Shown one piece after another: positions 1 through 64,000 of a stretch of 64,000 nucleotides of DNA. The notes under the pieces are model-generated. The model saw nothing but the letters and a program-made list of their open reading frames with translations, made no database searches and was not told where the DNA came from. This DNA comes from Halorientalis regularis (GTDB taxonomy: Archaea > Halobacteriota > Halobacteria > Halobacteriales > Haloarculaceae), in the NCBI RefSeq assembly GCF_023698535.1, contig NZ_JALJCL010000005.1, positions 186,001-250,000 of the forward strand. The letters are read 5' to 3'. Made by a program: the position numbers and the translations under genes. Within the stretch, counting starts at the first letter, position 1. The number at the start of each line of letters is the position of its first letter.

Positions 1-183
1 TCCGTCCGGCAGACGAGACAGTGCTGTTCGGACATAGCGTATCAAGATACAGGGGCGCGAGACACAAAAGTGGACGCTAACCCGTCACAAACCGGGTTAC
101 ACGGGAGTAACGTGAACGTGGGGCAGGTCAGAGATGGGAGGAAAGTCGTACGTACCAAGAGGATCCAGAGCGCACGGGTCGAC

Positions 184-1428
184 GTGACGGACGAGTCTCT
201 CCTGTCGGGCTACGGCGGTCGGATGCTCGGCAGTCTCGCGCTGGCCTGGGCCGTGCTCCAGCTCGGCCGATTCCTGCTCTCGCCGCTCCTGCCCGCCATC
301 ATCGACGACCTGGGCATCACGACCGTGACCGCCGGGTTCGTCCTCGGGGGCTTTCAGGCGGTCTACGCGGTCGTCCAGTACCCCAGCGGCCGTCTCTCGG
401 ACCGGTTCTCGCGAGCGGCCCTGATCGTCCCCGGCCTCGCGGCGCTGACCCTCGCTTTCTTCCTGTTCGCGTGGTCGGTCTCGCCCCTGTTTTTCGTCGG
501 CGGTGCGCTCCTGCTGGGAATCGGGAAAGGGCTCTACGCGGTTCCCTCGCGGGCCCTGCTGTCGGATCTGTTCGTCGAGCGCCGCGGCCAGGCGCTCGGC
601 CTGTACGCCGCTGGCACCGACGCGGGCGGCGTGCTGGCCTCGATAGCGGCGCTGATCGTCACCGGGAGCGCGGCCGCCGATCTCGGGCCGGTCGGCGGGT
701 TCGTCCCCACGGTGCCGGGACTCTCGTGGCGGGCACCCTTCCTCCCGGTGGCCGTGGCGCTGTTCGTGCTGGGCGTGGTGTACGTCCGCTGGAATCGCGA
801 CCCTTACGACCTGGGACGGATGGACCTGGGCCTCCGGGAGACGGTCCGGCGGCTCTCGACGACGACCGCCCAGCGGGAGGCGCTGATCGCCTTCGCCCTG
901 TTTTTCTTCGTCGTCGGCGCGTGGGTCAACTTCCTGCCGACTTACCTCGCACAGGGGAAGGGGATGAGCGAATCGCTGGCGGCGGCGCTGTTCGCCGTCG
1001 TGTTCCTCGTCGGCGTCTGGGCGAAACCGCTCGCCGGACTGGTCTCCGACCGGGTGCCACGCCGGGCGGTCGGCGTCGCCGGCCTCGCGCTCGCCGTCGC
1101 GGCGCTGGTCGGCGTCGTCGTGGCGTCGCGGCTGTGGGTCGTGATCGGTGCCATCGCGCTGTTCGCGCTCGGGTACAAGGCGCTCTTTCCCGTGGCCGAC
1201 GCCGTGTTGCTGGACGCCGCCCCCGACGACAACACCGGCGGCGACCTCGGGGCCGCCCGCGCCCTCTTTCTCGGCGTCGGGGCCCTGGGGCCGGTCTACG
1301 TGGGCTCGGTCGCGGCCGCGGCCGACTACACCGTCGCCTTCGTCGGGCTGGCGGTCTGTCTACTCGTCGCCGCCGGCCTGCTGGCCCGGGGCCTGCTCCG
1401 GACACGGACGACAGCGTCGTCGGCATGA
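184..1428 (+). CDS. MFS transporter
   Basis: This is a 414-residue polytopic membrane protein of the major facilitator superfamily, with about 12 hydrophobic segments. The segment after the second helix reads GRLSDRFSR, the family's loop 2-3 motif (G-x-L-[SA]-D-R). An equivalent AGLVSDRVPRR follows the seventh helix, so the two six-helix halves are visible. The substrate cannot be predicted. I use the GTG at 184 rather than the in-frame GTG at 70, because codons between them are atypical for this genome (TTA, AGA, AGG) and the protein they would add is not membrane-like. The next gene starts 32 bases after the stop, so co-transcription is possible. Confidence 0.85.
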   Translation: MTDESLLSGYGGRMLGSLALAWAVLQLGRFLLSPLLPAIIDDLGITTVTAGFVLGGFQAVYAVVQYPSGRLSDRFSRAALIVPGLAALTLAFFLFAWSVSPLFFVGGALLLGIGKGLYAVPSRALLSDLFVERRGQALGLYAAGTDAGGVLASIAALIVTGSAAADLGPVGGFVPTVPGLSWRAPFLPVAVALFVLGVVYVRWNRDPYDLGRMDLGLRETVRRLSTTTAQREALIAFALFFFVVGAWVNFLPTYLAQGKGMSESLAAALFAVVFLVGVWAKPLAGLVSDRVPRRAVGVAGLALAVAALVGVVVASRLWVVIGAIALFALGYKALFPVADAVLLDAAPDDNTGGDLGAARALFLGVGALGPVYVGSVAAAADYTVAFVGLAVCLLVAAGLLARGLLRTRTTASSA

Positions 1429-1460
1429 CAGCTATACCCGCGGCCACCCTACACGGATGT

Positions 1461-1832
1461 ATGTTCGGTGAGACCTGGCCGGACGAACCCGACCCGCCAT
1501 TCCCGGAGTCCGTCGATCCCTTCCCCGCCTACTCGGAACCGGTTCCCGAGGAAATCGGTCGCAGAGCCCGTCCGGACACCGGTTCGGATCGTGCCTACAG
1601 CCGCGACCGCGAGGTCGTCGCCGCCGTCGAGAGCGGCTATCTCGGGCTCGTCGCGGTGTTCCGGGTCGGCCTGTTCGCGCTCGCGCTTGGCGCGTACCTG
1701 CTCGCCTTCCGCGGTGGCGGGTACTACGCACAGGTCATCACCGCCACCGGGCTCGTGACCTGCGTCTACGGCGTCCACCGCTACCTGGTGTACCGGCGGG
1801 TGCTGGCGGAGGGCGGACCGCCGGGGGAGTGA
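1461..1832 (+). CDS. small two-helix membrane protein, unknown function
   Basis: The 123-residue protein has an acidic, proline-rich N-terminus of about 60 residues, followed by two hydrophobic segments (about residues 63-82 and 88-106) joined by a short Gly-Gly-Tyr-Tyr loop. The C-terminus is short and basic. This is a common shape for haloarchaeal membrane proteins of unknown role, and I do not recognise a named family. The ATG at 1461 is the best start, because an earlier in-frame ATG lies within 35 bases of the transporter's stop and has no promoter of its own. It probably shares the transporter's transcript. Confidence 0.6.
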   Translation: MFGETWPDEPDPPFPESVDPFPAYSEPVPEEIGRRARPDTGSDRAYSRDREVVAAVESGYLGLVAVFRVGLFALALGAYLLAFRGGGYYAQVITATGLVTCVYGVHRYLVYRRVLAEGGPPGE

Positions 1833-2562
1833 GCGTCTGCGATGCGGAGCAGACCGTGACTCCATTAGTATCTGCCAGAGGGAAGCCGCTGAATACAGAG
1901 TGTGAATGCAGCACCGAGGAACGCAAATATTCACGGTGACCGCGTAGTCGTGATCCCCAGACAGAAATCGTTCCTGTCACCCTGCCATCGAAGACGGTGG
2001 TACAAACACTGACGGTCACCTACAGAGTAAATCGGAGTGACAGCTAACAGACAGAACGTACACGTGAACGGAGCGATTCAGCGGCGAGTGAGTACACGTT
2101 GGAAGAACGTGGTCATCTTCGTTGCCGCGATGTTCGTGGGAATAATGACGTATCCCGGGGAACTCGTTCACACCCCATCGTACTCGTGCTGTTGCTGATC
2201 GCGGTCGGAATCGGGAGGCACGGCTCGGAATAGTGCTTGACGGACCCTCACAGTAGATCCCTTGCAGTACGCGCTCTGTGTACCGTGGGATCCCTGTTGT
2301 CACCAGACTTCTGTCGGAGCCAGATCTGCGGACAGGTGATCGCTGCCGATCACTACTGTGCGAACTGCACCCAAAATTTCAAAAACGGCAACAATTCCAC
2401 TGGAGATCGAACCTATCCGTGCGTCAGTACGCGATCTATTCGGCAGCGCCCGCCAGTTGGTCCATCTCCGTCAGTAGCGGTGTGACCGTCCAGCGGCCGC
2501 TTCTATTGGAGAGAGAACGGGGGTTCAAAATGCATACATATGTACTGGACACAGTACGACTA
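1833..2562. other. gene-poor interval with one decayed reading frame
   Basis: This 730-base stretch is visibly less GC-rich than its surroundings and has no intact frame with haloarchaeal codon usage. The only coding trace is the broken membrane-protein frame at 2064-2233. The last 30 bases hold the likely promoter of the histidine kinase gene: a TATA-like catacata at about 2533-2540, 23-30 bases before the ATG at 2563. I see no RNA gene or insertion-sequence ends. Confidence 0.5.
2064..2233 (+). pseudogene. frameshifted remnant of a small membrane protein
   Basis: Starting at GTG 2064, the frame encodes a basic start and a hydrophobic helix containing NVVIFVAAMFVGIMTYPGEL. It then stops early, in CCC-rich sequence near 2177. 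Moving by one base at that point restores an open frame encoding PIVLVLLLIAVGIGR, which ends at TAG 2231-2233. Joined, the pieces make a plausible two-helix protein of about 56 residues. The span is 170 bases, not a multiple of three, as expected after a one-base loss or a two-base gain. It could also be chance. Confidence 0.35.
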
Positions 2563-3999
2563 ATGGAAGACGAGACGACTCCCCGAGAGAACGATAAACA
2601 CGGGGCTGACTGGTATCGGACGCTCGTTGCGGAACTAAGCGATCTCGCAACAGTCGTTGCTCCCGACGGGACGATAACGTACGTCAGTCCGGCTGTCACA
2701 CGGGTTCTCGGCTACGATCCCGACGAATTGGTTGGCCATGAGGGATACGAGTTCGTCCATCCCGAGGACCGGGAACGAAACGCCGATGCGCTGGAGACCG
2801 TTCTCTCGAATCCGTCTGAATCCGAGACTGTCGAAGTCCGGTTCCGCCACGCCGACGACTCGTGGCGCTGGATCGAAGCCACAATGCGGAATCGACTTGA
2901 CGACGAGATCATCGATGGGATTCTCCTCAGCAGTCGGGATATCACCGAGCGAAAGGAATACGAGGCCAGGGCCCAGGAACTCGCCGAAGAGTACGAAGCC
3001 CTCTTGCACAACGTCGAGGATGCTATCTTCCTCCTCAATGTCGAAGAGGGTGAGGATAGTGTCCGATTTGAATTTGAACGCCTCAGCCCTTCCTACGAGC
3101 GCCAGACCGGAATTACGACAGAGGAAGTACAGGGCCAGACGCCACGAGATGTGTTCGGCGAGGAGCAGGGAGCCGAGCTCGAAGCGAACTATCACCGTTG
3201 TGTCAACGCTGGCAAACCTATCTCGTACGAAGAGGAACTCCAGGTCGACGAGGGAGCACGTTTCTGGCAGACGAAACTCGCGCCGGTGGTCAAGGATGGT
3301 GACGTTGCGCGTCTGGTTGGGGTCACTCGGAACGTGACCGAACGCGTTGAGCGGGAAAGACAGGTACGCCAGCAGAACGAGCGCCTCGAAGAGTTTGCGA
3401 GTGTTGTTTCCCACGATTTGCGCAACCCGCTCAACGTCGCGCAGAGTCGTGCTACGCTCCTTGCCGAGCAGGCAGAAAGCGATCATCTCGATCCGCTCGT
3501 GCAGGCGCTCGACCGGATGGAGGCGATTGTCGAGGATACGTTGACGCTTGCTCGCCAGGGCAACACGATAAGCGAAACTGAGTCGATCAACTTGATTGAC
3601 CTCGTCGGGAAGTGCTGGGGGACAGTCGACACGAAGGACGCGAGCATCGAGATTGTCGACGAGATGGCCTTCCAAGGTGATCGCGACCGGTTACGGCACG
3701 TTTTCGAGAACCTGTTCCGCAACGCTGTTGAACACGGTGGGTCCGACGTGACCGTCCGTGTCGGATGTCACGATGGAGATGGGATCTACGTCGAGGACGA
3801 TGGGCCGGGAATTCCAGTCGGAGAGCGCGAGAAAGTGTTCGATCCCGGCCATTCGTCAGCACGGAGTGGGACTGGTTTCGGGTTGACCATCGTAAAACGG
3901 ATTGTGGAAGCCCATGACTGGGAGTTGTCTATAACCGATGGAGCCGATGGCGGAGCGCGGTTTGAGATCGAGATGGCGAAGCAGAAAGACTTGGCGTGA
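2563..3999 (+). CDS. PAS-PAS sensor histidine kinase
   Basis: The 478-residue protein is predicted to be soluble. PAS domain 1 covers about residues 20-140 and contains YVSPAVTRVLGYDPDELVG and the closing RDITERK. A second PAS-like domain at about 150-265 ends with RNVTERVERER. A short coiled linker leads to a HisKA domain whose phosphoacceptor His is in VVSHDLRNPLN. The HATPase domain has an N-box (NLFRNAVEHG), G1 (DDGPGIP) and G2 (GTGFGLTIVK). There is no membrane segment, so it probably senses a cytoplasmic signal. No response regulator is adjacent, which is usual for haloarchaeal kinases. The ATG at 2563 sits 23-30 bases after a TATA-like element and gives a leaderless mRNA; an in-frame ATG at 2530 overlaps that element. 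Confidence 0.85.
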   Translation: MEDETTPRENDKHGADWYRTLVAELSDLATVVAPDGTITYVSPAVTRVLGYDPDELVGHEGYEFVHPEDRERNADALETVLSNPSESETVEVRFRHADDSWRWIEATMRNRLDDEIIDGILLSSRDITERKEYEARAQELAEEYEALLHNVEDAIFLLNVEEGEDSVRFEFERLSPSYERQTGITTEEVQGQTPRDVFGEEQGAELEANYHRCVNAGKPISYEEELQVDEGARFWQTKLAPVVKDGDVARLVGVTRNVTERVERERQVRQQNERLEEFASVVSHDLRNPLNVAQSRATLLAEQAESDHLDPLVQALDRMEAIVEDTLTLARQGNTISETESINLIDLVGKCWGTVDTKDASIEIVDEMAFQGDRDRLRHVFENLFRNAVEHGGSDVTVRVGCHDGDGIYVEDDGPGIPVGEREKVFDPGHSSARSGTGFGLTIVKRIVEAHDWELSITDGADGGARFEIEMAKQKDLA

Positions 4000-4291
4000 G
4001 TGCTTGGACGAGGTCTGTCAGCGATATACCGAAAAGTTCGGTAGAAAACCGACGGTAGCGTGTACGAGATATGCGCTTTGTCTGCAGCACGACTTGCTGA
4101 ACGATACCACAATCTGATAGAACCACCAGCAGTCCGTTAGCAGACGCACTGAGCGGGGAGTTCATTCCTGTCCCAAAATCAACCACCGTCGAACGATACT
4201 GTGACAGCCCAAAACAACAGGTCGGCTCGGTCCCGGCGAACGACTGGGGCCGCCACGCTACTTTAGACACTCCCGCCCGTACCACCTGTGA

Positions 4292-5902
4292 ATGAGTGCG
4301 CTGTCCCGGCGGTTCTCGGGCGGGGTGTCCAGTCCGGAGCTGGCGGTGTTCGTCTCCGGCGTCGTCAGCATGGGGCTGGAGATTCTCGCGGGCCGGATGG
4401 TCGCCCCCCAGTTCGGGAGCAGCATCTACACATGGGGGTCGATCATCGGCGTCTTCCTCGCGGCGCTGTCGCTGGGCTACTACCAGGGCGGGAAGCGGGC
4501 CAGTCGGCGCGCCACCGAGGAGCGACTGGTCCGGGTGTTGCTCGCGACGGGGGCGTTCGTCGCCGTCCTCATCCTGGCGGGGGACCTGTTGCTGGCCGGA
4601 CTCTCGGGGTTCCCGCTCCCGCCGCGCTTTGCCTCCCTGCCCGCGGTGACGGTCCTGTTCGGCCCGCCGACGTACCTGCTGGGATTCATCAGTCCCTACG
4701 GCGCGGAACTCTCCCGGAAGGAGAGTACGGGGGCAGCCTCGGGCCACGTCTACGCGGTCGGGACCATCGGGAGCATCGTCGGCGCGTTCGGTGCGACCTT
4801 CCTGTTGATCCCATCACTTTCGGTGTCTTTGATCGGGCTCGTCTTCGGCCTCTTGCTCGTGGGCACGTCGCTCGTGATCCTCGCGCCGTCGTTCCCGCGG
4901 CGGACGGTGCTGGCGACACTCGTCGTCGGCGTCCTGCTGGTCGGCGCGGTCGCCGTGCCCTCGGCGGGGTACTCCGTCCGCGGGGAGACGGTCTACCAGA
5001 CCCAGACACCGTATCAGGAACTCGTCGTCGCGGACCTGGGCGACACGCGGACACTCTATCTGGACGGCCAGCCCCACAGCGCGATGGACCTGGAGTATCC
5101 GAACCGACACGTCTTCGAGTACACGCGCTACTTCCACGTCCCCTTTCTGCTGGGCGACTGGCGCAACGAGACGACCGCGAGCGCACCGCACCAGTCGGGC
5201 GACATCGACAGAGTCCTCTTCATCGGTGGCGGCGGGTTCACCGGCCCCAAGCGGTTCGTGAACGACTACAACGTCACCGTCGACGTGGTCGAGATCGATC
5301 CCGAGGTGATCCGCGTCGCGAAGGAGTACTTCGGTGTCGAGGAGGGGCCGCGGCTGAACATCTACAACGCCGAGGGCCGGGAGTTCCTCCGGACCACGGA
5401 CCGGACCTACGACCTGATCGTCCTCGATGCGTACAAGAAGGACAAGGTGCCCTTCCAGCTCACCACGCGGGAGTTCATGCAGTTGACCGCCGACCGACTC
5501 GACGAGGACGGCATCCTGCTGGCGAACATCATCTCCGCGCCGACGGGGCCGGCCTCGCAGTTCTACCGGGCGGAGTACAAGACGATGAACCGGGTGTACC
5601 CGCAGGTGTACAGCTTCCCGACGAGTGGCGGGTCGGTCGTCCAGAACATCGAGGTGGTCGCGACGAAATCCGACGCGCGGGTCAGCCAGGCCCAGCTCGA
5701 AGCCCGCGACGAGCGCCGTGACATCGGCATCGGGCTCTCGACGGAGTTGGCCGACTACCAGGCCGAGGTCGACACCGGCGGCGTGCCGGTCCTCACCGAC
5801 GACAGAGCGCCAGTGAACGCGCTGCTGGAGCCGATGGCCGGGCGGCGATACGTCGTCTCACAGACCGGACCGGGTGGGAACGTGACGACCGGTACAGGGT
5901 AG
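4292..5902 (+). CDS. membrane-fused spermidine synthase-like protein
   Basis: The 536-residue protein has about seven N-terminal membrane helices (residues 10-230) followed by a Rossmann-type aminopropyltransferase/methyltransferase domain. Within that domain are FIGGGGFTGPKRF (nucleotide-binding loop), VDVVEIDPEVIRVAKEYF (acidic residue for the ribose/amine part) and the active-site stretch DLIVLDAYKKDKVPFQL. Such fusions are widespread in archaea and bacteria. Aminopropyl transfer to a polyamine is the family's reference activity, but the substrate of membrane-fused forms is generally unproven. The gene stands alone, with 292 bases of non-coding sequence upstream and a convergent small gene downstream. 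Confidence 0.8.
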   Translation: MSALSRRFSGGVSSPELAVFVSGVVSMGLEILAGRMVAPQFGSSIYTWGSIIGVFLAALSLGYYQGGKRASRRATEERLVRVLLATGAFVAVLILAGDLLLAGLSGFPLPPRFASLPAVTVLFGPPTYLLGFISPYGAELSRKESTGAASGHVYAVGTIGSIVGAFGATFLLIPSLSVSLIGLVFGLLLVGTSLVILAPSFPRRTVLATLVVGVLLVGAVAVPSAGYSVRGETVYQTQTPYQELVVADLGDTRTLYLDGQPHSAMDLEYPNRHVFEYTRYFHVPFLLGDWRNETTASAPHQSGDIDRVLFIGGGGFTGPKRFVNDYNVTVDVVEIDPEVIRVAKEYFGVEEGPRLNIYNAEGREFLRTTDRTYDLIVLDAYKKDKVPFQLTTREFMQLTADRLDEDGILLANIISAPTGPASQFYRAEYKTMNRVYPQVYSFPTSGGSVVQNIEVVATKSDARVSQAQLEARDERRDIGIGLSTELADYQAEVDTGGVPVLTDDRAPVNALLEPMAGRRYVVSQTGPGGNVTTGTG

Positions 5903-5903
5903 G

Positions 5904-6098
5904 TCAGTGACGCGCGGGGACGCGCTGGGAGGCGACGCGGTAGAGTCTGACGACGACGACGCCGAGGACGAGCACGCCGACGACGCCGAGCAGGACGCCG
6001 ATAGCGGGGCTGACGAACTCGTAGACCGCGGCGGCGACGGCGAGATCGACCGCGGACAGCGGGAGGGCACGCAGTGCGGGGCGAGGGGAGGGCGCCAT
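5904..6098 (-). CDS. small membrane protein, unknown function
   Basis: The 64-residue protein has a short basic start (MAPSPRPALRALPL) and two closely spaced hydrophobic segments, the second very rich in Gly/Val/Leu. It has a basic C-terminus (RLYRVASQRVPARH). The ATG at 6098 is preferred over one at 6110, because a TATA-like cataaatc (plus-strand 6124-6131) lies about 29 bases before 6098 but only 17 before 6110. It converges on the spermidine-synthase-like gene, with one base between the stops. Confidence 0.6.
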   Translation of the reverse strand: MAPSPRPALRALPLSAVDLAVAAAVYEFVSPAIGVLLGVVGVLVLGVVVVRLYRVASQRVPARH

Positions 6099-6285
6099 CA
6101 CCTGACCCATCGGCGGATGGTCTCATAAATCTCCTCGAGTGACAAACAGGCGTTGTAGTTACCGCTTGCCTGCACGATTGCCGCCGGTGGGTCGGACGGC
6201 ACGTCCCCACCGTCGAAAGATTGAACAGACACAGCCACCTGTACTCTGGCAAGCCACCACATGGGGGGTGGCGGGGGACCGCAGG

Positions 6286-7611
6286 ATGGGGATCAGCAAT
6301 GGCATCGAGTGGCTGTTCGGCTGGCTCGGCGTCGGCCAACAGCCCCACGAGAGCTACGAGTTGACCGAGAGCGACGTATCGGCGATCGAGGACGCGGCGG
6401 CCGTCTACCGGAACTACGGCGGGGTCGTGGTACGGACGCGCCCGCCGAGGGATAGCGGCGGGATCGACGCCGCCGTCTCCCTGCTCCAGACGATCCACGA
6501 CGTGGAAGTACGGCTGGGGGTCGTCAACGAGAGCGAGCATCACGCCCACGAGATCTACGGCGACGGCGACCGGATCGCGTTCCACTGGGTGGCCCCGACC
6601 GCGGACGCCGCCGACCGGTTCGACCGCCAGGTGCGCTCGTCCTACGACGGCGTCACCGTCGCGGAGACCGACAGCGCGGTCCCGGAACTCGAAGCCGGCG
6701 AGTACGCCGCCGGCGCGAGCTTCGGACTGGCGAGGGAGTTCTGGTATCCCTTCCAGTCGCCGCTGACCGCCGGCGTGGACGGGGAGGAGCTGGCCGACCC
6801 CTACGCGGATATCGTGGCCGACGCCGCCGGCACCGACAGGGGCGGCGGGAGCGGCGACGACTGCCGCGTCCTCGTCCAGACGGTGTTCGAGCCGGCCCGG
6901 GACGCCTGGTCGCGGGGCGGTCCCTGGGGCCACGACGTGAGCGTGACCGCCTACGAACGCCGGGAGACACACCAGGAACAGAGCCTCAGCGGGGGCGTTC
7001 GGACGGTAGAACCGACCCCCCGCGAACAGGCGGTCGGCCGCCTGATCGGCGAGCAGGCCGGGGCACGGGGCTACTACGTGACGATGCGCGTCGTCGCGGT
7101 CGCGAGCGATCCCGAGACCGCCAGCCAGCGCGTCCGCCGGATCGCGGCCGGCTACGAGGCCTACACCCACCCGGCGACCGAGCAGGGCCTCGTCGCCACG
7201 CCCATCCCACCGGCGAACGTCCCCGACCTCCTCGAAGACGTGGCCGGCCGGGACCACGAGTTCTCGGCGACGGATCGGCTCACACGGCTGAACCCGACGA
7301 AGTTCCTCGTGACCGCCCCGGAACTGGCCGGGCTCTGTCACCTCCCGACCGACGCGATCAACGCGCCCGCGGTCGACTGGGCCAACATGGACGCCGGCCC
7401 GGGCGTCCCGCCGGCGGCGACCCAGATGGAAGACGTGGCCACGGCCGGCGCGGTCGAGGAGTCGGACAACCGGTTCCAGCCGGTCTCTGCCGCCGACGCC
7501 GACGTGAACGTCCCGCTGGACGCCGACAGCGGGTCGAACCGAGCGAGCGAGGGGAGTGGGACCGAGGAACCCGAAACCGGTGCAGACCGGTCCGGGGAGC
7601 GCGAGCGATGA
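6286..7611 (+). CDS. N-terminal partner of a split VirD4/HerA-like conjugation-type ATPase
   Basis: This 441-residue soluble protein precedes, and overlaps by four bases (ATGA), the ATPase gene at 7608. Two alpha/beta blocks at about residues 40-170 and 195-330 alternate with a long variable region. Residues 331-365 contain LNPTKFLVTAPELAGLCHLP. A 'T-x-x-E-L-A-x-L-x-H-L-P' stretch of this kind occurs just before the P-loop domain in single-chain TraG/VirD4-like DNA translocases (established family pattern, recalled). The last 60 residues are acidic and disordered. I infer a clamp or DNA-interaction subunit for the downstream motor. The start at ATG 6286 follows a short purine-rich stretch; an upstream in-frame ATG would add low-quality sequence. 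Confidence 0.6.
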   Translation: MGISNGIEWLFGWLGVGQQPHESYELTESDVSAIEDAAAVYRNYGGVVVRTRPPRDSGGIDAAVSLLQTIHDVEVRLGVVNESEHHAHEIYGDGDRIAFHWVAPTADAADRFDRQVRSSYDGVTVAETDSAVPELEAGEYAAGASFGLAREFWYPFQSPLTAGVDGEELADPYADIVADAAGTDRGGGSGDDCRVLVQTVFEPARDAWSRGGPWGHDVSVTAYERRETHQEQSLSGGVRTVEPTPREQAVGRLIGEQAGARGYYVTMRVVAVASDPETASQRVRRIAAGYEAYTHPATEQGLVATPIPPANVPDLLEDVAGRDHEFSATDRLTRLNPTKFLVTAPELAGLCHLPTDAINAPAVDWANMDAGPGVPPAATQMEDVATAGAVEESDNRFQPVSAADADVNVPLDADSGSNRASEGSGTEEPETGADRSGERER

Positions 7612-9449
7612 GTGACGCGACGGACGAGACGGGGCGCGGAGCGAGCGTCGAACGGATCCGGGACGCCGTCGACGCCGTCGTGACGACCCTCGACGGGCGA
7701 CAGCTGGCGGCCCCCGACCGCGAGCCCGTCGCCGAGGCGGTGCTGTCGGTGCTGGTCGTGGGCGACCGGCTCACCGTCGATAGCGTCGCCCTGCGGCACG
7801 TCCCGCCGGACGCGGACCCGAGCGCGAGCGAACTCGCGACGACGCTGGCCGAATTCGGGGACGCCTTCGACCCGACCGCGCTACGCGAGAGCGTCAGCGA
7901 CCGCGACCTCCGGCGGCTGGCGGGCCGGCTCGACGACCTCGACGAACGAGTCGCCGACGCCGAACAGTTCCCCTACGAGTTCGTCGAGACCGCGGTCGAG
8001 CACGAACACGGCCAGCCGGTCCGGTCGCTGGGGTACCGGTCGGACGACGCCGCGGACGGGAGCCTCGCCGGGGCGACCGAATCGGTGTTCGCCGGGCCCC
8101 GCGCCCGCGAGCAGATCGAACAGGTGCCACGGGAGAACCCGGACGCCCCGCTGTTCGTCGGCACCGGAACCCGCGCTGGACGGGACGCCAGCATCGAGAA
8201 GGACCACCTGTTTCGCCACCGCGCGATCTTCGGCGTCACCGGCTACGGCAAGTCGACGCTGCTGACCAACGAGTTCAAACAACTCGTCGAGGCCGGCGCA
8301 GGGGGCTGTTTCGTCGACCCGAAAGGCGACGACAGCGAGCGACTGGTCGAGATCCTACCCGAGCGCCGCCTGGACGAACTGCGCTGGCTCGAACCCGGGA
8401 GCAGCCGTGGTGCGGTCAGCGGCTTCAACTTCCTCGAACTCGATCTCGACCCGGCCGACCCGGCGTACGAGACGGCGCTGGCGGCGCTCATCGAGGACCT
8501 GGTGGCGCTTCTGGGCGTGAACGAGGTCTGGGGTCCGCACCTGAACCAGCTGGCCAGCGAGACCGTCACCGCGGTGAACGCGCACAACCGGGCGCGGCCC
8601 GACGAACCGGACCTGACGCTGGTCGATTTCGCACACCTCCTCACCGATCCGGCGGCCCGGGAGCGGTTCGCCGAGCGCGTGGCGGCCGCGGACGTCGACC
8701 TCGACCCCGACTACGCCGACCGGTTCGGCGCGGTCCCCGAGGCGACGCGGACGGCGGTGCGGGAGGCGCTGGTCCCCTGGATCGAGAACCCGATCACCCG
8801 CCGGCTGGTCGCCGCCCGGGACTCGGAGATCAGCGTGCCCCGCGCGGTCGCCGACGGGGAGATTCTGCTCGTGCGGATGGGTGGCGAGCCGAAGGAGCTG
8901 AAACGGAAGCTCTCGATGGCGGTCCTGCGCCGGATCTGGAGCGCGATCCGGGCCCGCGCCGAGCGGGATCGCCGGGACCGGGACCCGTTCTACCTGTTCT
9001 GTGACGAGTTCGACAACGTGGCGCTGGCCGACGAGACGATCACCGCGATGCTTTCCAAGAGCCGGAGTTACCGCCTCTCGCTCACCTTCTGCACGCAGTA
9101 CCCCGGCCAGCTCCCGGAGTCGGTCGTCGAGGGACTGGTCTCGAACTGCGACACGGTGGTCTCCTTCAACCCCGGCTCGCGCCGGCAGGCCGAGACCTAC
9201 AACAGTCAACTCGGTGTGGACGTGGACACGCTGACCGGCGAGTCCAACTACCACGCCTGGCTCCGGACGACGCTCTCGGAGTCGATGGAGCGGTCGGCGG
9301 CGTTCCGGGTGTACACGCATCCACCGTTCCCGCCGGTGCGGACCCGCGACGAGCGCGACCGGCTCATCGAGCGGGCGCTGGCCCGCGACGGCTGGGACCC
9401 CGTCGACGATCCGGCGACCAGCCGTCTCGACGGCGGCGATCAGGTGTAG
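7608..9449 (+). CDS. VirD4/TraG/HerA-like DNA-translocating ATPase
   Basis: The 613-residue RecA-fold motor has its Walker A at about residues 209-216 (GVTGYGKST). This is followed by GGCFVDPKGDDSERL, typical of the VirD4/TraG coupling-protein branch. Walker B is at about 463-470 (FYLFCDEFDN). Next come a sensor-like LTFCTQYPGQLPESVVEGL and an arginine-finger region, NPGSRRQAETYNSQLGV. No transmembrane segments are visible, so unlike conjugative VirD4 it is probably soluble. It is translated together with the upstream partner. No relaxase, pilin or other type IV secretion gene is nearby, so a chromosomal DNA-handling role (HerA-like) is as likely as conjugation. Its last 10 bases overlap queC tail to tail. 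Confidence 0.8.
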   Translation: MSDATDETGRGASVERIRDAVDAVVTTLDGRQLAAPDREPVAEAVLSVLVVGDRLTVDSVALRHVPPDADPSASELATTLAEFGDAFDPTALRESVSDRDLRRLAGRLDDLDERVADAEQFPYEFVETAVEHEHGQPVRSLGYRSDDAADGSLAGATESVFAGPRAREQIEQVPRENPDAPLFVGTGTRAGRDASIEKDHLFRHRAIFGVTGYGKSTLLTNEFKQLVEAGAGGCFVDPKGDDSERLVEILPERRLDELRWLEPGSSRGAVSGFNFLELDLDPADPAYETALAALIEDLVALLGVNEVWGPHLNQLASETVTAVNAHNRARPDEPDLTLVDFAHLLTDPAARERFAERVAAADVDLDPDYADRFGAVPEATRTAVREALVPWIENPITRRLVAARDSEISVPRAVADGEILLVRMGGEPKELKRKLSMAVLRRIWSAIRARAERDRRDRDPFYLFCDEFDNVALADETITAMLSKSRSYRLSLTFCTQYPGQLPESVVEGLVSNCDTVVSFNPGSRRQAETYNSQLGVDVDTLTGESNYHAWLRTTLSESMERSAAFRVYTHPPFPPVRTRDERDRLIERALARDGWDPVDDPATSRLDGGDQV

Positions 9450-10183
9450 TCCGGTCGCTCGGCGTAGTCGATGGGGTCCCGGACGCCGCAGTTCTGGAAC
9501 GCCTCCAGCCGGAAGGCACAGGCGTCGCAGGTGCCACAGGCTGGCGCGTCGTCGCGGTAACAGCTCCAGGTCGACTCGTAGGGCACGCCCAGTTCGAGGC
9601 CGCGCTCGGCGATGTCCGTCTTGGACCACTCGACGAACGGCGCGACGAGGTCGATCTCCGTGTCGGGTTTCGTGCCGGCGTCGATCACGGCCTGAAAGGC
9701 GTCGAAGAAGGCGGGTCGGCAGTCGGGGTAGCCCGAGAAGTCCTCGCTGTGAGCGCCGATGAACACGGCCTCGCAGTCGTTGGCCTCGGCGTAGGAGACG
9801 GCCATCGAGAGCAGGTTCGCGTTCCGGAACGGGACGTAGGAGGTGGGAATCTCGTCGCTGTCGGGGTCGGCGTCGGCGACCTCCATCTCGTCGTCGGTGA
9901 GGCTGGAGGCCCCGATGGCCGCGAGGTGGCCCGTCTCGACGTGGAGGGAGTCCGGAGCGTCGATCTCGGTGGCCAGCGCCTCGGCGCACTCACGTTCCTT
10001 GGCCTCGGTCTCCTGGCCGTAGGAGGTGTGCAGGAGGTAGGGATCGTAGCCGCGGTCGATGGCCTCGTAGACGGCGGTCGCGCTGTCCATGCCGCCCGAA
10101 ACGAGGATCACGGCGCGGCGGTCGTCGTCGCTGTCGGTCGATGCGTCGGCGGTCGAGTCGTCGGGTGGCGTGTCTTCGGTCAT
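9440..10183 (-). CDS. queC: 7-cyano-7-deazaguanine (preQ0) synthase QueC
   Basis: The 247-residue protein is an ATP-dependent enzyme turning 7-carboxy-7-deazaguanine and ammonia into preQ0. Evidence: an N-terminal PP-loop, VILVSGGMDSATAVYEA, after an acidic 20-residue lead, the mid-protein VPFRNANLLSMAVSYAE, and the C-terminal zinc cluster with Cys residues in CYRDDAPACGTCDACAFR. In archaea preQ0 is inserted into tRNA position 15 by ArcTGT and matured to archaeosine. It is the last gene of a queD-queE-queC operon, 22 bases after queE. Confidence 0.95.
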   Translation of the reverse strand: MTEDTPPDDSTADASTDSDDDRRAVILVSGGMDSATAVYEAIDRGYDPYLLHTSYGQETEAKERECAEALATEIDAPDSLHVETGHLAAIGASSLTDDEMEVADADPDSDEIPTSYVPFRNANLLSMAVSYAEANDCEAVFIGAHSEDFSGYPDCRPAFFDAFQAVIDAGTKPDTEIDLVAPFVEWSKTDIAERGLELGVPYESTWSCYRDDAPACGTCDACAFRLEAFQNCGVRDPIDYAERPDYT

Positions 10184-10205
10184 GGGTCGATGTGTCGGTC
10201 GGCGG

Positions 10206-11018
10206 TCAGGTTCCCGGCGCGTCGTTCCAGAGGTCGACGTGGAGCCGTGGGGTGTAGCGGTAGCCCCGGTCCAGCGCCAACTCGGCGACGGTCTCGCGCG
10301 TCCCGTCGAGTGCGTCCCGGGTCGTCCCCTCGGGCATCAACAGCACGTCGGAGTCGGCGACAGTTGCGCTCGCGGCCTCGCGGACGCGCTCGACGAGTCG
10401 GTCGATCTCGGCCATATCGTCGGGGCCGGTGACGACGAACTTCAGCTGGGTGTCGTAGGTCTCGACGAGGCGGGCCAGCGCGTCCAGGTCGAGCCGGTCG
10501 GTTTCGTGGCGCTCGGCGGCCGCGGCGTCGACCGGTTCCCCGTCGGGGCGGGGTGTCTCACCCTCGCCTCCGACACGGTCGGCCGAGGGCGTACTGCTGG
10601 CCAGTTTCGGGCTGACGCTGGCGAGGTCGATGGGGGCGTCGCGGTAGATCGTCCCGTTGGTCTCGACGGTGGTGTGGTACCCCGCGGCGTCGAGGCGGTC
10701 GAGCAGGGTCACCGACTCGTCGTGGAGCAGGGGCTCACCGCCCGTCAGGACGACGTGGTCGGCCCCGTAGTTCCCGACTTCGGCGACGATCTCGTCCAGG
10801 TCGAGCCAGGCGTGGGACGGCTCCCAGGAAGTGTGGTAGGAGTCACAGAACCAGCACCGGAGGTTACAGCCGCTAGTACGGACGAACACCGAGGGGACGC
10901 CCGCGAGACGGCCCTCGCCCTGCAGCGAGTGGAACAGTTCGTTGATCGGGAGGGCGTCCTCGGTGTCGGTCGCGTCGCCCTCGCCGGCCAAGTCCGCGGG
11001 ATCGGCGTCGACCGGCAT
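10206..11018 (-). CDS. queE: 7-carboxy-7-deazaguanine synthase QueE (radical SAM)
   Basis: The 270-residue radical SAM enzyme contracts 6-carboxytetrahydropterin to 7-carboxy-7-deazaguanine. The cluster-binding motif is CNLRCWFCDS (Cys-x3-Cys-x2-Cys), preceded by the QueE-type substrate loop INELFHSLQGEGRLAGVPS and followed by VVLTGGEPLLH. The ATG at 11018 overlaps the queD stop by one base, so translation is probably coupled. An acidic insert at about residues 140-180 (GEGETPRPDGEPVDAAAAE) is a typical halophilic expansion. Confidence 0.95.
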   Translation of the reverse strand: MPVDADPADLAGEGDATDTEDALPINELFHSLQGEGRLAGVPSVFVRTSGCNLRCWFCDSYHTSWEPSHAWLDLDEIVAEVGNYGADHVVLTGGEPLLHDESVTLLDRLDAAGYHTTVETNGTIYRDAPIDLASVSPKLASSTPSADRVGGEGETPRPDGEPVDAAAAERHETDRLDLDALARLVETYDTQLKFVVTGPDDMAEIDRLVERVREAASATVADSDVLLMPEGTTRDALDGTRETVAELALDRGYRYTPRLHVDLWNDAPGT

Positions 11019-11479
11019 CAGAACCCCGCACAGAGTTCGCCGGTCTCGGCCACCTCGACGGCCACCGCCGAGACAGTGTCGGGGAGACGCGATTCGAGGC
11101 GGCGTTCGAGCACGACGCTCATCACCTCGGCCGTCGGCGGGTGATCGAGGACGACCAGCGCGTCGCCGTCGCCGCTCTCCTCGAAGGCCTCGACCAGCGG
11201 GTCGCCCCGCTCGACGAGGAAGCGGTGATCCCACTCGTCGATTATCCTGGTAATATCGCCCTTGTCGACGACCCATCCCTCCGCGGTCAGCTCGCCGGTC
11301 ACGGCGACGCTGATCTCGTAGTTGTGGCCGTGTGGTCGCGCACACTTCCCGTCGTGATGCCGGATCCGATGGCCCGTACTGATGCGTATCGGCCGATCCC
11401 GGCCGACGTGGAGCGTCCGCTCGCCCGCGTCCGTGAGAGCGTCGGTGTCACGTCGCTCCCGTGTGGCGCTGTCGGTCAT
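11018..11479 (-). CDS. queD: 6-carboxytetrahydropterin synthase QueD
   Basis: The 153-residue T-fold enzyme makes 6-carboxytetrahydropterin from dihydroneopterin triphosphate. The motif CARPHGHNYEISVAV provides the catalytic Cys and the two zinc histidines of HGH. The first zinc His is in RISTGHRIRHHD. The active-site acid/His stretch near the C-terminal half contains DEWDHRFLVERGDP. The first 20 residues are an acidic extension. It is the first gene of the preQ0 operon and has a clear upstream TATA box. Confidence 0.95.
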   Translation of the reverse strand: MTDSATRERRDTDALTDAGERTLHVGRDRPIRISTGHRIRHHDGKCARPHGHNYEISVAVTGELTAEGWVVDKGDITRIIDEWDHRFLVERGDPLVEAFEESGDGDALVVLDHPPTAEVMSVVLERRLESRLPDTVSAVAVEVAETGELCAGF

Positions 11480-11498
11480 ATCCCAGGATTATCAGGCG

Positions 11499-11509
11499 AA
11501 TATAAAAAA
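11499..11509 (-). promoter_or_regulatory. TATA box of the queDEC operon
   Basis: On the minus strand the sequence reads TTTTTTATATTCG, centred about 25 bases before the queD ATG. This is the strongest TATA-like element in the surrounding GC-rich sequence and predicts a leaderless mRNA starting at or next to the ATG. Confidence 0.7.
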
Positions 11510-11599
11510 CTATCTCCCGTGGCTGGCCCTCACCCCGTAGTGGTGCCAGCCAGACTCCCGGAAAATCGGTATCAATTGTGGTAACGGCGGCGAACGCTG

Positions 11600-14551
11600 A
11601 TGTATGTCGGGCCCTTGCATCCAGTAATGACGGTGCCGGAGTCAGTATCACGCAAAATACTTCCGGAGGCGGTCGTCTACTACGACGATCAGTATCCGGT
11701 GGCGGCCGAGGAGTTGCGGCGCGGGCTCCGGTCGCTATCGTCGTTGTCGGTCGAGCAGTTCGGGGCGCTGGACGGGCAGCCCCCCGAGCCGGGCGACGGG
11801 CGGTTGACGCTGGTGTTCACCGAGACGGTTCCGGAGCGGGACGGGTTGACCGACCAGCCTGCCATCTGGATCACGACGACGGCGGACGTGGTGACGGCCG
11901 GCATCGACCGCGGTGCGACGGCCGTGTTCAACTGGGAGCCCGCGGACGGCTGGGAGATGCTGGAGGCGAAACTCCACCATCGGCTCGACGAGCGCTCGCA
12001 GTCGGCCGACGGCGACCGAGCGGTCCCCGAACAGGCGCTCCAGCGGATCAGCGACGGCGTGCTGGCACTGGACGACGAGTTCCGGATCACCTACCTGAAC
12101 AACGCGATGGCGTCGGTCCTGCGGGACGTGGACGGCGACGTTCGCGGCGATCCGCTCTGGGAGCACCTCTCGCGGGACGTGGCCGAGCGACTCCGGCCGT
12201 CGCTCGAACGGGCGATGGACGAGGGCGTGACCGTCACGACGGAGTTCCAGACGGCGGCGACCGAACGGTGGTACGAGGTGACCGCCTACCCCTCGGCGGA
12301 GGGCCTGTCGCTGTACGGCCGGGAAGTGACCGAGCGCAAACAGCGCGAGACCGAGCAGGCCCGCTACGAACACCTCGTGAAGACCGTCGGTGACGCCGTC
12401 TACATCCTCGATCCGGCGGGCCGGTTCACGTTCGTCAACGACGCGCTCTGTGAGATGACGGGCTACGACCGCGAGGACCTGCTCGGCTCGTCGGTCCACA
12501 TCATCAAGGACGACGAGACCGTGACGGAGGCCGAGGACGCCCTCCGGGACCTGCTCCGGAAACAGGCCGACAACGGTGGAATGCCCATCGCCAAACTCGA
12601 CGTAGAACTGCTCACCAGCGACGACGAGCGCATCCCGGCGACCGACCGGATGACCCTGCGCCCCCTCTCCGAGGACGGCGAGTTCACCGGGACCGTCGGC
12701 ACCCTCCGGGACATTAGCCGCCAGCGCCGCCGGCAGGACATCCTCAGCGGCATCCTCGAAAGCACGCAGGACATGATGGCCGCGACTACGACCGACGAGG
12801 TGGCCCAGCTGGTCGTCGACACCATCCGCGAGGTCTTCGAGTTCGATCTCGCCGCCGTCCGCGAACACGACGCCGAGACCGACCAGTTGATCCCGGTGGC
12901 CACCTCCGACGGGCTGGCGGACGTGATGGGCGAGCGACCCGCCTACGACCCTGGCGAAGGGGCGGTCGGGACCGCCTACACCGAGCAGCGACTGGTCGTC
13001 CGGGAGGACCTCGAAGGGATGGACGACGGCTACGACCGCGGCGGCGTCGAGATCGGTGGCTTCTGTCCGCTGGGCGAGCGGCGCACACTCAGCTTCGGCT
13101 CCAGCGACGGCGAGGGGTTCACCGACGACGAACTCCGGCTGGTGGAACTGCTCGCCGAGACCGCCGCCGCGGCCTTCGAGATGGTCACCCGCGAGGAGGA
13201 ACTCCGGCGCTACGAGGCCGTCGTCGAGGCCGCCGAGGACAAACTGTTCACGCTCGATGCGGACGGGACGATCACGCTCGCCACCGACCAGTTCGCGACC
13301 GCGGTCGGCTACGACCGCGAGACGCTGCCCGGCCACGACATCGCGGAGTTCGTCCCCGAGGAGATCGCCGCCGAGATCGGCGACCTGGACCGGCCCAGCG
13401 ACGTGGAGACCGACCTCCGGAGCCAGGACGGCGACCGCCTCCCCAGCCGGATTCGGACGGCCTGTTTCTCCAGTGCCTACGGGGATGGCGTCGTCGGCAC
13501 GGTCAAGGACCTCTCGGCGTTGCGCTCGGCCCAGCAGGCCGCCTCGCGCAACCGCCAGCGGTTCACCGAACTGTTCGAGACGCTGTCCGATCCGGTCGCG
13601 GACGTGGCGTACGGCGCCGACGGCGCGGTCGTCAGCCGGGCCAACGCCGCCTTCGCCGCGCTCTGTGACGAGACCGAGCGTTACCTCACCGACCGCCCGC
13701 TGACGGACGTGCGGACGGCCCTGCCCGAGGGCGTCGCCGAGGCGATGGCACCCGTCACGACGCCGGGTGCGAGCGTCGAGCGTGAGGTGACGACCCAGAC
13801 CGGCACCGAGCGCAAGCAGTACATCCTGAAGACGGTGCCATACGAGAGCGCCGACGGCGAGCGTGCCTTCGTCGTCCTGACCGACGTGACCGACCTGGCC
13901 CAGCGCGAGACCCACCTGCAGGTCCTCCACCGCCTGCTCCGGCACAACCTCCGCAACGAGACCACCGTCATCCAGGGGTACGCCGAGACGCTCCTGCAGA
14001 GCGACACCGACGATCAGGTCGACGAGTTCGCCCAGCAGATCTTCGAGGCGAGTTCGTCGCTGGTCGACGCCTCCGACACCGCCCGGACGATCCAACGCGT
14101 CCTCCAGATGGACGGCGAGGAAGTGGCCTCGATCCCCGTCACGGAGGCCAGCGCGCAGATCCGCGACGAGGTCCTCGACGGCTACCCCGAGGCCGATCTC
14201 GCGACCGTGACCGACGGCACCGTGGCGTTCAGTCACAACCTGCTGGTCGGCGTCGAAGAACTCGTGGACAACGCGGTGGAGCACAGCGGCGAGGGGACAC
14301 CCGACGTCGGGGTCGAACTCGCGGACGGGCCGGAACCCGACACCGTCACCATCCGGGTCAGCGACGACGGCCCCGGGATTCCCGAATCCGAGTGGGACGT
14401 CGTGGCCGGCGAGCAGGAGATTACCCAGCTCCAGCACACCCAGGGACTGGGCCTCTGGCTCGTGCGCTGGGTCGTCGACAAGCACAGCGGCGACCTGACG
14501 CTCGAAGAGCGCGCGGACGGCACGACTGTCGCGATCACGCTCCCACGGTGA
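11600..14551 (+). CDS. large multi-PAS/GAF sensor histidine kinase
   Basis: The 983-residue cytoplasmic kinase is built from many sensor modules. Approximate layout: a receiver-like N-terminal domain without a clear phospho-Asp site (15-120), PAS (125-225), PAS (240-365, with YILDPAGRFTFVNDALCEMT), GAF (370-520), PAS (525-640), PAS (650-765), then HisKA with LLRHNLRNETTVIQGYAE and HATPase with ELVDNAVEHSGEG, VSDDGPGIPESE and GLGLWLVRW. The 'RHNLRNE' phosphoacceptor box is the haloarchaeal signature class. The GAF domain resembles those of bacterio-opsin activator-like sensors. The ATG at 11600 follows an AT-rich stretch (atcaattg) at about -27; an in-frame ATG at 11627 is possible. The gene ends two bases before a convergent second kinase. 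Confidence 0.85.
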   Translation: MYVGPLHPVMTVPESVSRKILPEAVVYYDDQYPVAAEELRRGLRSLSSLSVEQFGALDGQPPEPGDGRLTLVFTETVPERDGLTDQPAIWITTTADVVTAGIDRGATAVFNWEPADGWEMLEAKLHHRLDERSQSADGDRAVPEQALQRISDGVLALDDEFRITYLNNAMASVLRDVDGDVRGDPLWEHLSRDVAERLRPSLERAMDEGVTVTTEFQTAATERWYEVTAYPSAEGLSLYGREVTERKQRETEQARYEHLVKTVGDAVYILDPAGRFTFVNDALCEMTGYDREDLLGSSVHIIKDDETVTEAEDALRDLLRKQADNGGMPIAKLDVELLTSDDERIPATDRMTLRPLSEDGEFTGTVGTLRDISRQRRRQDILSGILESTQDMMAATTTDEVAQLVVDTIREVFEFDLAAVREHDAETDQLIPVATSDGLADVMGERPAYDPGEGAVGTAYTEQRLVVREDLEGMDDGYDRGGVEIGGFCPLGERRTLSFGSSDGEGFTDDELRLVELLAETAAAAFEMVTREEELRRYEAVVEAAEDKLFTLDADGTITLATDQFATAVGYDRETLPGHDIAEFVPEEIAAEIGDLDRPSDVETDLRSQDGDRLPSRIRTACFSSAYGDGVVGTVKDLSALRSAQQAASRNRQRFTELFETLSDPVADVAYGADGAVVSRANAAFAALCDETERYLTDRPLTDVRTALPEGVAEAMAPVTTPGASVEREVTTQTGTERKQYILKTVPYESADGERAFVVLTDVTDLAQRETHLQVLHRLLRHNLRNETTVIQGYAETLLQSDTDDQVDEFAQQIFEASSSLVDASDTARTIQRVLQMDGEEVASIPVTEASAQIRDEVLDGYPEADLATVTDGTVAFSHNLLVGVEELVDNAVEHSGEGTPDVGVELADGPEPDTVTIRVSDDGPGIPESEWDVVAGEQEITQLQHTQGLGLWLVRWVVDKHSGDLTLEERADGTTVAITLPR

Positions 14552-14553
14552 CC

Positions 14554-15567
14554 TCAGGCGAACTCGACGCCCCCGAAGACGAACCGTGCGCCCGTGCCGT
14601 CCCCGTCTCGGTCGGTCGTCGTGACCGACCAGCCGTGTGCCTTCGCGATCTTGGCGACGATAGCCAGTCCGATGCCGGAGCCGCCTTCCTCGCCGGACTC
14701 GCCCGGCTCGAACAGCCAGTCGCGGTCGCCGTCGGGGAGTCCGGGGCCGTCGTCGGCGACGACGAAGCCGTCGTCGGTGGTGTCGACCCGGATCGAGACC
14801 GGTCCGTCGCCGTGTTCGACCGAATTGCGAAAGAGGTTCTCGAAGAGCTGTCGGAGCCGGCGGGGGTCGGCGACGATTTCGCGGTCGGTCGCGACGGTGA
14901 GGGTCGCGTCGCCAGTCTCGACGGTCGACCAGGCATCGTGGGCGACGGTGGCGAGTGAGACCGGTTCGGCCTCGCCGACCATCTCGCCCTCCCGGGCCAG
15001 CGTCAGGAGGTCCTCGATGAGGCTCTCCATCCGGGAGAGGGCGCTATCGACCATCTCCAGTTCGTCGCTGTCGCCGTCGGTGCGCAGGAGTTCGAGATAG
15101 GAGTGGGCGACGTTCAGCGGGTTGCGCAGGTCGTGGGCGACGATGCCGGCGAAGGTGTCCAGACGCTCGTTTCGCTCCTCGAGTTCGCGCTCGCGAGCGC
15201 GAAGCTCCGAGCGGTCCCGGATCGTCCCGAAGTTGTACGGCGTGCCGTCGATCCGGCGGCGGGTCGTCACCGTCGAGACCGGGACCGTCCGCTCCCCCAC
15301 CGCGTGTTCGGTGTCCGCGGTCCGGGTCTCGCCCTCCGAGAAGGAGCCCCAGTAGTCCTCGAATCGGTCGGCTTCGAGTTCGGTCGCGACCGCCCAGACG
15401 GGTCGGCCGACGAGGTCGTTACGCGTCGTCTCCAGCAGGTCCGCGTACGCGGCGTTGACGTATCGGAACACCCCCTCCGCGTCGTAGATCGCGACGCCGA
15501 CACCGACCGCCTCCACCATCTCCTCGAAGACGGCCGGATCGAGGTCGTCCGAGTAAGAACTGCACAT
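14554..15567 (-). CDS. PAS sensor histidine kinase
   Basis: The 337-residue soluble kinase has one PAS domain (about 10-125, VGVGVAIYDAEGVFRYVNAA), a short coiled coil, a HisKA domain with GIVAHDLRNPLNVAHSYLE, and a HATPase with NLFRNSVEHGDG, VADDGPGLPDGDRD and GSGIGLAIVAKIAKAHGW. Its kinase core is close to that of the kinase at 2563-3999 (same HDLRNPLN and FENLFRN stretches), so the two are probably paralogues. The ATG at 15567 (MCSSYSDDL) is preferred, because the upstream in-frame extension is basic and overlaps the next gene. Confidence 0.85.
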   Translation of the reverse strand: MCSSYSDDLDPAVFEEMVEAVGVGVAIYDAEGVFRYVNAAYADLLETTRNDLVGRPVWAVATELEADRFEDYWGSFSEGETRTADTEHAVGERTVPVSTVTTRRRIDGTPYNFGTIRDRSELRARERELEERNERLDTFAGIVAHDLRNPLNVAHSYLELLRTDGDSDELEMVDSALSRMESLIEDLLTLAREGEMVGEAEPVSLATVAHDAWSTVETGDATLTVATDREIVADPRRLRQLFENLFRNSVEHGDGPVSIRVDTTDDGFVVADDGPGLPDGDRDWLFEPGESGEEGGSGIGLAIVAKIAKAHGWSVTTTDRDGDGTGARFVFGGVEFA

Positions 15568-15592
15568 ACAGTCGAATTGGTTGGGGGCCACA

Positions 15593-16855
15593 TTAGTTGT
15601 CCGACCGCGACCGGAACCGCGAGAGCGGCTCTCGGAGCGCCCACGCGTCGGCCTCGGGATCGAGGGTCGACGGTTCCACACCCGTCTCCGTCACGATTCC
15701 GGCGTGGTACAGCATCGTCTTCAGCTGGAACACCGTCGGCGAGTGGTACACCACGCCGTCAGTCAGCGCGTCTCGCTGGAGGTCACCCTCGGCAGTCAGA
15801 ACCCGCTGGCGCACGTCGTCGGTCCCCCGGAGGAACAACTCGACGGTGAACGTCGGGTGGGTCTCGTGACAGTACTCGACGAGTTCGACCAGTGACGGCT
15901 CGGGCTGGCCGTCGTCGGCCAGCCGCTGGAGCCGGTCGACCAGCAGTTGCGTCGCGGGGTACTGGTACACCACGCGGCGGGTGAGCTGGCCCCAGCGCGG
16001 CGCGAGGTCGCAGAACCGCTTTTGCGAGCGTTTCCACTCGCGGAACTGGTCGAGTGCCGCGTCGACGCTCCCGTACGCCCGGAGGCCGAAGCGGACGACT
16101 TCCTCGCCCAGCGGCGTCAGCCGTGGGCCGTCGTGGCGGTCCTCGATCAGGTCGAGGAAGGCCGCGCCGACCCGGGCCGCGTCGGTCGCGCCGACGACCC
16201 GCTCGGCCAGCACCGCCTCGGTGTCTCCCTCGTGGACCAGCGCCAGCGGGTAGGCGAGGTAGTTCTTCGGGTGGTTCAGCCCGAAGTTCCGGTCGGCGAC
16301 GCCCTGAGCGCTGGCCTGGAAGCGGATGGCGTCGGCCTCGCCGGTCGGCCGCGCGCCCACGGCGCGGGGTCGGACCTCGGGCGTGACCGTGCCGTCTTCG
16401 GCGACGGCCAGAATCCCGACGTTCACCTCCCGTGCCAGCGTCAGCGCCGACTGCGGGATCGACCCGGCCGGCGCGGCGACCATGGCGACGTTGGCCTCGT
16501 CCAATCGGTCGTAGGCCTGGACGATGCCCCGCTCCACGTCGGCGGTTCCCGTCGCCGTCCGGCCCTTGGCCTCGACGGCCAGCAGGGGCGGGTGATCGCC
16601 CACGCGGTCGACCGCCAGGAGGTCGTTTTCGAGCGCAGGTACGCCCACCAGATCGGGATACCCCGACCCCACCTGGACGTGGTTGAACGGGGCGAGCAGG
16701 TCCTGGAGGTCGGGGTCGATGCGGCGGTCGTCGATCCAGCGGTCCTGTGCGAACTGGGTGTCGACGACGGCGTAGGCGTCGGTGCCGTCCTCGGGGAACA
16801 GGTGCGCCTTCGCGCCCGCGAGGACGTGCGGTTCCGTCAGCGCCGCGGTTGCCAT
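15593..16855 (-). CDS. unknown protein with a possible PD-(D/E)xK nuclease-like N-domain
   Basis: The 420-residue soluble protein has an N-terminal alpha/beta region. It contains a GYPDLVGVP stretch (about 67-75), then PPLLAVEAKGRTATG (about 92-106). A 'D ... E-x-K' pair of this kind is the core pattern of PD-(D/E)xK folds, so a nuclease-like fold is plausible but unproven. Residues about 210-300 look like a winged helix (DGPRLTPLGEEVVRFGLRAY). The C-terminal 100 residues are helical (SLVELVEYCHETHPTF). I recognise it only as a conserved haloarchaeal hypothetical. It is divergent from the gene at 16943, with 87 bases between the starts. Confidence 0.6.
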   Translation of the reverse strand: MATAALTEPHVLAGAKAHLFPEDGTDAYAVVDTQFAQDRWIDDRRIDPDLQDLLAPFNHVQVGSGYPDLVGVPALENDLLAVDRVGDHPPLLAVEAKGRTATGTADVERGIVQAYDRLDEANVAMVAAPAGSIPQSALTLAREVNVGILAVAEDGTVTPEVRPRAVGARPTGEADAIRFQASAQGVADRNFGLNHPKNYLAYPLALVHEGDTEAVLAERVVGATDAARVGAAFLDLIEDRHDGPRLTPLGEEVVRFGLRAYGSVDAALDQFREWKRSQKRFCDLAPRWGQLTRRVVYQYPATQLLVDRLQRLADDGQPEPSLVELVEYCHETHPTFTVELFLRGTDDVRQRVLTAEGDLQRDALTDGVVYHSPTVFQLKTMLYHAGIVTETGVEPSTLDPEADAWALREPLSRFRSRSDN

Positions 16856-16942
16856 GGCTGGGTTTGGGCGAGCCCCGACAAGAAGACTTGGACCGCCACC
16901 CTCGCGCGCAACGTTTGTGTCCGCTCGGCCCCTGAAGCGGGT

Positions 16943-17707
16943 ATGTCGACTGCCGACGATCACCGCTCACGGGCCGTCGCCGCACTCGCGGATCGGGACT
17001 ACGAATCAGCCGGCGACGCGTACACGCGCTCCGCGTGGGCGCGCCTCGCGGAGCCACGGGCGGGACAGAACCCGTTCGAGGCCGACGAGAACGGCTGGGT
17101 CGGGAAGGGACTCGCGTCGCTCGTGATCGCGGCCGTGGCCTATCGCGTCGCGGACCGGCCGTCGCGTGCCACGCACCGGGGCGTGGAGGGCGTCGCAGTC
17201 GCTCGCGACCTCGACCGGGCGCTCGATCACCCCGTCCAGCGCGCCTGTCTCGACGAGTTCGTCGCGGACTGTCGGGTCGCGGGCGGGCTGGACGACGCCG
17301 CCACGGCCTACGGCGAGGCCGCCGAGGCCTACGAGGCGGCCGCCGACGCGGTCGAGAGCCCCCAGCGCTGGGGGACGACGCCGCTGTTCGAGGCCGCCGC
17401 GGGGCCGCTCCAGCAGGCGGCCCGGAGCGTGGCCAACGGCGAGATCGCGATCGCCTGGGAGGACCTCCACGGGTCGGACCCGTCGAACCCGGGGCCGTTC
17501 CTCGCTCACCGGGCCCGGTACAAGCGCCGGCGGTTTCCGGAACTCCTCGATCGGGTCCTCGCCGACGGGCATCTGGCCGCGCCCCGGGGCACCACCGAGT
17601 ACGACAACGCGAACCACCGCTGTCCGGCCTGTGACGCGACGGACGTGAACTGGGTCGCCGGCCACACCCTCTGTCTGCGGTGTTCGACGCCGATGACCGA
17701 CCAGTGA
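16943..17707 (+). CDS. helical repeat protein with C-terminal zinc ribbon
   Basis: The 254-residue soluble protein begins with a TPR-like helix pair (RAVAALADRDYESAGDAYTR). Further Ala-rich helices around 110-140 contain GLDDAATAYGEAAEAYEAAA. It ends in a zinc ribbon whose four Cys lie in HRCPACDATDVNWVAGHTLC and LRC. The architecture suggests a scaffold or nucleic-acid/protein adaptor; no enzymatic motif is visible. The ATG at 16943 lies about 29 bases after an AT-leaning acgtttgtg. The stop overlaps the next gene (GTGA). Confidence 0.65.
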   Translation: MSTADDHRSRAVAALADRDYESAGDAYTRSAWARLAEPRAGQNPFEADENGWVGKGLASLVIAAVAYRVADRPSRATHRGVEGVAVARDLDRALDHPVQRACLDEFVADCRVAGGLDDAATAYGEAAEAYEAAADAVESPQRWGTTPLFEAAAGPLQQAARSVANGEIAIAWEDLHGSDPSNPGPFLAHRARYKRRRFPELLDRVLADGHLAAPRGTTEYDNANHRCPACDATDVNWVAGHTLCLRCSTPMTDQ

Positions 17708-18111
17708 CCGACGCGCCGTCGCCCGCACCCGCCCCGCTCTCGCGCGACGGTCTGCTGGCCGGCGGCGCGCTGACGGCGCTGCTCGTCGTCGGTACCCTGA
17801 CCGGCGACGGCGGGCTCGTTCTCGATCCGCGGGCCGTCGTCGTCGGCGTCGGTGGCGCGCTCGCAGTCGAAGCGGCCTTCCTCCGCTACCCCGAGCGACT
17901 GCTCGGACTGTGGGCGCGGCCCGCGGTCGCGCTCGCCGGCGTCGGTGCAGTGGCCGGCCTCGGCGTGCTGGCGCTGTGGGCCGCCCGGTGGCTCCTGGGT
18001 GCGCTGATCTGGGGGCTGGGGACCTACCTCGGCCTGCTGGCCTGTGTTTTGCTCGGAGTCGGGAACCCGCTGGCGGTACTCCCGGGGCTGGGCGGTCGGA
18101 GTGAAGACTGA
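17704..18111 (+). CDS. small membrane protein, unknown function
   Basis: The 135-residue protein starts at a GTG that overlaps the previous stop codon (GTGA), so translation is coupled. It has three to four hydrophobic segments: about 15-33, 42-60, 70-92 and 95-115. No charged functional residues stand out within the membrane. An upstream in-frame ATG at 17680 lies inside the preceding gene's zinc ribbon and is less likely. Function unknown. Confidence 0.6.
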   Translation: MTDAPSPAPAPLSRDGLLAGGALTALLVVGTLTGDGGLVLDPRAVVVGVGGALAVEAAFLRYPERLLGLWARPAVALAGVGAVAGLGVLALWAARWLLGALIWGLGTYLGLLACVLLGVGNPLAVLPGLGGRSED

Positions 18112-18129
18112 AAACCGCTACGAGAGTCC

Positions 18130-18294
18130 TCAGGAGAGGTCCGGGACGACGGGTGCGTCGCGTTCCGCGAGTACCACTTTGCCGTTCGATGCCGTCGTCG
18201 CGCGCCCGCCGTCGGGCTGGACGCGTCGCGTGGGCGTCTCCGGAACCATCGGGGCTGGTCGACCGTCGGCGTCTGTCCGCTGTCGAGCTGTCAT
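18130..18294 (-). CDS. 54-residue conserved-type small soluble protein
   Basis: The ATG at 18294 opens a 54-codon frame with a basic, Pro/Thr-rich N-terminus (MTARQRTDADGRPAPMVPET) and an ordered-looking end containing GKVVLAERDAPVVPDLS. Codon usage matches the genome, with GC-rich third positions. It lies in a 442-base interval otherwise without a gene. On the minus strand a TATA-like GGTTTAACATC about 50 bases upstream implies a leader of about 25 bases containing a perfect hairpin. Function unknown; chance remains possible at this length. Confidence 0.5.
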   Translation of the reverse strand: MTARQRTDADGRPAPMVPETPTRRVQPDGGRATTASNGKVVLAERDAPVVPDLS

Positions 18295-18304
18295 TGTGGT
18301 ACTC

Positions 18305-18320
18305 ACGGACTTCCGTCCGT
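18305..18320 (-). promoter_or_regulatory. hairpin in the leader of the 54-codon gene
   Basis: ACGGAC-TTCC-GTCCGT (either strand) forms a perfect six-pair stem with a four-base loop, 11 bases before the ATG at 18294. It falls between the putative TATA element (plus-strand about 18342-18350) and the start codon, so it would be in the mRNA leader or mark an operator. Confidence 0.4.
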
Positions 18321-18553
18321 ACCCAACTCTGTGACGTCCAGGATGTTAAACCTCATGGTCTTTCATTACGTTAGTGAGTCACTACCACACGGTAGGCCTG
18401 CACCGGTCGACGGCATCTGGCCGGCGGTGTGGGAACGGATACTGCCAGCACCGACGACCGCGACGACGGCCGTCCGACTGGCGTCCAGCGCGCATCGGTT
18501 GCCGTAGGTGGCCACACCGTGTCGCTCATTATCGTTTGGCCCGTACTCAGATC

Positions 18554-19006
18554 GTGACTGAGTCGAATGGAGCGAGCGACGGGTACCCGGTCTCGGACCT
18601 GCCGACGCCGGACCCGTCGTACGGCCCGGGTGACGCCATCGGGATCCAGCTCGACGCGCTGGGATCGAACGACGAACCGCGCCACGACGCCGGGATCATG
18701 ACGGCGTACAACTTCGCGTCGCCAGCCAACCGCCGGGCGACGGGGCCGCTGGAGCGGTTCACCACGATGGTCCGGTCCCACCGGTACCGCCCGCTGATCG
18801 ATTTCGACGACGAGGCGACGGGCCCGGTCGAGCGCGACGGCAACTACGCCACACAGCGGGTGACGGTGACCGGCCACGGCGGCCGGACGGTCACTTACGA
18901 GTTCGCGGTCTCCCTGCAGGCCAGCGGTCGGTTCCACGGCTGCTGGCAGACCGACGGCGTCCGGGTCGTGGGGCCGGCGGAGTCGTCGAGGAACGACCCC
19001 TTTTGA
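18554..19006 (+). CDS. DUF4864-like protein
   Basis: The 150-residue protein has an SnoaL/NTF2-like layout: an initial helix (AIGIQLDALGSNDEP), then TAYNFASPANRRATGPLERF and TTMVRSHRYRPLI, then a strand-rich second half with TVTYEFAVSLQASGRFHGCW. This order matches DUF4864 as I remember it. These domains bind small ligands or act as adaptors; no specific role is known. The GTG at 18554 is 25-28 bases after a TATA-like cattatcg. It precedes the ABC exporter genes by 23 bases and may be co-transcribed. Confidence 0.65.
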   Translation: MTESNGASDGYPVSDLPTPDPSYGPGDAIGIQLDALGSNDEPRHDAGIMTAYNFASPANRRATGPLERFTTMVRSHRYRPLIDFDDEATGPVERDGNYATQRVTVTGHGGRTVTYEFAVSLQASGRFHGCWQTDGVRVVGPAESSRNDPF

Positions 19007-19029
19007 TCGTCAAGCACGTAGGCCGGTGC

Positions 19030-20082
19030 GTGACGAGCGACCAGTACGCCGCCGCGACGAGGTCGCCGACAGACACGGACGTCGAGCGCCCGGCCGACCG
19101 GTCGACCGAGCCCGCGGCCATCGCCGTCGAGGGGCTCACCAAGCGGTTCGGGAGCGGCGACGACCCCGTGACGGCAGTCGACGACGTCTCGCTGCGAATC
19201 GACCCCGGGTCCGTGGTCGGCCTGCTCGGCCCGAACGGTGCCGGGAAGACGACGACGATCAAATCGATCCTGGGGATGGTGCTGCCCGACGCGGGCACCG
19301 TCCGGATTCAGGGGGTCGACGTGGCCGAGGCCCCCCGGCAGGCTTACGCCCGCGTCGACGCGATGCTCGAGGGGGCGCGCAACGACTACTGGCGGCTCAC
19401 CGTCCGGGAGAACCTGCGCTATTTCGCCACCATCGGCGGCGTCGCCCCCGACTCCGTGGCCGACCGCCACGACCGCCTGCTCGACCAGTTCGGCCTCGCC
19501 GAGAAGGCGGACGTGCCCGTCCGGAACCTCTCCCGGGGCATGAAACAGAAGGTGTCGCTGGCCAGCGTTCTCGCCAGCGACGCCGACGTGGTCTTTCTCG
19601 ACGAGCCCACGCTGGGGCTGGACGTGGAGAGTTCGCTGACCCTGCGCCGGGAACTCCGGCGGATCGTCGAGGAACGCGGCCTGACCGCCGTCATCAGCAG
19701 TCACGACATGGACGTGGTCGAAGCCGTCTGTGATCGGGTCGTCATCATGAACGACGGCCGCATCGTGGCCGACGACACCGTGGCGAACCTCCGGCAGGGG
19801 TTCGAGACCAGTGCGTTCCGCCTCACCAGCCCCGACCTCGACGCCGACACGCTCGCGACCGTCCGCGACCGCTTCGACGTGACCGACGCGACGACCCGAG
19901 AGGGAACCACGACCCTCGAAGTCGCGACCGACAGCGACGGGTTCTACGAACTGACCGCCCTGCTCCGGGAGCGGAACGTCACCCTCGCCAGCGTCGCGAC
20001 GGTCGAACCGGACCTGGAGGACGTGTTCGTCGAGTTGACCGGCGAGAACGAAACCGGGCACGATGGCGGTGACTCCCGGTGA
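19030..20082 (+). CDS. ABC-2 type exporter, ATP-binding subunit
   Basis: The 350-residue ATPase of the DrrA/NatA class has a Walker A at about residues 73-81 (LLGPNGAGKTTTIKSILG), the signature LSRGMKQKVSLASVL, Walker B DVVFLDEPTLGLD, an H-loop in VISSHDMDVVEAVCD, and a roughly 80-residue C-terminal regulatory domain. Together with the overlapping permease gene it forms a two-gene exporter; the cargo (drug, lipid or ion) cannot be told. The start is uncertain: GTG 19030 gives an acidic 35-residue lead before the first strand, while a TTG at 19003 is less likely. Confidence 0.9.
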   Translation: MTSDQYAAATRSPTDTDVERPADRSTEPAAIAVEGLTKRFGSGDDPVTAVDDVSLRIDPGSVVGLLGPNGAGKTTTIKSILGMVLPDAGTVRIQGVDVAEAPRQAYARVDAMLEGARNDYWRLTVRENLRYFATIGGVAPDSVADRHDRLLDQFGLAEKADVPVRNLSRGMKQKVSLASVLASDADVVFLDEPTLGLDVESSLTLRRELRRIVEERGLTAVISSHDMDVVEAVCDRVVIMNDGRIVADDTVANLRQGFETSAFRLTSPDLDADTLATVRDRFDVTDATTREGTTTLEVATDSDGFYELTALLRERNVTLASVATVEPDLEDVFVELTGENETGHDGGDSR

Positions 20083-20879
20083 GCGACGCCCCCGTCGAGA
20101 GCCGCCCCGCCGGCTACCTCGATCTCGCGAAAGCGGTCCTCTACCGGGAGTACCTGATCTTCGTCCGCTACCCCGCCAACGCCGCCGGGGGCCTCGTCTT
20201 CTCGCTGGTCTTTTTCGCCCTGCTCTTTTACGGCGGGCGGATGCTCGCCGGCCAGGCGCTCACCGACTCCATCGAGGGCATCGTCGTCGGCTACTTCCTG
20301 TGGACACTCTCGGTCGGCGCGTACTCCTCGATCTCCAACGACATCGGCAGCGAGGTCCAGTGGGGTACCCTCGAACGGCACATCATGACCCCCTTCGGGT
20401 TCGCCCCCGTCGCCCTGCTGAAAGGCGTCGCGAAGGTCGTCCGCACCTTCCTGATCTCGTCGGTGATCCTCGCGGTCATGCTCGTGATTACGGGGACGAC
20501 ACTCCAGTTGAACCTCCTGACGACCGTCGTCGTCGCCGTCCTGAGCATCACCTCCGTGCTGGGGCTGGGCTTCGCCGCCGGCGGCGTCTCCGTGCTGTAC
20601 AAGCGCATCGGCAACTGGCTCAACCTGCTCCAGTTCGGGTTCATCGTCCTGATTTCCGCCCCCGCCTTCGATCTGGGCTGGACCCGCTTCCTCCCGCTGG
20701 CCCAGGGGAGCGCGCTCCTCCAGCGGGCCATGATCGACGGCACGCGCCTCTGGGACTTCCCGCTGGTCGACCTGGCCGTACTGGTCGGCACCGCCGTCGG
20801 CTACCTCGCGCTCGGCTACCTGATCTTCCAGCGTGCGACCCGCCGGGCGCGACGGCTGGGCGTCCTTGGCGACTACTGA
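20079..20879 (+). CDS. ABC-2 type exporter, permease subunit
   Basis: The 266-residue membrane protein has six hydrophobic segments in the usual ABC-2 permease arrangement. The first follows an amphipathic coupling region (KAVLYREYLIFVRYPANAAG). The middle contains QWGTLERHIMTPFGFAPVAL, equivalent to the 'GTLE.l..tP' stretch of the family. The GTG start overlaps the ATPase stop by four bases, so the two subunits are translated together. Confidence 0.88.
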   Translation: MSDAPVESRPAGYLDLAKAVLYREYLIFVRYPANAAGGLVFSLVFFALLFYGGRMLAGQALTDSIEGIVVGYFLWTLSVGAYSSISNDIGSEVQWGTLERHIMTPFGFAPVALLKGVAKVVRTFLISSVILAVMLVITGTTLQLNLLTTVVVAVLSITSVLGLGFAAGGVSVLYKRIGNWLNLLQFGFIVLISAPAFDLGWTRFLPLAQGSALLQRAMIDGTRLWDFPLVDLAVLVGTAVGYLALGYLIFQRATRRARRLGVLGDY

Positions 20880-20911
20880 GCGGTTTTGTGCCGGCGGCCC
20901 CTACACCGCGT

Positions 20912-21157
20912 GTGAACCACGACCGGATCCACGCCCGCGAGCCGACCCACGACCACGACCGGTGGACGACCGGCCGGATCACCGCCCTCGACGAGCGGGA
21001 CGGCCACTGCGTCGTCACCGTCGACGACGACGGCACCGCCGTCGACCTAATGGTCACCCTCGCCGTCCGGGACCTGTTCGTCTCCCGGCTCGACATCCCC
21101 GCCGACGCCTCGCCCGTCGGCGAACGGGTCTGGTACCGGAAGAAAGGCGGCCGATGA
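20912..21157 (+). CDS. small conserved haloarchaeal protein with an OB-like beta domain
   Basis: The 81-residue soluble protein begins with a His-rich lead (VNHDRIHAREPTHDHDRW), followed by a strand-rich stretch (GRITALDERDGHCVVTVDDD) and a basic end (VGERVWYRKKGGR). The strand pattern resembles small OB or SH3-like barrels, but this is inference. A TATA-like ggttttgt about 28 bases before the GTG at 20912 implies a leaderless transcript. Function unknown. Confidence 0.6.
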   Translation: MNHDRIHAREPTHDHDRWTTGRITALDERDGHCVVTVDDDGTAVDLMVTLAVRDLFVSRLDIPADASPVGERVWYRKKGGR

Positions 21158-21217
21158 ACCGCCGTCTCGGCCGCCCGGAACACAGCCGTTATGCCCGCTG
21201 GCCCCCTCCCGTCGGTG

Positions 21218-21940
21218 ATGACTGGCTGGCCCGATATCGATATCACGGACGCCGAGGCAGTGGCCGACCGCCGCGACGAGGTGGTGGCCGCAGTTCGCGA
21301 CCACGCGGGGCAGATCGCCTACGCCCTCGCCCGCCTCCAGGGCGGTGACTACGGCCAGCGGACCGTCGACACCGACGACGGGGCGTGGACGGTCAAGTAC
21401 GAGGCCGGCGATCTGGAGTACCTCCGGTTCGACCCGAAGTCGGGGAGCGAGGTCTACGTCGTCTCGACGAAACAGCCGCCCGAACCCGAACCGCTGGCGA
21501 CCGCGCTGGCCGACTACGACGCCTTCGTCGCCGCGTTCGACGAGCACGTCGCGAGCCTGGCGGGCGTCCTCGACGGTTCGCCGACCGAGTTCCCCGACCC
21601 CGCGCCTGTGGACGGCGTCGTCGCCGAGCGTGACCGTATCGTCGGCGCGATCCGTGACACCTGCGACGCTATCGCCCACGCCCTCCGCCGGTACGAGGGC
21701 GGCGACTACGGCACCTTCGCCACCCGCGTCGACGGCACCCGCTGGGAACTCAAGTGGGACGAGGACGGCACGTCCTACCTCCGGGTCGGCGGCGAGGGCG
21801 GCATCTACCTGCTCTCCCAGTACGCTCCGCCGGCCGCGCCCGACCTCCGGGAGTACGCGCCCCAGTTCTCCGGCTTCGTCGACGCCTACAACGAGTACGT
21901 CGACGACCTCGAATCCGACCTCGCAACCGTCTCGCTGTGA
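21218..21940 (+). CDS. tandem-duplicated small-domain protein, unknown function
   Basis: The 240-residue acidic protein consists of two copies of one domain of roughly 105 residues. Copy 1 has RRDEVVAAVRDHAGQIAYAL ... LQGGDYGQRTVDTDDGAWTV ... YDAFVAAFDEHVASL. Copy 2 has ERDRIVGAIRDTCDAIAHAL ... YEGGDYGTFATRVDGTRWEL ... FSGFVDAYNEYVDDL. Each copy is helix, four-stranded sheet, helix, which could be a profilin-like or PAS-like fold (inference). The ATG at 21218 follows a TATA-like gttatg at about -27. It stands alone, with a hairpin after it. Confidence 0.65.
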   Translation: MTGWPDIDITDAEAVADRRDEVVAAVRDHAGQIAYALARLQGGDYGQRTVDTDDGAWTVKYEAGDLEYLRFDPKSGSEVYVVSTKQPPEPEPLATALADYDAFVAAFDEHVASLAGVLDGSPTEFPDPAPVDGVVAERDRIVGAIRDTCDAIAHALRRYEGGDYGTFATRVDGTRWELKWDEDGTSYLRVGGEGGIYLLSQYAPPAAPDLREYAPQFSGFVDAYNEYVDDLESDLATVSL

Positions 21941-21987
21941 GCGGCGCAACCATCCTGCCGGCCGTCCGGGAGGAGTTCGTTTCGGAG

Positions 21988-22005
21988 CCAGTTTTGGGAA
22001 ACTGG
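21988..22005 (+). terminator. inverted repeat, possible terminator
   Basis: CCAGTTT-TGGG-AAACTGG forms a perfect seven-pair stem with a four-base loop. It is 48 bases after the stop at 21940 and just before the promoter region of the gene at 22050. Haloarchaeal termination usually relies on T-rich tracts, which are weak here, so it could instead be an operator. Confidence 0.35.
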
Positions 22006-22049
22006 GAACGAACGATCCGTTCTTTGCCGTCCAACCCGACTAGACGGAC

Positions 22050-22865
22050 ATGACCCCCGCACAGACCGATCCGGCCGCGACACTGACGGTCGCACGCTAT
22101 CTCGGCTATCTGACCGTCGTGGCCGCCGCCGGCTGTTTGCTCTGGTATCTCAGGCAGTACGCGCGCCGGATTCTGGCCGGCCCCTACCGCGAGCGGTGGC
22201 GCTACCTCGCCGTCGGCATCGGCGCGGCCGCCGTCTACGGCCTCGCGGGCATCGCCGAAACCGCCGGCGTCGCCCCCGCGGGCTCCTTCCGCCGTGGGGC
22301 GACCCTGTTCGTGTTCCTCTTCGCCGCCATCGGCGTCCGGGCCATCCACCGCTCGGTCGGCGGCCCCTCCCTGCTCAGCGACGACACGCTCCAGTGGGTC
22401 GGCCCGACCGTCGTCGCCGGCTTCGTCGCCGCCTGGTGGCTGGCCTACCTGTTCGCCAGCGCCACCGCCGTCGCCGGCCTCGAAGTCGTCGGCCTCCTGC
22501 TCGCCACCGCCTACACCCTCTACCACGCCGTCGGCACCGTCCGCACCGAGGAGGGGACCAGCATCGCCGCGTTCACCCGCCAGTTCACGCCAGCCCTGCT
22601 CGCCTTCGCCGTCGTCGCCGTCGCCGACCACGCCGTCGCGCTCTCGCTCCCCGGCGCACCGCTGGGCGACGGCCTCGCGCTCGTCGGCACGGTGCTGGCC
22701 GGTGCCTTCCTGTTCACCACCGCCGTCGCCATCCGCCAGCAGGGCGGCGAGGTCCAGCGCCTCTACGACCCGACGACCTGGCGACGGGCCGGCGAGGACG
22801 GGCCAGCACCGCGGGACTCGCCGGCCGAGGCTCCGACTGCCGAGGAACAGCCGACCGACGACTGA
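22050..22865 (+). CDS. seven-helix membrane protein, unknown function
   Basis: The 271-residue protein has about seven hydrophobic helices between residues 14 and 230, with short loops and a basic RQYARRILAGPYRERWR after helix 1. An acidic, proline-rich cytoplasmic tail fills the last 40 residues. The layout resembles the sensor modules of haloarchaeal membrane kinases or regulators, but no kinase or DNA-binding domain follows. It ends at 22865, immediately before the convergent zinc-ribbon gene. Confidence 0.6.
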   Translation: MTPAQTDPAATLTVARYLGYLTVVAAAGCLLWYLRQYARRILAGPYRERWRYLAVGIGAAAVYGLAGIAETAGVAPAGSFRRGATLFVFLFAAIGVRAIHRSVGGPSLLSDDTLQWVGPTVVAGFVAAWWLAYLFASATAVAGLEVVGLLLATAYTLYHAVGTVRTEEGTSIAAFTRQFTPALLAFAVVAVADHAVALSLPGAPLGDGLALVGTVLAGAFLFTTAVAIRQQGGEVQRLYDPTTWRRAGEDGPAPRDSPAEAPTAEEQPTDD

Positions 22866-23117
22866 TCAGCACAGCGGCGTCTCACACTGCCGGCAGAACG
22901 AGAAAGTCGGCTCGTTCGCCGTCCCGCAGTTCAGACACGCCACTTCGTCGTCGGTGTCGCCGAAGTCGAGGTCGAGGTGTGACCCCTCGCGGGACTCGGC
23001 GCGAGCAGTTCCGTAGGCACTGGTCTCCGACAGCAGCGAGTCCTCGTGGTGCCACCCCCGGTAGAGGTACGGGACGACACCGAGCGTCGCCACGGCGACC
23101 CAGACGAACGCGCTCAT
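22866..23117 (-). CDS. membrane-anchored zinc-ribbon protein
   Basis: The 83-residue protein has one N-terminal hydrophobic helix (FVWVAVATLGVVPYLYRG), an acidic middle, and a C-terminal zinc ribbon. The four Cys are in CLNCGTANEPTFSFC and QCETPLC. This fold usually binds zinc structurally, and such anchored ribbons are common in haloarchaea with no assigned role. The gene is convergent with the seven-helix protein, with no gap between their stops. Confidence 0.7.
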   Translation of the reverse strand: MSAFVWVAVATLGVVPYLYRGWHHEDSLLSETSAYGTARAESREGSHLDLDFGDTDDEVACLNCGTANEPTFSFCRQCETPLC

Positions 23118-23265
23118 GTCTATCCCGAGTCGATTCCCGCTTCAAAACGCGTCGGTTCGCGGGAATATTGCGACGGGATAGCAGGGGACAGCACGCGCGC
23201 AATCGGCTCCCTGTCGTTCCTGGACGCCGACACGCTTCGCTGCTCGGTTGTTGGTCGCAGAGAAG

Positions 23266-23338
23266 TAGTCCCCACAGGATTCGAACCTGTGTCGAAGCCC
23301 CCAGAAGGCTTCAGGATTGGCCACTACCCCAGGGGACT
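23266..23338 (-). tRNA. tRNA-Gln (anticodon CUG)
   Basis: Read on the minus strand, the 73 bases fold as a complete tRNA. The acceptor stem is AGTCCCC/GGGGACT with discriminator A. The D arm has GGGTAGTGG. The anticodon stem is AAGCC/GGCTT around the loop TTCTGGG, giving anticodon CTG. The T arm is ACAGG-TTCGAAT-CCTGT. There is no intron, and CCA is not encoded. Anticodon CUG reads CAG, so this is a glutamine tRNA. It lies downstream of the HNH gene on the same strand (59 bases), with an inverted repeat ACCCA-TAC-TGGGT at 23357-23369 between them. Confidence 0.95.
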
Positions 23339-23397
23339 GATACGTTCCCGTTAGACACCCATACTGGGTCTCTCACGAGGTAATTCACAGTTGGCCA

Positions 23398-24006
23398 CTA
23401 CGATTTATATGTGTTGCGGAGTCGGGCGACCAGTCGCACGCCGGTGGTTGTTCGGAGATCGGGCCTCTCGTAGTGTTCTTTTCGGTGACAGTTCGCACAC
23501 AACACGTCACACTTCTCGATCTCCGACCGAAGGCGGTCCTTCCCGTAGCCCGACGTTACCATCGTGGAAATTTCCATCTCCTTCTCCACGGGTTTCCGGT
23601 GGTGAAGATCGAGACACGCTGGGTCATCTTCACCGCACTCCCGACATCCCCGCTCTCGTGTCTGTTCGTTCACCCACAGGCGCAACCGTCGCCGCCGCTG
23701 TAGGGACCGCGCCGTATTCCGCTCCCGATTCCGGTAGTGCCAGCGCTGGTCCTGGCTCAATTCGTCCCACTCGATCCCGTCGGGCAGGTCGAGGCCGTCC
23801 GGTTTCGGCTCGACTCGTGACCCTCGCGAGTGGTTCGTCTCCAGTCCGGCCAGGCGTTTGGCGTCGTTCCAGCCGCCACACTGCCGGAGGATCGTCGATG
23901 CCGCCGGCGTCAGGCCGAGATTCTCGTACTGGGCTTTCGTCGGCGAGTCGCCGAGCAACTGGGCAGCCTCCCTGAGCGCGCGAATACAGTCGTCTTCGGT
24001 GACCAT
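23398..24006 (-). CDS. HNH endonuclease, free-standing homing-type
   Basis: The 202-residue protein has an N-terminal DNA-binding repeat of the type found in homing endonucleases (SPTKAQYENLGLTPAASTIL followed by GGWNDAKRLAG), a basic linker (YRNRERNTARSLQRRRRLRL), and an HNH nuclease domain. The nuclease has paired zinc-type Cys in CRECGEDDPACLDLHHRKP and CDVLCANCHRKEHY; the catalytic His is in DLHHRKP. The ATG at 24006 is preferred, because a TATA-like TGAAATACG lies about 28 bases before it. A longer form from ATG 24069 is possible, but would leave its promoter overlapping that of thiE. Confidence 0.85.
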   Translation of the reverse strand: MVTEDDCIRALREAAQLLGDSPTKAQYENLGLTPAASTILRQCGGWNDAKRLAGLETNHSRGSRVEPKPDGLDLPDGIEWDELSQDQRWHYRNRERNTARSLQRRRRLRLWVNEQTRERGCRECGEDDPACLDLHHRKPVEKEMEISTMVTSGYGKDRLRSEIEKCDVLCANCHRKEHYERPDLRTTTGVRLVARLRNTYKS

Positions 24007-24095
24007 CCGTGCGCCGCTGGTCCCGGCCTCGTATTTCAGCGCGTGGCCGCCACCGAACCCAACCCACATATCGCCGGCATACCGAGGACACAGCC

Positions 24096-24728
24096 ATGAA
24101 CCTCGATACGTACCTCGTCACGGCCGAGGCGATCTCGGCGGGCCGCTCGACGGTCGAGATCGTCGAAGCGGCCATCGACGGGGGGATCGACGTGGTGCAG
24201 TTGCGCGAGAAGGAGATGAGTGCGCGAAAGCGCTACGACCTCGGGCTGGAACTGCGCGATCTGACCCGGGAGGCGGACGTCCCGCTGCTCGTCAACGACC
24301 GGATCGACCTGGCGGCGGCCATCGACGCCGACGGCGTCCACCTCGGCGACGCGGATCTGCCGATCTCCGTGGCCCGCGACCAGCTGGGCGAGGACGCCAT
24401 CGTCGGCCGGTCGGTCTCGACGCCCGAGGCCGCCCGCGAGGCCGAACGGAGGGGGGCTGACTACCTCGGCGTCGGCGCGGTCTACCCGACGGACTCGAAG
24501 GACACCGACCCCGAGGGGACCGAGATCGGACTCGACCGGATTCGGGCGGTAGCCGAGGCTGTCGAGATTCCCTCCGTCGGCATCGGCGGCGTGAAACCCG
24601 ACAACGCCGCGGCGGTGATCGAGACCGGGGCCGACGGCGTGGCGGTCATCTCGGCGATCACGGCCGCCGACGACCCCGCGGCGGCGACCCGTGCACTCGG
24701 CGCGGCGGTCGAGCGCGGCCGCGAGTGA
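24096..24728 (+). CDS. thiE: thiamine-phosphate synthase ThiE
   Basis: The 210-residue TIM-barrel enzyme joins hydroxymethylpyrimidine diphosphate and thiazole phosphate to make thiamine phosphate. Motifs: DVVQLREKEMSARKR (pyrophosphate site), LLVNDRIDLAAAIDADGVHL, VGRSVSTPEAAREAERRGAD and IGGVKPDNAAAVIETGADGV. The length is normal for stand-alone ThiE. A TATA-like cacatatc sits about 28 bases before the ATG. It is divergent from the HNH gene, with 89 bases between the starts. Confidence 0.95.
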   Translation: MNLDTYLVTAEAISAGRSTVEIVEAAIDGGIDVVQLREKEMSARKRYDLGLELRDLTREADVPLLVNDRIDLAAAIDADGVHLGDADLPISVARDQLGEDAIVGRSVSTPEAAREAERRGADYLGVGAVYPTDSKDTDPEGTEIGLDRIRAVAEAVEIPSVGIGGVKPDNAAAVIETGADGVAVISAITAADDPAAATRALGAAVERGRE

Positions 24729-24768
24729 CTCTGTGCGGTCCCATCGCGGGTGGCGGCGACGAAAGCGA

Positions 24769-25050
24769 TCAGTCCTCGGCGGGTTCCATCTCGAAGTCGT
24801 CCAGCGTGTGGCCGTGGCGGACGAGTCGCTCGGCGACGAACAGCTTCTTCGTGCGGTCGAGTCGGTTCCAGTCCAGCTCCGCGGGCGGCTCGTCTTCGAA
24901 CCGCTCGAACTGGTTGAGGACGGTCCCGTTGACGAAGCGTGCGAACTCGTCGCAGGTATCGCAGGTCCGCGAGAGGTGGGACACGTTGAAGCGGCGAGTC
25001 ACCTCGCGGTCGAAGCAGTTCACACAGCGGTAGGCCTGCGGATCGGTCAC
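24769..25050 (-). CDS. small haloarchaeal zinc-binding protein
   Basis: The 93-residue protein has two Cys pairs (CVNC and CDTC) spaced as in a treble-clef or zinc-ribbon knuckle: RCVNCFDREVTRRFNVSHLS then RTCDTCDEFARFVNG. A helical, acidic C-terminus follows (DWNRLDRTKKLFVAERLVRH). The family is known to me only as a conserved haloarchaeal hypothetical. The GTG at 25050 starts just before the first strand; the in-frame extension upstream would run into the divergent gene's start. Confidence 0.65.
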   Translation of the reverse strand: MTDPQAYRCVNCFDREVTRRFNVSHLSRTCDTCDEFARFVNGTVLNQFERFEDEPPAELDWNRLDRTKKLFVAERLVRHGHTLDDFEMEPAED

Positions 25051-25138
25051 GAGACGGCTAGGGCCTTGGGCCGGTTGTACCTGTGGGTCCGGGGCGGTCG
25101 CAGGTAGAGTTATTTCGGTGCCGGACGAGAGCCCCACC

Positions 25139-25933
25139 GTGACAGAGTACACCACGATCGAGTACGAACGCGACGGGGCCGCGGCTCACGTCCGCCTCGA
25201 CCGCCCCGACGCGATGAACGCGCTGAACGAGACGCTACTCGGAGAGTTCGAGGACGCGCTCGACCGGGCCGCCGCCGACGAGGAGGTTCGGGTGGTCGTC
25301 GTCGCTGGCTACGGGAAGGCCTTCTCGGCGGGCTACGACATCGGCGCGGACGAACCGGAGCGGTCGGTCGACGACCGCATCCGCGACCAGCGGACCCACC
25401 TGGAGGCGATCTTCTCCGCGCGACTGCCCGTGATCGCCGCCGTCGACGGCCCCGCGCTGGCCGGCGGGTGCAACCTCGCGCTGGCCTGTGACCTGACGTT
25501 CGCGACCGAGCGCTCCGAGTTCGGCTATCCGGACATGCACTTCGGCGAACCCCCGCCCAAGTTCGTCCTCCCGTTCGTCACCGACTCGCTGAAACACGCC
25601 CGCGAGTTGCTCTACACCGGCAAGACCGTCGACGCAGACGAGGCCCACCGGATGGGGCTGGTCAACCGCGTCGTCCCCGACGGCGAGCTGGGTGCGGCCG
25701 TCGACGAGGAGGTCGACCACATCCGCAAGACGCCGAGCGCCGCGGTCGCGCTGGTCAAGGACATGGTCAACGACGTCCAGGAGACCCAGGGCTATCGGCG
25801 GTACGGCCGCCTCGACGAGGCGCTGGGGACGCTCACGATGGAGAGCGAGACGGCGACCCGGTTCCGCGAGATCCGGGACGAGAAGGGCCTTCAGGCCGCC
25901 CTGGAGTGGGTCCACGGGACCGACAAGCCGTGA
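25139..25933 (+). CDS. enoyl-CoA hydratase/isomerase family protein
   Basis: The 264-residue crotonase-fold protein has the CoA/oxyanion-hole segments GKAFSAGYDIGADE and DGPALAGGCNLALACDLTFA. Then comes the active-site region, SEFGYPDMHFGEPPPKFVLP. In classical hydratases this region has a Glu in a 'PE' position and a 'GGTQRL' loop; here they are PD and PPPKF. The reaction may therefore differ (isomerase, hydrolase or another acyl-CoA step). The GTG at 25139 is about 27 bases after the TATA-like gttatttcg; a GTG at 25118 would place the start on that element. The gene is solitary. Confidence 0.85.
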   Translation: MTEYTTIEYERDGAAAHVRLDRPDAMNALNETLLGEFEDALDRAAADEEVRVVVVAGYGKAFSAGYDIGADEPERSVDDRIRDQRTHLEAIFSARLPVIAAVDGPALAGGCNLALACDLTFATERSEFGYPDMHFGEPPPKFVLPFVTDSLKHARELLYTGKTVDADEAHRMGLVNRVVPDGELGAAVDEEVDHIRKTPSAAVALVKDMVNDVQETQGYRRYGRLDEALGTLTMESETATRFREIRDEKGLQAALEWVHGTDKP

Positions 25934-26004
25934 TCGGCGGGGGCAGTCCGGCCAGCCGAACCGACCGCCAATCTAATTATGACCAGGATTGTCAGCATAC
26001 AACC

Positions 26005-26187
26005 ATGCAGGATTGCACTGGCTTCCAGCGGGACTGTCTCGCCGCCATCGCTGGCCCGACGGGCCCGACGGGGCTGGAAGTCACACGCGAGTTCGACAGC
26101 GACGCCGCGGGGGAGAGCAACCACGGCCGCCGTGACCACGAGCCCTGGCCTGGGTGGGAGAGCGAACACGTCGAACGCAACGGGTAG
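26005..26187 (+). CDS. short degenerate PadR-type winged-helix fragment
   Basis: The 60-residue product begins CTGFQRDCLAAIAGPTGPTG, then has LEVTREF and ESNHGR. This matches the first helices of haloarchaeal PadR regulators ('FQRDLLYVIAG..GPHGL.I..ELE' up to 'NHGRLYPNL', recalled). The recognition-helix and wing sequence is then replaced by RDHEPWPGWESEHVERNG. It is either a shortened, diverged relative or a decayed copy. The promoter looks intact: ctaattatg centred about 26 bases before the ATG. Confidence 0.5.
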   Translation: MQDCTGFQRDCLAAIAGPTGPTGLEVTREFDSDAAGESNHGRRDHEPWPGWESEHVERNG

Positions 26188-26192
26188 TTCAC

Positions 26193-26342
26193 ATGGAATA
26201 CGTCCAGTCATCGAGCGGGAAGTGGCACAGGACCGACTGTCAGTACTCACCGGACGACGGCGACCGGGAAGACGAGACCGAGCAACTGCCCATCGACGCC
26301 GACCGGTGTCAGCACTGCATCGACTCCTTCGAGTTTTCGTAG
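26193..26342 (+). CDS. small Cys/His metal-binding protein
   Basis: The 49-residue protein has possible metal ligands in KWHRTDCQY and RCQHCIDSF, separated by an acidic linker. This arrangement (His, Cys, then Cys-x2-Cys) recurs in small haloarchaeal zinc proteins and resembles the Ada-type metal site. It starts five bases after the PadR-like frame and is probably on the same mRNA. Confidence 0.55.
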   Translation: MEYVQSSSGKWHRTDCQYSPDDGDREDETEQLPIDADRCQHCIDSFEFS

Positions 26343-26412
26343 GCCAAGAACCGTTCAGTCGACTGCTACGTACGGCTGTCATACTGATGCCCCCAGCCCC
26401 CCCAGTAGGGGC

Positions 26413-26685
26413 ATGGACACCGTCCAACTGTTCGTGGGGGTCCCCGGTGGACCGGAACTGCTCATCATCCTCGGCATCGCCGTGTTACTGTTCGGTGCGA
26501 ACAAACTGCCAGCCCTGGCCCGATCCTCGGGGCAGGCACTCGGCGAGTTCAAGAAGGGACGCCAGGAGATCGAAGCCGAACTCCGCGAGGCCGCGGAGAG
26601 TACGACGGAAGACGACGGCGACGGCGGGCCCGAGACCGGAGCGGACGCGAACGGGGCGGAAGCCAAGGCGGCGGACGTGGCCTGA
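26413..26685 (+). CDS. tatA: twin-arginine translocase subunit TatA
   Basis: The 90-residue protein has a short periplasm-side start, one membrane helix (GPELLIILGIAVLLFGANKL), and the diagnostic hinge FGANKLPALARSSGQALGEF. An amphipathic helix (KGRQEIEAELREAAE) and an acidic tail follow. TatA forms the protein-conducting part of the Tat system, the main secretion route in haloarchaea. tatC is not adjacent. Several twin-arginine substrates are encoded within 12 kb. Confidence 0.92.
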   Translation: MDTVQLFVGVPGGPELLIILGIAVLLFGANKLPALARSSGQALGEFKKGRQEIEAELREAAESTTEDDGDGGPETGADANGAEAKAADVA

Positions 26686-26780
26686 TCGGCGATTCGGTTC
26701 GGGGAGTGACTGTCGGCGCTATTTTTCCGAGCGACTTCAGAGCGAGCGACGACACCGTGTGATCGGAAAAGAGCGTGCGT

Positions 26781-27404
26781 TCAGTCGTCGCGTCCGTCGG
26801 ACGTAGCCTCGATCTCGTCGGCGGGCGGAATCGTCGTCTCCGGCGGCCTGTCGGCCGAGCCGACGACCCGGCGCTGGTCACGGAGCGTGTGGTAGCTCGC
26901 GACGGCGGTAAACAACAGCGTGACGGCGAGGGCGTAGCCGAAGGCGCCGAGGCTGGCGAAGGGCTGGACGCCAAGCGCCGCGATGGCGACGAGTGCAGTC
27001 GCGACGCTCCCCAGTGCCAGGTAGAACTGGCTCCAGGGAATCTCGTCGGCGGCGACCAGGTCGAAGTAGATATCGAACTGGTCGATGGTCTCGGTCAGGG
27101 CCACGACGCCGCGGTCGCTGTCGTAGGCCACGACGCCCAGCCGGTCCATCTTCGGGAGATGGGTCTGGTGGAGTGCCGTGTACAGCCGCTTGCGTTCCTT
27201 GGGCTTGACCTGCTCGCGTTCGACGCCGTTCTCCCAGGCAGCGAGCTGTTCGGAGAGGTCCCTGATCGTCACCGGTTCGTCGATCCGTTTCAGGTAGTGC
27301 AGGGTGTACCGCCGTCGTCTGTTGCTCAACGTCTCGAAAATCGTCTCCGTCGACAGCGACCCCTCGTCGGCCGCTGTTCGTTCTGCCGCCTGCGTAGTTG
27401 CCAT
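26781..27404 (-). CDS. membrane-anchored winged-helix regulator (DUF7344-like)
   Basis: The 207-residue protein has an N-terminal winged helix (SNRRRRYTLHYLKRIDEPVT, IRDLSEQLAAWENG, LYTALHQTHLPKMDRLGVVA) and two membrane helices at about 128-175. The same order, including LHQTHLPK, is in the protein at 27541-28074, so the two are paralogues. Membrane-tethered regulators of this type are numerous in haloarchaea, with unknown signals. A leader is likely: a TATA-like TCTTTATCTCGG lies 40-50 bases before the ATG. Confidence 0.75.
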   Translation of the reverse strand: MATTQAAERTAADEGSLSTETIFETLSNRRRRYTLHYLKRIDEPVTIRDLSEQLAAWENGVEREQVKPKERKRLYTALHQTHLPKMDRLGVVAYDSDRGVVALTETIDQFDIYFDLVAADEIPWSQFYLALGSVATALVAIAALGVQPFASLGAFGYALAVTLLFTAVASYHTLRDQRRVVGSADRPPETTIPPADEIEATSDGRDD

Positions 27405-27540
27405 TGACCCACCCGTAGTATCGTAGTGGTCATCCGAGATAAAGACCTAGCGTATATCGAGCCTATTCCGCCTCGATTGTGGAAGTTTTCGAAAATATAA
27501 CGACAGGATAGTAACGAGTGGTCGGATTCCCGTCCGTTCG

Positions 27541-28074
27541 TCACCGTCGCCAGTTCACCAGCCCGCGCAGGCGGCCGCCGCGACCGCCGAGCAACTGATA
27601 GCCCGTCGAGAGCGCGAACACGGCGAGCAAGGCGCTGGCGAACACGAGCGGGTCGACCGCGCCGAACACCGGCAGGTCCGCCAGCGAGGCGACGACCGAG
27701 AAGAGGCCGCCGATCCCGAGCGCGCGGTAGTACTCTCCCCAGGTGACGCCGAGGCCGTTGACGGTGTCCATGTAGCGGTGGAGGTGCCGGCTCTCGGGCC
27801 GCGGGCGGACGAGTTTCCGGTCGGGGTCGTAGTCGACGAGGCCGAACGCCTGCAGTTTCGGGAGGTGGGTCTGGTGCAAGGCGTTGTAGACGCTCTCGCG
27901 CAGGGGCCGTGGCGCGGGCGTGACACCGGCCTCGGCGGCCGCGATCAGTTCCGACAGGTCACGGAGCGTCACCTCCTCGGGTCGGCGCCACAGCGCCGCC
28001 AGTGTCTCGCGCCGGCGCGCGTTACTCAGCAGGTGGTGGACGTCCGACTCCGGGATCGACGCGTGCGAAAACAT
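27541..28074 (-). CDS. membrane-anchored winged-helix regulator, paralogue
   Basis: The 177-residue protein has a winged helix at residues 10-95 (SNARRRETLAALWRRPEEVT, LRDLSELIAAAEAG, YNALHQTHLPKLQAFGLVDY). Two membrane helices follow at about 118-160, then a short basic tail. Its start lies 302 bases from the divergent SipW-type surface locus, and the shared interval is packed with a repeated ACCGTA-like motif. It is therefore the best local candidate for that locus's regulator (inference). Confidence 0.75.
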   Translation of the reverse strand: MFSHASIPESDVHHLLSNARRRETLAALWRRPEEVTLRDLSELIAAAEAGVTPAPRPLRESVYNALHQTHLPKLQAFGLVDYDPDRKLVRPRPESRHLHRYMDTVNGLGVTWGEYYRALGIGGLFSVVASLADLPVFGAVDPLVFASALLAVFALSTGYQLLGGRGGRLRGLVNWRR

Positions 28075-28376
28075 TCTCGATTTCAGGGACGTGGCACGGT
28101 ATCTTACGTATAGTCCGCGTACCGAGAGGGCAGCGGCCTGTTACGGATCGGTACGGGGACTGGACCGAGCGGTACGGTCGGGCTACGCGACCCATCGGAG
28201 GCGATACGGACACCGTATTCTGGGGGTCGAAACCGGTATCGAGACCGTACAAACGGACGTTCGAGGCCTCGAAACGGCTGAATCACTGCATAGGTAATAC
28301 CCCATCCCGCCTGGACGGAAGTAACCCGAACCGGGCCGACCCTGGGTGGGACGACCGGGCCGGGGTGGAACCAACC
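28075..28376. promoter_or_regulatory. divergent regulatory interval with repeated CCGTA/TACGG motifs
   Basis: This 302-base interval separates the membrane-bound regulator from the surface-protein locus and has no gene. It carries repeated CCGTA or TACGG cores: ACGGTA 28096-28101, GTACCG 28119-28124, TTACGGATCGGTACGG 28141-28156, GGTACGG 28171-28177, the palindrome ATACGG-ACA-CCGTAT 28204-28218, and CCGGTATCGAGACCGTAC 28233-28250. An AT-leaning gcataggtaatac at about 28288-28300 could be the core promoter for the gene at 28377, giving a leader of about 50 bases. Similar motifs precede the gene at 30903. Confidence 0.5.
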
Positions 28377-29252
28377 ATGACAGACAACAATCCGAAACTG
28401 TACGACCTCTCGCGCCGCAAAATGCTCGCCGGCCTCGGTGCCGTGGGCCTGGCCTCCGTGGGTGCGGGTCTCGGGACGAGCGCGTACTTCAGCGACACCG
28501 AATCCTTCTCGAACAACAGCCTCACCGCGGGGACACTCGACATGAGCGTCAGCGCGGACGTGGTGGCCGCCAACCAGTACTGGATGGACCAAGGCGGCCT
28601 CGATATCTCGGTCGTCGCCGACAGCCAGGAGCCGGTCTTCGGCCTCCAGGTCGACGACATCAAGCCCGGCGACTGGGCGATTGTCTGCTTCGAGATCAGC
28701 GTCGGCGACAACCCCGGCTACGTACAGGTCGCGACGGAGAACTTCGCGCAGTCCGGCGGTGTGAACCCCGAACCCGAACAGGCCGAGGAGGGCGACGCGA
28801 ACAACGACGCCGACCTGGGCGCGGCCCTGCTGACCACGGTCTGGCAGAGCTACGACGACAGCGGCGACCGCGCGGGTCTCTCGACGCTCGATCCCGTGTT
28901 CAACAACGCCAGCGACCTCCTGACCATCGACTACGCCGAACCCGACGAAGACGGCGTGGCGGGCCTCGACGCCCACTACACCAACGCGGTCGAGGCCGAC
29001 GGCGTCCTCTCGGGCGGCTACATCGTCAAAGACGACACCGGCGTCCCGATGCTGGTCGGCAGCGACTCCGACGGAACGGACTCCGAAGTGGCCGACACCT
29101 ACGAGTTCTGCCTCCTGCTCGAACTGCCCTACGAAGTCGGCAACGAGATTCAGGGCGACGGCATCTCCTTCGATCTCGTGTTCGAGACCGAACAGGTCCG
29201 GAACAACGACACCCCGTTCGCGAACCAGACGAACAGCACCTCACAGAACTAA
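28377..29252 (+). CDS. SipW-dependent TasA/CalY-like secreted protein
   Basis: The 291-residue acidic exported protein has an N-terminus with LYDLSRRKMLAGLGAVGLAS, a hydrophobic core and GTSAYFSDTE, then NNSLTAGTLDM. This is the SipW-cognate signal-peptide pattern (cleavage near the 'AYFSDTE' turn) combined with a twin-arginine pair. The mature part is a Gly/Asp-rich beta-sandwich ending in the repeat-family signature LLLELPYEVGNEIQGD and ETEQVRNNDTPF. The same ending occurs in the next protein. In bacteria such proteins (TasA, CalY) polymerise into matrix fibres; that role here is inference. It is the first gene of the locus; the next ATG follows after three bases. Confidence 0.8.
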   Translation: MTDNNPKLYDLSRRKMLAGLGAVGLASVGAGLGTSAYFSDTESFSNNSLTAGTLDMSVSADVVAANQYWMDQGGLDISVVADSQEPVFGLQVDDIKPGDWAIVCFEISVGDNPGYVQVATENFAQSGGVNPEPEQAEEGDANNDADLGAALLTTVWQSYDDSGDRAGLSTLDPVFNNASDLLTIDYAEPDEDGVAGLDAHYTNAVEADGVLSGGYIVKDDTGVPMLVGSDSDGTDSEVADTYEFCLLLELPYEVGNEIQGDGISFDLVFETEQVRNNDTPFANQTNSTSQN

Positions 29253-29255
29253 ATC

Positions 29256-30677
29256 ATGGCAGAAGACAACCAACTCTACGACCTCAGCCGGCGCAAAGTG
29301 CTCGCTGGACTCGGTGGCATCGGCCTCGCCTCGGCTGGCGCAGGACTCGGGACCTCCGCGTTCTTCAGCGACAGCGAATCGTTCATCGGGAACAGCCTCA
29401 CCGCGGGGACGCTCGACCTGAAGCTCGACTACAGGGCGACCTACCAGGGCGGCGCGGGCCGGCTGGCGGCGCTGCAGCAGAACTACCCGGACGCCGAGGT
29501 CCTCGATGACGGCGTCTACCTGCTCGATCAGGCCCCCAGCCCGGGGGACATGCAGGAGTGGGAGAACTACGTGCAGGGCGACGACTTCGTCTTCTGTACG
29601 CCGGAAGCCGACGAGTTCCTCGTCAACGGCGACGGGGTCCCGGTGTTCACGCTCGACGACGTGAAGCCCGGCGACTACGGCGAAGTGACGATCAGCATCC
29701 ACATCTGTGACAACCCCGCCTTCCTCCGCCTGGTCGGCGAACTCGGCGAGAACGCCGAGAACGGCCAGAACGACCCCGAAATCGCCGCCGAGGGGGCGGA
29801 CGCAGACGGCATCGGCGAACTCGCAGACGAGATCCAGGTCTGTGTCTGGTACGACGAGGACTGTGACAACGTCTACGAGCCCACTGGCACCGGCCAGGAT
29901 CAGGAGCTGGAAGTCGCGCTGGTGAGCGACGTGTCCGGATCGATGCAGGGGACGCCGCTGTCGGCGCTGAAGACCGCGGCGAACGACTTCGTCGACAACC
30001 TGTCCTCGCCCGACGAGGCGGCGGCCATCTCGTTCAGCGGGTCGGCCCAGACCGACCAGGAGCTGACGACCAACTACCAGGCCGTCAAGGCCGCGATCAA
30101 CAACTACTTGGCAGGTGGGTCGACCTCCATCGCCGCCGGGATCGACGAGGGGGCCGACGAACTCCTCAACGGAACCAACGCGACCACGGGTGCGTCGAAA
30201 GTCATGATCCTGCTGAGCGACGGGAACTCCAGTGCCAGTACGGCCCAGTCCGCGGCCACCGCGGCACAGAACGCGGGCATCCGCATCTTCACCATCGCGC
30301 TGGGCAACGCGAACACGAGCCTGCTCGAATCGCTCGCGTCCAGCCCGGACGACGCGTTCGTCGCGCCCGACCCGGCCGACCTCGACACCGTCTACGCCGA
30401 GATCGCACAGATCGTCCTCGCGGGCGAGCAGAAGATCCTCGAAGGGTCGATGGCCGAGGTCTTCGCGGAACTGTCCGAGGGCGTCCTGCTCGACGGGAAC
30501 CGTCAGGAGGCGGGCGTCCAGCCGTACCCCGGCGTGACCACACAGTGTCTCGGCTTCGAGTGGGAACTGCCCTTCGAGGTCGGCAACCAGGTCCAGTCCG
30601 ACTCCGTGGCCTTCGACATCGGCGTCGAGGCCGAACAGAGCCGTAACAACGACGCACCGTTCGGCCAGTCCATCTGA
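29256..30677 (+). CDS. SipW-dependent TasA-like protein with inserted von Willebrand A domain
   Basis: The 473-residue exported protein has the same SipW-type signal as its neighbour (SRRKVLAGLG ... GTSAFFSDSE ... NSLTAGTLDL). The TasA-like fold runs from about residue 45 to 205, and its C-terminal strands resume at about 430 (FEWELPFEVGNQVQSD, EAEQSRNNDAPF). Between them lies a complete von Willebrand A domain (about 217-390) with the metal-ion-dependent adhesion site intact: DVSGSM (225-230), Thr 290 in GGSTSI, and Asp 322 in LLSDGNSS. Such sites bind a divalent cation and a ligand carboxylate. A tip- or side-mounted adhesin on the putative filament is the simplest reading (inference). Confidence 0.85.
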   Translation: MAEDNQLYDLSRRKVLAGLGGIGLASAGAGLGTSAFFSDSESFIGNSLTAGTLDLKLDYRATYQGGAGRLAALQQNYPDAEVLDDGVYLLDQAPSPGDMQEWENYVQGDDFVFCTPEADEFLVNGDGVPVFTLDDVKPGDYGEVTISIHICDNPAFLRLVGELGENAENGQNDPEIAAEGADADGIGELADEIQVCVWYDEDCDNVYEPTGTGQDQELEVALVSDVSGSMQGTPLSALKTAANDFVDNLSSPDEAAAISFSGSAQTDQELTTNYQAVKAAINNYLAGGSTSIAAGIDEGADELLNGTNATTGASKVMILLSDGNSSASTAQSAATAAQNAGIRIFTIALGNANTSLLESLASSPDDAFVAPDPADLDTVYAEIAQIVLAGEQKILEGSMAEVFAELSEGVLLDGNRQEAGVQPYPGVTTQCLGFEWELPFEVGNQVQSDSVAFDIGVEAEQSRNNDAPFGQSI

Positions 30678-30695
30678 GCGAGGGCAGTCCCTCGC
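30678..30695 (+). terminator. hairpin directly after the vWA gene
   Basis: GCGAGGG-CAGT-CCCTCGC forms a perfect seven-pair stem that begins at the base after the TGA stop. It could end or trim the two-gene transcript 28377-30677 and separate it from the coupled genes starting at 30903. There is no T-run, so an mRNA-stabilising role is equally possible. Confidence 0.45.
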
Positions 30696-30765
30696 CGCCG
30701 GACCGTTCGCGGACGGCCACTCGACCCGCGCGTCGGTTTTCAGTACACAGCGAGGCCGACCGACG

Positions 30766-30833
30766 AACCGTAGGACGACCGTACCGCCCGCGGCGGCCCG
30801 GGAAACGGGCCATAGGGAGACCGTATCGGTCGG
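30766..30833 (+). promoter_or_regulatory. ACCGTA motif cluster before the second surface transcript
   Basis: The 225-base gap before the gene at 30903 contains AACCGTAGGACGACCGTACCG (split as two ACCGTA copies, 30766-30786) and the perfect palindrome GACCG-TAT-CGGTC (30819-30831). These repeat the cores seen upstream of 28377, so both transcripts could answer to one regulator. A possible start region is ccatacctatgcc at about 30843-30855. Confidence 0.4.
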
Positions 30834-30902
30834 CCACGAGTCCATACCTATGCCGACGGGTAGCCTGGAGAGAGTAGCGAACGGCAGCACGGAGAGACAA
30901 CA

Positions 30903-31712
30903 ATGCAACTGACACGACGGAAACTGTTGGGGACCATCGGCATCGGAGCGGTCGGTGCCGGTGTGCTGCACGGCCGAAGGGGGCCGGAGTACACCCACTA
31001 CACGTACGCGGCGACAGCGGACCTCGACGACCGGCGGGTCAGGGTCGCCTGGTACGAGCGGTACAACGGCGACTTCCGGGAGAACCAGACCGGGACGACG
31101 GCGAGCCTCGACGCGACGCTCAACCCCGAGACGGACCCGGCCTACGTCACCGAAGCGACGTACGTCACGGACGCGTCGGGACCGGTTCTCTCGGTGGGCG
31201 ACGTGATGCCCGGCGACGAGGGGGCTCTCGTCGTCGGCCTCGAAGCGGTCGCGGACGCCGATTTCGTGCCGGAACCCATCGACGTGTGGTTCCGGGCCAC
31301 CGTGACCGGTGACGACGAGCGCGGCATCAACGGTCCCGAATCGAGGGCCGGTGACACGACGGCCGGCGACGGGGAGCTCGACGAGGAAGTCCTCGTCGAG
31401 GTCTGGAACGACGGCTCGCCGCTCGGCACCTGCGACGGGAACAGACAGTTCGACGAGAGCCTCGAAGACCCGCTGGTGGCACGGGCCCCGATGCGGGAGG
31501 CGTTCGGCGCGGCGAGTGCCGCCGGGTCGACGACCGGCCTGCTCGCACTCACGGGACTCGACCCGGGGGAGAGCCGGTGTGTCGCGCTCGCGTGGACGTT
31601 CCCGTACGACGCGGCGACGAACCGGTCGCAGGGTGACAGCGCGACGTTCGACGTGGCGTTCGGCGCGGTGCCGGCCGGCGGGGAGAGCCCGTTCACCGCG
31701 GAGGCGCGATGA
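30903..31712 (+). CDS. secreted TasA-like family protein
   Basis: The 269-residue exported protein starts MQLTRRKLLGTIGIGAVGAG, a twin-arginine-type signal. The SipW 'YFSDTE' turn is not present here. The mature part is acidic and beta-rich. Its end, CVALAWTFPYDAATNRSQGD followed by SATFDVAFGA, corresponds to the 'ELPYEVGN.iQgD..sFD' ending of the first two proteins, so it belongs to the same fold family. It contains a Cys pair in LGTCDGN and SRCVAL that might form a disulfide. Its stop overlaps the next start by four bases (ATGA). Confidence 0.7.
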   Translation: MQLTRRKLLGTIGIGAVGAGVLHGRRGPEYTHYTYAATADLDDRRVRVAWYERYNGDFRENQTGTTASLDATLNPETDPAYVTEATYVTDASGPVLSVGDVMPGDEGALVVGLEAVADADFVPEPIDVWFRATVTGDDERGINGPESRAGDTTAGDGELDEEVLVEVWNDGSPLGTCDGNRQFDESLEDPLVARAPMREAFGAASAAGSTTGLLALTGLDPGESRCVALAWTFPYDAATNRSQGDSATFDVAFGAVPAGGESPFTAEAR

Positions 31713-32830
31713 GCCTGACCCGACGGCACGTGCTCGCCTCGCTGGCCGCCGGCGGTGCCGGTGCCCTCACCGGGACCGGCTCGGCCGCGCTACTGGGCGA
31801 CACCGAGACCGGCCGGCACAGCCTGACGACCGGGCTGGTCGACCTGCGGGTCGAGTACTGGCTCGTGGACGGCCCCGGCGCGGTCGGCGGGATCGACCCG
31901 GCCGACCCCGACGGCGTCGTCGACGGGCCGCGCATCGACGTGCCGGTCGAGACGCTGGACGACGACGAACCGCGGGGGAGCATGCTCGTACGCTTCGCAC
32001 TGCCCCAGCCCGACGGCGGGGCCAACAACCCCGCGAGCCTCTGGCTCCGGACAGCGTGTCCGGAACCCGACCCGCTGGCGGAGTTCCTCGAACTCCGACT
32101 GTCCTCCGCCACCGCGGACGGGACGGTCGACACCACTATCGCCGCGGGGTCGCTCCGCGATGTCACCGAACAGGTCCGGGCGGGCGTCCGGCTCGACCCG
32201 GCCACCGCGACCGACGAGAACGGCTGTCTCACCGACGAGACGTTCCTCCTCGTGGAGTACGACCTCGGACTCTACGTCGGCGACGGGACGACCAGTCTCC
32301 CGCTGTACGTCGCGGCGACGCAGTGTCGCAACGCCGATCCGGCGACGAACCCCTTCGGCCCCATCGACGAGGAAGATTGCCCGCCGGGGTACGTCTGTGA
32401 CTGCTGCTGGGCCATCGGGAAAGTCGAGATCGACGATGGCGGCTTCGATGTCGGACGGACCTACGAGTTCACGGAAGGCGTCGTGGGCTACGGCATCCGG
32501 GTGACCGACACGGACGGCGACGACGCTGTCGCGTTCGAGCTGGTCGCTACCGATGGTGGCGTCGCCCCGCCGCTCTGTGAGGTCCGGGTCAAGGGCGGTC
32601 GCAACGAAGCGGTCTACGGCCGCGAGCCCGACACCTACGGGACGACGACCGATTCCCTCGACGGAAACACCGACGGACTGGTCTCCACGCCGGCGAATCG
32701 CAGCAACGGGGACGGCTACGGGATCAGCTACGTGCTGGTGAAGGTGTGCGCGCCCGAGACCGGGTGGGACTGCCCCGACGACCTCGTCCGGTCCGCCGCG
32801 AGTGGCGGCGGGCCAGGGAGGGGGCGATGA
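31709..32830 (+). CDS. secreted SipW-type surface protein, longer member
   Basis: The 373-residue exported protein starts MSLTRRHVLASLAAGGAGAL, then GTGSAALLGDTETGRHSLTT, a recognisable but eroded SipW-type region, followed by GLVDLRVEYW. The first 230 residues resemble the TasA-like domain (SLPLYVAATQCRNADPATNP). A second, Cys-containing domain begins CPPGYVCDCCWAIGKVEIDD, with strands such as YEFTEGVVGYGIRVTDTDGD. The five Cys between about 218 and 230 suggest a metal site or disulfides. It overlaps both neighbours by four bases, so the genes are tightly coupled. Confidence 0.7.
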   Translation: MSLTRRHVLASLAAGGAGALTGTGSAALLGDTETGRHSLTTGLVDLRVEYWLVDGPGAVGGIDPADPDGVVDGPRIDVPVETLDDDEPRGSMLVRFALPQPDGGANNPASLWLRTACPEPDPLAEFLELRLSSATADGTVDTTIAAGSLRDVTEQVRAGVRLDPATATDENGCLTDETFLLVEYDLGLYVGDGTTSLPLYVAATQCRNADPATNPFGPIDEEDCPPGYVCDCCWAIGKVEIDDGGFDVGRTYEFTEGVVGYGIRVTDTDGDDAVAFELVATDGGVAPPLCEVRVKGGRNEAVYGREPDTYGTTTDSLDGNTDGLVSTPANRSNGDGYGISYVLVKVCAPETGWDCPDDLVRSAASGGGPGRGR

Positions 32831-33852
32831 GTGGTCTGCGGGAACGCGTGACTGCCCGGACTCCCTCGGCCAGACAGGCCGGAGCCGTGCTCGGAACGCT
32901 GCTGGTGATCGCCCTCGTCGTACCCTTCGCGGTTTTCGCCGTCCCGCAGGTAATCGGTGCGGACCACGGCTTCGTCATCCTCTCGGGGAGTATGGAACCG
33001 GACATCGCGCCCGGCGACGTGGTCATCGTCGACGCCTCGGCCTCGGTCGGTGTCGGTGACGTGATCACGTTCTCGGAGGACAGTGACGTACCGGTGACAC
33101 ACCGGATCGTCGCCGAGGAGAACGGACAGTGGGTGACGAAAGGCGACGCGAACGAGAACCGCGACACGCGGCCGGTTTCGGCCGAGAACGTCCTCGGGAA
33201 GGTCGTCCTCACGATCCCGTTGATCGGACACGTCGTCCTCTGGGTGAACACACCGACCGGCTACATCGGTCTCGTGTTAGTGCCGTTGCTCCTGTTGCTC
33301 GGCAACGAACTGCTCTCGTGGGCACGGGGGCGCAACGGCGCGGCCGACGAGGGAGCAGGTTCGGCCAACGCGAACGACGAACGTGACGAGGGAGTCGACC
33401 CGGACCCCGCCGTCGTGGCCGAGTCGGCGGACGGGGCGAACGGCGGCACGGAGACAGAACCAATGACACACACGATGCGCGAAGAACACGAGCGGCCGGT
33501 AGCGTCGACTGTGGCCGCCGAATCGGCGGAGTCGGCGTCGGTCACCGTCGCCGTCGCGGACCTGAAGCTGAGCCTCCTCGCGTCGCTGGCGCTGTCGGTC
33601 TACGCCGCGGTGAACGTCTACGCGGAACTGCAGCTGGCGGGGGCTCCCGATCCAATCTCGGTCGGTGCGCTGACGGCCGGCCTGCTCGGGCTGTTATTCA
33701 CGGGCTGGGTGACGGGCCACGCGTGGTACAGCGCCCGGAAGACGCGCCAGGCGGCCGCCGCCGAACCTGACGACGCGGGACAGGCGGACTGGCCGATGCC
33801 CGATACCGAGACCGACGGCGGTGTCGAGAGCGACACGGAGGCGAAGCGATGA
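32827..33852 (+). CDS. SipW-type signal peptidase I (Ser/His, ER type)
   Basis: The 341-residue membrane protease has a signal-anchor helix at about 20-42, the catalytic Ser 55 in LSGSMEPDIAPGDVVIVDA, and His 92 in VPVTHRIVAEENG. The Ser-His pair (rather than Ser-Lys) marks the SipW/Sec11 branch. A helix at about 137-158 follows, then an acidic linker of about 80 residues and two more helices near the C-terminus, longer than typical SipW. Its position inside the operon, overlapping the genes on both sides, indicates that it processes the neighbouring SipW-type precursors. Confidence 0.88.
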   Translation: MSGLRERVTARTPSARQAGAVLGTLLVIALVVPFAVFAVPQVIGADHGFVILSGSMEPDIAPGDVVIVDASASVGVGDVITFSEDSDVPVTHRIVAEENGQWVTKGDANENRDTRPVSAENVLGKVVLTIPLIGHVVLWVNTPTGYIGLVLVPLLLLLGNELLSWARGRNGAADEGAGSANANDERDEGVDPDPAVVAESADGANGGTETEPMTHTMREEHERPVASTVAAESAESASVTVAVADLKLSLLASLALSVYAAVNVYAELQLAGAPDPISVGALTAGLLGLLFTGWVTGHAWYSARKTRQAAAAEPDDAGQADWPMPDTETDGGVESDTEAKR

Positions 33853-34775
33853 GCCACGCGACGGTCGTCTGCTTCGTCGCCGCGGTCACGATCTTCGCGG
33901 CCGCGACGGCCGGCTTCGGCAGCGCTGCGGGACTCCTCGCCGACGAAGAGGGGTTCAACGCGACCTTCGACGCGAGCGTCGACGCCGACCGCCTCGACGT
34001 TCGCGAGAACCCCGACGAGTCCGGGGTGCGGGCGACCGACGAGCCCGTCCGGCCGTCTGCACTCGCGACTGACGGCACCGACGGGTCGGACGCCGACGGC
34101 ACGGGCGACAGCCCCGAGCCCGAGTCGCCCGTCCCCGAACCGACGGACAGCGACGACGGAGCTAGCCAGCAGGGGGACGGCGAGACCGGGACGCCCGCGA
34201 CGGACGGAGACCAGGGCGACGACCCGGCCGACAGCAGCGACGGTGAGGACGCCACAGCGTCCGACGACGATCCGGTCGTGGACTCGTCGGCCGACACGGA
34301 CGGAGCGACGGACGCGTCCGGTGGCGACGCCGACACCGAGAGTCCCGGGACCGGCGGTGGGACGGACGGTGTCGCGACGAGCGACCCCGACGATGACGGG
34401 AGTAGCGACACTGCGGACGCTGTCGACAGCGGCGACACGTCGGGTGACGCCGACGGCTCTGCCACCGGCGACAGTGCCGACACCACCACCGGAGACGACG
34501 GTGAGTCGGCGGACGCGGACGGCGGATCGACCGACACCACAGGCGAGTCCGACGGCGGCAGCGACGGTGGTGACGCCGGAAGCGCCGGCGACGCTACGTC
34601 CGCTGGGTCGGACGGCGGCGAGAGCGATGCCAGTGGGGCGGACGGCCCGAGCGGCGAATCCGACGGGAGCTCCGAGAGCGGTTCGGAGAGCGAGGGAGAC
34701 GGTGGGGCCGACGACGGAGGGGACAGCGCGGAGAGTAGCGACACGTCCGGTACGGCGGCGGACGGGACGGCGTGA
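33849..34775 (+). CDS. acidic Asp/Ser/Gly/Thr-rich secreted low-complexity protein
   Basis: The 308-residue protein begins with a hydrophobic helix (ATVVCFVAAVTIFAAATAGF). The turn AAGLLADEEGFNATFDASVD resembles a worn SipW cleavage region. From about residue 75 to the end it is almost only Asp, Ser, Gly, Thr, Glu and Ala, with no hydrophobic anchor at the C-terminus. A chain this acidic would be extended and heavily hydrated in brine; a spacer, stalk or matrix polymer is the natural guess. Short DGG/SDG/TGD units recur but are not an exact tandem repeat. It overlaps the peptidase gene by four bases. Confidence 0.65.
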   Translation: MSHATVVCFVAAVTIFAAATAGFGSAAGLLADEEGFNATFDASVDADRLDVRENPDESGVRATDEPVRPSALATDGTDGSDADGTGDSPEPESPVPEPTDSDDGASQQGDGETGTPATDGDQGDDPADSSDGEDATASDDDPVVDSSADTDGATDASGGDADTESPGTGGGTDGVATSDPDDDGSSDTADAVDSGDTSGDADGSATGDSADTTTGDDGESADADGGSTDTTGESDGGSDGGDAGSAGDATSAGSDGGESDASGADGPSGESDGSSESGSESEGDGGADDGGDSAESSDTSGTAADGTA

Positions 34776-34912
34776 TGATGTCCCGGACCGGAATCGGGGG
34801 GTGCAGACTGCCGGGCATGGCCGCGGGGGCACCGCGACGCAACGCGGTCGTCCTGCTGGTCTACCTGTTCGGCATCGCCCTCGCGGTGAGCTATCTGTTG
34901 GGACTGTTTTGA
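34775..34912 (+). CDS. 45-residue single-helix membrane protein
   Basis: The ATG at 34775 shares its A with the last base of the preceding stop. The product has a short basic Gly-rich start (MMSRTGIGGCRLPG) and one membrane helix, NAVVLLVYLFGIALAVSYLL. It probably belongs to the surface-protein operon as its last gene. A GTG three bases upstream would give the GTGA overlap used elsewhere in the operon. Function unknown; a role in export or anchoring is only a guess. Confidence 0.5.
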   Translation: MMSRTGIGGCRLPGMAAGAPRRNAVVLLVYLFGIALAVSYLLGLF

Positions 34913-34936
34913 TCGGGGTCGGGCCGTCGGGCCCGG

Positions 34937-35905
34937 CTACCGCAGGCGTGGAGACACGGATTCGTACAGCTCCGTCAGCCCGACAGTACAGACCGCGGAG
35001 ACGAAGGCGACGGTGCCGAGCTTGCCGCCGGCACCGACGAGGGCCGGCGAGACGAACACGAACACCAGGCCACACAGGACGCCGGCGACGGCAACCAGTC
35101 GCTCGTCGGCCAGTCGCTCCGTCGAGGACATCCCGACGAAGGAAGCACAGAACGCGACAGTCGCGAGCGTCGACCCTACAGCGGGGAGGAGTGCCGGGAA
35201 CGCGAGGCCAGCGACCAGCCCGACCGCCGCGGAACCGACGACCGCACCCAGCCCGAGGCGGACGCTCAGGACGACGGTGACGACCGCACCGACGACCGCG
35301 ACGGCGACGATCTCCGGGGCCATCGTCCACGGGAGTGCCGTCCCGCTGGCGTAGTCGAAGCCGGTCAGCGCGACCGTCGTGGCACAGCCAAAGAGCGCGA
35401 GCGTGCCGAGTTTGCCGCCGACACCGTCGAATGCGTCACGGGCCGCGACGAACGCGAGGCCGGAGACGCCCGCCGCGAGCGCGAGGGGTGCGACGCCCGG
35501 GAACACCGCCGGCGAGGCCATTCCCACGAAGGAACCGCAGTAGGCCGCCACGTCGTGCTCCGTGGGGGCGAGGCCCGCTGCCAGCCCGACGGCGGCCGAA
35601 CCGACGACCGGCCCGAGGCCGGCGTGGACGCTCAGGAGGTAAGCGGCGATAGCGCCGCCGACGACGGCGACCGCGTCGCGGGCGTCACGGCGGTCGAAGC
35701 CGGACGCCGTGGCGGCGTCGAGGGCGCGCTCGCGTTCGGTGACGGCGGCTAACCCGCCGACGAGGACGACCCCGCCACCCAGCGTGACGCGCCCGGTCGT
35801 GAGCGCGGGCGGCGCGGCGACTGCGCCGGCGAGCAAGGCCAGCGGCGTCACGACGAGCGCGACGTAGCCAGCGTACTGCGCCGTCCGGGACACACCATCG
35901 CTCAC
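34937..35905 (-). CDS. membrane protein with internal duplication, unknown function
   Basis: The 322-residue protein has about ten hydrophobic segments arranged as two similar halves. Half 1 contains VVGSAAVGLAAGLAPTE, CGSFVGMASPAVFPG and VGGKLGTLALFGC. Half 2 contains VVGSAAVGLVAGLAF, CASFVGMSSTERLA and AGGKLGTVAFVSA. The paired 'C-x-SFVGM' and 'GGKLGT' stretches lie in the membrane core and suggest a transporter or channel with inverted or tandem symmetry. It begins 36 bases after ecfT on the same strand, so it may be co-transcribed with the biotin uptake genes. Confidence 0.65.
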   Translation of the reverse strand: MSDGVSRTAQYAGYVALVVTPLALLAGAVAAPPALTTGRVTLGGGVVLVGGLAAVTERERALDAATASGFDRRDARDAVAVVGGAIAAYLLSVHAGLGPVVGSAAVGLAAGLAPTEHDVAAYCGSFVGMASPAVFPGVAPLALAAGVSGLAFVAARDAFDGVGGKLGTLALFGCATTVALTGFDYASGTALPWTMAPEIVAVAVVGAVVTVVLSVRLGLGAVVGSAAVGLVAGLAFPALLPAVGSTLATVAFCASFVGMSSTERLADERLVAVAGVLCGLVFVFVSPALVGAGGKLGTVAFVSAVCTVGLTELYESVSPRLR

Positions 35906-35941
35906 CGGTGAACGCTCCTGAACATTGCGATCTGCCCGCAG

Positions 35942-36646
35942 TCACAGCAACGGAGACAGCGCCAGCACCAGCGCCAGCGCGAGGACGGGCGCGTCCCGAC
36001 GACCGAGGCCGAGCCGCGGGAGGGTCGGGTTCCAGGCGACACAGCGGGCCTGGAGCGCGAGCGAGAGGGCGTCGGCGCGGGCGTCGACCCGGCGGAGGCC
36101 GGCAGTGGTGACGATGCGGATCCGCTCGGCGAGCGAGCGTTCGGTCCCGAGTCGGGCCCGCATCGCCGCCCGGGCCCGCTGCAGGTCCGCGACCAGCACC
36201 GGCAGGAACCGGAAAACGACGGCGATGCCGAGGCCGAGAAAGCGGCCCGGCCGGCCGGGGACGAGCCACTGGATCGCTGCCCGCGAGTCCCGGGCGGACG
36301 TGGTGTAGACGTACGCGGCGCTGACGAAGAGGAGGAGGAGGACGCGATAGCTCGCCAGCGCCGGGAACCGCGCCCGGGCGAGCGAGAACCAGGGCGGCCC
36401 AACCACCAGCCCCTCGAACAGCGGTGCGGCCAGCAAGATGGGGAAGGCAAACCTGAGGTCCCAGGCCGCCGCGAGCGGGGAGCGTCGAGCCGCCGCGAGG
36501 GCGGCCAGCGCCAGGACCGACAGGACTGCGAGGCCGCGTGGCGTCGTGTACGCGAACGCGGCGACGGCGAACCCCGCCTGGAAGGCGAGTTTCGTCCGCG
36601 GGTCCAGCGCGTGGGCGAACGTCGTCCCCGGCTCGTAGCTCAGCAT
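35942..36646 (-). CDS. ecfT: ECF transporter transmembrane subunit EcfT
   Basis: The 234-residue membrane protein has five to six helices and ends with coupling-helix motifs of the EcfT/CbiQ family: LQRARAAMRARLGTERS and RADALSLALQARCV (the two 'A-R-x' coupling motifs that contact the ATPase). The start MLSYEPGTTFAHALDPRTKL is typical, including the 'DPR.K' segment. It overlaps ecfA by seven bases. With BioY it forms a biotin-uptake ECF system. Confidence 0.9.
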   Translation of the reverse strand: MLSYEPGTTFAHALDPRTKLAFQAGFAVAAFAYTTPRGLAVLSVLALAALAAARRSPLAAAWDLRFAFPILLAAPLFEGLVVGPPWFSLARARFPALASYRVLLLLFVSAAYVYTTSARDSRAAIQWLVPGRPGRFLGLGIAVVFRFLPVLVADLQRARAAMRARLGTERSLAERIRIVTTAGLRRVDARADALSLALQARCVAWNPTLPRLGLGRRDAPVLALALVLALSPLL

Positions 36647-37338
36647 GGGCGCACGTCGAACGCTTCGAGCCGGTCCCGAACGGCGTCGGGCTCGCCGTCC
36701 AGCGCCACCCTGCCGTCGGACAGCACGACGATCCGGTCGGCGAGGTCGCTCACGTCCCGGAGGTCGTGGGTGACGAGGACGACGCCGGTGCCGTCGTCGT
36801 GGAGCCGTTCGAGGTGGTCACAGACGGCCCGACGAGCCGGCAGGTCGAGACTGGCGAGCGGTTCGTCCAGCACGAGGTGGTCGGGGGCCATCGCGAGCGC
36901 GCCGGCGATGGCGACCCGGGCCTGTTCGCCGCCCGAGAGCCGGTCGATCCGCTCGTCGCCGCGGCCGGCCATCCCGACCGTTTCGAGGGCACCCTCGACC
37001 CGGCGGTCGATCTCGTCGTGAGCGAGGCCGAGGTTCTCGGGGCCGAAGGCCACGTCCGCGCGGACCGTCGCGGCGACGAACTGGTCGCGGGGGTCCTGGA
37101 ACACCATCCCGACGGCGGTGCGGGCGGCGACCAGATCCTCGTGGACTGGTCGGCCGTCGACCAGCACCGTACCGCTGTCGGGGTCTTCGAGGCCGTTGAA
37201 CTGCCGGACGAGCGTGGTCTTGCCGGCTCCGTTGGGCCCGACCAGCAGGACGAACTCGCCGTCCTCGATGGTGAGGTCGAGGCCGTCGAGGACCCTGGTG
37301 TCGCCGCGGCTGGCGACCAGCCCGCGGGTCTCGATCAT
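36640..37338 (-). CDS. ecfA: ECF transporter ATP-binding subunit EcfA
   Basis: The 232-residue ABC ATPase has Walker A LVGPNGAGKTTLVRQF, a Q-loop in VFQDPRDQFVAATV (the 'FQnPddQ' of ECF ATPases), signature RLSGGEQARVAIAGAL, Walker B HLVLDEPLASLD and H-loop VLVTHDLRDVSDLA. There is a single ATPase gene, so it probably works as a homodimer, as in BioMNY. It overlaps bioY by four bases. Confidence 0.92.
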   Translation of the reverse strand: MIETRGLVASRGDTRVLDGLDLTIEDGEFVLLVGPNGAGKTTLVRQFNGLEDPDSGTVLVDGRPVHEDLVAARTAVGMVFQDPRDQFVAATVRADVAFGPENLGLAHDEIDRRVEGALETVGMAGRGDERIDRLSGGEQARVAIAGALAMAPDHLVLDEPLASLDLPARRAVCDHLERLHDDGTGVVLVTHDLRDVSDLADRIVVLSDGRVALDGEPDAVRDRLEAFDVRPC

Positions 37339-37916
37339 TCGGCGACGAACGCGTCGCTGCGAACGATGCCGACGGCGGCGGCGATCTTGAACGCCTCGGC
37401 GGGGATGAAGGCGGCCGCGCCCGCCATGAACGCCGCGACCGGCCCGAGACCGAGGACGAGCATCAGGCCCACGACGCCCATGGCGTAGACGATGGCCGTG
37501 CCGGCGACCATCGACCCGACGAGGCGGACGAGCCCGGCCTCGCGGGGGTCACCGACCGAGAGTCCGCCGTGGACGAGCGCGCCGACGACGAACGCGGCGA
37601 CCGGGTACGACCAGAGGTAGCCGGCAGTCTGGCCGACCAGCGGGGCCAGGCCCGCGCTCCCGCCGCTGAACACCGGCGCGCCGACCGCGCCCGCGGCGAG
37701 GTAGAGGGCGATGGAGACACCACCCCAGACCGGGCCGAGGAAGATGCCCGCGAGGAAGACGCCCAGCACCTGCAGGGTGACCGGGGCGGGCGAGAACGGG
37801 TTCGGGAAGCTGACGTAGGCGAACGCGCCCATCAGTGCCGCGAACAGGGCAACTCGTCCGAGGTTCTCGACGACCGCCGCGTCGACGAGGTCCACGTTGT
37901 CGGTGTCGGTACTCAC
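37335..37916 (-). CDS. bioY: biotin transporter substrate-binding subunit BioY
   Basis: The 193-residue membrane protein has six helices and the BioY motifs PFSPAPVTLQVLGVFLAG, GPVWGGVSIALYLAAGAVGA, GAPVFSGGSAGLAPLVGQTA and GYLWSYPVAAFVVGAL. It captures biotin for the ECF module encoded next. The GTG at 37916 gives a normal-length BioY; the upstream in-frame ATG 38018 would add a hydrophilic 34-residue lead. A GTTAAC palindrome at 37990-37995 and a TTGAAC at 37978-37983 upstream might be part of a BirA-type operator (inference). Confidence 0.92.
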   Translation of the reverse strand: MSTDTDNVDLVDAAVVENLGRVALFAALMGAFAYVSFPNPFSPAPVTLQVLGVFLAGIFLGPVWGGVSIALYLAAGAVGAPVFSGGSAGLAPLVGQTAGYLWSYPVAAFVVGALVHGGLSVGDPREAGLVRLVGSMVAGTAIVYAMGVVGLMLVLGLGPVAAFMAGAAAFIPAEAFKIAAAVGIVRSDAFVAE

Positions 37917-38113
37917 AGCCGTCCCCCCGTGCGTGACTGGCTCCGTGTCATGTCCTTCCTCTCTCCCGTGTACCCAGTTGAACACTTCGGTTAACGAAAC
38001 CGGTGAGTCCGAGTCCACGGGAGGCGACGTTCGTCAACGTCTCTCGATGTACGGGTCATAGCAGTCGTTTTTTGCGGTCCGCCCGCCGCGTCGACCATCC
38101 GACGGTCCACACC

Positions 38114-38998
38114 ATGGCTCCAGAAACGTCGCGGCGAGACGACGGGCACCGAGACGGATCGAACGCGGCCGACCCCACACGCCGGCGGCTCCTCGGTGGG
38201 CTCGGAGCCGCCGTCCTCGGCGGACTGGGTGGCTGTGTCGGCGGCGTCCTCGGGAGCGTGAGCGACCGGGGGTTCGACGAAGCTTGCGCCGTCGGCGTGC
38301 CTGGCCAGTCTTCGACCGAGTCCTGTCGTACGATCCGGGGCTCGGTCGAGGTCACGTTCGACCACGTAGTGACGACCGTTCCGTACGCCCTGCCGGCGAC
38401 GGCTTACCGGGCCGCACGTGACCGAGACCCGACGGTTCCGGACGCCGCCGCCGCGGCGCAGACGGCCGACTTCCTCGACGCCCTCGCGGCCCGATTGCTG
38501 GACCGGGCCGGCTCGCCGGTCGCCGGCGTCCGGGCGGCCCAGTCGCTGACCGCGTCGCTCCCTTACGCCACCGACGCGGCCTCGACCGGCCAGCGGGAGT
38601 ACGTTCGCCACCCCGCCGAGACGCTCGTCGACGGCGAGGGTGACTGCGACGACAAGGCGGTCCTCCTGTCGGCGCTGCTCTCGCGCCCGGCGTTCGACTG
38701 TCGGACGGGACTGGTGATGCCACGCAACCACTGCGCGACGCTCGTGGCTCGGGACGACCTGCCAGCCGGACTGGTCGCGCCCGCGCCGCTTTCGGTGACG
38801 CTCGACGGGACCGCGTTCGTCTACGTCGAGGGTGTCCAGCCGGTCGTTCCCGGCGAGTACGCCAGCGAGTACGGCGAACGGCCGCTGCTGGCCGCCTACC
38901 GTGAGCAGTGGTACGTCATCGACGAGGAGGCGGTCCTGAGCGCCGCCGTGACGGCGCTGGACCGCGGAACCGCGGCTATCGTCACACGCTACCTCTGA
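38114..38998 (+). CDS. Tat lipoprotein with transglutaminase-like domain
   Basis: The 294-residue exported protein has a twin-arginine signal (TRRRLLGGLGAAVLGGLGGC) ending in a lipobox with Cys 41, so it is probably a lipid-anchored surface protein. Residues 60-290 form a papain-like transglutaminase fold: the catalytic Cys is at about 178 in LVDGEGDCDDKAVLLSALL, with a His at about 205 in MPRNHCATLVA and a late acidic/His-less strand (YVEGVQPVVPGEY). It could be a cysteine peptidase or an inactive binding domain; the third catalytic residue is not obvious. Confidence 0.75.
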   Translation: MAPETSRRDDGHRDGSNAADPTRRRLLGGLGAAVLGGLGGCVGGVLGSVSDRGFDEACAVGVPGQSSTESCRTIRGSVEVTFDHVVTTVPYALPATAYRAARDRDPTVPDAAAAAQTADFLDALAARLLDRAGSPVAGVRAAQSLTASLPYATDAASTGQREYVRHPAETLVDGEGDCDDKAVLLSALLSRPAFDCRTGLVMPRNHCATLVARDDLPAGLVAPAPLSVTLDGTAFVYVEGVQPVVPGEYASEYGERPLLAAYREQWYVIDEEAVLSAAVTALDRGTAAIVTRYL

Positions 38999-39010
38999 AC
39001 CACAGCCCCC

Positions 39011-39958
39011 ATGTCCCTCGGGCCCCGAGCGCGGACAGTGACGGCGGACCACGAAAACGCCGGGTATCGGCGGCTGTTCGACGGCGACGGGCTGACCTTC
39101 GGGACCGGCTTCCCGCTCACCGACAACCGCACGTCGCGCCCGCCGGTCGAGCGGGAACTCGAACTCGCGGCCCACGCCGAATCGGTCGGCTTCGACGCGC
39201 TGTGGGCGCGGGACGTGCCGCTGTACTGGCCCCGGTTCGGTGACGCGGGCCAGACCTTCGACGTGTGGCCGTGGCTGAGCCAGGTCGCCGCCCGGACCGA
39301 CGAGGTGGCGCTGGGCACCGCGAGCGTCGTCCTCCCGCTTCGGCACCCGCTCCACGTCGCGAAAAGCGCCGCCACGCTCGACCGACTCTCGGACGGACGG
39401 CTCGTCCTCGGAATCGCGACCGGCGACCGCGACCCCGAGTTCGACGCCTTCGGCGTGGACCGCGAGGAACGGGGCGCGCACTTTCGCGAAGCCGTCGACC
39501 TCGTGCGGACCGTCTGGCGGGAAGATTTTCCGAAGACAGAGGGGCGCTGGGGCGAACTCGACGGCGACCTCGATCTCGTCCCGGAGCCGACCACCGAGAC
39601 CCTGCCGCTCCTGCCCACGGGCCACGCCCGGCAGGAAGTCGAGTGGATCGCAGACCACGGCGACGGCTGGCTGTTCTACCACCTGCCCGAGTCGACGCTG
39701 GAGTCGTACCTCGACGACTGGCGCGCGGCGGCGGGCGAGAAACCGTACGCGATGGCGGTCCGGACGGAGTTGGCCGACGACCCCGAGGCCGGCCCCGAAC
39801 ACGTCCACCAGGGGTATCGCGCAGGGACGGCGTGGTTCCGGGAGTACTTCCGGCGGCTGGCGGAACTGGGCGTGGATCACGTCCTCGTGTCGCCGGCCGG
39901 CGAGAATCCCGAGGCCGACCTCCGGCGATTCGCCGAGGACGTGATCGACCGGCTCTAG
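39011..39958 (+). CDS. LLM-class flavin-dependent oxidoreductase
   Basis: The 315-residue TIM-barrel protein is of the bacterial-luciferase-like superfamily, which uses FMN or F420. Key stretches: AAHAESVGFDALWARDVPLY, LPLRHPLHVAKSAATLDRLS, GRLVLGIATGDRDPEFDAFG and the late PLLPTGHARQEVEWIADHGD. Haloarchaea have F420, so an F420-dependent reductase is plausible. The substrate is unknown. The start could also be GTG 39038. It overlaps the convergent gene at its 3' end by four bases. Confidence 0.85.
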   Translation: MSLGPRARTVTADHENAGYRRLFDGDGLTFGTGFPLTDNRTSRPPVERELELAAHAESVGFDALWARDVPLYWPRFGDAGQTFDVWPWLSQVAARTDEVALGTASVVLPLRHPLHVAKSAATLDRLSDGRLVLGIATGDRDPEFDAFGVDREERGAHFREAVDLVRTVWREDFPKTEGRWGELDGDLDLVPEPTTETLPLLPTGHARQEVEWIADHGDGWLFYHLPESTLESYLDDWRAAAGEKPYAMAVRTELADDPEAGPEHVHQGYRAGTAWFREYFRRLAELGVDHVLVSPAGENPEADLRRFAEDVIDRL

Positions 39959-40254
39959 TCGTCGGACTCGACTTCGGTCACGTCGTAGACGCCCGCGGTG
40001 TCGGTCTCCTGGACGGTCGCGGTGATGATCTCACCTTCCGCGACGGCGTCGTCGGCGATCAGCGTCACGGGTTCGAGCGTCGAGCGCGCGAGGATCAGCT
40101 TCAGGCGCTGGACGATGGAGGGCGAGCCACCCTTCCAGCAGACCAGCAGGTAGCGCGACTCGGCCAGGGCCCGAACCTCGTCGTCGAGGTCGTAGTCGTC
40201 CAGTTCCGTCGGACCGACGACGTGGAGGACCTCCCCCCGGAGCCGTTCGCCCAT
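39955..40254 (-). CDS. small conserved haloarchaeal protein
   Basis: The 99-residue soluble acidic protein is strand-rich, with GERLRGEVLHVVGPTELD, ESRYLLVCWKGGSPSIVQRL, LARSTLEPVTLIADDAVAEG and an acidic tail. It carries no known motif. The ATG at 40254 gives a compact product; upstream in-frame sequence looks non-coding. Function unknown. Confidence 0.6.
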   Translation of the reverse strand: MGERLRGEVLHVVGPTELDDYDLDDEVRALAESRYLLVCWKGGSPSIVQRLKLILARSTLEPVTLIADDAVAEGEIITATVQETDTAGVYDVTEVESDD

Positions 40255-40336
40255 ACCGGCCGGAGGGACTCGACGGAAATGGACCTTCCCCTCCGGCGTG
40301 GGAAACTGACTTCGGCCGGCAGTCGAATGTGTGGGT

Positions 40337-40822
40337 ATGGCCGAGGGTGACGCGGAGTTGACGACCGACGAGTTCGTCGAGTACTGCGAGACCCAGGCAC
40401 GCCTGCTGTGGGGGCAGGTCGATACCATGGAGGACGAACTCGACGATCTGCTCTCGGAACTCGACGCGGAGATGGCCGACCTCCGGGAGCGCCTCGGCGA
40501 ACACACGGACACCGTCGAGGGCACCGTCACGCCCGGTACGGACGACGGCGCAGACCTCGACGACATCGAGGAGATCGAGGCCGACCTGGAGGAGCGACAG
40601 ACCGTCGCCGCGGCCAAGCAGGCCCGCATGACTGCCTTCCGGGAGCTGGCGGTCGGCTACGCGGAACTGGCGACCGACCTGGACGACGCCGCGGAGGGCC
40701 GCGCCGCGCTGAAGCGCGTCCTCGAATTCGAGCAAGAACACGACGCCCCGGCGTACTTCCCCGAGCGCCAGACCGTACTCGAGGCCGCGGCGGCCGACGA
40801 CGAGAGCGAGGAGTCAGGCTAA
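40337..40822 (+). CDS. coiled-coil protein, unknown function
   Basis: The 161-residue, strongly acidic protein is predominantly helical. A long coiled coil covers residues 10-60 (QVDTMEDELDDLLSELDAEM), followed by an acidic disordered loop (GTVTPGTDDGADLDDIEE) and a second helical pair (QARMTAFRELAVGYAELATD). It is probably an oligomeric adaptor. The ATG at 40337 is two codons after a GTG at 40331. Its end overlaps the convergent transporter by nine bases. Confidence 0.6.
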   Translation: MAEGDAELTTDEFVEYCETQARLLWGQVDTMEDELDDLLSELDAEMADLRERLGEHTDTVEGTVTPGTDDGADLDDIEEIEADLEERQTVAAAKQARMTAFRELAVGYAELATDLDDAAEGRAALKRVLEFEQEHDAPAYFPERQTVLEAAAADDESEESG

Positions 40823-41707
40823 CAGCTGCCGAATCGCCGACCGCTTCAACAGGAGGAAGCCGACGAAGATCACGGCAAAGCCCGCGAGGGAGGCGACGGT
40901 GATCCGCTCGTCGAGCAGGACGACGCCCGCGAGCGTCGCGACCACCGGCACCACGTATGCCACCAGACTCGTCTCCGTGGCACCGTACCGGTCCAGTATT
41001 CTGAAATAGAGAAAGAAGGCGATGGCGGTCGCGAACACGCCCAGGTACGCGATGGCGGCCAGTGAGAGTCCGGCGGGGACCGTGAGCGGTTCGCCGAGTC
41101 CCACGCTGATCGCGTGGAGGACGACACCACCGGCGGCCATCGACCAGCCCGCGAGGGTGGTCCCGCCGATGTCCGGTTGTGCGCGCTGGACGACGACGCC
41201 GCCCAGCGCGACGCTCGCGACCTGCACGCAGATCAGGAGTTTGCCGACCAGGTCGGCCGCGAACAGGTTCGCCGGGTCCGGACGGATCACCAGCGCCACG
41301 CCGAGGAACCCGACGACGATACCGGCGGCCCCGAGGGCGGACACGCGCTCCTCGGGCAGCAAGACCAGCGCCCACAGCACCGTGGCGATGGGGACCAGGC
41401 CCTGGATGATCGCCGCGACGCCGCTGGGGACGGTCTGCTGGCCGAGAAAGAGGAAGGCGTTGCCCGCGATCAGGAACAGCCCCCCGCCGGCGACCGCCGT
41501 GTAGTCGGCGCGGGTCGACGGGAGCCAGGACCGGCCCGTGGCGCGGACCCCCGTCACGCCGAGCAGGATGACGGCCGCCACGTCGTAGCGGAAGGCCGCG
41601 AACAGCACCGCCGGCAACGCTTCGAGGCCGACCGAGATGGCCGGGAACGAGAAGCCCCACAGCGTCGCCAGCAGGAGGAAGGGCGCGACGGAACGAAGGG
41701 TAGACAC
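40814..41707 (-). CDS. EamA/DMT-family transporter
   Basis: The 297-residue protein has ten hydrophobic helices in two EamA repeats. Typical features are PFLLLATLWGFSFPAISVGL at the start, FRYDVAAVILL, QGLVPIATVLWALVLLPEER closing repeat 1, and PVVATLAGVVLLDERITVAS closing repeat 2. The family exports metabolites such as amino acids; the substrate is unknown. The GTG at 41707 gives the standard length and sits about 27 bases after a weak GCTTTTCGG element, so I prefer it to ATG 41764. Confidence 0.85.
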   Translation of the reverse strand: MSTLRSVAPFLLLATLWGFSFPAISVGLEALPAVLFAAFRYDVAAVILLGVTGVRATGRSWLPSTRADYTAVAGGGLFLIAGNAFLFLGQQTVPSGVAAIIQGLVPIATVLWALVLLPEERVSALGAAGIVVGFLGVALVIRPDPANLFAADLVGKLLICVQVASVALGGVVVQRAQPDIGGTTLAGWSMAAGGVVLHAISVGLGEPLTVPAGLSLAAIAYLGVFATAIAFFLYFRILDRYGATETSLVAYVVPVVATLAGVVLLDERITVASLAGFAVIFVGFLLLKRSAIRQLLA

Positions 41708-41764
41708 AAGCGTCGTAGCCCCGTGACCCCGAAAAGCGTACGCATTCGCGTGGAGACGTGACAA

Positions 41765-41857
41765 TCACCCGAGGACCAGGGCGAGTGCGGCCCCCGCGAA
41801 CAGTAACAGGAACACGAGCAACAGGCCATAGAACATGAACCGGTCTGCGCCGTCCAT
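41765..41857 (-). CDS. 30-residue single-pass membrane microprotein
   Basis: The ATG at 41857 opens a 30-codon frame: a short acidic start (MDGADRFMFY), then one continuous hydrophobic helix (GLLLVFLLLFAGAALALVLG). A TATA-like GATATGCG (plus-strand about 41876-41885) is 25-28 bases upstream, the usual spacing for a leaderless haloarchaeal gene. It is the kind of gene annotation pipelines miss. Function unknown. Confidence 0.5.
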   Translation of the reverse strand: MDGADRFMFYGLLLVFLLLFAGAALALVLG

Positions 41858-41947
41858 GCAGGACCATATGGCTTGCTCGCATATCAATCCGACCGCGGCC
41901 AGGAGCCGACCGAAACCGGCAACCAGCAGTAGCCCCACGACTCTCTC

Positions 41948-42607
41948 ATGACCGACCAGTACCCGACGGTCGGGTCGGACGCGCTGGAGCGTGGTCCCTG
42001 GGAGTTACGCGGTCGCAGCGAGGACACCGTCTTCCAGACGCCGACGGCGACCGTCAGGGGCCACACGCTGGTGTACGACGACGCCGACCTCCGGGCGGCG
42101 CTGGACCAGGCGGGCGTCGCCGACTCCCTCGACCCCGGCGGCGAAGGGACGCTCGTCGACGTGGCCGACGACGACACGGGCGGGTTCTGGCGGTTCTTCT
42201 TCGCCACGGCTCTCTCCTTTCGCCCGCCGCTGGCCCCTGGCATCGGCCCGGCGTCGATGCGGGGGCCGGTCGTCCGGGAGTCCCGCGAGTCGCTCCTGGA
42301 CGACCTCCGCAGCCGTGGGTTCGAGCGCGTCGAGGCCGGCCGCCGGCAGCGCGTCCGCACCGACACCGGCGACCGGGCGACGCTGACGAAGGTGACGGCG
42401 ACCTATCCGCTGGACCGCGGGCAACTGGACGTGGAAGGGTGGATCGCCGTCTGGTCCCGCGGCGGGTCGTTCCGGATCGCCGGTGGTGCCTATCCCACCC
42501 GCGGCCTGGCGACCCTGCTCGACGGGCTCCCCGAGGACGAGCGCCCCGAGATCGACCCCGGCCGCTACCGGGACGACCTCCTGGGACTGATCCGGGCCGT
42601 CGAGTAA
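41948..42607 (+). CDS. conserved haloarchaeal protein, unknown function
   Basis: The 219-residue soluble protein alternates strands and helices: VFQTPTATVRGHTLVYDDAD, GGFWRFFFATALSFRPPLAP, FERVEAGRRQRVRTDTGDRA and LDVEGWIAVWSRGGSFRIAG. There is no export signal despite the aromatic-rich FWRFFFATALSF stretch. I do not recognise a named domain. It is transcribed in the same direction as the cupin gene 52 bases on, which has its own TATA. Confidence 0.6.
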   Translation: MTDQYPTVGSDALERGPWELRGRSEDTVFQTPTATVRGHTLVYDDADLRAALDQAGVADSLDPGGEGTLVDVADDDTGGFWRFFFATALSFRPPLAPGIGPASMRGPVVRESRESLLDDLRSRGFERVEAGRRQRVRTDTGDRATLTKVTATYPLDRGQLDVEGWIAVWSRGGSFRIAGGAYPTRGLATLLDGLPEDERPEIDPGRYRDDLLGLIRAVE

Positions 42608-42659
42608 GCGACCTGTCGGGACAAGGAATATGTCGGGTCCGTCCGTGTGTTCCTCCGCG

Positions 42660-43112
42660 ATGGACCACGTTTCACTGGCCGACATGGAGAACCACCCTCG
42701 GGTCGCGACCGTGCAGAAACACGCCACCGCGCCGCTGAACCTCGGCGACATGGCGCTGAACTACTACGAACTCGAACCCGGCGACTCCTTCTCGGGCGGT
42801 CTGCACACCCACATGAACCAGGAGGAGGTCTTTCTGGTGATGGAGGGGACGGCGACCTTCCACACGAAAGACGACGAGATCGAGGTCGGGGAGAACGAGA
42901 TCGTCCGCTTCGCCCCCGGCGAGTACCAGGAGGGGCGCAACGACGGCGACGAGCGAGTCCGCGCGGTCGCGATGGGCGCACCGCAAGAGGACGGCGAGAC
43001 ACGCTCGGCACTCCCCTGCCAGGAGTGTGGCGCCGAGTACCACGTCGCGGCGGTCACGGCCGACGGCGTGGAGTTGACCTGTCCGGAGTGTGGGAACGTC
43101 GTGGAAATGTAA
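42660..43112 (+). CDS. cupin protein with C-terminal zinc ribbon
   Basis: In this 150-residue protein the cupin barrel covers residues 20-105, with metal ligands in GGLHTHMNQEEVFLVMEGTA (His-x-His and Glu) and the second motif RFAPGEYQEGRNDGDE, which has an Arg/Gly where a His often sits. A zinc ribbon follows, with Cys in ALPCQECGAEYH and LTCPECGNVVEM. The fusion suggests a small-molecule sensor or enzyme coupled to a protein- or nucleic-acid-binding ribbon. The ATG at 42660 lies about 30 bases after the TATA-like ggaatatg. Confidence 0.75.
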   Translation: MDHVSLADMENHPRVATVQKHATAPLNLGDMALNYYELEPGDSFSGGLHTHMNQEEVFLVMEGTATFHTKDDEIEVGENEIVRFAPGEYQEGRNDGDERVRAVAMGAPQEDGETRSALPCQECGAEYHVAAVTADGVELTCPECGNVVEM

Positions 43113-43224
43113 CGAGGCCGACCGCAGGGAGGTCTCGGACGGTCGAGCGGTGACCGGAGGGAACCGCGAGGCAATCGAGGCCGGAACCGAAAATCGCCAC
43201 TGGCTCCCGACCACACTGTCTCGC

Positions 43225-43755
43225 ATGGACCTGCCGGCGCTCGTCGACGAGTACCTCGATTACTACGAACAGACACAGGGCGTCCTCCCCGAACGTCTCG
43301 AATCGTTCGGCGACAGCTACCGCGAACAGGGGCACCTCACCCGCGACCAGCTGTACGACATCGCCTACGAGTCCTCGACCCGCAGCGCCTACCACGTCGA
43401 GAACAACCCCGAATCACGGTGTCGAGAGGTGACTGCCAACGTCCTCGCGGTCGACGGTGACTTCTCGAAGATCCAGCTCCTCTGCGGGCTGTCGGGGTTC
43501 AAGGCACCGACGGCTTCCTGCGTGCTGGCCGCGCTCGACCCGGAGCGCCACGCGGTCGTCGACACCCGCGTCTGGGCGACGCTGGATCGGCTGGACTACC
43601 TCGACGGTCGCAAGGAGACCTTCGACGCCGCCGACTACGTGACGATGCTCGACCCGATCCGGGAGATCGCCACCGAGACCGGTCACAGTGCGGCCGAGGT
43701 CGGGTACGCGCTGTTCGCCCACGACGACGACGTGCGCGAGGGGACGTTGCACTGA
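43225..43755 (+). CDS. HhH-GPD-like helical protein
   Basis: The 176-residue helical protein has a stretch LLCGLSGFKAPTASCVLAAL then ERHAVVDTRVWATLDRL. This resembles the helix-hairpin-helix and 'PVDxHVW' region of OGG/Nth-type DNA glycosylases. The conserved acidic residue of that region is present (VVDTRVW), but the catalytic Lys position is not occupied in the expected register (APTAS). A DNA-repair-like or purely structural role is therefore open. The first 45 residues are acidic and helical. Confidence 0.55.
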   Translation: MDLPALVDEYLDYYEQTQGVLPERLESFGDSYREQGHLTRDQLYDIAYESSTRSAYHVENNPESRCREVTANVLAVDGDFSKIQLLCGLSGFKAPTASCVLAALDPERHAVVDTRVWATLDRLDYLDGRKETFDAADYVTMLDPIREIATETGHSAAEVGYALFAHDDDVREGTLH

Positions 43756-43773
43756 GCGGGTGGGAACCGGAAG

Positions 43774-45144
43774 CTACGACCACTCGGTGACGGCCATCTC
43801 GACGGGTTCGTCGGGAACCATCGTGACGGCCGAATCGACGGCGGGCGTGTCGTGGGTCGGCGACCGAAGGGTCAGCCGTACGTCGGAGACGACGCGGGCG
43901 AGGATCAACTGGGCCTCCGCGAGCGCGAACAGCCGCCCGATACAGATGCGCTGGCCGCCACCGAAGGGGAAGAAGCTGTAGGCCGGCTGCTCCTCGCGTG
44001 CGCCGGGCGCGAACCGTTCGGGGCGGTACGCCAGCGGGTCTTCCCAGAGGTCGGGGTCCCGATGGACGACGAACTGGCTGAGGACGACCTCCGCGCCGGC
44101 CGGGATCTCGTAGCCGGCGACCTCGTCGCGGTCGATGGCCTCGCGGGTGACGACGGGCACCGGCGGGTAGATCCGCATGGCCTCCTGCACGCACTGTTTG
44201 AGCAGGGATTCGTCGCCCGCCGTGCCCGCGGAGAAACCCACCACGTCGGTCGGGTCTGCGTCGGCGACGTGGTCGTGGAGGCGTTCGTGGACGCCGGGAT
44301 TGTTCGCCAGCAGGTACCAGGTCCAGGTCAGCGCCGCCGCCGTCGTCTCGTGGCCGGCCAGCAGGAACGTGACCAGTTCGTCCCGGATCTGCTCGTCGTC
44401 CATCCGCGCGCCCTCGTCGGTGCGGGCGGTCAGCAGTTTCGACAGCAGGTCGTCGTACTCCTCGGCCCGGCCGCGGCGGGCGTCGATCAACTCGTGGACG
44501 ACAGCGTCGATGTCGTCGATGGCGCGCTGCATCCGGCGGTTGTGCGGCGAGGGGACCCACTCCGGGAAGGTCGGGACCACGCCCACCTCGCGCTGGAAGC
44601 CCCGGCGCAGGACCTGCAGGGCGGCCCGGATGTCCTCGGCGTGGCGCTCCACGTCGGCGCTGAACATCGCCGTCCCGATGATCGACAGCGTGACCCGTTC
44701 CATCTCCTGTAACAGGTCGATCTCGTCCCGACTGGCCCACCGGTCGAGCATGGCGTCGGTCTCGTCGACGATGAGGTCGGTGAACGACTGGACGCTCCCC
44801 GACCCGAACATCGGCCGGATGAGACGGTGCTGGCGGTGCCAGAGGTCGCCCTCACTCGTCAGGAGGCCGTCCCCGAACAGTTCCGAGAGTTCCTCCCGAT
44901 AGACCGACGCGCGCCGGTAGTTGTCGGGGTTCCCTTCGAGGACGTGCTGGACCGCCGACGGCTCGGCCAGTAGAACCCCGGGATCGCCGCTGGGCATCGT
45001 CAGGTCGACGACGGGGCCGTACCGCTCGCGAGTGCGCGTCAGCACGCTGGTCACGTCCTCGGACAGCAGCCGCCGGGCCTGCCCCAGCCGCTCGATCACG
45101 CCGGGGCCGGGCGGGGTCGCGCCGGAGTGCCGGTTCCGGGCCAT
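43774..45144 (-). CDS. cytochrome P450
   Basis: The 456-residue soluble haem monooxygenase has an I-helix oxygen-activation motif (FLLAGHETTAAALTW), an ExxR pair in KQCVQEAMRIYPPVP, a PERF segment (YRPERFAPGAREEQP), and the haem-ligand loop FFPFGGGQRICIG with Cys at about 401. There is no N-terminal anchor. The substrate is unknown; carotenoid, isoprenoid or fatty-acid hydroxylation is plausible. It starts within the stop of the SCP2-like gene (TGATG), so the two are co-translated. Confidence 0.92.
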   Translation of the reverse strand: MARNRHSGATPPGPGVIERLGQARRLLSEDVTSVLTRTRERYGPVVDLTMPSGDPGVLLAEPSAVQHVLEGNPDNYRRASVYREELSELFGDGLLTSEGDLWHRQHRLIRPMFGSGSVQSFTDLIVDETDAMLDRWASRDEIDLLQEMERVTLSIIGTAMFSADVERHAEDIRAALQVLRRGFQREVGVVPTFPEWVPSPHNRRMQRAIDDIDAVVHELIDARRGRAEEYDDLLSKLLTARTDEGARMDDEQIRDELVTFLLAGHETTAAALTWTWYLLANNPGVHERLHDHVADADPTDVVGFSAGTAGDESLLKQCVQEAMRIYPPVPVVTREAIDRDEVAGYEIPAGAEVVLSQFVVHRDPDLWEDPLAYRPERFAPGAREEQPAYSFFPFGGGQRICIGRLFALAEAQLILARVVSDVRLTLRSPTHDTPAVDSAVTMVPDEPVEMAVTEWS

Positions 45145-45725
45145 CAGACCAGCGCCTCCATCGCCTCGCCGACGGCCTCCATCGTCTCGTTGAACTGCCG
45201 GGAGCGTTCCAGCGGTCCGATGATGTCGAAGCGGTTCTGGACGAACGCCAGCTGGCCGTTGAACTCGTCGTCGCCGAGCATCCGGAAGAGGACCTCCGTC
45301 TGTCCCTCGAAGGTAATTTTCGGGTCGTCGGCCAGTGTCGGCCCGCCCGAGATCGATCCGGTCTCGGGATCGGTGGCCGCGTGAAAGGCGACGGGCGAGT
45401 CGGTGGCCTCCCAGTTCACGGTGGTCTCGACGGTCACGGCGTCGCCGACGGCGGAGATGTTCGCGGCGATCAACCCCATCCCGCCCCACAGGACCCGGAG
45501 GTACTGCTCGACGGTTTCGGGGTCGTTCGTGGCGAATTCGGTGATCCCCTCGAAGGTGGCCATCCGGTCGGTGAGCCGCTCGTACACCGTCGGCCGGGTG
45601 ACGAGCAACTCCGCGAGCGCGTCCTCGTCGTCGAGTCCGTCGAGGGCCGGCCCGAGGTTCGCCCTGAACTGTTCGTCCGGCTGGTCGACGACCGCGTCGA
45701 GATCGGGTGTCGTGGAATCTGACAT
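45144..45725 (-). CDS. SCP-2 sterol-transfer-family protein
   Basis: The 193-residue acidic protein has a helical first half and an SCP-2-like alpha/beta domain at about 75-180 (VTVETTVNWEATDSPVAFHA, SGGPTLADDPKITFEGQTEV, LFRMLGDDEFNGQLAFV). SCP-2 domains bind lipids, so it may present a hydrophobic substrate to the P450 encoded by the overlapping next gene. The ATG at 45725 follows a leader containing CCTGA...TCAGG arms at 45727-45744, a weak hairpin. Confidence 0.75.
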   Translation of the reverse strand: MSDSTTPDLDAVVDQPDEQFRANLGPALDGLDDEDALAELLVTRPTVYERLTDRMATFEGITEFATNDPETVEQYLRVLWGGMGLIAANISAVGDAVTVETTVNWEATDSPVAFHAATDPETGSISGGPTLADDPKITFEGQTEVLFRMLGDDEFNGQLAFVQNRFDIIGPLERSRQFNETMEAVGEAMEALV

Positions 45726-45944
45726 ACCTGAAGGCTCCCTCAGGGGCGACCGCCACCCCGTGGTAACTGCTTGCATACTGCACCGACTCGCAACATGACT
45801 CCACCGCACGGTATCTGAGGGGGGTTAAAAGCGGCCTCGCTGCTGACGCGCAACACGTTGTCCGACGTCCGGTGAAAGTGAATCGCTACCAAGCCACGCG
45901 GCGCAGGGTGGGCGAGGCGTCCGGCCGGCTCCCGGCGCGCAACC

Positions 45945-46424
45945 ATGAAATTCGGGATCTTCCACGAACACCAGCTGCCACGACCCTGGCACGACGGCGA
46001 CGAACAGGCCCTCTACGAGGACGCACTCGACCAGATCGAACTCGCGGACGAACTCGGGTACGACTACGTCTGGGACGTCGAACACCACTTTCTGGAGGAG
46101 TACGCCCACTCGGCGGCCCCGGAGGTGTCCCTCGCGGCCGCCGCCCAGCGCACCGACGATATCCGGCTGGGCCACGGGATCAAGCTCCTGCCGCCCCAGT
46201 ACAATCACCCCGCTCGCGTCGCCGAACAGGTCGCGACGCTAGACCTGGTCTCGGACGGCCGCGTCGAGTTCGGCACCGGCGAGTCGGCCTCGGACGTGGA
46301 ACTCGACGGGTTCGGCATCGACCGCACCGAGAAGGAGGCGGCGCTACAGCCGTACGTCGAGGACGCCTTCGAGCGCCGCGAGGAGCGCGACCCGCTGGAC
46401 GAACCGCCGGTCGTCGAGTCCTGA
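45945..46424 (+). CDS. truncated LLM-class flavin oxidoreductase
   Basis: The 159-residue protein is the N-terminal half of a luciferase-like barrel: MKFGIFHEHQLPRPW, ELADELGYDYVWDVEHHFLE, KLLPPQYNHPARVAEQVATL and SDGRVEFGTGESASDVELDG. Full-length relatives continue for another 150-200 residues. Here the frame ends soon after FGIDRTEKEA with a short acidic tail, and no matching continuation is visible in the other frames downstream. It may be a stable half-barrel or a gene that lost its 3' part. Confidence 0.6.
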   Translation: MKFGIFHEHQLPRPWHDGDEQALYEDALDQIELADELGYDYVWDVEHHFLEEYAHSAAPEVSLAAAAQRTDDIRLGHGIKLLPPQYNHPARVAEQVATLDLVSDGRVEFGTGESASDVELDGFGIDRTEKEAALQPYVEDAFERREERDPLDEPPVVES

Positions 46425-46492
46425 GAACGGGGCCGACCGGTCGCCGGAGATCGACCCGGTCTGGCCGTCGTCGGCCGGTTCGCCCGTGGCGC

Positions 46493-46762
46493 TCAGCGAG
46501 CCGTCGAGTCGCGGTTCCAGCCGGGATCGTGCCCGGTGCGCTCGATGAGGGCGGACCGACAGGCCGGGCAGTAGTCGGGTGTGTTCGACTCACCCCGGGG
46601 AACGTACACCGCGCCGCCGCACTTCACGCACGCATCCGAAACGATGGTGACGCAGTCCGCACAGACGTTGAAGTCGTCGACCGTGAGGTCTCGGAGGCCG
46701 TCGAGTTTGTTGTCGAGAGTGTACTCGTCGATGACCGTCTGGCAGCGTTGGCACGGTTTCAT
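46493..46762 (-). CDS. multi-CxxC zinc protein
   Basis: The 89-residue protein has four Cys pairs: CQRC at the start, CADC and CVKC in the middle, and CPAC near the end, enough for two zinc sites. The segment between the first and second pairs is helical (DEYTLDNKLDGLRDLTVDDF). Such small double zinc ribbons in haloarchaea are thought to mediate protein contacts. Function unknown. Confidence 0.65.
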   Translation of the reverse strand: MKPCQRCQTVIDEYTLDNKLDGLRDLTVDDFNVCADCVTIVSDACVKCGGAVYVPRGESNTPDYCPACRSALIERTGHDPGWNRDSTAR

Positions 46763-46869
46763 AGCGATGCAGAGAGGACCACGTACTCACCTCGTAAATA
46801 CCTGCCCCGAGTATCGACGGCGCGTAGAACCGACCGGACGGCCGGCAGCGTCTCACCGCACAGCCGGGC

Positions 46870-47211
46870 TCACGCCGACAGTTTCGCCTCGAGTTCGCCG
46901 CGCTCGTGGAGTTGTTCGAGGATGTCGCTGCCGCCGACGAACTCGCCGTCGACGAACGTCTGCGGGATCGTCTCGCGGCCGCTGTGGCGCTCCAGCGCCT
47001 CGCGGTGTTCGTCCAGCGCGTCCAGCACGTTCACCGTCGCCACGTCCTCGCGGTGTTGCTGGAGCAGGTTCAACGCCTTCCGGGAGTAGCCACACTGGGG
47101 CATGAGTTCCGTGCCCTTCATGAACAGCGCGACCTCGTTGTCCTCGATGGTTTCGTCGACGCGCTCCTGTACTTCCTCGGGCGACAGATCGGGTTCGGGA
47201 TCGAAGCTCAT
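46870..47211 (-). CDS. monothiol glutaredoxin
   Basis: The 113-residue thioredoxin-fold protein of the Grx4/GrxD class has EVALFMKGTELMPQCGYSRK with the single active Cys 40 in CGYS (the usual motif is CGFS), GRETIPQTFVDGEFVGGSDI for glutathione-type binding, and an acidic N-terminus. Monothiol glutaredoxins pass Fe-S clusters and pair with BolA proteins. A bolA gene lies 69 bases upstream on the same strand. Haloarchaea use gamma-glutamylcysteine rather than glutathione, so the thiol ligand may differ. Confidence 0.9.
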   Translation of the reverse strand: MSFDPEPDLSPEEVQERVDETIEDNEVALFMKGTELMPQCGYSRKALNLLQQHREDVATVNVLDALDEHREALERHSGRETIPQTFVDGEFVGGSDILEQLHERGELEAKLSA

Positions 47212-47280
47212 GGGCGAACTCAGGTCGGCGAGGAGTAAATGGGTTGTGCTAGTGGGAGTCACCGGAGTAACCGATCGTCC

Positions 47281-47526
47281 CTAGCCCTCGTACTCCTCGG
47301 GCGTGTAGGTCTCCAGTTCGATGGCGTGGATGTCCCGCGTGAGGTGTTCGCCGAGCGCGTCGTGGACGAGCTGGTGCTGGTCGACCAGGTTCTCGCCCTC
47401 GAAGACAGGCGAGACGACGGTGACGGCGTAGTGTTTGTCGTCGTCGGGGTCACGGGGTGTCGTGACCTCGGCGGTGGCGTCGGGCAGTTCCGATTCGATG
47501 AGGTCGGCGACGGCGGCTTCGTCCAT
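47281..47526 (-). CDS. BolA-family protein
   Basis: The 81-residue protein has the BolA alpha/beta fold: an initial helix (AAVADLIESELPDATAEVTT), a beta hairpin (DKHYAVTVVSPVFEG), then LVDQHQLVHDALGEHLTRDI with the conserved C-terminal His region, and HAIELETYTPEEY. BolA proteins form [2Fe-2S]-bridged complexes with CGFS-type glutaredoxins. The glutaredoxin gene follows immediately, so this is a functional pair on genomic evidence. Confidence 0.88.
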   Translation of the reverse strand: MDEAAVADLIESELPDATAEVTTPRDPDDDKHYAVTVVSPVFEGENLVDQHQLVHDALGEHLTRDIHAIELETYTPEEYEG

Positions 47527-47607
47527 ACCATTCGAGAGCGTCCGCGAGGGGAAAACCGCTTCGTCCGGAGTCCCGGGGTTTTCCGTGACCGGTCCCAACG
47601 GTGGGAT

Positions 47608-48027
47608 ATGTCGCTCTCCGTCACCGACCGGCTCCGAACGCGCCTCGCGACCGTGCTTCCCGCGGGTTCGACGCTGGCCCGCGCGGGACTGGGCGCGATG
47701 CTCGTCGTCGCCGGCGTCCACAAACTCCTCGCCCCCGAGGCGTGGGCGGTCTACGTCGTCGACTGGCTCGCGCCGTGGCTCGTCGTCTCGCCGCGACTGT
47801 TCATGCTGCTCAACGGCCCGCCCGAGATCGCCGTCGGGCTTGGCCTGCTGGCCGACCGGTTCGTGGCCGTCGGGGCCGCCATCGCCGCCGTCTCGCTGAC
47901 GGTGACGACGGCCTATCTGGCGGTCGTCGCACTGACACGTGGCGGGCTGTTCGCGGACGTACTGATCCGAGACATCGCGCTCACCGGACTGGCGTGGGCA
48001 GTGCTGGCGGATGGGGTACGGCCCTGA
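47608..48027 (+). CDS. DoxX-like membrane protein
   Basis: The 139-residue protein has four membrane helices. It carries the DoxX-type features ARAGLGAMLVVAGVHKLLAP in helix 1 and LLNGPPEIAVGLGLLADRFV at helix 2-3. DoxX proteins are linked to redox balance, sometimes with quinol oxidases or thiosulfate metabolism. There is no oxidase nearby. The ATG at 47608 follows a purine-rich ggtggga. It is divergent from bolA. Confidence 0.75.
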   Translation: MSLSVTDRLRTRLATVLPAGSTLARAGLGAMLVVAGVHKLLAPEAWAVYVVDWLAPWLVVSPRLFMLLNGPPEIAVGLGLLADRFVAVGAAIAAVSLTVTTAYLAVVALTRGGLFADVLIRDIALTGLAWAVLADGVRP

Positions 48028-48078
48028 AACAGGGGTGGGACGGACGCCGGGGGGACGGATGGAGCGGAACGGAGCCGG

Positions 48079-48732
48079 TCAGTACCCGAACTGATCGCGG
48101 ATCAGGACGACCGTCGTGCGACCTTCTTCGAGTTCCTGCCGGAAGATGAGCTGTTTGGCGATGGCGCTCTCGACGCCGTAGGCCTCCTTGGCGCGTTCGT
48201 TTTCGAGGGGGTAGGCCACCGACTCGAGTCGGTCGAGGGCGGCGTCGAGGTTCTCGACGATCTTGTTGACGCCGCTGACGATGGTGACGTTGGCGGCGGC
48301 GAAGGGGTAGGCACCGATGCGACTCCCAGAGCGGTCGGCGGCGACCAGTTCGCCCGTCTTCGCGATGGCGTTGACGCTCCCGAGGAAGTGATCGGCGGTC
48401 TGGGCCTCGCGGCGGGCGGCCTGCCGTTCGGCGTCGTCGTCGATGCTCCAGATCTCGTTGGGCAGGGCCTCCCACTCGTGATCGCCCTCCGTCAGGTACT
48501 CGTCGAAGCCGATCTCCTCGAGTGTCGTGGAGTGGCCGTTCATCACCGACGCGCCGTCGGGGATGTGCGATTTGAGCGTGTCGAGCGCTTCCTCGGCCGA
48601 GTCGACCACGACGACCTCGAACCCGTTGGCTTCGAGGTTCTGGACGGCTTCCTCGACGGTCTCGTCGTCGGGCAACTGGTCGAGTGAGTCGTCGATCTCG
48701 GTCTCGTCGGCGTAGTCTGCTTTCTGGGACAT
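48079..48732 (-). CDS. LUD-domain protein (LutC/YkgG-like)
   Basis: The 217-residue soluble protein has a NagB-like LUD fold: EEAVQNLEANGFEVVVVDSA, LDTLKSHIPDGASVMNGHST, LGSVNAIAKTGELVAADRSG, AYPFAAANVTIVSGVNKIVE and a C-terminal FRQELEEGRTTVVLIRDQFG. The family includes LutC of the lactate-utilisation complex, but no lutA or lutB is nearby. It is therefore best called a stand-alone LUD protein. Confidence 0.8.
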   Translation of the reverse strand: MSQKADYADETEIDDSLDQLPDDETVEEAVQNLEANGFEVVVVDSAEEALDTLKSHIPDGASVMNGHSTTLEEIGFDEYLTEGDHEWEALPNEIWSIDDDAERQAARREAQTADHFLGSVNAIAKTGELVAADRSGSRIGAYPFAAANVTIVSGVNKIVENLDAALDRLESVAYPLENERAKEAYGVESAIAKQLIFRQELEEGRTTVVLIRDQFGY

Positions 48733-48824
48733 CTGGTCTCACCCCATCCTATCCGCGCCAGCTCCATAAAGAATCGCGGACGCCGGTGTTAGCGGGTGAC
48801 ACCGGTGTTACCGGAGTTTTCGGG

Positions 48825-49274
48825 TCAGTCGTTCCGGCGGGGGTCGGGGCCGGAGGCGTCCGGTGGCTGGCCGGTCACCCAGTTGTCCTCGTCGAGGACG
48901 ATGGTCGAGATCACCGCCGCGACCTCGCGGGCGCTCTCCTCGCGGCCGAAAAACGAGACGTTACCCAGCGAATCGCCGACCGTGCGGCTCACTTCCGTCG
49001 TGGGCCGGTCGGCGTCGCCGACGATCTCCTCGACGGCGCGGGTGAGACGTTCGTCCAGTTCCTGCCGGGCCGGCTCGGCGAGCTGGAAACCAGCCGGGAG
49101 GAGGTCGTAGGTGACGGCGTAGCCCTCCTCGTACTGCTCGACCGCGAAGAACGGTTCGGCACTGTCCTGTGCCCGCTCGTACTGCTCGTCTCGGGTGTCC
49201 AGATCCCGATAGAGCGGAACCTCGTCCGGCGCGTATCCTGCTGACACATCCGGGAGTAGGGCGTCGAGCGTCAT
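48825..49274 (-). CDS. conserved haloarchaeal protein, unknown function
   Basis: The 149-residue acidic protein has a helical end and a central sheet: [60 protein letters not shown] and [20 protein letters not shown]. No catalytic motif was recognised. It is divergent from purO with 62 bases between the starts, an arrangement that may be conserved. Confidence 0.6.
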
Positions 49275-49336
49275 GTACTTTTTCGGGGCCGTCGGGGATC
49301 GACACCTACTTTCCGACGAGCGCGGGAGAACGGAGT

Positions 49337-49915
49337 ATGTACGTCGGTAGATTCGTCGTCGTCGCACCGGACCGGGCGGCGTATCGGGTCTCCTCCCGAT
49401 CGTTCCCGAACCGCCGGATCGTCGCCCGCGAGGGCGGGGCCACCCTGACCGTCGGTCCGACCGAAGATGCCCCCGAGACGGACAACCCCTACATCTCGTA
49501 CAACTGCGTCCGCGAGGTCGACGGCGCGGTCGTCGTGGGCAACGGCAGCCACGTCGACCCCATCACCGAGAAGATCGGCCTGGGCTATCCCGCGCGGGAC
49601 GCGCTGGCCGAGTCCCTGCTCACGCTGGACTACGAGAAAGACGACTACGACACACCGCGGATCGCCGGTGTAGTTGGCGACGAGAGCTACATCGGCACCG
49701 TCCGCAAGGACGCCCTGCTGGTCGAACAGGTCGACGAACCCACGCTGGTCGCAACCTACGAGGAGGACAGCCCGACACCCTTCGACCTCGACAGCGAGAC
49801 GCCCGCGGAGATCGCCACCGAAGTGTACGGCCACGAGTTCGAACACGCCGTCTGTGCCGCAGGTGTCGTCCGGGACGACGAGGGGATCAGCACGGCCATC
49901 GAGAACGGCGAGTAG
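49337..49915 (+). CDS. purO: archaeal IMP cyclohydrolase PurO
   Basis: The 192-residue enzyme closes the purine ring of FAICAR to give IMP, the last step of purine synthesis in many archaea (replacing the PurH cyclohydrolase). Identified by [60 protein letters not shown] and [20 protein letters not shown], with full length and a four-layered alpha-beta NTN-like fold. A short intergenic gap leads to the phosphoesterase gene. Confidence 0.92.
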
Positions 49916-49958
49916 CGGCGGACGAACACTTACCAGCCTCGAACCGCTCCACTCGACT

Positions 49959-50618
49959 ATGCGACTCGCCGTCGTCTCCGACATTCACGCGAATCTCGTG
50001 GCCTTCGAGGCGGTGCTTTCGGATATGCCGTCGGTCGACGGGTACCTCTGTGCCGGCGATGTCGTCGGCTACGGCCCCTGGCCCGCCGAGTGTGTCGACC
50101 GGGTTCGAGAGCTGGGGTCCCCGACGGTCATGGGCAACCACGACCGCGCGGTGGCCACCGAGACCGGCTTCGGCTTCAACAGCATGGCCGACGCCGGCGT
50201 CAGGTACGCCAGCGAGCAACTTTCCCCGGAGCAGATCGAGTGGCTCCGGAGCCTCCCCGACGAACGTCGCGAACACGACGGCCGCGTGAAGGTCGTCCAC
50301 GGCCACCCCGACGACCCCGACCGCTACACCTATCCTGGACTCTTCAAGCCCGCTCTCCTCGACCAGGAGGACGTACTGATCATGGGCCACACGCACGTCC
50401 AGGCCCACGAGGTCTTCGAGGAGGGCATCGTCATGAACCCCGGCAGCGTCGGCCAGCCCCGTGACGAGGACCCGCGGGCCGCCTACTCCATCCTCGATCT
50501 CGATTCGATGACCGTCGAGGAACGCCGCGTCGAGTACGACATCGACGCCGTCGTGGATGCCGTCGACGAGGCCGACCTACCCGCGAAGGTCGGCAAGCGA
50601 CTGCGGAAGGGCCGCTGA
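49959..50618 (+). CDS. calcineurin-like metallophosphoesterase (YfcE type)
   Basis: The 219-residue protein has all five metal motifs of the family: RLAVVSDIHANLVAFE, CAGDVVGYGPWP, TVMGNHDRAV, VVHGHPDDP and IMGHTHVQAHEVFEEG, then MNPGSVGQPRDEDPRA. These YfcE/MJ0936-like enzymes hydrolyse phosphodiesters in the presence of Mn or Ni; the natural substrate is unknown. It may be co-transcribed with purO, which ends 43 bases before it. Confidence 0.88.
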   Translation: MRLAVVSDIHANLVAFEAVLSDMPSVDGYLCAGDVVGYGPWPAECVDRVRELGSPTVMGNHDRAVATETGFGFNSMADAGVRYASEQLSPEQIEWLRSLPDERREHDGRVKVVHGHPDDPDRYTYPGLFKPALLDQEDVLIMGHTHVQAHEVFEEGIVMNPGSVGQPRDEDPRAAYSILDLDSMTVEERRVEYDIDAVVDAVDEADLPAKVGKRLRKGR

Positions 50619-50632
50619 GTTCGGACAGTCGA

Positions 50633-52309
50633 TCAATCGCGGTTCCGGCCCGCCGCGAGCCCGGACAGCGCCAGCACGGCGAAGAGGACGCCAGCGACGC
50701 CGAAGCCGGGACCGGTCACCGCCGTGGTCGCGTCGGGTGATTCTCCGGTCGAGTCGGCAGTGGCCGAGGTGGGTGTCTCGACCGTGACTCCACCGACCGT
50801 GGTCGAACCCGGTGTGTCGGGGGTCGGGGACCGGTCCCGCTCGGTGGCCGTGTCGTCCGGTGTCGGTGCAACCGGCGTCTGTGGCGTCGACGGGAGAGCG
50901 AGCGTCGCGTTCACGCCGCGGAACGTCACCGGTTGCCGGCTGATCTCGCCGTTGATGATGAGGTTCGCCTCGAACTCCTGTCCGCTCCCGACGGCCGTCC
51001 CGTTCCGAACGGTAAGTCGATCAGTCCGGAGGCCGACGTAGAGCGTTCGATTGTCGCGGTCCGGGGCGAACACCAGTCCGTCGTTCCGATAGGTCTCCCG
51101 CAGGTCGATCCGTGCCCCCGAATCGGCGGCGATATCGAACGTGACCGGATTCCCGGGGACAGTCGAGAGTTCCCGGTCGGCGGCGATGTCGAAGAACGCC
51201 TGTGCGTACCGATCAGACCCATCGTACTGACTCACGGCGGCTTCGAGCGGACCGAAGACGCTGGCACTCTGGATCTCGTAGACCAGCGCCGAGCCGTTCG
51301 AGACGCTCTCGTTGTCGACGAGCGTGCCGTTCGCGATGGCCCGGCGGAGGTCACCTGCCGTCGCGTTCGCGAGCGTGTCCGCTGGTCCCATCCAGGACTC
51401 GAAGTCCGCGGCGGCAGAGTCGGTTATCGACAGCGGAGCCGTGGCGAGCGTGTAATCGATCCGCTCACGGTCGACGGCCAGTTCGTACTCGCCGGTCGGG
51501 AGCGGGTCGTCGCCGCCCGGTACGTCGTCGAGCGCGATATCGGCGATCGAGTCCGCCGAGTCACGGACGGTCAGCCCCTGCCGAGTCCAGTACGAACGTC
51601 CGTGCCCGTCGTCGGGCGCGTCGCGACCGACGAGGTGGGTGTTCAGACCCAGAGTGACGATCCCGTCGTCGTTCCCGTCTACGATATCGGCCGAGAGGGA
51701 GAGATCGCTCCCGGTGATCGAGACTCGGGCCTCGTCGGTTTCGTCGAGCCAGATCGGGACCGTGACGACGCCCGATCGGCCGGACTCGTAGGACCCACCC
51801 CGGAGGAACTCCGCGCGGACGCACGAGACCTCGGCCTTAGTCACAGTGGCTGTCGCAGTCGCGTTCTCGCCGGCCTCGAAGACGAACTCGTAATCGCCGG
51901 TGTCGACGTTCGAGAAGTTCGCCGGGAGGGTAGCGTTGCGACTCCGGACCCGCAGCCGAACGGTCTCGTCGTCCACGCGCTCGACGGCCGAAATGTCTGG
52001 TTCCGCCGCGTCCAGCCCATCGTCGAAGATGTTGACGAGTTCTTCGGCGTCGAGTCCGTCGGCATGGAACGTCACGGCGTAGGCCTCGGCGTTCGCGGTC
52101 AGCGTGAGCGAGTTCCACTCGCCCTCGACATGGGGGTTGCACCCGTCTACGCTATCGTACTCGAAAGAAGCGTCCAGTTCGGTCACGTTCGATGCTCCAT
52201 CGTCGTTGCCCGCCGTCTGGCCCGCGGCCGGTGCGATGGCGACCGTCACGCTCGCCAGCGTAAGCAGACAGAGGGTCAGGGCGGCAAGTCGCTGTCGTGT
52301 CGTCTTCAT
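50633..52309 (-). CDS. PGF-CTERM surface glycoprotein-like protein
   Basis: The 558-residue secreted protein has an N-terminal Sec-type signal (TTRQRLAALTLCLLTLASVT), then several Ig-like beta domains with many N-glycosylation sequons (NVT, NAT, NFS, NES, NGS). A Thr/Pro-rich stalk follows (residues about 485-530), then the archaeosortase tripartite end: TGPGFGVAGVLFAVLALSGL and GRNRD. The middle (YWTRQGLTVRDSADSIADI) matches repeat domains of the haloarchaeal S-layer family (BGTF/DUF7827 type, recalled). It is paralogous along its whole length to the protein at 52436-54109. Confidence 0.85.
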   Translation of the reverse strand: MKTTRQRLAALTLCLLTLASVTVAIAPAAGQTAGNDDGASNVTELDASFEYDSVDGCNPHVEGEWNSLTLTANAEAYAVTFHADGLDAEELVNIFDDGLDAAEPDISAVERVDDETVRLRVRSRNATLPANFSNVDTGDYEFVFEAGENATATATVTKAEVSCVRAEFLRGGSYESGRSGVVTVPIWLDETDEARVSITGSDLSLSADIVDGNDDGIVTLGLNTHLVGRDAPDDGHGRSYWTRQGLTVRDSADSIADIALDDVPGGDDPLPTGEYELAVDRERIDYTLATAPLSITDSAAADFESWMGPADTLANATAGDLRRAIANGTLVDNESVSNGSALVYEIQSASVFGPLEAAVSQYDGSDRYAQAFFDIAADRELSTVPGNPVTFDIAADSGARIDLRETYRNDGLVFAPDRDNRTLYVGLRTDRLTVRNGTAVGSGQEFEANLIINGEISRQPVTFRGVNATLALPSTPQTPVAPTPDDTATERDRSPTPDTPGSTTVGGVTVETPTSATADSTGESPDATTAVTGPGFGVAGVLFAVLALSGLAAGRNRD

Positions 52310-52365
52310 TCGTCTCCCCCACTTCTACTCGGAGTGGGTTGCCGCGAAAATATCACCACTGGCGG

Positions 52366-52396
52366 GAATGCCTTGTGGTATCAGCCAGACTGACAG
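52366..52396. promoter_or_regulatory. conserved upstream element, copy A
   Basis: Plus-strand GAATGCCTTGTGGTATCA then a seven-base spacer and TGACAG, about 57-87 bases before the ATG at 52309 (gene on minus strand). The same layout, GAATGTCTTTTGGTGTCA-N7-TGACAG, precedes the paralogue. Exact spacing conservation suggests a shared operator or promoter rather than leftover coding similarity. Confidence 0.4.
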
Positions 52397-52435
52397 AAAA
52401 GTTGAGAGTTCGGTCGGTCGGCGACAAGCGACGCC

Positions 52436-54109
52436 TCAGTCCCGGCGGCGGCCGGCCGCGAGCGAACTCACGGCCAGCAGGGCGGCCACGACAGCGGCGA
52501 CGCCGAAGCCGGGACCGGTGGCGGTCGTCGTCGCGTCGGGCGACCCCTCGGTCGGATCGTCAGCAGGGGGTGCCGCGGTCTCGGGCGACGGGGTGTCACC
52601 CGCGTCCGGGGACGGACTGGTCCCCTGCTCCGGCGTGGCGGGCGGTTCCGGGGACGGTGGCGCCGGGGTTCCGGACTCGTCGTCCGCCCCGTCGGCGAAC
52701 TGCACTGCCTCGCTGGCGGTCCGATCGTAGACGCCGAAGCTGGCCGTGAACGTCTCGCCACTGCCCAGGGCCGTGCCGTTGGCGACGGCGAGCCGATCCG
52801 TCCGGACGCCGACGTACAGCGTCGCGTTCTCGCGGTCGGGCACGACGACCAAGCCGTCGTTGCGGGACGTGTTCAGGAGGTCGATACGGGCGTTCGAGGG
52901 GCCGTCGATGTCGAACGCCGGCGCGTCGCCGGGAATCACCGAATCGTTCCGGTCGGTGACGGTGTCGAGGAACGCCTGCGTGTATCGGTCCGCGCTGGCG
53001 TACCCGCTGGCCGCGGTCCGGAGCGGCCCGAACAGGCTCGGGCTCTCGATCTCGTAGACCAGCGCCGACCCGTTCGGGACGGTTTCGTCGGCGGTGAGGG
53101 CCCCGTCCGCGACGGCACTCCGGAGGTCGGCGGCCGTCACGTTCGTGAGGAGGCCGGCCGGACCGACACGACTGTCGAGGGCCGCGCCCGACCGCTCCGT
53201 GATCGTCAGCGTCGTTGTCGCGAGCGTCTCGTCGTCGTCCCGGATCGTGACGTCGAACTCCTCGGTGTCCATCGGATAGTCACCGCCGGGCACCTCCGGG
53301 ACGCGGACCGATTCGAGGCCATCGGCGGAGTCACGAACGGAGAGTCCCCGCCGGGTCCAGTAGGGACGCGCGTGGTCGTCGAACGGCCCGTTTCGCCCGA
53401 TCAGGTGCGTGTTCAACACGAGCGTGACGCGGTCGTCGTCGTTCCCGTCGACGACGGTCCCGGTGATCTCCAGGTCGTCGCCGTCGATCTCCAGTTCGGC
53501 CTGATCGGTGTTTTTCAGCCCGACCGGAACGGTGACGACACTGGACTGCTCGGCCGTGAACGTCGCACCGTCGCGTCCGTCCGCGAGGAACCCGGCGCCG
53601 ACACACTCACACCGGACGATCTCGGTCGTCGCGGTCGCGGTCGCGTTCCCGGCCTCGAACTCGAAGGTGTACGGCTGGGTCACGGCGGTCGTGAAGTTCG
53701 CCAGGATCGTCGCGTTCCGGTCCAGCACACGCATGCGGAACAGGCCGCCCTCGGTCTCGCCGAAGTCGGCGACGGCCGGGTCGTCGGTCGCCAACTCGTC
53801 GGCGAACACGTCGGCGAGCGTCGAGGAATCGAGTTCCTCGCTGCGGACCGTCACTGTGTAGTTGGCCCGGTTGGCGGTCAGCGTCAGCGGGTTGTGCGTC
53901 TCCGAGACCGTCACGTCGCTGGAGGGCCACGTCGCGGCCGCGAACGCCGCGTCCAGGGTCAGGTCCCCCGTCGCGTTCGTCGCGTCGGTCGTGTTCGATA
54001 CGCCATCGTCGGATTGTGCCGCGGCCGGTGCCGTGGCGACCGCCGCGACGCTCGCGAGCGCGAGCGCGCAGAGGGCCAGGGCGGCCACGCGCTGTCGTGT
54101 CGTAGTCAT
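52436..54109 (-). CDS. PGF-CTERM surface glycoprotein-like protein, paralogue
   Basis: The 557-residue secreted protein has the same plan as its downstream neighbour: a signal (TTTRQRVAALALCALALASV), Ig-like domains with matching landmarks (YWTRRGLSVRDSADGLESVR, SALVYEIESPSLFGPL, DGLVVVPDRENATLYVGVRT), a Pro/Ser/Thr/Asp stalk (EPPATPEQGTSPSPDAGDTP) and a C-terminal TGPGFGVAAVVAALLAVSSL with RRRD. The two genes are a tandem duplication that has diverged. Both should be lipid-anchored by archaeosortase A after cleavage at PGF (family knowledge). Confidence 0.85.
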   Translation of the reverse strand: MTTTRQRVAALALCALALASVAAVATAPAAAQSDDGVSNTTDATNATGDLTLDAAFAAATWPSSDVTVSETHNPLTLTANRANYTVTVRSEELDSSTLADVFADELATDDPAVADFGETEGGLFRMRVLDRNATILANFTTAVTQPYTFEFEAGNATATATTEIVRCECVGAGFLADGRDGATFTAEQSSVVTVPVGLKNTDQAELEIDGDDLEITGTVVDGNDDDRVTLVLNTHLIGRNGPFDDHARPYWTRRGLSVRDSADGLESVRVPEVPGGDYPMDTEEFDVTIRDDDETLATTTLTITERSGAALDSRVGPAGLLTNVTAADLRSAVADGALTADETVPNGSALVYEIESPSLFGPLRTAASGYASADRYTQAFLDTVTDRNDSVIPGDAPAFDIDGPSNARIDLLNTSRNDGLVVVPDRENATLYVGVRTDRLAVANGTALGSGETFTASFGVYDRTASEAVQFADGADDESGTPAPPSPEPPATPEQGTSPSPDAGDTPSPETAAPPADDPTEGSPDATTTATGPGFGVAAVVAALLAVSSLAAGRRRD

Positions 54110-54175
54110 CTGTCCATCCCACCCGATTGCACGTTTCGTTCAGGGCGGATACGCGAGAAACTATTCAGCAGATAC

Positions 54176-54206
54176 GAATGTCTTTTGGTGTCAATTCGAG
54201 TGACAG
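54176..54206. promoter_or_regulatory. conserved upstream element, copy B
   Basis: Plus-strand GAATGTCTTTTGGTGTCA-N7-TGACAG, 67-97 bases before the ATG at 54109. It is the counterpart of the element at 52366-52396, with identical internal spacing. The flanking AT-richer gcgagaaactattc (54153-54166) may hold the core promoter of the minus-strand gene. Confidence 0.4.
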
Positions 54207-54232
54207 AGTATCGGACAGGAATCGGGACGGAA

Positions 54233-55423
54233 TCAGTCGTCGAAGACGGTCTGGATGTGGCCGAGGGCCTCCTCGCCGTTCTCCCAGTCGACGAAGACGG
54301 CGACGGAGGTGGCGCTGGTGATCACGTCCTGGACGTTGATGCGTTCGTCCGCGAGGGGGGCGACGATCCGGTTGACGATGCCGGGTTCGGTCTGGAGTTC
54401 GCCGCCGGTGACCCGGATGACGGCGTAGGGGTCGTCGACGGTGACCGAGGAGAGCGTGCTGGACTCGACGACCTCGTCGTGGAGCAGTGTCTCGGCCTCC
54501 TCGGCGTGGTCCTCGTCGATGTAGAAGGTGATCGAGTCCATCCCCGAGGAGACGGCGTCGACGTTGATGCCGGCGTCGGCCAGCGCCGTCGACAGCTTCG
54601 AGAGGATACCCGGTTCGTTCCGGACCGCACGGCCGGCGACGGTGAGACAGGCCAGCTTGTCCTCCTGCATGTCGATGAGGTTCTCGAACTGCCCCTCGAT
54701 GGAGGTCCCGCCGGTCATGATGTCGCCGTGCTGGTAGTGGACGACCCGGACGCTCATGTCTTCGCCCTTGTAGGTCAGCGCGCTCGGCGCGACGACTTCG
54801 GCACCGCGGAAGGAGAGGTTCCGGAGTTCGTCGACGGTGATCTCGCCGACGTTGCGCGCGCCCTCGACGACGCGCGGGTCGCCGGTCATGACGCCTTCCA
54901 CGTCGGTGACGATGACCACTTCGTCGGCGTTCATGTACTGCCCGAGCATGACGGCCGTGGTGTCCGAGCCACCGCGGCCCAGCGTCGTCACGTTGCCGGC
55001 GTGGTCCTCGGCGAGAAAGCCCGTGATCACGGGAACGACGTCGTCGTTGTGCATCTGCTCGGCGAGGGCTTTCGCGCGGCGTGTCGTCTCGGCCACGTCG
55101 ACCTCGCCGTGTTCGTCGGTGATGACCGGCCAGTCGTCACGGCCGGGTTCGAGGAAGACGGCGTTGACGCCCCGCGAGGAGAGCGCGCCCTTCAGCATCC
55201 GGACGGAGGTGCGCTCGCCCATGCTGACGATCTCCGCGCGGTCGGCCTCGTCGGCCTCGTACTGGATCTCGTCGAGCAGGAAGTCCGTCGTCGAACCCAT
55301 GGCGCTGGCGACGACGGCGACCTCGTGGCCGGCCTCGACGGCCGCCGTAATCGAGTCCGCGGCCCGGTTGACCCGGTCACCGTTCCCCAGACTCGTCCCG
55401 CCGAACTTCGCGACTACGCGCAT
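54233..55423 (-). CDS. lysC: aspartate kinase
   Basis: The 396-residue enzyme phosphorylates aspartate, the first step toward threonine, methionine and lysine. The kinase core has VVAKFGGTSLGNGDRVNRAA, SMGERTSVRMLKGALSSRGV, TTLGRGGSDTTAVMLGQYMN and VTDVEGVMTGDPRVVEGARN. Two ACT domains follow at about 265-396 (EPGILSKLSTALADAGINVD; TEPGIVNRIVAPLADERINV) for amino-acid feedback. The ATG at 55423 starts exactly at the canonical MRVVAKFGG. Confidence 0.94.
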   Translation of the reverse strand: MRVVAKFGGTSLGNGDRVNRAADSITAAVEAGHEVAVVASAMGSTTDFLLDEIQYEADEADRAEIVSMGERTSVRMLKGALSSRGVNAVFLEPGRDDWPVITDEHGEVDVAETTRRAKALAEQMHNDDVVPVITGFLAEDHAGNVTTLGRGGSDTTAVMLGQYMNADEVVIVTDVEGVMTGDPRVVEGARNVGEITVDELRNLSFRGAEVVAPSALTYKGEDMSVRVVHYQHGDIMTGGTSIEGQFENLIDMQEDKLACLTVAGRAVRNEPGILSKLSTALADAGINVDAVSSGMDSITFYIDEDHAEEAETLLHDEVVESSTLSSVTVDDPYAVIRVTGGELQTEPGIVNRIVAPLADERINVQDVITSATSVAVFVDWENGEEALGHIQTVFDD

Positions 55424-55578
55424 GCGATCACCGCCACTGGCGTGTGTGCGCTGCTCATGTGCCAGCGTTGACCAGCCCCCGGGATAACTGTGTTCATTAG
55501 CGACGCGGACGGGGCCAACGCCCGGTTTCGACGGGCGGGCGGAGCAACTATTTTCCCCGGAGAGCGCCATGCACGAAC

Positions 55579-55962
55579 ATGGACGTCCGTGACGCCGTGG
55601 AGGCCGACGCCGGCCGGCTGTCGGAGTTGACCGACGCCCCGACCGACGTGATGCGCAACCTCGTCCACGACCGGACGGTCCGGGTGGCCGAACGGGACAG
55701 CGACATCGTCGGCTTCGTCAGCTACGACGCCCGCGCCCAGACCGTCCACGTCACGCAACTGGAGGGTGAGCCAGCGGTCTGTGACCGCCTGCTCGAAGAA
55801 CCCGTCCGGTTCGCCCGCGGCGAGGGCATGGCCGTCGAGTTGCTCGTCCCCGAACCCGACGAGGTGGTCCAGTCGGCCGCCGACGACGCCGGCTTCACTC
55901 GCGTGGGCGCTGGCCCCCTTTTCGAGGGCACACCGACCGTCAAGTACCGCCTGGACGGGTGA
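55579..55962 (+). CDS. GNAT-like acetyltransferase
   Basis: The 127-residue protein has the GNAT order: helix RDAVEADAGRLSELTDAPTD, strands VRVAERDSDIVGFVSYDARA and TVHVTQLEGEP, a helix with RLLEEPVRFARGEGMAVELL replacing the usual 'R-x-x-G-x-G/A' pyrophosphate loop by a weaker match, and a final GFTRVGAGPLFEGTPTVKYR. It is short, so it may be a minimal or inactive GNAT. A TATA-like caactattttc is about 30 bases before the ATG. Confidence 0.7.
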   Translation: MDVRDAVEADAGRLSELTDAPTDVMRNLVHDRTVRVAERDSDIVGFVSYDARAQTVHVTQLEGEPAVCDRLLEEPVRFARGEGMAVELLVPEPDEVVQSAADDAGFTRVGAGPLFEGTPTVKYRLDG

Positions 55963-55983
55963 TCGGAACTGAACGGGCCGTTC

Positions 55984-57708
55984 TCAGGCGAATTTCCGAA
56001 TCGTCAGGTCGAGCGTGTCGAGATCGACGATGGGAGCCATCGCGCAGTCGGGGTCGATGTTGACGCTCTCCTGAAATGCGGTCTGGGCCTGCCAGCACCC
56101 CGAGTTGATCGTGAGGACGTTGTGGTACTTCCCGTAGCCGAACTTGTGGACGTGGCCGGCGTGGAACACGTCGGGCGTCTCCTCGATCACCAGATAATCC
56201 CGCTCCTCGGGGGCCAGCCGGGTGTGCCCGCCGAACTGGGGCGCGACGTGGCGCTTCTTCAGCAACTGGTACATCGCCTTGTGGGGTTCGTCGTAGTTGG
56301 CCTTCTCGTCGGGCAACTCGGCGATCACCTCGTCCAGCGAGACACCGTGGTACATCAGGACGGAGACGCCCTCGACGGTCACCATCGAGGGATTGGCGGT
56401 GATCCGGCAGTCGTGGGCCGACATGATATCCCGGAGTTCCTCGTCGAATCCGGGCTGGGGTTCGGCGAGGCGGACGGCGTCGTGGTTGCCCGGGATCATG
56501 ACGATCTCCATGTCTCCCGGCACCTCCTTCAAAAACTCCGAGAACTCCCGGTACTGGTCGTAGATGTCCACGATGTCGAGTTCCTCGTCCTGATCGGGGT
56601 AGACGCCGACGCCCTCGACCATGTCGCCCGCGATCAGCAGGTACTCAACGGCGTTGGCCTCCTCGGTGTGGAGCCAGTCGGCGAAACGCGTCCAGGCGTC
56701 GGCCATGAACTCCTGACTGCCGACGTGCACGTCACTCACGAGGGCGGCGCTGACCTCGCGGTCGGCCGTCGAAGGCTGGTACGTCCGGGGAATCTCCGGG
56801 AAGTAGAGGTCGTCGACGAACAGGATGCCGTCGCCGTCGCTGTTGTCGTCGGAGAGAGTCCCCTCGACGGCGATGACTTCATCGTGGAGCAACTCGTCGA
56901 CCTGCTCGGCGGTGTCCCGGTCTTTCATCACGAGACAGGGGTAAACCCCGTTCGTGTCCTCGAGTTCGATCAGCCAGTGCCCGCTGGCCGTCGAGCGGAT
57001 GTCCGAGACCATCCCCACGATGGCCGCCTCGCTCCCGCCGGCCATCGAGGAGAGCGTGTTCGTCGGACGGTGGTTGATGCGACCGCGCAACTGCCGGCTG
57101 AGCCGTTCGTAGCGGTCCCGGAACACGGCCACGAAGTCGCTGTACTCGCCGGTGCCGGTCGACTGGCCGGTCATGTCCCCCTCGATCTCCACGTCGTGGT
57201 TGGACGTATCGATAGACCGCTCGCCGGTCGCGACTGGCTCGGCCGTCGGCCGACGGTCGGTCGCCGTGGCAGCGTCCGATTCAGCCGCCCCCGCCGCGTC
57301 CGAAGACCCCCCTGTTTCAGGTGGAACGGCGGACCCGGATTCGGAAGACATGGTGGAGTCCGTTCCACTCGAAATGGAGGGGTCTGCGTCGGTGGTGTCG
57401 GCCGTCGTTGCCTCCGGTTCGGCGGGGTTCGCGGGACCCCCCGGCTCCGAGTCGGTCGTTTCCGTTGTGGCGTCGTCGGCGGTCGGCGCGGCGGTCGAGC
57501 GGTCGCGGCGGCCGTCGGATTCGGCCAGCACCGACGCGACGTGATCGGCCGAGAGCTTGATCGCGTCGTCGGGCGCGGCCTCGAGTGCGCGGTCGATAGC
57601 GCGGGCTGGATCGTCGGCATCGGCGAGGAGGGTGACGGCCTCGCGGTCGGCGTTGTACCCGCGCGTCGCGAGGACGCTGACGATGCGGGCGGGCGTCTCC
57701 AGCGGCAC
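55984..57708 (-). CDS. polB: DNA polymerase D small subunit DP1 (PolB), 3'-5' exonuclease
   Basis: This 574-residue protein is the proofreading nuclease subunit of the archaeal replicase PolD. The catalytic domain is a calcineurin-like phosphodiesterase with ALVSDVHVGSQEFMADAW (about 322), LIAGDMVEGVGVYPDQDEE, VMIPGNHDAVR (about 407), LMYHGVSLDEVI and FGGHTRLAPEERDYL / FHAGHVHKFGYG. An OB domain precedes it (GMVSDIRSTASGHWLIELED). The first 60 residues form a helical domain. Residues about 60-170 are an acidic low-complexity linker whose DNA carries two origin-recognition-box-like sequences. It is divergent from sec11; the origin lies 2.5 kb away. Confidence 0.93.
   Translation of the reverse strand: MPLETPARIVSVLATRGYNADREAVTLLADADDPARAIDRALEAAPDDAIKLSADHVASVLAESDGRRDRSTAAPTADDATTETTDSEPGGPANPAEPEATTADTTDADPSISSGTDSTMSSESGSAVPPETGGSSDAAGAAESDAATATDRRPTAEPVATGERSIDTSNHDVEIEGDMTGQSTGTGEYSDFVAVFRDRYERLSRQLRGRINHRPTNTLSSMAGGSEAAIVGMVSDIRSTASGHWLIELEDTNGVYPCLVMKDRDTAEQVDELLHDEVIAVEGTLSDDNSDGDGILFVDDLYFPEIPRTYQPSTADREVSAALVSDVHVGSQEFMADAWTRFADWLHTEEANAVEYLLIAGDMVEGVGVYPDQDEELDIVDIYDQYREFSEFLKEVPGDMEIVMIPGNHDAVRLAEPQPGFDEELRDIMSAHDCRITANPSMVTVEGVSVLMYHGVSLDEVIAELPDEKANYDEPHKAMYQLLKKRHVAPQFGGHTRLAPEERDYLVIEETPDVFHAGHVHKFGYGKYHNVLTINSGCWQAQTAFQESVNIDPDCAMAPIVDLDTLDLTIRKFA
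57307..57327 (-). promoter_or_regulatory. origin-recognition-box-like sequence inside polB
   Basis: The minus strand reads GTTCCACCTGAAAC followed by AGGGGGG. The first 14 bases are identical to the plus-strand box at 61124 in the origin, and the G-run that Orc1/Cdc6 boxes carry at that end is present. It lies in the disordered linker of polB, where protein sequence constraint is low. Confidence 0.6.
57362..57383 (+). promoter_or_regulatory. second origin-recognition-box-like sequence inside polB, inverted
   Basis: The plus strand reads GTTCCACTCGAAAT followed by GGAGGGGT, a slightly weaker box. It faces away from the box at 57307-57327, 34 bases apart, so the two form an inverted pair with G-runs pointing outward. 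The same geometry is used by the two strong boxes of the origin region. Confidence 0.5.
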
Positions 57709-57814
57709 GGATCCACAGAACGGGTGGCGAAGCTAAAGCGTATCGGACCCGAAACCCGCCGGCAATCATCGAGAGGCAGAAAGTTGAAGCGTGGTTCGGC
57801 ACAACCGGGTAGCA

Positions 57815-58501
57815 ATGACCGAGCGTAGCGACGAGGGGGGCCGGCGGGGGCCGAATCCCCCGGACACCGACGAGCGTGCCGGATCGTTCCTCGACGATTT
57901 CGCCACGAGCGTGCTGGCCGTCGTCGGGATCGGCGTCTTGCTGTTCGCCATCAGCGGCGTCTGGCCGCCGATGGTGGCCATCGAGAGTGGGAGCATGCAA
58001 CCGAACATCGGCGTCGGGGACCTCGTGTTCGTGATGGAAGAGGAGCGGTTCCCCAGCGACAACGCCGTCGCCGGCACCGGCGTCGCCACCGTCTACAGCA
58101 CCAACCGGAGTGAGTTCCGGAAATTCAACAGACCCGGTGACGTGATCGTCTACGAACCCAACGGTGATAGCCAGGCGACACCGGTGATACACCGGGCCCA
58201 GTTCTACGTCGAGGCGGGCGAGAACTGGTACGACGAGGCCAAGGCCAAGCACCTCCCGAAAGACGCCGACTCCTGTGACGACCTCAAATACTGCCCCGCG
58301 AAACACGACGCGTTCATCACCCGCGGGGACAATCCCGCCTCGAACATGCAGTACGATCAGGTACAGGGCGTCTCCAAGCCCGTCAGGCCAGAATGGGTGA
58401 TCGGCACCGCGGAGTTCCGGATGCCCGGGCTGGGCTGGCTCCGACTCAACTTCCAGACGAGTCCGGTCGGGACCGCCGACGCCGTCGCGGCGGCGACCTG
58501 A
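57815..58501 (+). CDS. sec11: signal peptidase I, Sec11 type
   Basis: The 228-residue membrane protease has an acidic N-terminus and one anchor helix (TSVLAVVGIGVLLFAISGVW). The catalytic Ser 60 is in IESGSMQPNIGVGDLVFVME and His 126 in ATPVIHRAQFYVEAGE. The Ser-His dyad and lack of a second large membrane domain mark the archaeal/eukaryotic Sec11 branch. It is probably the general signal peptidase, in contrast to the SipW-type enzyme at 32827-33852. It is divergent from polB across 106 bases. Confidence 0.9.
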   Translation: MTERSDEGGRRGPNPPDTDERAGSFLDDFATSVLAVVGIGVLLFAISGVWPPMVAIESGSMQPNIGVGDLVFVMEEERFPSDNAVAGTGVATVYSTNRSEFRKFNRPGDVIVYEPNGDSQATPVIHRAQFYVEAGENWYDEAKAKHLPKDADSCDDLKYCPAKHDAFITRGDNPASNMQYDQVQGVSKPVRPEWVIGTAEFRMPGLGWLRLNFQTSPVGTADAVAAAT

Positions 58502-58546
58502 GAATTCCGATTTTCGGCGTTCGGTCGTCAACCAGATTTCGGCTGG

Positions 58547-60190
58547 TCAGTTGTCGAACCGCGCCTGGACGAACGGCTGCACGTCCTCGATGTCGCCCAG
58601 TCGTGAATCGGAGAGCAGGACCGCCTCGGTCTCGTCGATGGGTACCGAGAGGCTGATCTCCTTGGTGCGGCCGTACCGCCCCTTCGAGACGACGACGGCG
58701 TTGACGATGCCGAGCATGTCCAGTTCCGAGATGAGGTCCGTCACGCGGCGCTGCGTGAGCGTGTCGGCGTCGATCTCGTCACAGAGGCGCTTGTAGATGT
58801 TGTACACCTCGCCGGTGTTGATGTTGTGGACGCCGTTCTTCTCGAGGAGGATGATCGCGAACAGGACCAGTTTCGACTGCGTGGGCAGGGTCCGGACGAC
58901 CTCGACCACGCGGTCGAGTTCGATCTTCTCCTGGGCGCGCCGGACGTGGTCCTCCTCGACGCGTTCGGTCTGGCCGCGCTCGGCGAGTTCGCCCGCGGTC
59001 CGCAAGAGGTCGAGCGCGCGGCGTGCGTCCCCGTGTTCCTGTGCGGCGAAGGCTGCACACAGCGGGATCACGTCGTCGGAGAGCGCCTCGTTCTCGAAGG
59101 CGTCGTCGGCGCGGTGCTGGAGGATGTCCCGGAGCTGGTTGGCGTCGTAGGGCGGGAAGACGATCTCCTCCTCGCCGAGACTCGACTTGACGCGGGGGTC
59201 GAGGAAGTCGGTGAACTTCAGGTCGTTGGAGATGCCCATGATCGACACCCGAGAGTTTTCGAGTTCGGAGTTCATCCGCGAGAGGTTATAGAGTGTGTCG
59301 TCACCGCTCTTCTCGACGAGTTTGTCGATTTCGTCGAGCATGATGACGACCACGCGCTCGTGGTAGTCGACCGCCTCGAAGAAACTGTTGTACACGCGGT
59401 CGGTCGGCCACCCCGTCATCGGGACCTCTTCGAACTCCGCGCGGTCGTCGTCCAGGTCCTCGATCAGGGCGTCCAGTTCCTCGAGGGTGTCGACCTCGTC
59501 GATACCTGGGCCCGACCCCACCGACACCCCGGTTTCGAGTGCGCTCCCGTCGGTCGATTCCAGGACGGCGGGGTCGTCGTCGGCGCGGTCGCGGAGCTCT
59601 TCCAGTTCGGCGATGCGGTCGTCGATCACCTCGCGGTTCTTCTCGATGAACTTGTTGGCGAGCTGGGCGAGGACGCGGTACTGGGTGTCCGTGACCTCGC
59701 AGTTGATGTACTGGACCTCACAGGGAACCTCGTACTTCTGTGAGGTGGTTTCGAGTTCCTCGCTGACGAACTTCGCGCTCGCGGTCTTGCCGGTCCCGGT
59801 CTTCCCGTAGATGAGGATGTTCGACGGCGTGTCGCCCCGGAGCGCGGAGACGAGGATCGTCGCCATGTTGTTGATCTGTTCCTGTCGGTGGGGAAGCTCC
59901 CGTGGCGTGTACGACGGGCGCAGCACCTCCTTGTTCTCGAAGATGGGCGCACCGCTGAGCAGGTCGTCGAACAGCCCACGCGAGGCCTCGTCGAGGTCGT
60001 CGTCCTCGTCGACGTCGTCGAGGACCACGTCGTCCAGCGACGAGTCCGCGTCGCCCGCCTCGACGTCGACGCTGGGCCGGTCCTCGCCGCCCGTGTCGTC
60101 GAGCGGTGCCTGCTCACTGGGCCCGTCCCGTCCGTCTGGCTTCCCCGTTCCCGTGTCCGGTTCGTCGGATTCGTTCCCGCTTCCTGTCAT
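58547..60190 (-). CDS. orc1: Orc1/Cdc6 replication initiator
   Basis: The 547-residue AAA+ initiator is encoded beside its origin. An acidic N-terminal extension of about 75 residues is followed by Walker A IYGKTGTGKTASAK (129-136), Walker B VVIMLDEIDKLVEKSGDDTL, sensor motif VSIMGISNDLKFTDFLDPRV and a long insert with ELDALIEDLDDDRAEFEEV. The C-terminal winged helix (LNNTGEVYNIYKRLCDEIDA region and RRVTDLISELDMLGIVNAVV) binds the origin boxes. Transcribed away from the origin. The close link to polB, sec11 and the oap genes identifies the main chromosomal origin in related species (family knowledge). Confidence 0.94.
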   Translation of the reverse strand: MTGSGNESDEPDTGTGKPDGRDGPSEQAPLDDTGGEDRPSVDVEAGDADSSLDDVVLDDVDEDDDLDEASRGLFDDLLSGAPIFENKEVLRPSYTPRELPHRQEQINNMATILVSALRGDTPSNILIYGKTGTGKTASAKFVSEELETTSQKYEVPCEVQYINCEVTDTQYRVLAQLANKFIEKNREVIDDRIAELEELRDRADDDPAVLESTDGSALETGVSVGSGPGIDEVDTLEELDALIEDLDDDRAEFEEVPMTGWPTDRVYNSFFEAVDYHERVVVIMLDEIDKLVEKSGDDTLYNLSRMNSELENSRVSIMGISNDLKFTDFLDPRVKSSLGEEEIVFPPYDANQLRDILQHRADDAFENEALSDDVIPLCAAFAAQEHGDARRALDLLRTAGELAERGQTERVEEDHVRRAQEKIELDRVVEVVRTLPTQSKLVLFAIILLEKNGVHNINTGEVYNIYKRLCDEIDADTLTQRRVTDLISELDMLGIVNAVVVSKGRYGRTKEISLSVPIDETEAVLLSDSRLGDIEDVQPFVQARFDN

Positions 60191-60196
60191 AAACGT

Positions 60197-60218
60197 ACCC
60201 CTCTATTTCAGGTGGAGA
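60197..60218 (-). promoter_or_regulatory. origin-recognition box 1
   Basis: The minus strand reads TCTCCACCTGAAAT followed by AGAGGGGT. It is eight bases from the orc1 ATG, so it could also serve autoregulation of orc1. It matches the strong boxes at CCACCTGAAA and the G-run. Confidence 0.6.
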
Positions 60219-60372
60219 GAGACACCTTGCGTCCCAGAAACAGCCCTCGAGTCGTCGTATATCCGCTCTACGCGGAAATCGAGCTCTTCGGGGACGTCCA
60301 GTTGAACCACAAGAACCCGTGGTTGACGACTTATTAAATATTTCGATTGTTGAGGGGTCCGGAGGTCACCGT

Positions 60373-60486
60373 ATGGGTCTATTGCGGGCAGTATCAGACC
60401 GGATAGTCGCCGGTCTCGGCGCCTGGCGGGAACGGTACGGATCCAACGAGCCGGGACAACACCTGCGTTTCGGGTCAAGCGAGTGA
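60373..60486 (+). CDS. 37-residue leaderless protein inside the origin region
   Basis: The ATG at 60373 opens a 37-codon frame with an amphipathic start (MGLLRAVSDRIVAGLGAWRE) and a basic, polar end (RYGSNEPGQHLRFGSSE). A strong TATA-like TTATTAAATATTTCG (60331-60345) is 28-40 bases upstream, the right place for a leaderless mRNA. The same AT stretch could also contribute to origin melting. No homologue is known to me. The peptide's helix could bind a membrane or DNA; no function is claimed. Confidence 0.5.
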   Translation: MGLLRAVSDRIVAGLGAWRERYGSNEPGQHLRFGSSE

Positions 60487-60858
60487 GCCAGCCCGGCCGC
60501 GGTCGGGCTGGCCACCCGGAACGTGACGACGGCCAGCGTGGGCCGAACGATCCCGGTTCAGTCGTCACGACTTGTTGATCGCGACCACGCGTGAGTCGGT
60601 CGAGAACGTTTCGTGAGATGTCTTCACGAAGAACACGAAAACTGTGGTCTGAACGACGGGGTCGGGGTTCGACGTGGTCCGGACACGAAGAGAGGGATTC
60701 ACAGGCGGGAGGACGGGACGGTTCGAGGGGAAATGTCCGGAGAGGGAGAGTTCGGCGGACGATCAGTCGTCGAGATGACGGTTAGGGACGCACCGCGACG
60801 AGAGGGTGATCGAGAAAGAGAGATGGTTCGACGGGAAAGAATGGGGGGTAACCCCCCC

Positions 60859-60880
60859 ACCCCTTCGTTTCGGGTGGAAC
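60859..60880 (-). promoter_or_regulatory. origin-recognition box 2
   Basis: The minus strand reads GTTCCACCCGAAACGAAGGG then a further G-rich run. The box lies between two G/C palindromes: GGGGGG-TAA-CCCCCCC at 60843-60858 and GGGGGGG-T-CCCCCC at 60896-60909. It points away from the AT-rich stretch and is inverted relative to box 3. Confidence 0.75.
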
Positions 60881-60981
60881 GAGGTGGGAAGGGGTGGGGG
60901 GGTCCCCCCTTTCTATAGAAGAAAACCGTTAAGTTACTACTCTATAAACCATACCCGTAGAACTTCGAAATACCCCTTCTT

Positions 60982-61050
60982 CTAGTGGAGCTAGTATGTC
61001 GTGTGGCTAGTGCTATGGAAAACGGCTAGACTAGCGGAAACTAGGACTAG
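60982..61050. repeat. cluster of seven CTAG sites
   Basis: CTAG occurs at 60982, 60991, 61007, 61026, 61031, 61041 and 61047 within 69 bases, including the palindrome GCTAG-A-CTAGC. The tetranucleotide is otherwise rare in this window, where I noticed only scattered single copies. The cluster sits between the AT-rich stretch and the right arm of the origin. Confidence 0.85.
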
Positions 61051-61123
61051 AGGCGCGCTCCTGTGTGGTGCCCCACGTTCCCGACCGTGATCCCGCTCTC
61101 ACCCCCTCCCTCCCGTTCCTGCC

Positions 61124-61150
61124 GTTCCACCTGAAACGAGGGGGTGGGGG
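61124..61150 (+). promoter_or_regulatory. origin-recognition box 3
   Basis: The plus strand reads GTTCCACCTGAAACGAGGGG then GTGGGGG. This is the best match in the window to the archaeal box with its G-string. With box 2 it brackets the AT-rich unwinding candidate and the CTAG cluster, both G-runs pointing outward. Confidence 0.8.
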
Positions 61151-61242
61151 ACTCCCATTCCGGTCGGTTCTGCCCAGCTTCACGCCCGGATCGTGGGGTG
61201 GTGTAGCGCGGTCCCCTCTCTCACCTCCAGTCCCGTCGCCAG

Positions 61243-61267
61243 CACCCCGTCTCGTTTCGGGTCCGCC
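61243..61267 (-). promoter_or_regulatory. degenerate origin-recognition box
   Basis: The minus strand reads GGCGGACCCGAAACGAGACG then GGGTG. ACCCGAAACGA and the G-run match box 2, but the leading GTTCC is lost and one extra base separates core and G-run. It may be a weak site or a remnant. Confidence 0.35.
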
Positions 61268-61472
61268 ACCCCTTCCGTCAATCCGGACTCTCACTGGAGT
61301 CGGCTGTCTCAACCGGTCTCACCCACCTGTCTCAGTCGGTACCACCTCCCGTCTTCACTCACTCGTCCCTTTCCCGTCTTCGTTCCCCTCGACCTCCTCC
61401 CTGACTCCCCGTTTTGTCCGACTACTCCCGAACGGACTGGAAACACTCCCTCGAATAGTATCGGAATATTTA

Positions 61473-61489
61473 TGTATGTCTGACATACA
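61473..61489 (+). promoter_or_regulatory. perfect palindrome at the oapA promoter
   Basis: TGTATGTC-T-GACATACA, eight-base arms around one T, directly downstream of the TATA-like ggaatatttatg (61463-61474). The symmetry and position overlapping the likely transcription start are typical of a repressor operator. Confidence 0.55.
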
Positions 61490-61523
61490 CTTAAGTAAAT
61501 TCGGTCGGGAAGTACCCGCAGAA

Positions 61524-61542
61524 GCTCTCTCACGGAGAGAGC
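61524..61542 (+). promoter_or_regulatory. leader hairpin before oapA
   Basis: GCTCTCT-CACGG-AGAGAGC forms a perfect seven-pair stem with a five-base loop, followed immediately by GGGAGG (61543-61548), a Shine-Dalgarno sequence seven bases before the ATG. Most genes here are leaderless, so a structured leader with a strong ribosome-binding site is unusual and could control translation of the oap operon. Confidence 0.5.
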
Positions 61543-61554
61543 GGGAGGCCCAGG

Positions 61555-62184
61555 ATGGGACTGATCACGGACATCCGAGATAGTATTTCGTCGTTGTTCT
61601 CGGCCCAGGACCCGAAGCGAATCGGTATCTACGGTCCACCGAACGCCGGGAAGACGACGCTGGCGAACCGCATCGCTCGCGACTGGACAGGTGACGCTAT
61701 CGGCCCGGAGAGTCACATACCACACGAAACACGCCGCGCACGCAGGAAGGAGAACGTCGAGATCGAGCGCAACGGCAAGTCGGTCACCATCGACGTGGTC
61801 GACACGCCCGGTGTCACGACGAAAGTCGACTACACCGAGTTCCTCGAACACGACATGGAGAAAGACGACGCCGTGCGTCGCTCCCGCGAGGCCACCGAGG
61901 GCGTCGCCGAGGCCATGCACTGGTTGCGCGAGGACGTCGACGGCGTCCTCTACGTGCTGGACTCCACGGAGGACCCGTTCACGCAGGTGAACACGATGCT
62001 GGTCGGCATCATCGAGAGCCAGGACCTGCCGGTCCTGATCCTCGCGAACAAGACCGACCTCGAGGACTCGAACGTCCGCCGCATCGAGAACGCCTTCCCA
62101 CAGCACGAGACGCTGCCGCTGTCGGCGCTGGAAGGTGACAACATGGACGAGGTCTACGACAAGATCGCGGAGTACTTCGGGTGA
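61555..62184 (+). CDS. oapA: origin-associated GTPase OapA
   Basis: The 209-residue Era/Der-like small GTPase has a G1 P-loop IGIYGPPNAGKTTLANRIA (GPPNAGKTT at 27-35), G3 IDVVDTPGVTTKVDY, G4 VLILANKTDLEDSN and a G5-like LPLSALEGDNMDEV. There is no membrane anchor or KH domain. Genes of this type followed by a DUF2073 gene and a zinc-protein gene are found beside the main haloarchaeal origin and were named oapA-oapB-oapC in Haloferax (recalled). The gene has a structured leader and a Shine-Dalgarno sequence. Confidence 0.88.
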   Translation: MGLITDIRDSISSLFSAQDPKRIGIYGPPNAGKTTLANRIARDWTGDAIGPESHIPHETRRARRKENVEIERNGKSVTIDVVDTPGVTTKVDYTEFLEHDMEKDDAVRRSREATEGVAEAMHWLREDVDGVLYVLDSTEDPFTQVNTMLVGIIESQDLPVLILANKTDLEDSNVRRIENAFPQHETLPLSALEGDNMDEVYDKIAEYFG

Positions 62185-62189
62185 CCAGG

Positions 62190-62582
62190 ATGCCTGAAGT
62201 CAAAAAAGCAGACGACGGCGACGACGGCGTACAGATCGACCTCATCAGCGGCGAGCGCATGGAGAACATGACCTCCATGGAGAAGATCCGGATGATCCTC
62301 GACGGGGTCCACGAGGGGAACATCGTCATCCTCGAGGAGGGACTCTCGCCCGACGAGGAGTCCCGGCTCATCGAGGTCACGATGACCGAGATCAGTCCCG
62401 ACGAGTTCAACGGGATCGAGATCGAGACCTACCCCCAGTCCGGCAACACTGACTCGGGGCTGCTCAACCGCCTGATGGGCAACAACGAGACGAAGAAACT
62501 GACCGTTATCGGGCCGGCCAACCAGATCGAGACGCTTCACAAGGACGAGACACTGATCAGCGCCCTGGTCTCACGGAAATAA
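62190..62582 (+). CDS. oapB: origin-associated DUF2073 protein OapB
   Basis: The 130-residue protein is of the DUF2073 type: QIDLISGERMENMTSMEKIR, GVHEGNIVILEEGLSPDEES, LIEVTMTEISPDEFNGIEIE and NETKKLTVIGPANQIETLHK. It is always linked with the neighbouring GTPase in haloarchaea (recalled). The ATG at 62190 is preferred over GTG 62181, which overlaps the oapA stop; either gives coupled translation. Its stop overlaps the next ATG by one base. Confidence 0.85.
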   Translation: MPEVKKADDGDDGVQIDLISGERMENMTSMEKIRMILDGVHEGNIVILEEGLSPDEESRLIEVTMTEISPDEFNGIEIETYPQSGNTDSGLLNRLMGNNETKKLTVIGPANQIETLHKDETLISALVSRK

Positions 62583-63331
62583 TGCCCCACCAGTGTACGA
62601 GCTGCGGCCAGGTGTTCGACGACGGCTCCAAGGAGATGCTGTCGGGCTGTCCAGACTGTGGCGGGAACAAGTTCCAGTTTCACCCCTCGTCAGAGGACGT
62701 GCCCGAGGAACCGGAGCCGTCGGCGGAACCACCGGATCCACCGACGCCCGACAGCTCCGTGGCCCGCACCGTCGGGAACGCGGCCGCGACGGTCCGCGAC
62801 CTGGTCGGCAGTTCGGGGTCACAGTCCGCAGGCGCACCCGACGACGACCCGTCGAGCCGGGATCCCGCGCCGGCCGACTCCACTCCCTCGGAGCCGGCCA
62901 CGGCCCCGGACCGAACGCCGGCCGACACCCCGGTGTCCCGGGAAGACGCGGCACAGGCCGACGCGCGAAGCGAGGTCGTCAGCCCCGACGAGATCCCGGC
63001 GGGCAGTGACCCGCCCACGGGCACCGAGACGCCCGCGCCCGACGACACGTCGGCGACCGGGAACGCCGAACCCGACACGGCTGGCGGGAGCGCCACACCC
63101 GAGCCGGCCGGCGACGCCGGCGCTCGCGTCGCCGAGGAACCGAGCGAGGACCGCCCGGATCTCAGCGAACTCCGCGAGGAACTCAACGACCAGTTCGAGA
63201 GCATCAAGGTCCTGAGCCCCGGCCAGTACGAACTCAACCTCATGGAACTGTACGACCGCGAGGAGTACATCATCGCACTGCAGGAGGACGGCCGGTACAC
63301 GATCCAGGTGCCCGAAAACTGGCACGACTGA
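62582..63331 (+). CDS. oapC: origin-associated zinc protein OapC
   Basis: The 249-residue protein has an N-terminal zinc ribbon (MPHQCTSCGQVFDD, LSGCPDCGGNKFQF). A long Pro/Asp/Thr/Ala-rich disordered middle (about 35-190) follows. The C-terminal domain of about 55 residues is EDRPDLSELREELNDQFESI and LSPGQYELNLMELYDREEYI, ending in LQEDGRYTIQVPENW. Zinc ribbon and C-terminal domain at opposite ends suggest a tether. It is the last gene of the coupled oapABC unit. Confidence 0.85.
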   Translation: MPHQCTSCGQVFDDGSKEMLSGCPDCGGNKFQFHPSSEDVPEEPEPSAEPPDPPTPDSSVARTVGNAAATVRDLVGSSGSQSAGAPDDDPSSRDPAPADSTPSEPATAPDRTPADTPVSREDAAQADARSEVVSPDEIPAGSDPPTGTETPAPDDTSATGNAEPDTAGGSATPEPAGDAGARVAEEPSEDRPDLSELREELNDQFESIKVLSPGQYELNLMELYDREEYIIALQEDGRYTIQVPENWHD

Positions 63332-63405
63332 GCGGCTCCCGTCCTCCCCCGCCGTGGCTCAACGACACGTTCACCGCCGTAAATATACCCTTGCTTACAT
63401 AATCG

Positions 63406-63414
63406 TTATATAAA
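63406..63414 (+). promoter_or_regulatory. TATA box of the 51-codon gene
   Basis: TTATATAAA, one of the clearest archaeal TATA boxes in the window, 29-37 bases before the ATG at 63443. A second AT-rich aaatatac lies at 63381-63388. Confidence 0.65.
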
Positions 63415-63442
63415 TGGCCGAATATTGACTCCTCTGAAGACT

Positions 63443-63598
63443 ATGCGACACCGAGACGACTCCCACGTCGACGAGTGGGCCGCTCTCGTGGGAGAGGACG
63501 TCGGGGAACGGGTTGCCGAACCGTCGCTGACGTGGCGCGAGTCCCGCGCTCCGCCGCCGCGGTACCACGACGAACCGGGTCCGCGCGGCGACCGCTGA
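63443..63598 (+). CDS. 51-residue soluble protein, unknown function
   Basis: The frame from ATG 63443 encodes an acidic helix (HVDEWAALVGEDVGERVAEP) followed by a Pro/Arg-rich tail (RESRAPPPRYHDEPGPRGDR). The strong TATA box at the right distance supports expression as a leaderless gene. No family recognised. Confidence 0.55.
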   Translation: MRHRDDSHVDEWAALVGEDVGERVAEPSLTWRESRAPPPRYHDEPGPRGDR

Positions 63599-63679
63599 GG
63601 GGTCGTCGCGCTGCCCGCCGGTCGGCACCGTCGAAAAGAAACTCGGAGTTCGGAGCGACAGTCGCCCGACGCCGTTCGC

Positions 63680-64000
63680 TCAGGCGATCTTCTCGTACTG
63701 CTCGGAGAGCTTGTCGGCGGCCTCGTCGAGCAGTTCCGCCTCGTCGGCCGTGAGGTCCCAGTCGACGACCTCCTCGACGCCGTTCGCGCCGAGCTTGCAG
63801 GGCACGCCGAAGGCGGTGTCCTCGTAGCCGTACTCGCCGTCGAGCGTGATCGAGGCGGGCAGGACCTCGCCCGTGTCGTTGACGACGGCCTCGACCATGT
63901 GGGCGACGCCCGTGGCGGGGCCCCACTCGGTCGCGCCTTTGCGCTCGATGACGTCCATGGCACTCTCCTGGAGTTCTTCGAGAATCTGCTCCTGCTCGTC
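63680..64000 (-). CDS. mdh: malate dehydrogenase, C-terminal part (cut by window edge)
   Basis: The last 107 codons of an NAD-dependent malate dehydrogenase: helix [20 protein letters not shown], then [40 protein letters not shown] and the final [14 protein letters not shown]. The wording is very close to the LDH-like malate dehydrogenase of Haloarcula as I remember it. The N-terminal nucleotide-binding half lies beyond the right edge. Confidence 0.9.

Follow-up and report, generated by a model that had tools for sequence, protein, structure and literature searches.

A run of seven co-directional genes in Halorientalis regularis probably belongs, as a haloarchaeal representative, to the TasA/camelysin (SipW-dependent) surface-fibre systems. 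Its products most likely form fibres on the cell surface that are akin to those made of TasA in Bacillus biofilms, filament formation itself being deduced from the genes. Fibres of the TasA type have been described in Bacillus and, on structural grounds, in hyperthermophilic archaea; a conserved and regulated version with several subunits, present in nearly half of the haloarchaeal genomes sampled, would carry the biology of biofilm scaffolds over to a large, culturable archaeal group. Furthermore, if the twin-arginine (Tat) signals described below are real, a sharp question follows, namely how strand exchange can build a fibre out of subunits that have folded before crossing the membrane. Roles to probe can now be proposed for the previously unnamed genes C, D, E and F and for a DUF7344 gene.

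The literature search returned no paper linking SipW or TasA with haloarchaea and no experiment on a haloarchaeal member. As far as this search extends, what is new is the complete haloarchaeal module together with its link to Tat, the subunits with vWA, the pair of E and F and the invariably present DUF7344 gene; the database family names 'SipW-dependent' and 'vWA' for some of the parts and the TasA-type archaeal pili were already known.

Gene content of the locus

Inspection of the open reading frames places the seven genes at 28377-34912 of the window, i.e. the whole stretch of 64,000 nucleotides that was analysed (table 1). From 30903 on, consecutive genes overlap by four bases (C/D, D/peptidase and peptidase/E) or by one (E/F).

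Table 1. Genes of the putative fibre operon and linked upstream genes (positions in the window).
Feature	Position	Strand	Description
A	28377..29252	+	291 aa; TasA/camelysin-type subunit, predicted Tat plus SipW-type signal; probable main fibre subunit
A-vWA	29256..30677	+	473 aa; A-type subunit with vWA domain (res 220-380)
C	30903..31712	+	269 aa; divergent paralog of A, predicted Tat signal; putative minor subunit
D	31709..32830	+	373 aa; divergent paralog of A (res ~1-219) plus C-terminal domain (res ~230-350); putative minor or tip subunit
Peptidase	32827..33852	+	341 aa; SipW-type (archaeal/ER-type) signal peptidase, Ser55/His92, extra C-terminal membrane segments
E	33849..34775	+	308 aa; acidic Asp/Ser/Gly/Thr chain, degenerate SipW-type N-terminus, without twin arginine
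F	34775..34912	+	45 aa; single-helix membrane protein
TatA/TatE-family translocase subunit	26413..26685	+	PF02416, 60.4 bits vs cut-off 21; linked export gene
DUF7344 protein 1	26781..27404	-	PF24035, 110 bits; probable regulator
DUF7344 protein 2	27541..28074	-	PF24035, 92.6 bits; divergent from operon; probable dedicated regulator

An initial annotation made from the sequence had described seven genes, a peptidase with Ser55 and His92 and four junctions at which genes overlap, all of which are confirmed. That annotation had also called the locus self-contained, correctly so, because the only two matches to TIGR04088 (the SipW-cognate family) in the 4.03-Mb genome, A and A-vWA, both lie in the operon; however, it overlooked three linked upstream genes, namely tatA and the two DUF7344 genes. 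It had counted four related exported proteins, three of them with a full or recognisable SipW-type signal region. The relation stands (A-vWA by direct match, C and D by profiles), but E is a predicted SipW-type exported protein in most relatives, so that five exported proteins are to be counted rather than four plus an odd chain. As to the signals, A and A-vWA score above the TIGR04088 cut-off, whereas C and D of the window, as well as E, were not reported over it. In the control set, Haloferax volcanii likewise gave a match to TIGR04088.

The peptidase carries a Ser/His rather than a Ser/Lys catalytic pair, with Ser55 in SGSMEP and His92 in THRI. It passes the model for archaeal signal peptidase I (TIGR02228, 94.6 vs 51.85) and stays below the cut-off for the Bacillus SipW equivalog (NF046067, 89.3 vs 190 bits); in the whole 4.03-Mb genome its sole match at E 1e-25 or better is itself. 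Outside the catalytic domain, its C-terminus consists of a long acidic linker and the hydrophobic segments 237-268 and 277-297.

On the flanks of the locus, an HNH endonuclease-type protein with a homing-endonuclease-associated repeat is encoded at 23401-24069, close to a tRNA-Gln gene (23265-23338). A multi-helix membrane protein without a Pfam match, encoded on the opposite strand at 34937-35905, is probably not part of the module, since it is found only in the nearest relatives, L001 and L060. These two loci also contain a further vWA-type A gene (~570 aa) between A-vWA and C, which is absent from the window; between 30560 and 30902 the window tracks A-vWA to its stop codon and then continues with the spacer found downstream of the absent gene in L001/L060, as if this gene had been lost through recombination between similar 3' ends.

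A predicted TasA-like core in the subunits

Subunit A, whose best named relative comes from Halorientalis pallida (90% identity), exceeds the cut-offs of both TIGR04088 (32.4 vs 19 bits) and the camelysin family PF12389 (34.2 vs 22.5), the latter over residues 22-63 only. With 15.6 bits against a cut-off of 450 for the TasA equivalog NF046066, A is a related fold and not TasA itself. An AlphaFold model of A built on 32 relatives reached a moderate pLDDT of 69.8, with values below 50 over residues 1-50, the expected place of the donor strand. When the model was compared with the PDB by Foldseek, a single match had an E value below 0.001, namely the TasA fibre 8aur_A (E 2.2e-4, probability 1.00), at low TM-scores (0.35/0.42). 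The top three VIA alignments were likewise all TasA (5of2, Z 8.3; 8aur, Z 8.3; 5of1, Z 8.2; 150-159 residues), the next one scoring 6.3; the archaeal bundling pili (7ueg) scored 4.8, no better than unrelated folds. A TasA-like (jelly-roll) fold is therefore shown by computation for the modelled A: a Z just above 8 is modest if taken alone, and the assignment draws its weight from three TasA structures standing above the rest together with the independent TIGR04088 and PF12389 matches. The sequence profile of A gave nothing significant against PDB sequences (TasA 5of1, E 0.24; AbpX, E 0.31), nor did that of C. Invariant columns in the aligned A sequences are D-x-K-P-G-D and G-N-x-x-Q, which we take to resemble TasA motifs.

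By sequence and profile comparison, A-vWA, C and D are computationally shown to be paralogs of A sharing its core. A-vWA matches A directly at both ends and passes TIGR04088 (20.8 vs 19), while its PF12389 score of 15.1 lies below the cut-off of 22.5. Its vWA domain falls inside the loop between the two halves of the TasA-like core, with the metal-site residues in place (DVSGS at 225, STS and SDG), and the vWA family PF00092 is matched by 43 of 80 long paralogs from related loci. For C, the profile comparison with A (A1-A2) gave 99.7% (E 1e-26); for D (A1-A3) it gave 99.6% over the first ~219 residues only, the C-terminal half being a separate domain. Four of the 16 members of the D family match TIGR04088. 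The model of D (pLDDT 74.8) had among its top VIA rows the TasA fibre (Z 7.4), the Sulfolobus thread (Z 6.5) and cannulae (Z 5.5-6.2); in this listing, filled by the N-terminal domain, the C-terminal one gave no clear match. Thus the relation to TasA/CalY for which the initial annotation had suggested a search is borne out by the sole significant PDB match and the three leading VIA alignments of A, and by the core that C and D share with it by profile.

Conservation, linkage and export signals

Forty-nine fetched loci were compared, 45 of which hold the peptidase and are referred to as operon loci; because the loci are mutually related and two of them (L007 and L055) are an identical stretch, the counts are not independent. 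In the operon loci, two to five A-type genes are usually followed by C and D, and then by the peptidase, the order A(n)-C-D-peptidase being kept in most. With dozens of haloarchaeal loci retaining this order, the gene arrangement is more than chance. Of the 292 genomes compared from the class, A was found in 137, a SipW-type peptidase in 119 and both in 118 (Fisher p 5e-60, the genomes not being independent). A peptidase usually lying away from the secreted genes in relatives would have spoken against the initial annotation; instead, it adjoins them in 45 of the 49 fetched loci and, in 72 of the 78 genomes for which both positions are listed, is no more than 12 kb from an A gene. The same gene order recurs on complete plasmids from Halorientalis marina and Halorubrum ezzemoulense, where the products bear the names SipW-dependent-type, vWA domain-containing, signal peptidase I and hypothetical protein. 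Outside the class, matches of the C profile were confined to a few genomes of a phylum sample, and the search for related loci also returned one bacterial MAG (L009). Some genomes (G086 and G201; L074 and L060, L040 and L061) harbour the entire operon twice in differing versions, and each version comes with a peptidase and a DUF7344 gene of its own.

Gene E (D 21%, G 18%, A 15%, S 14%, T 10%) is present in all 45 operon loci: in 42 it slightly overlaps the peptidase gene that it follows, and in three it lies one gene further on; matches by sequence were found in L001 and L060 only. Its product starts with a Sec-like helix without twin arginines (RR in 3 of 43), followed in many relatives by A-L-L-S-D-E-E-S-V-S-V-G-F-S-A-D-V, a cleavage region of the type found in A, and beyond it only by a hypervariable acidic or Ser/Thr-rich tail. 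With a position-specific score built from A, values of at least 4 were obtained for 14 of 40 E proteins and for 3 of 74 control open reading frames, i.e. other N-terminally hydrophobic ones with E genes removed (Fisher p 2e-5), the best of those three being the E gene of L078; the E of the window, taken by itself, falls short in this test (p 0.15). Judged from these sequences, E is in most relatives itself a SipW-type exported protein, so that the Asp/Ser/Gly/Thr-rich composition initially described holds but the status of an odd extra does not. That E is mere low-complexity filler was rejected, as it holds the same place in all operon loci.

F, first noticed as a single-helix protein, proves to be a conserved 45-residue membrane protein gene with the motif LPGxxPxAPRRN ahead of the helix; a gene with the same motif follows E in about 15 relatives and is separately annotated in Halorientalis marina. 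In a Halorubrum-like group (L050, L053, L056, L064, L065 and L068), a ~52-aa single-helix protein (GxK-[LI]-x-x-LLL...) follows E in place of F.

Upstream, each of the 45 operon loci has a divergent DUF7344 gene directly before its first subunit gene, as a rule no more than 430 bp away; this gene most resembles that at 27541-28074 of the window. A second divergent DUF7344 gene is found in 30 of the 45. The tatA of the window, one of two in the genome, has counterparts adjoining the operon in 10 fetched relatives, against 0.45 expected by random placement, and a tatA beside the operon is annotated in Halorientalis marina.

The subunits are likely exported via the Tat pathway, given the tatA beside the operon and an RR pair that is invariant in every aligned subunit (32 A, 22 C, 16 D and 80 long A sequences, 150 in total with some overlap between sets), within an S/T-R-R-x-hydrophobic motif kept before the h-region in the A, C and D alignments. 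In A, A-vWA, C and D alike, the twin arginines stand immediately ahead of the SipW-type signal. The combination of SipW-type signals, twin arginines and a vWA subunit, initially put forward as new, is indeed present, with the RR pair invariant and vWA in 43 of 80 long paralogs, but it is the usual form in haloarchaea and not special to this genome.

Proposed assembly, alternatives and relation to known systems

In the assembly route proposed here, subunits would fold inside the cell and pass through the membrane via Tat in this folded state, still held by their uncleaved signal. Cleavage after a T-(S/T)-A motif by the dedicated peptidase would then free a flexible N-terminal strand, and by donor-strand exchange of the kind known from TasA this strand would fill the groove of the subunit that follows, giving a thin surface fibre. 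A would be the main subunit, to which the vWA form may add a metal-dependent binding head, and C and D minor base or tip subunits. E may supply a donor-like strand but no groove and so plug one fibre end, its acidic, glycosylation-rich tail anchoring or spacing the fibre in the S-layer; F would be a membrane partner, and the DUF7344 protein would switch the operon. This detailed scheme, i.e. a donor-strand fibre of Tat-exported folded subunits in which cleavage is the switch releasing the donor strand and E, a 'strand without groove', serves as fibre end or anchor, its acidic tail free to vary, is offered as a tentative possibility, more doubtful than the assignment of the locus to the TasA/camelysin systems.

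An alternative to the fibre would be a SipW-processed surface coat: after export and cleavage, the proteins would stay on the cell as a layer of glycoprotein or one that binds calcium, with vWA-headed adhesins, and no donor-strand fibre would form. Adhesion or the binding of calcium would fit the intact vWA metal-site residues and the acidic tail, the first description of camelysin was that of a surface protein, and the filament is here deduced from genes alone; nevertheless, the match of A to the TasA-fibre fold, as well as the free N-terminal strand and the two to five paralogous subunits per operon, which are traits of polymer systems, make a non-fibrous coat unlikely. That the locus is a camelysin-type secreted protease locus, with A and its relatives as metallo-endopeptidases, is suggested by the name of the Pfam family whose cut-off A passes (Peptidase_M73). 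The metalloprotease reading was rejected, because the Pfam match is limited to the signal region and first strand and no HExxH or other catalytic set is conserved among the invariant columns of the A alignment; with TasA, of the same family, being structural (PMC9674648), it is very improbable.

As for the export route, the signals might be Sec signals that merely contain arginines, the link to Tat being accidental. Such a reading can appeal to the curated Tat models (NCBIfam and Pfam), which score below cut-off on these proteins, to E of the same operon, which lacks a twin arginine, and to TasA of Bacillus, which uses Sec. It would, however, leave a pair of arginines invariant across 150 aligned (partly overlapping) sequences and a tatA adjoining the operon both in the window and in 10 relatives to coincidence, and we regard it as distinctly unlikely, Tat export being preferred.

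Among archaeal filaments, TasA relatives have already been noted (PMC10151520, citing Wang et al. 2022), and the bundling pili of Pyrobaculum calidifontis (7ueg, ABP) are, as cited in PMC9674648, a TasA-related donor-strand fibre; the proposed haloarchaeal fibre would share these traits, but A matches 7ueg weakly (Z 4.8), and the phylum is different. The threads of Sulfolobus acidocaldarius (7pnb, PMC9715654) and the cannulae of Pyrodictium (9h8b, 7uii) are also archaeal donor-strand filaments and are among the best alignments of D, but at Z values (5.5-6.5) within the range of unrelated folds and with no sequence relation detected.

Closer parallels in gene organization are found in Bacillus. 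In the TasA fibre the N-terminal donor strand of one subunit completes the next (PMC9674648), and TapA joins TasA by a donor-strand mechanism (PMC10151520). The initially drawn parallel to tapA-sipW-tasA of Bacillus subtilis is upheld by the TasA-like predicted fold of A and the linkage of the peptidase to the secreted genes; overlapping genes and an accessory exported protein with a disordered part are also shared. That system is under SinR control and its TasA is exported via Sec, whereas the haloarchaeal operon has DUF7344 and tatA genes, Tat-type signals, several subunits (one with vWA) and a peptidase with extra C-terminal membrane segments, and no TapA relative was recognised in it. The sipW-tasA/calY/capP system of Bacillus cereus (PMC13082335) differs in its Sec export, in being without vWA and in the folded DUF4047 domain of CapP, which was not found in E. 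It resembles the haloarchaeal operon in having two or more TasA/CalY-type subunits per one SipW, and CapP, SipW-processed, located at the cell wall and with a strain-variable disordered C-terminal part, has a layout like that of E.
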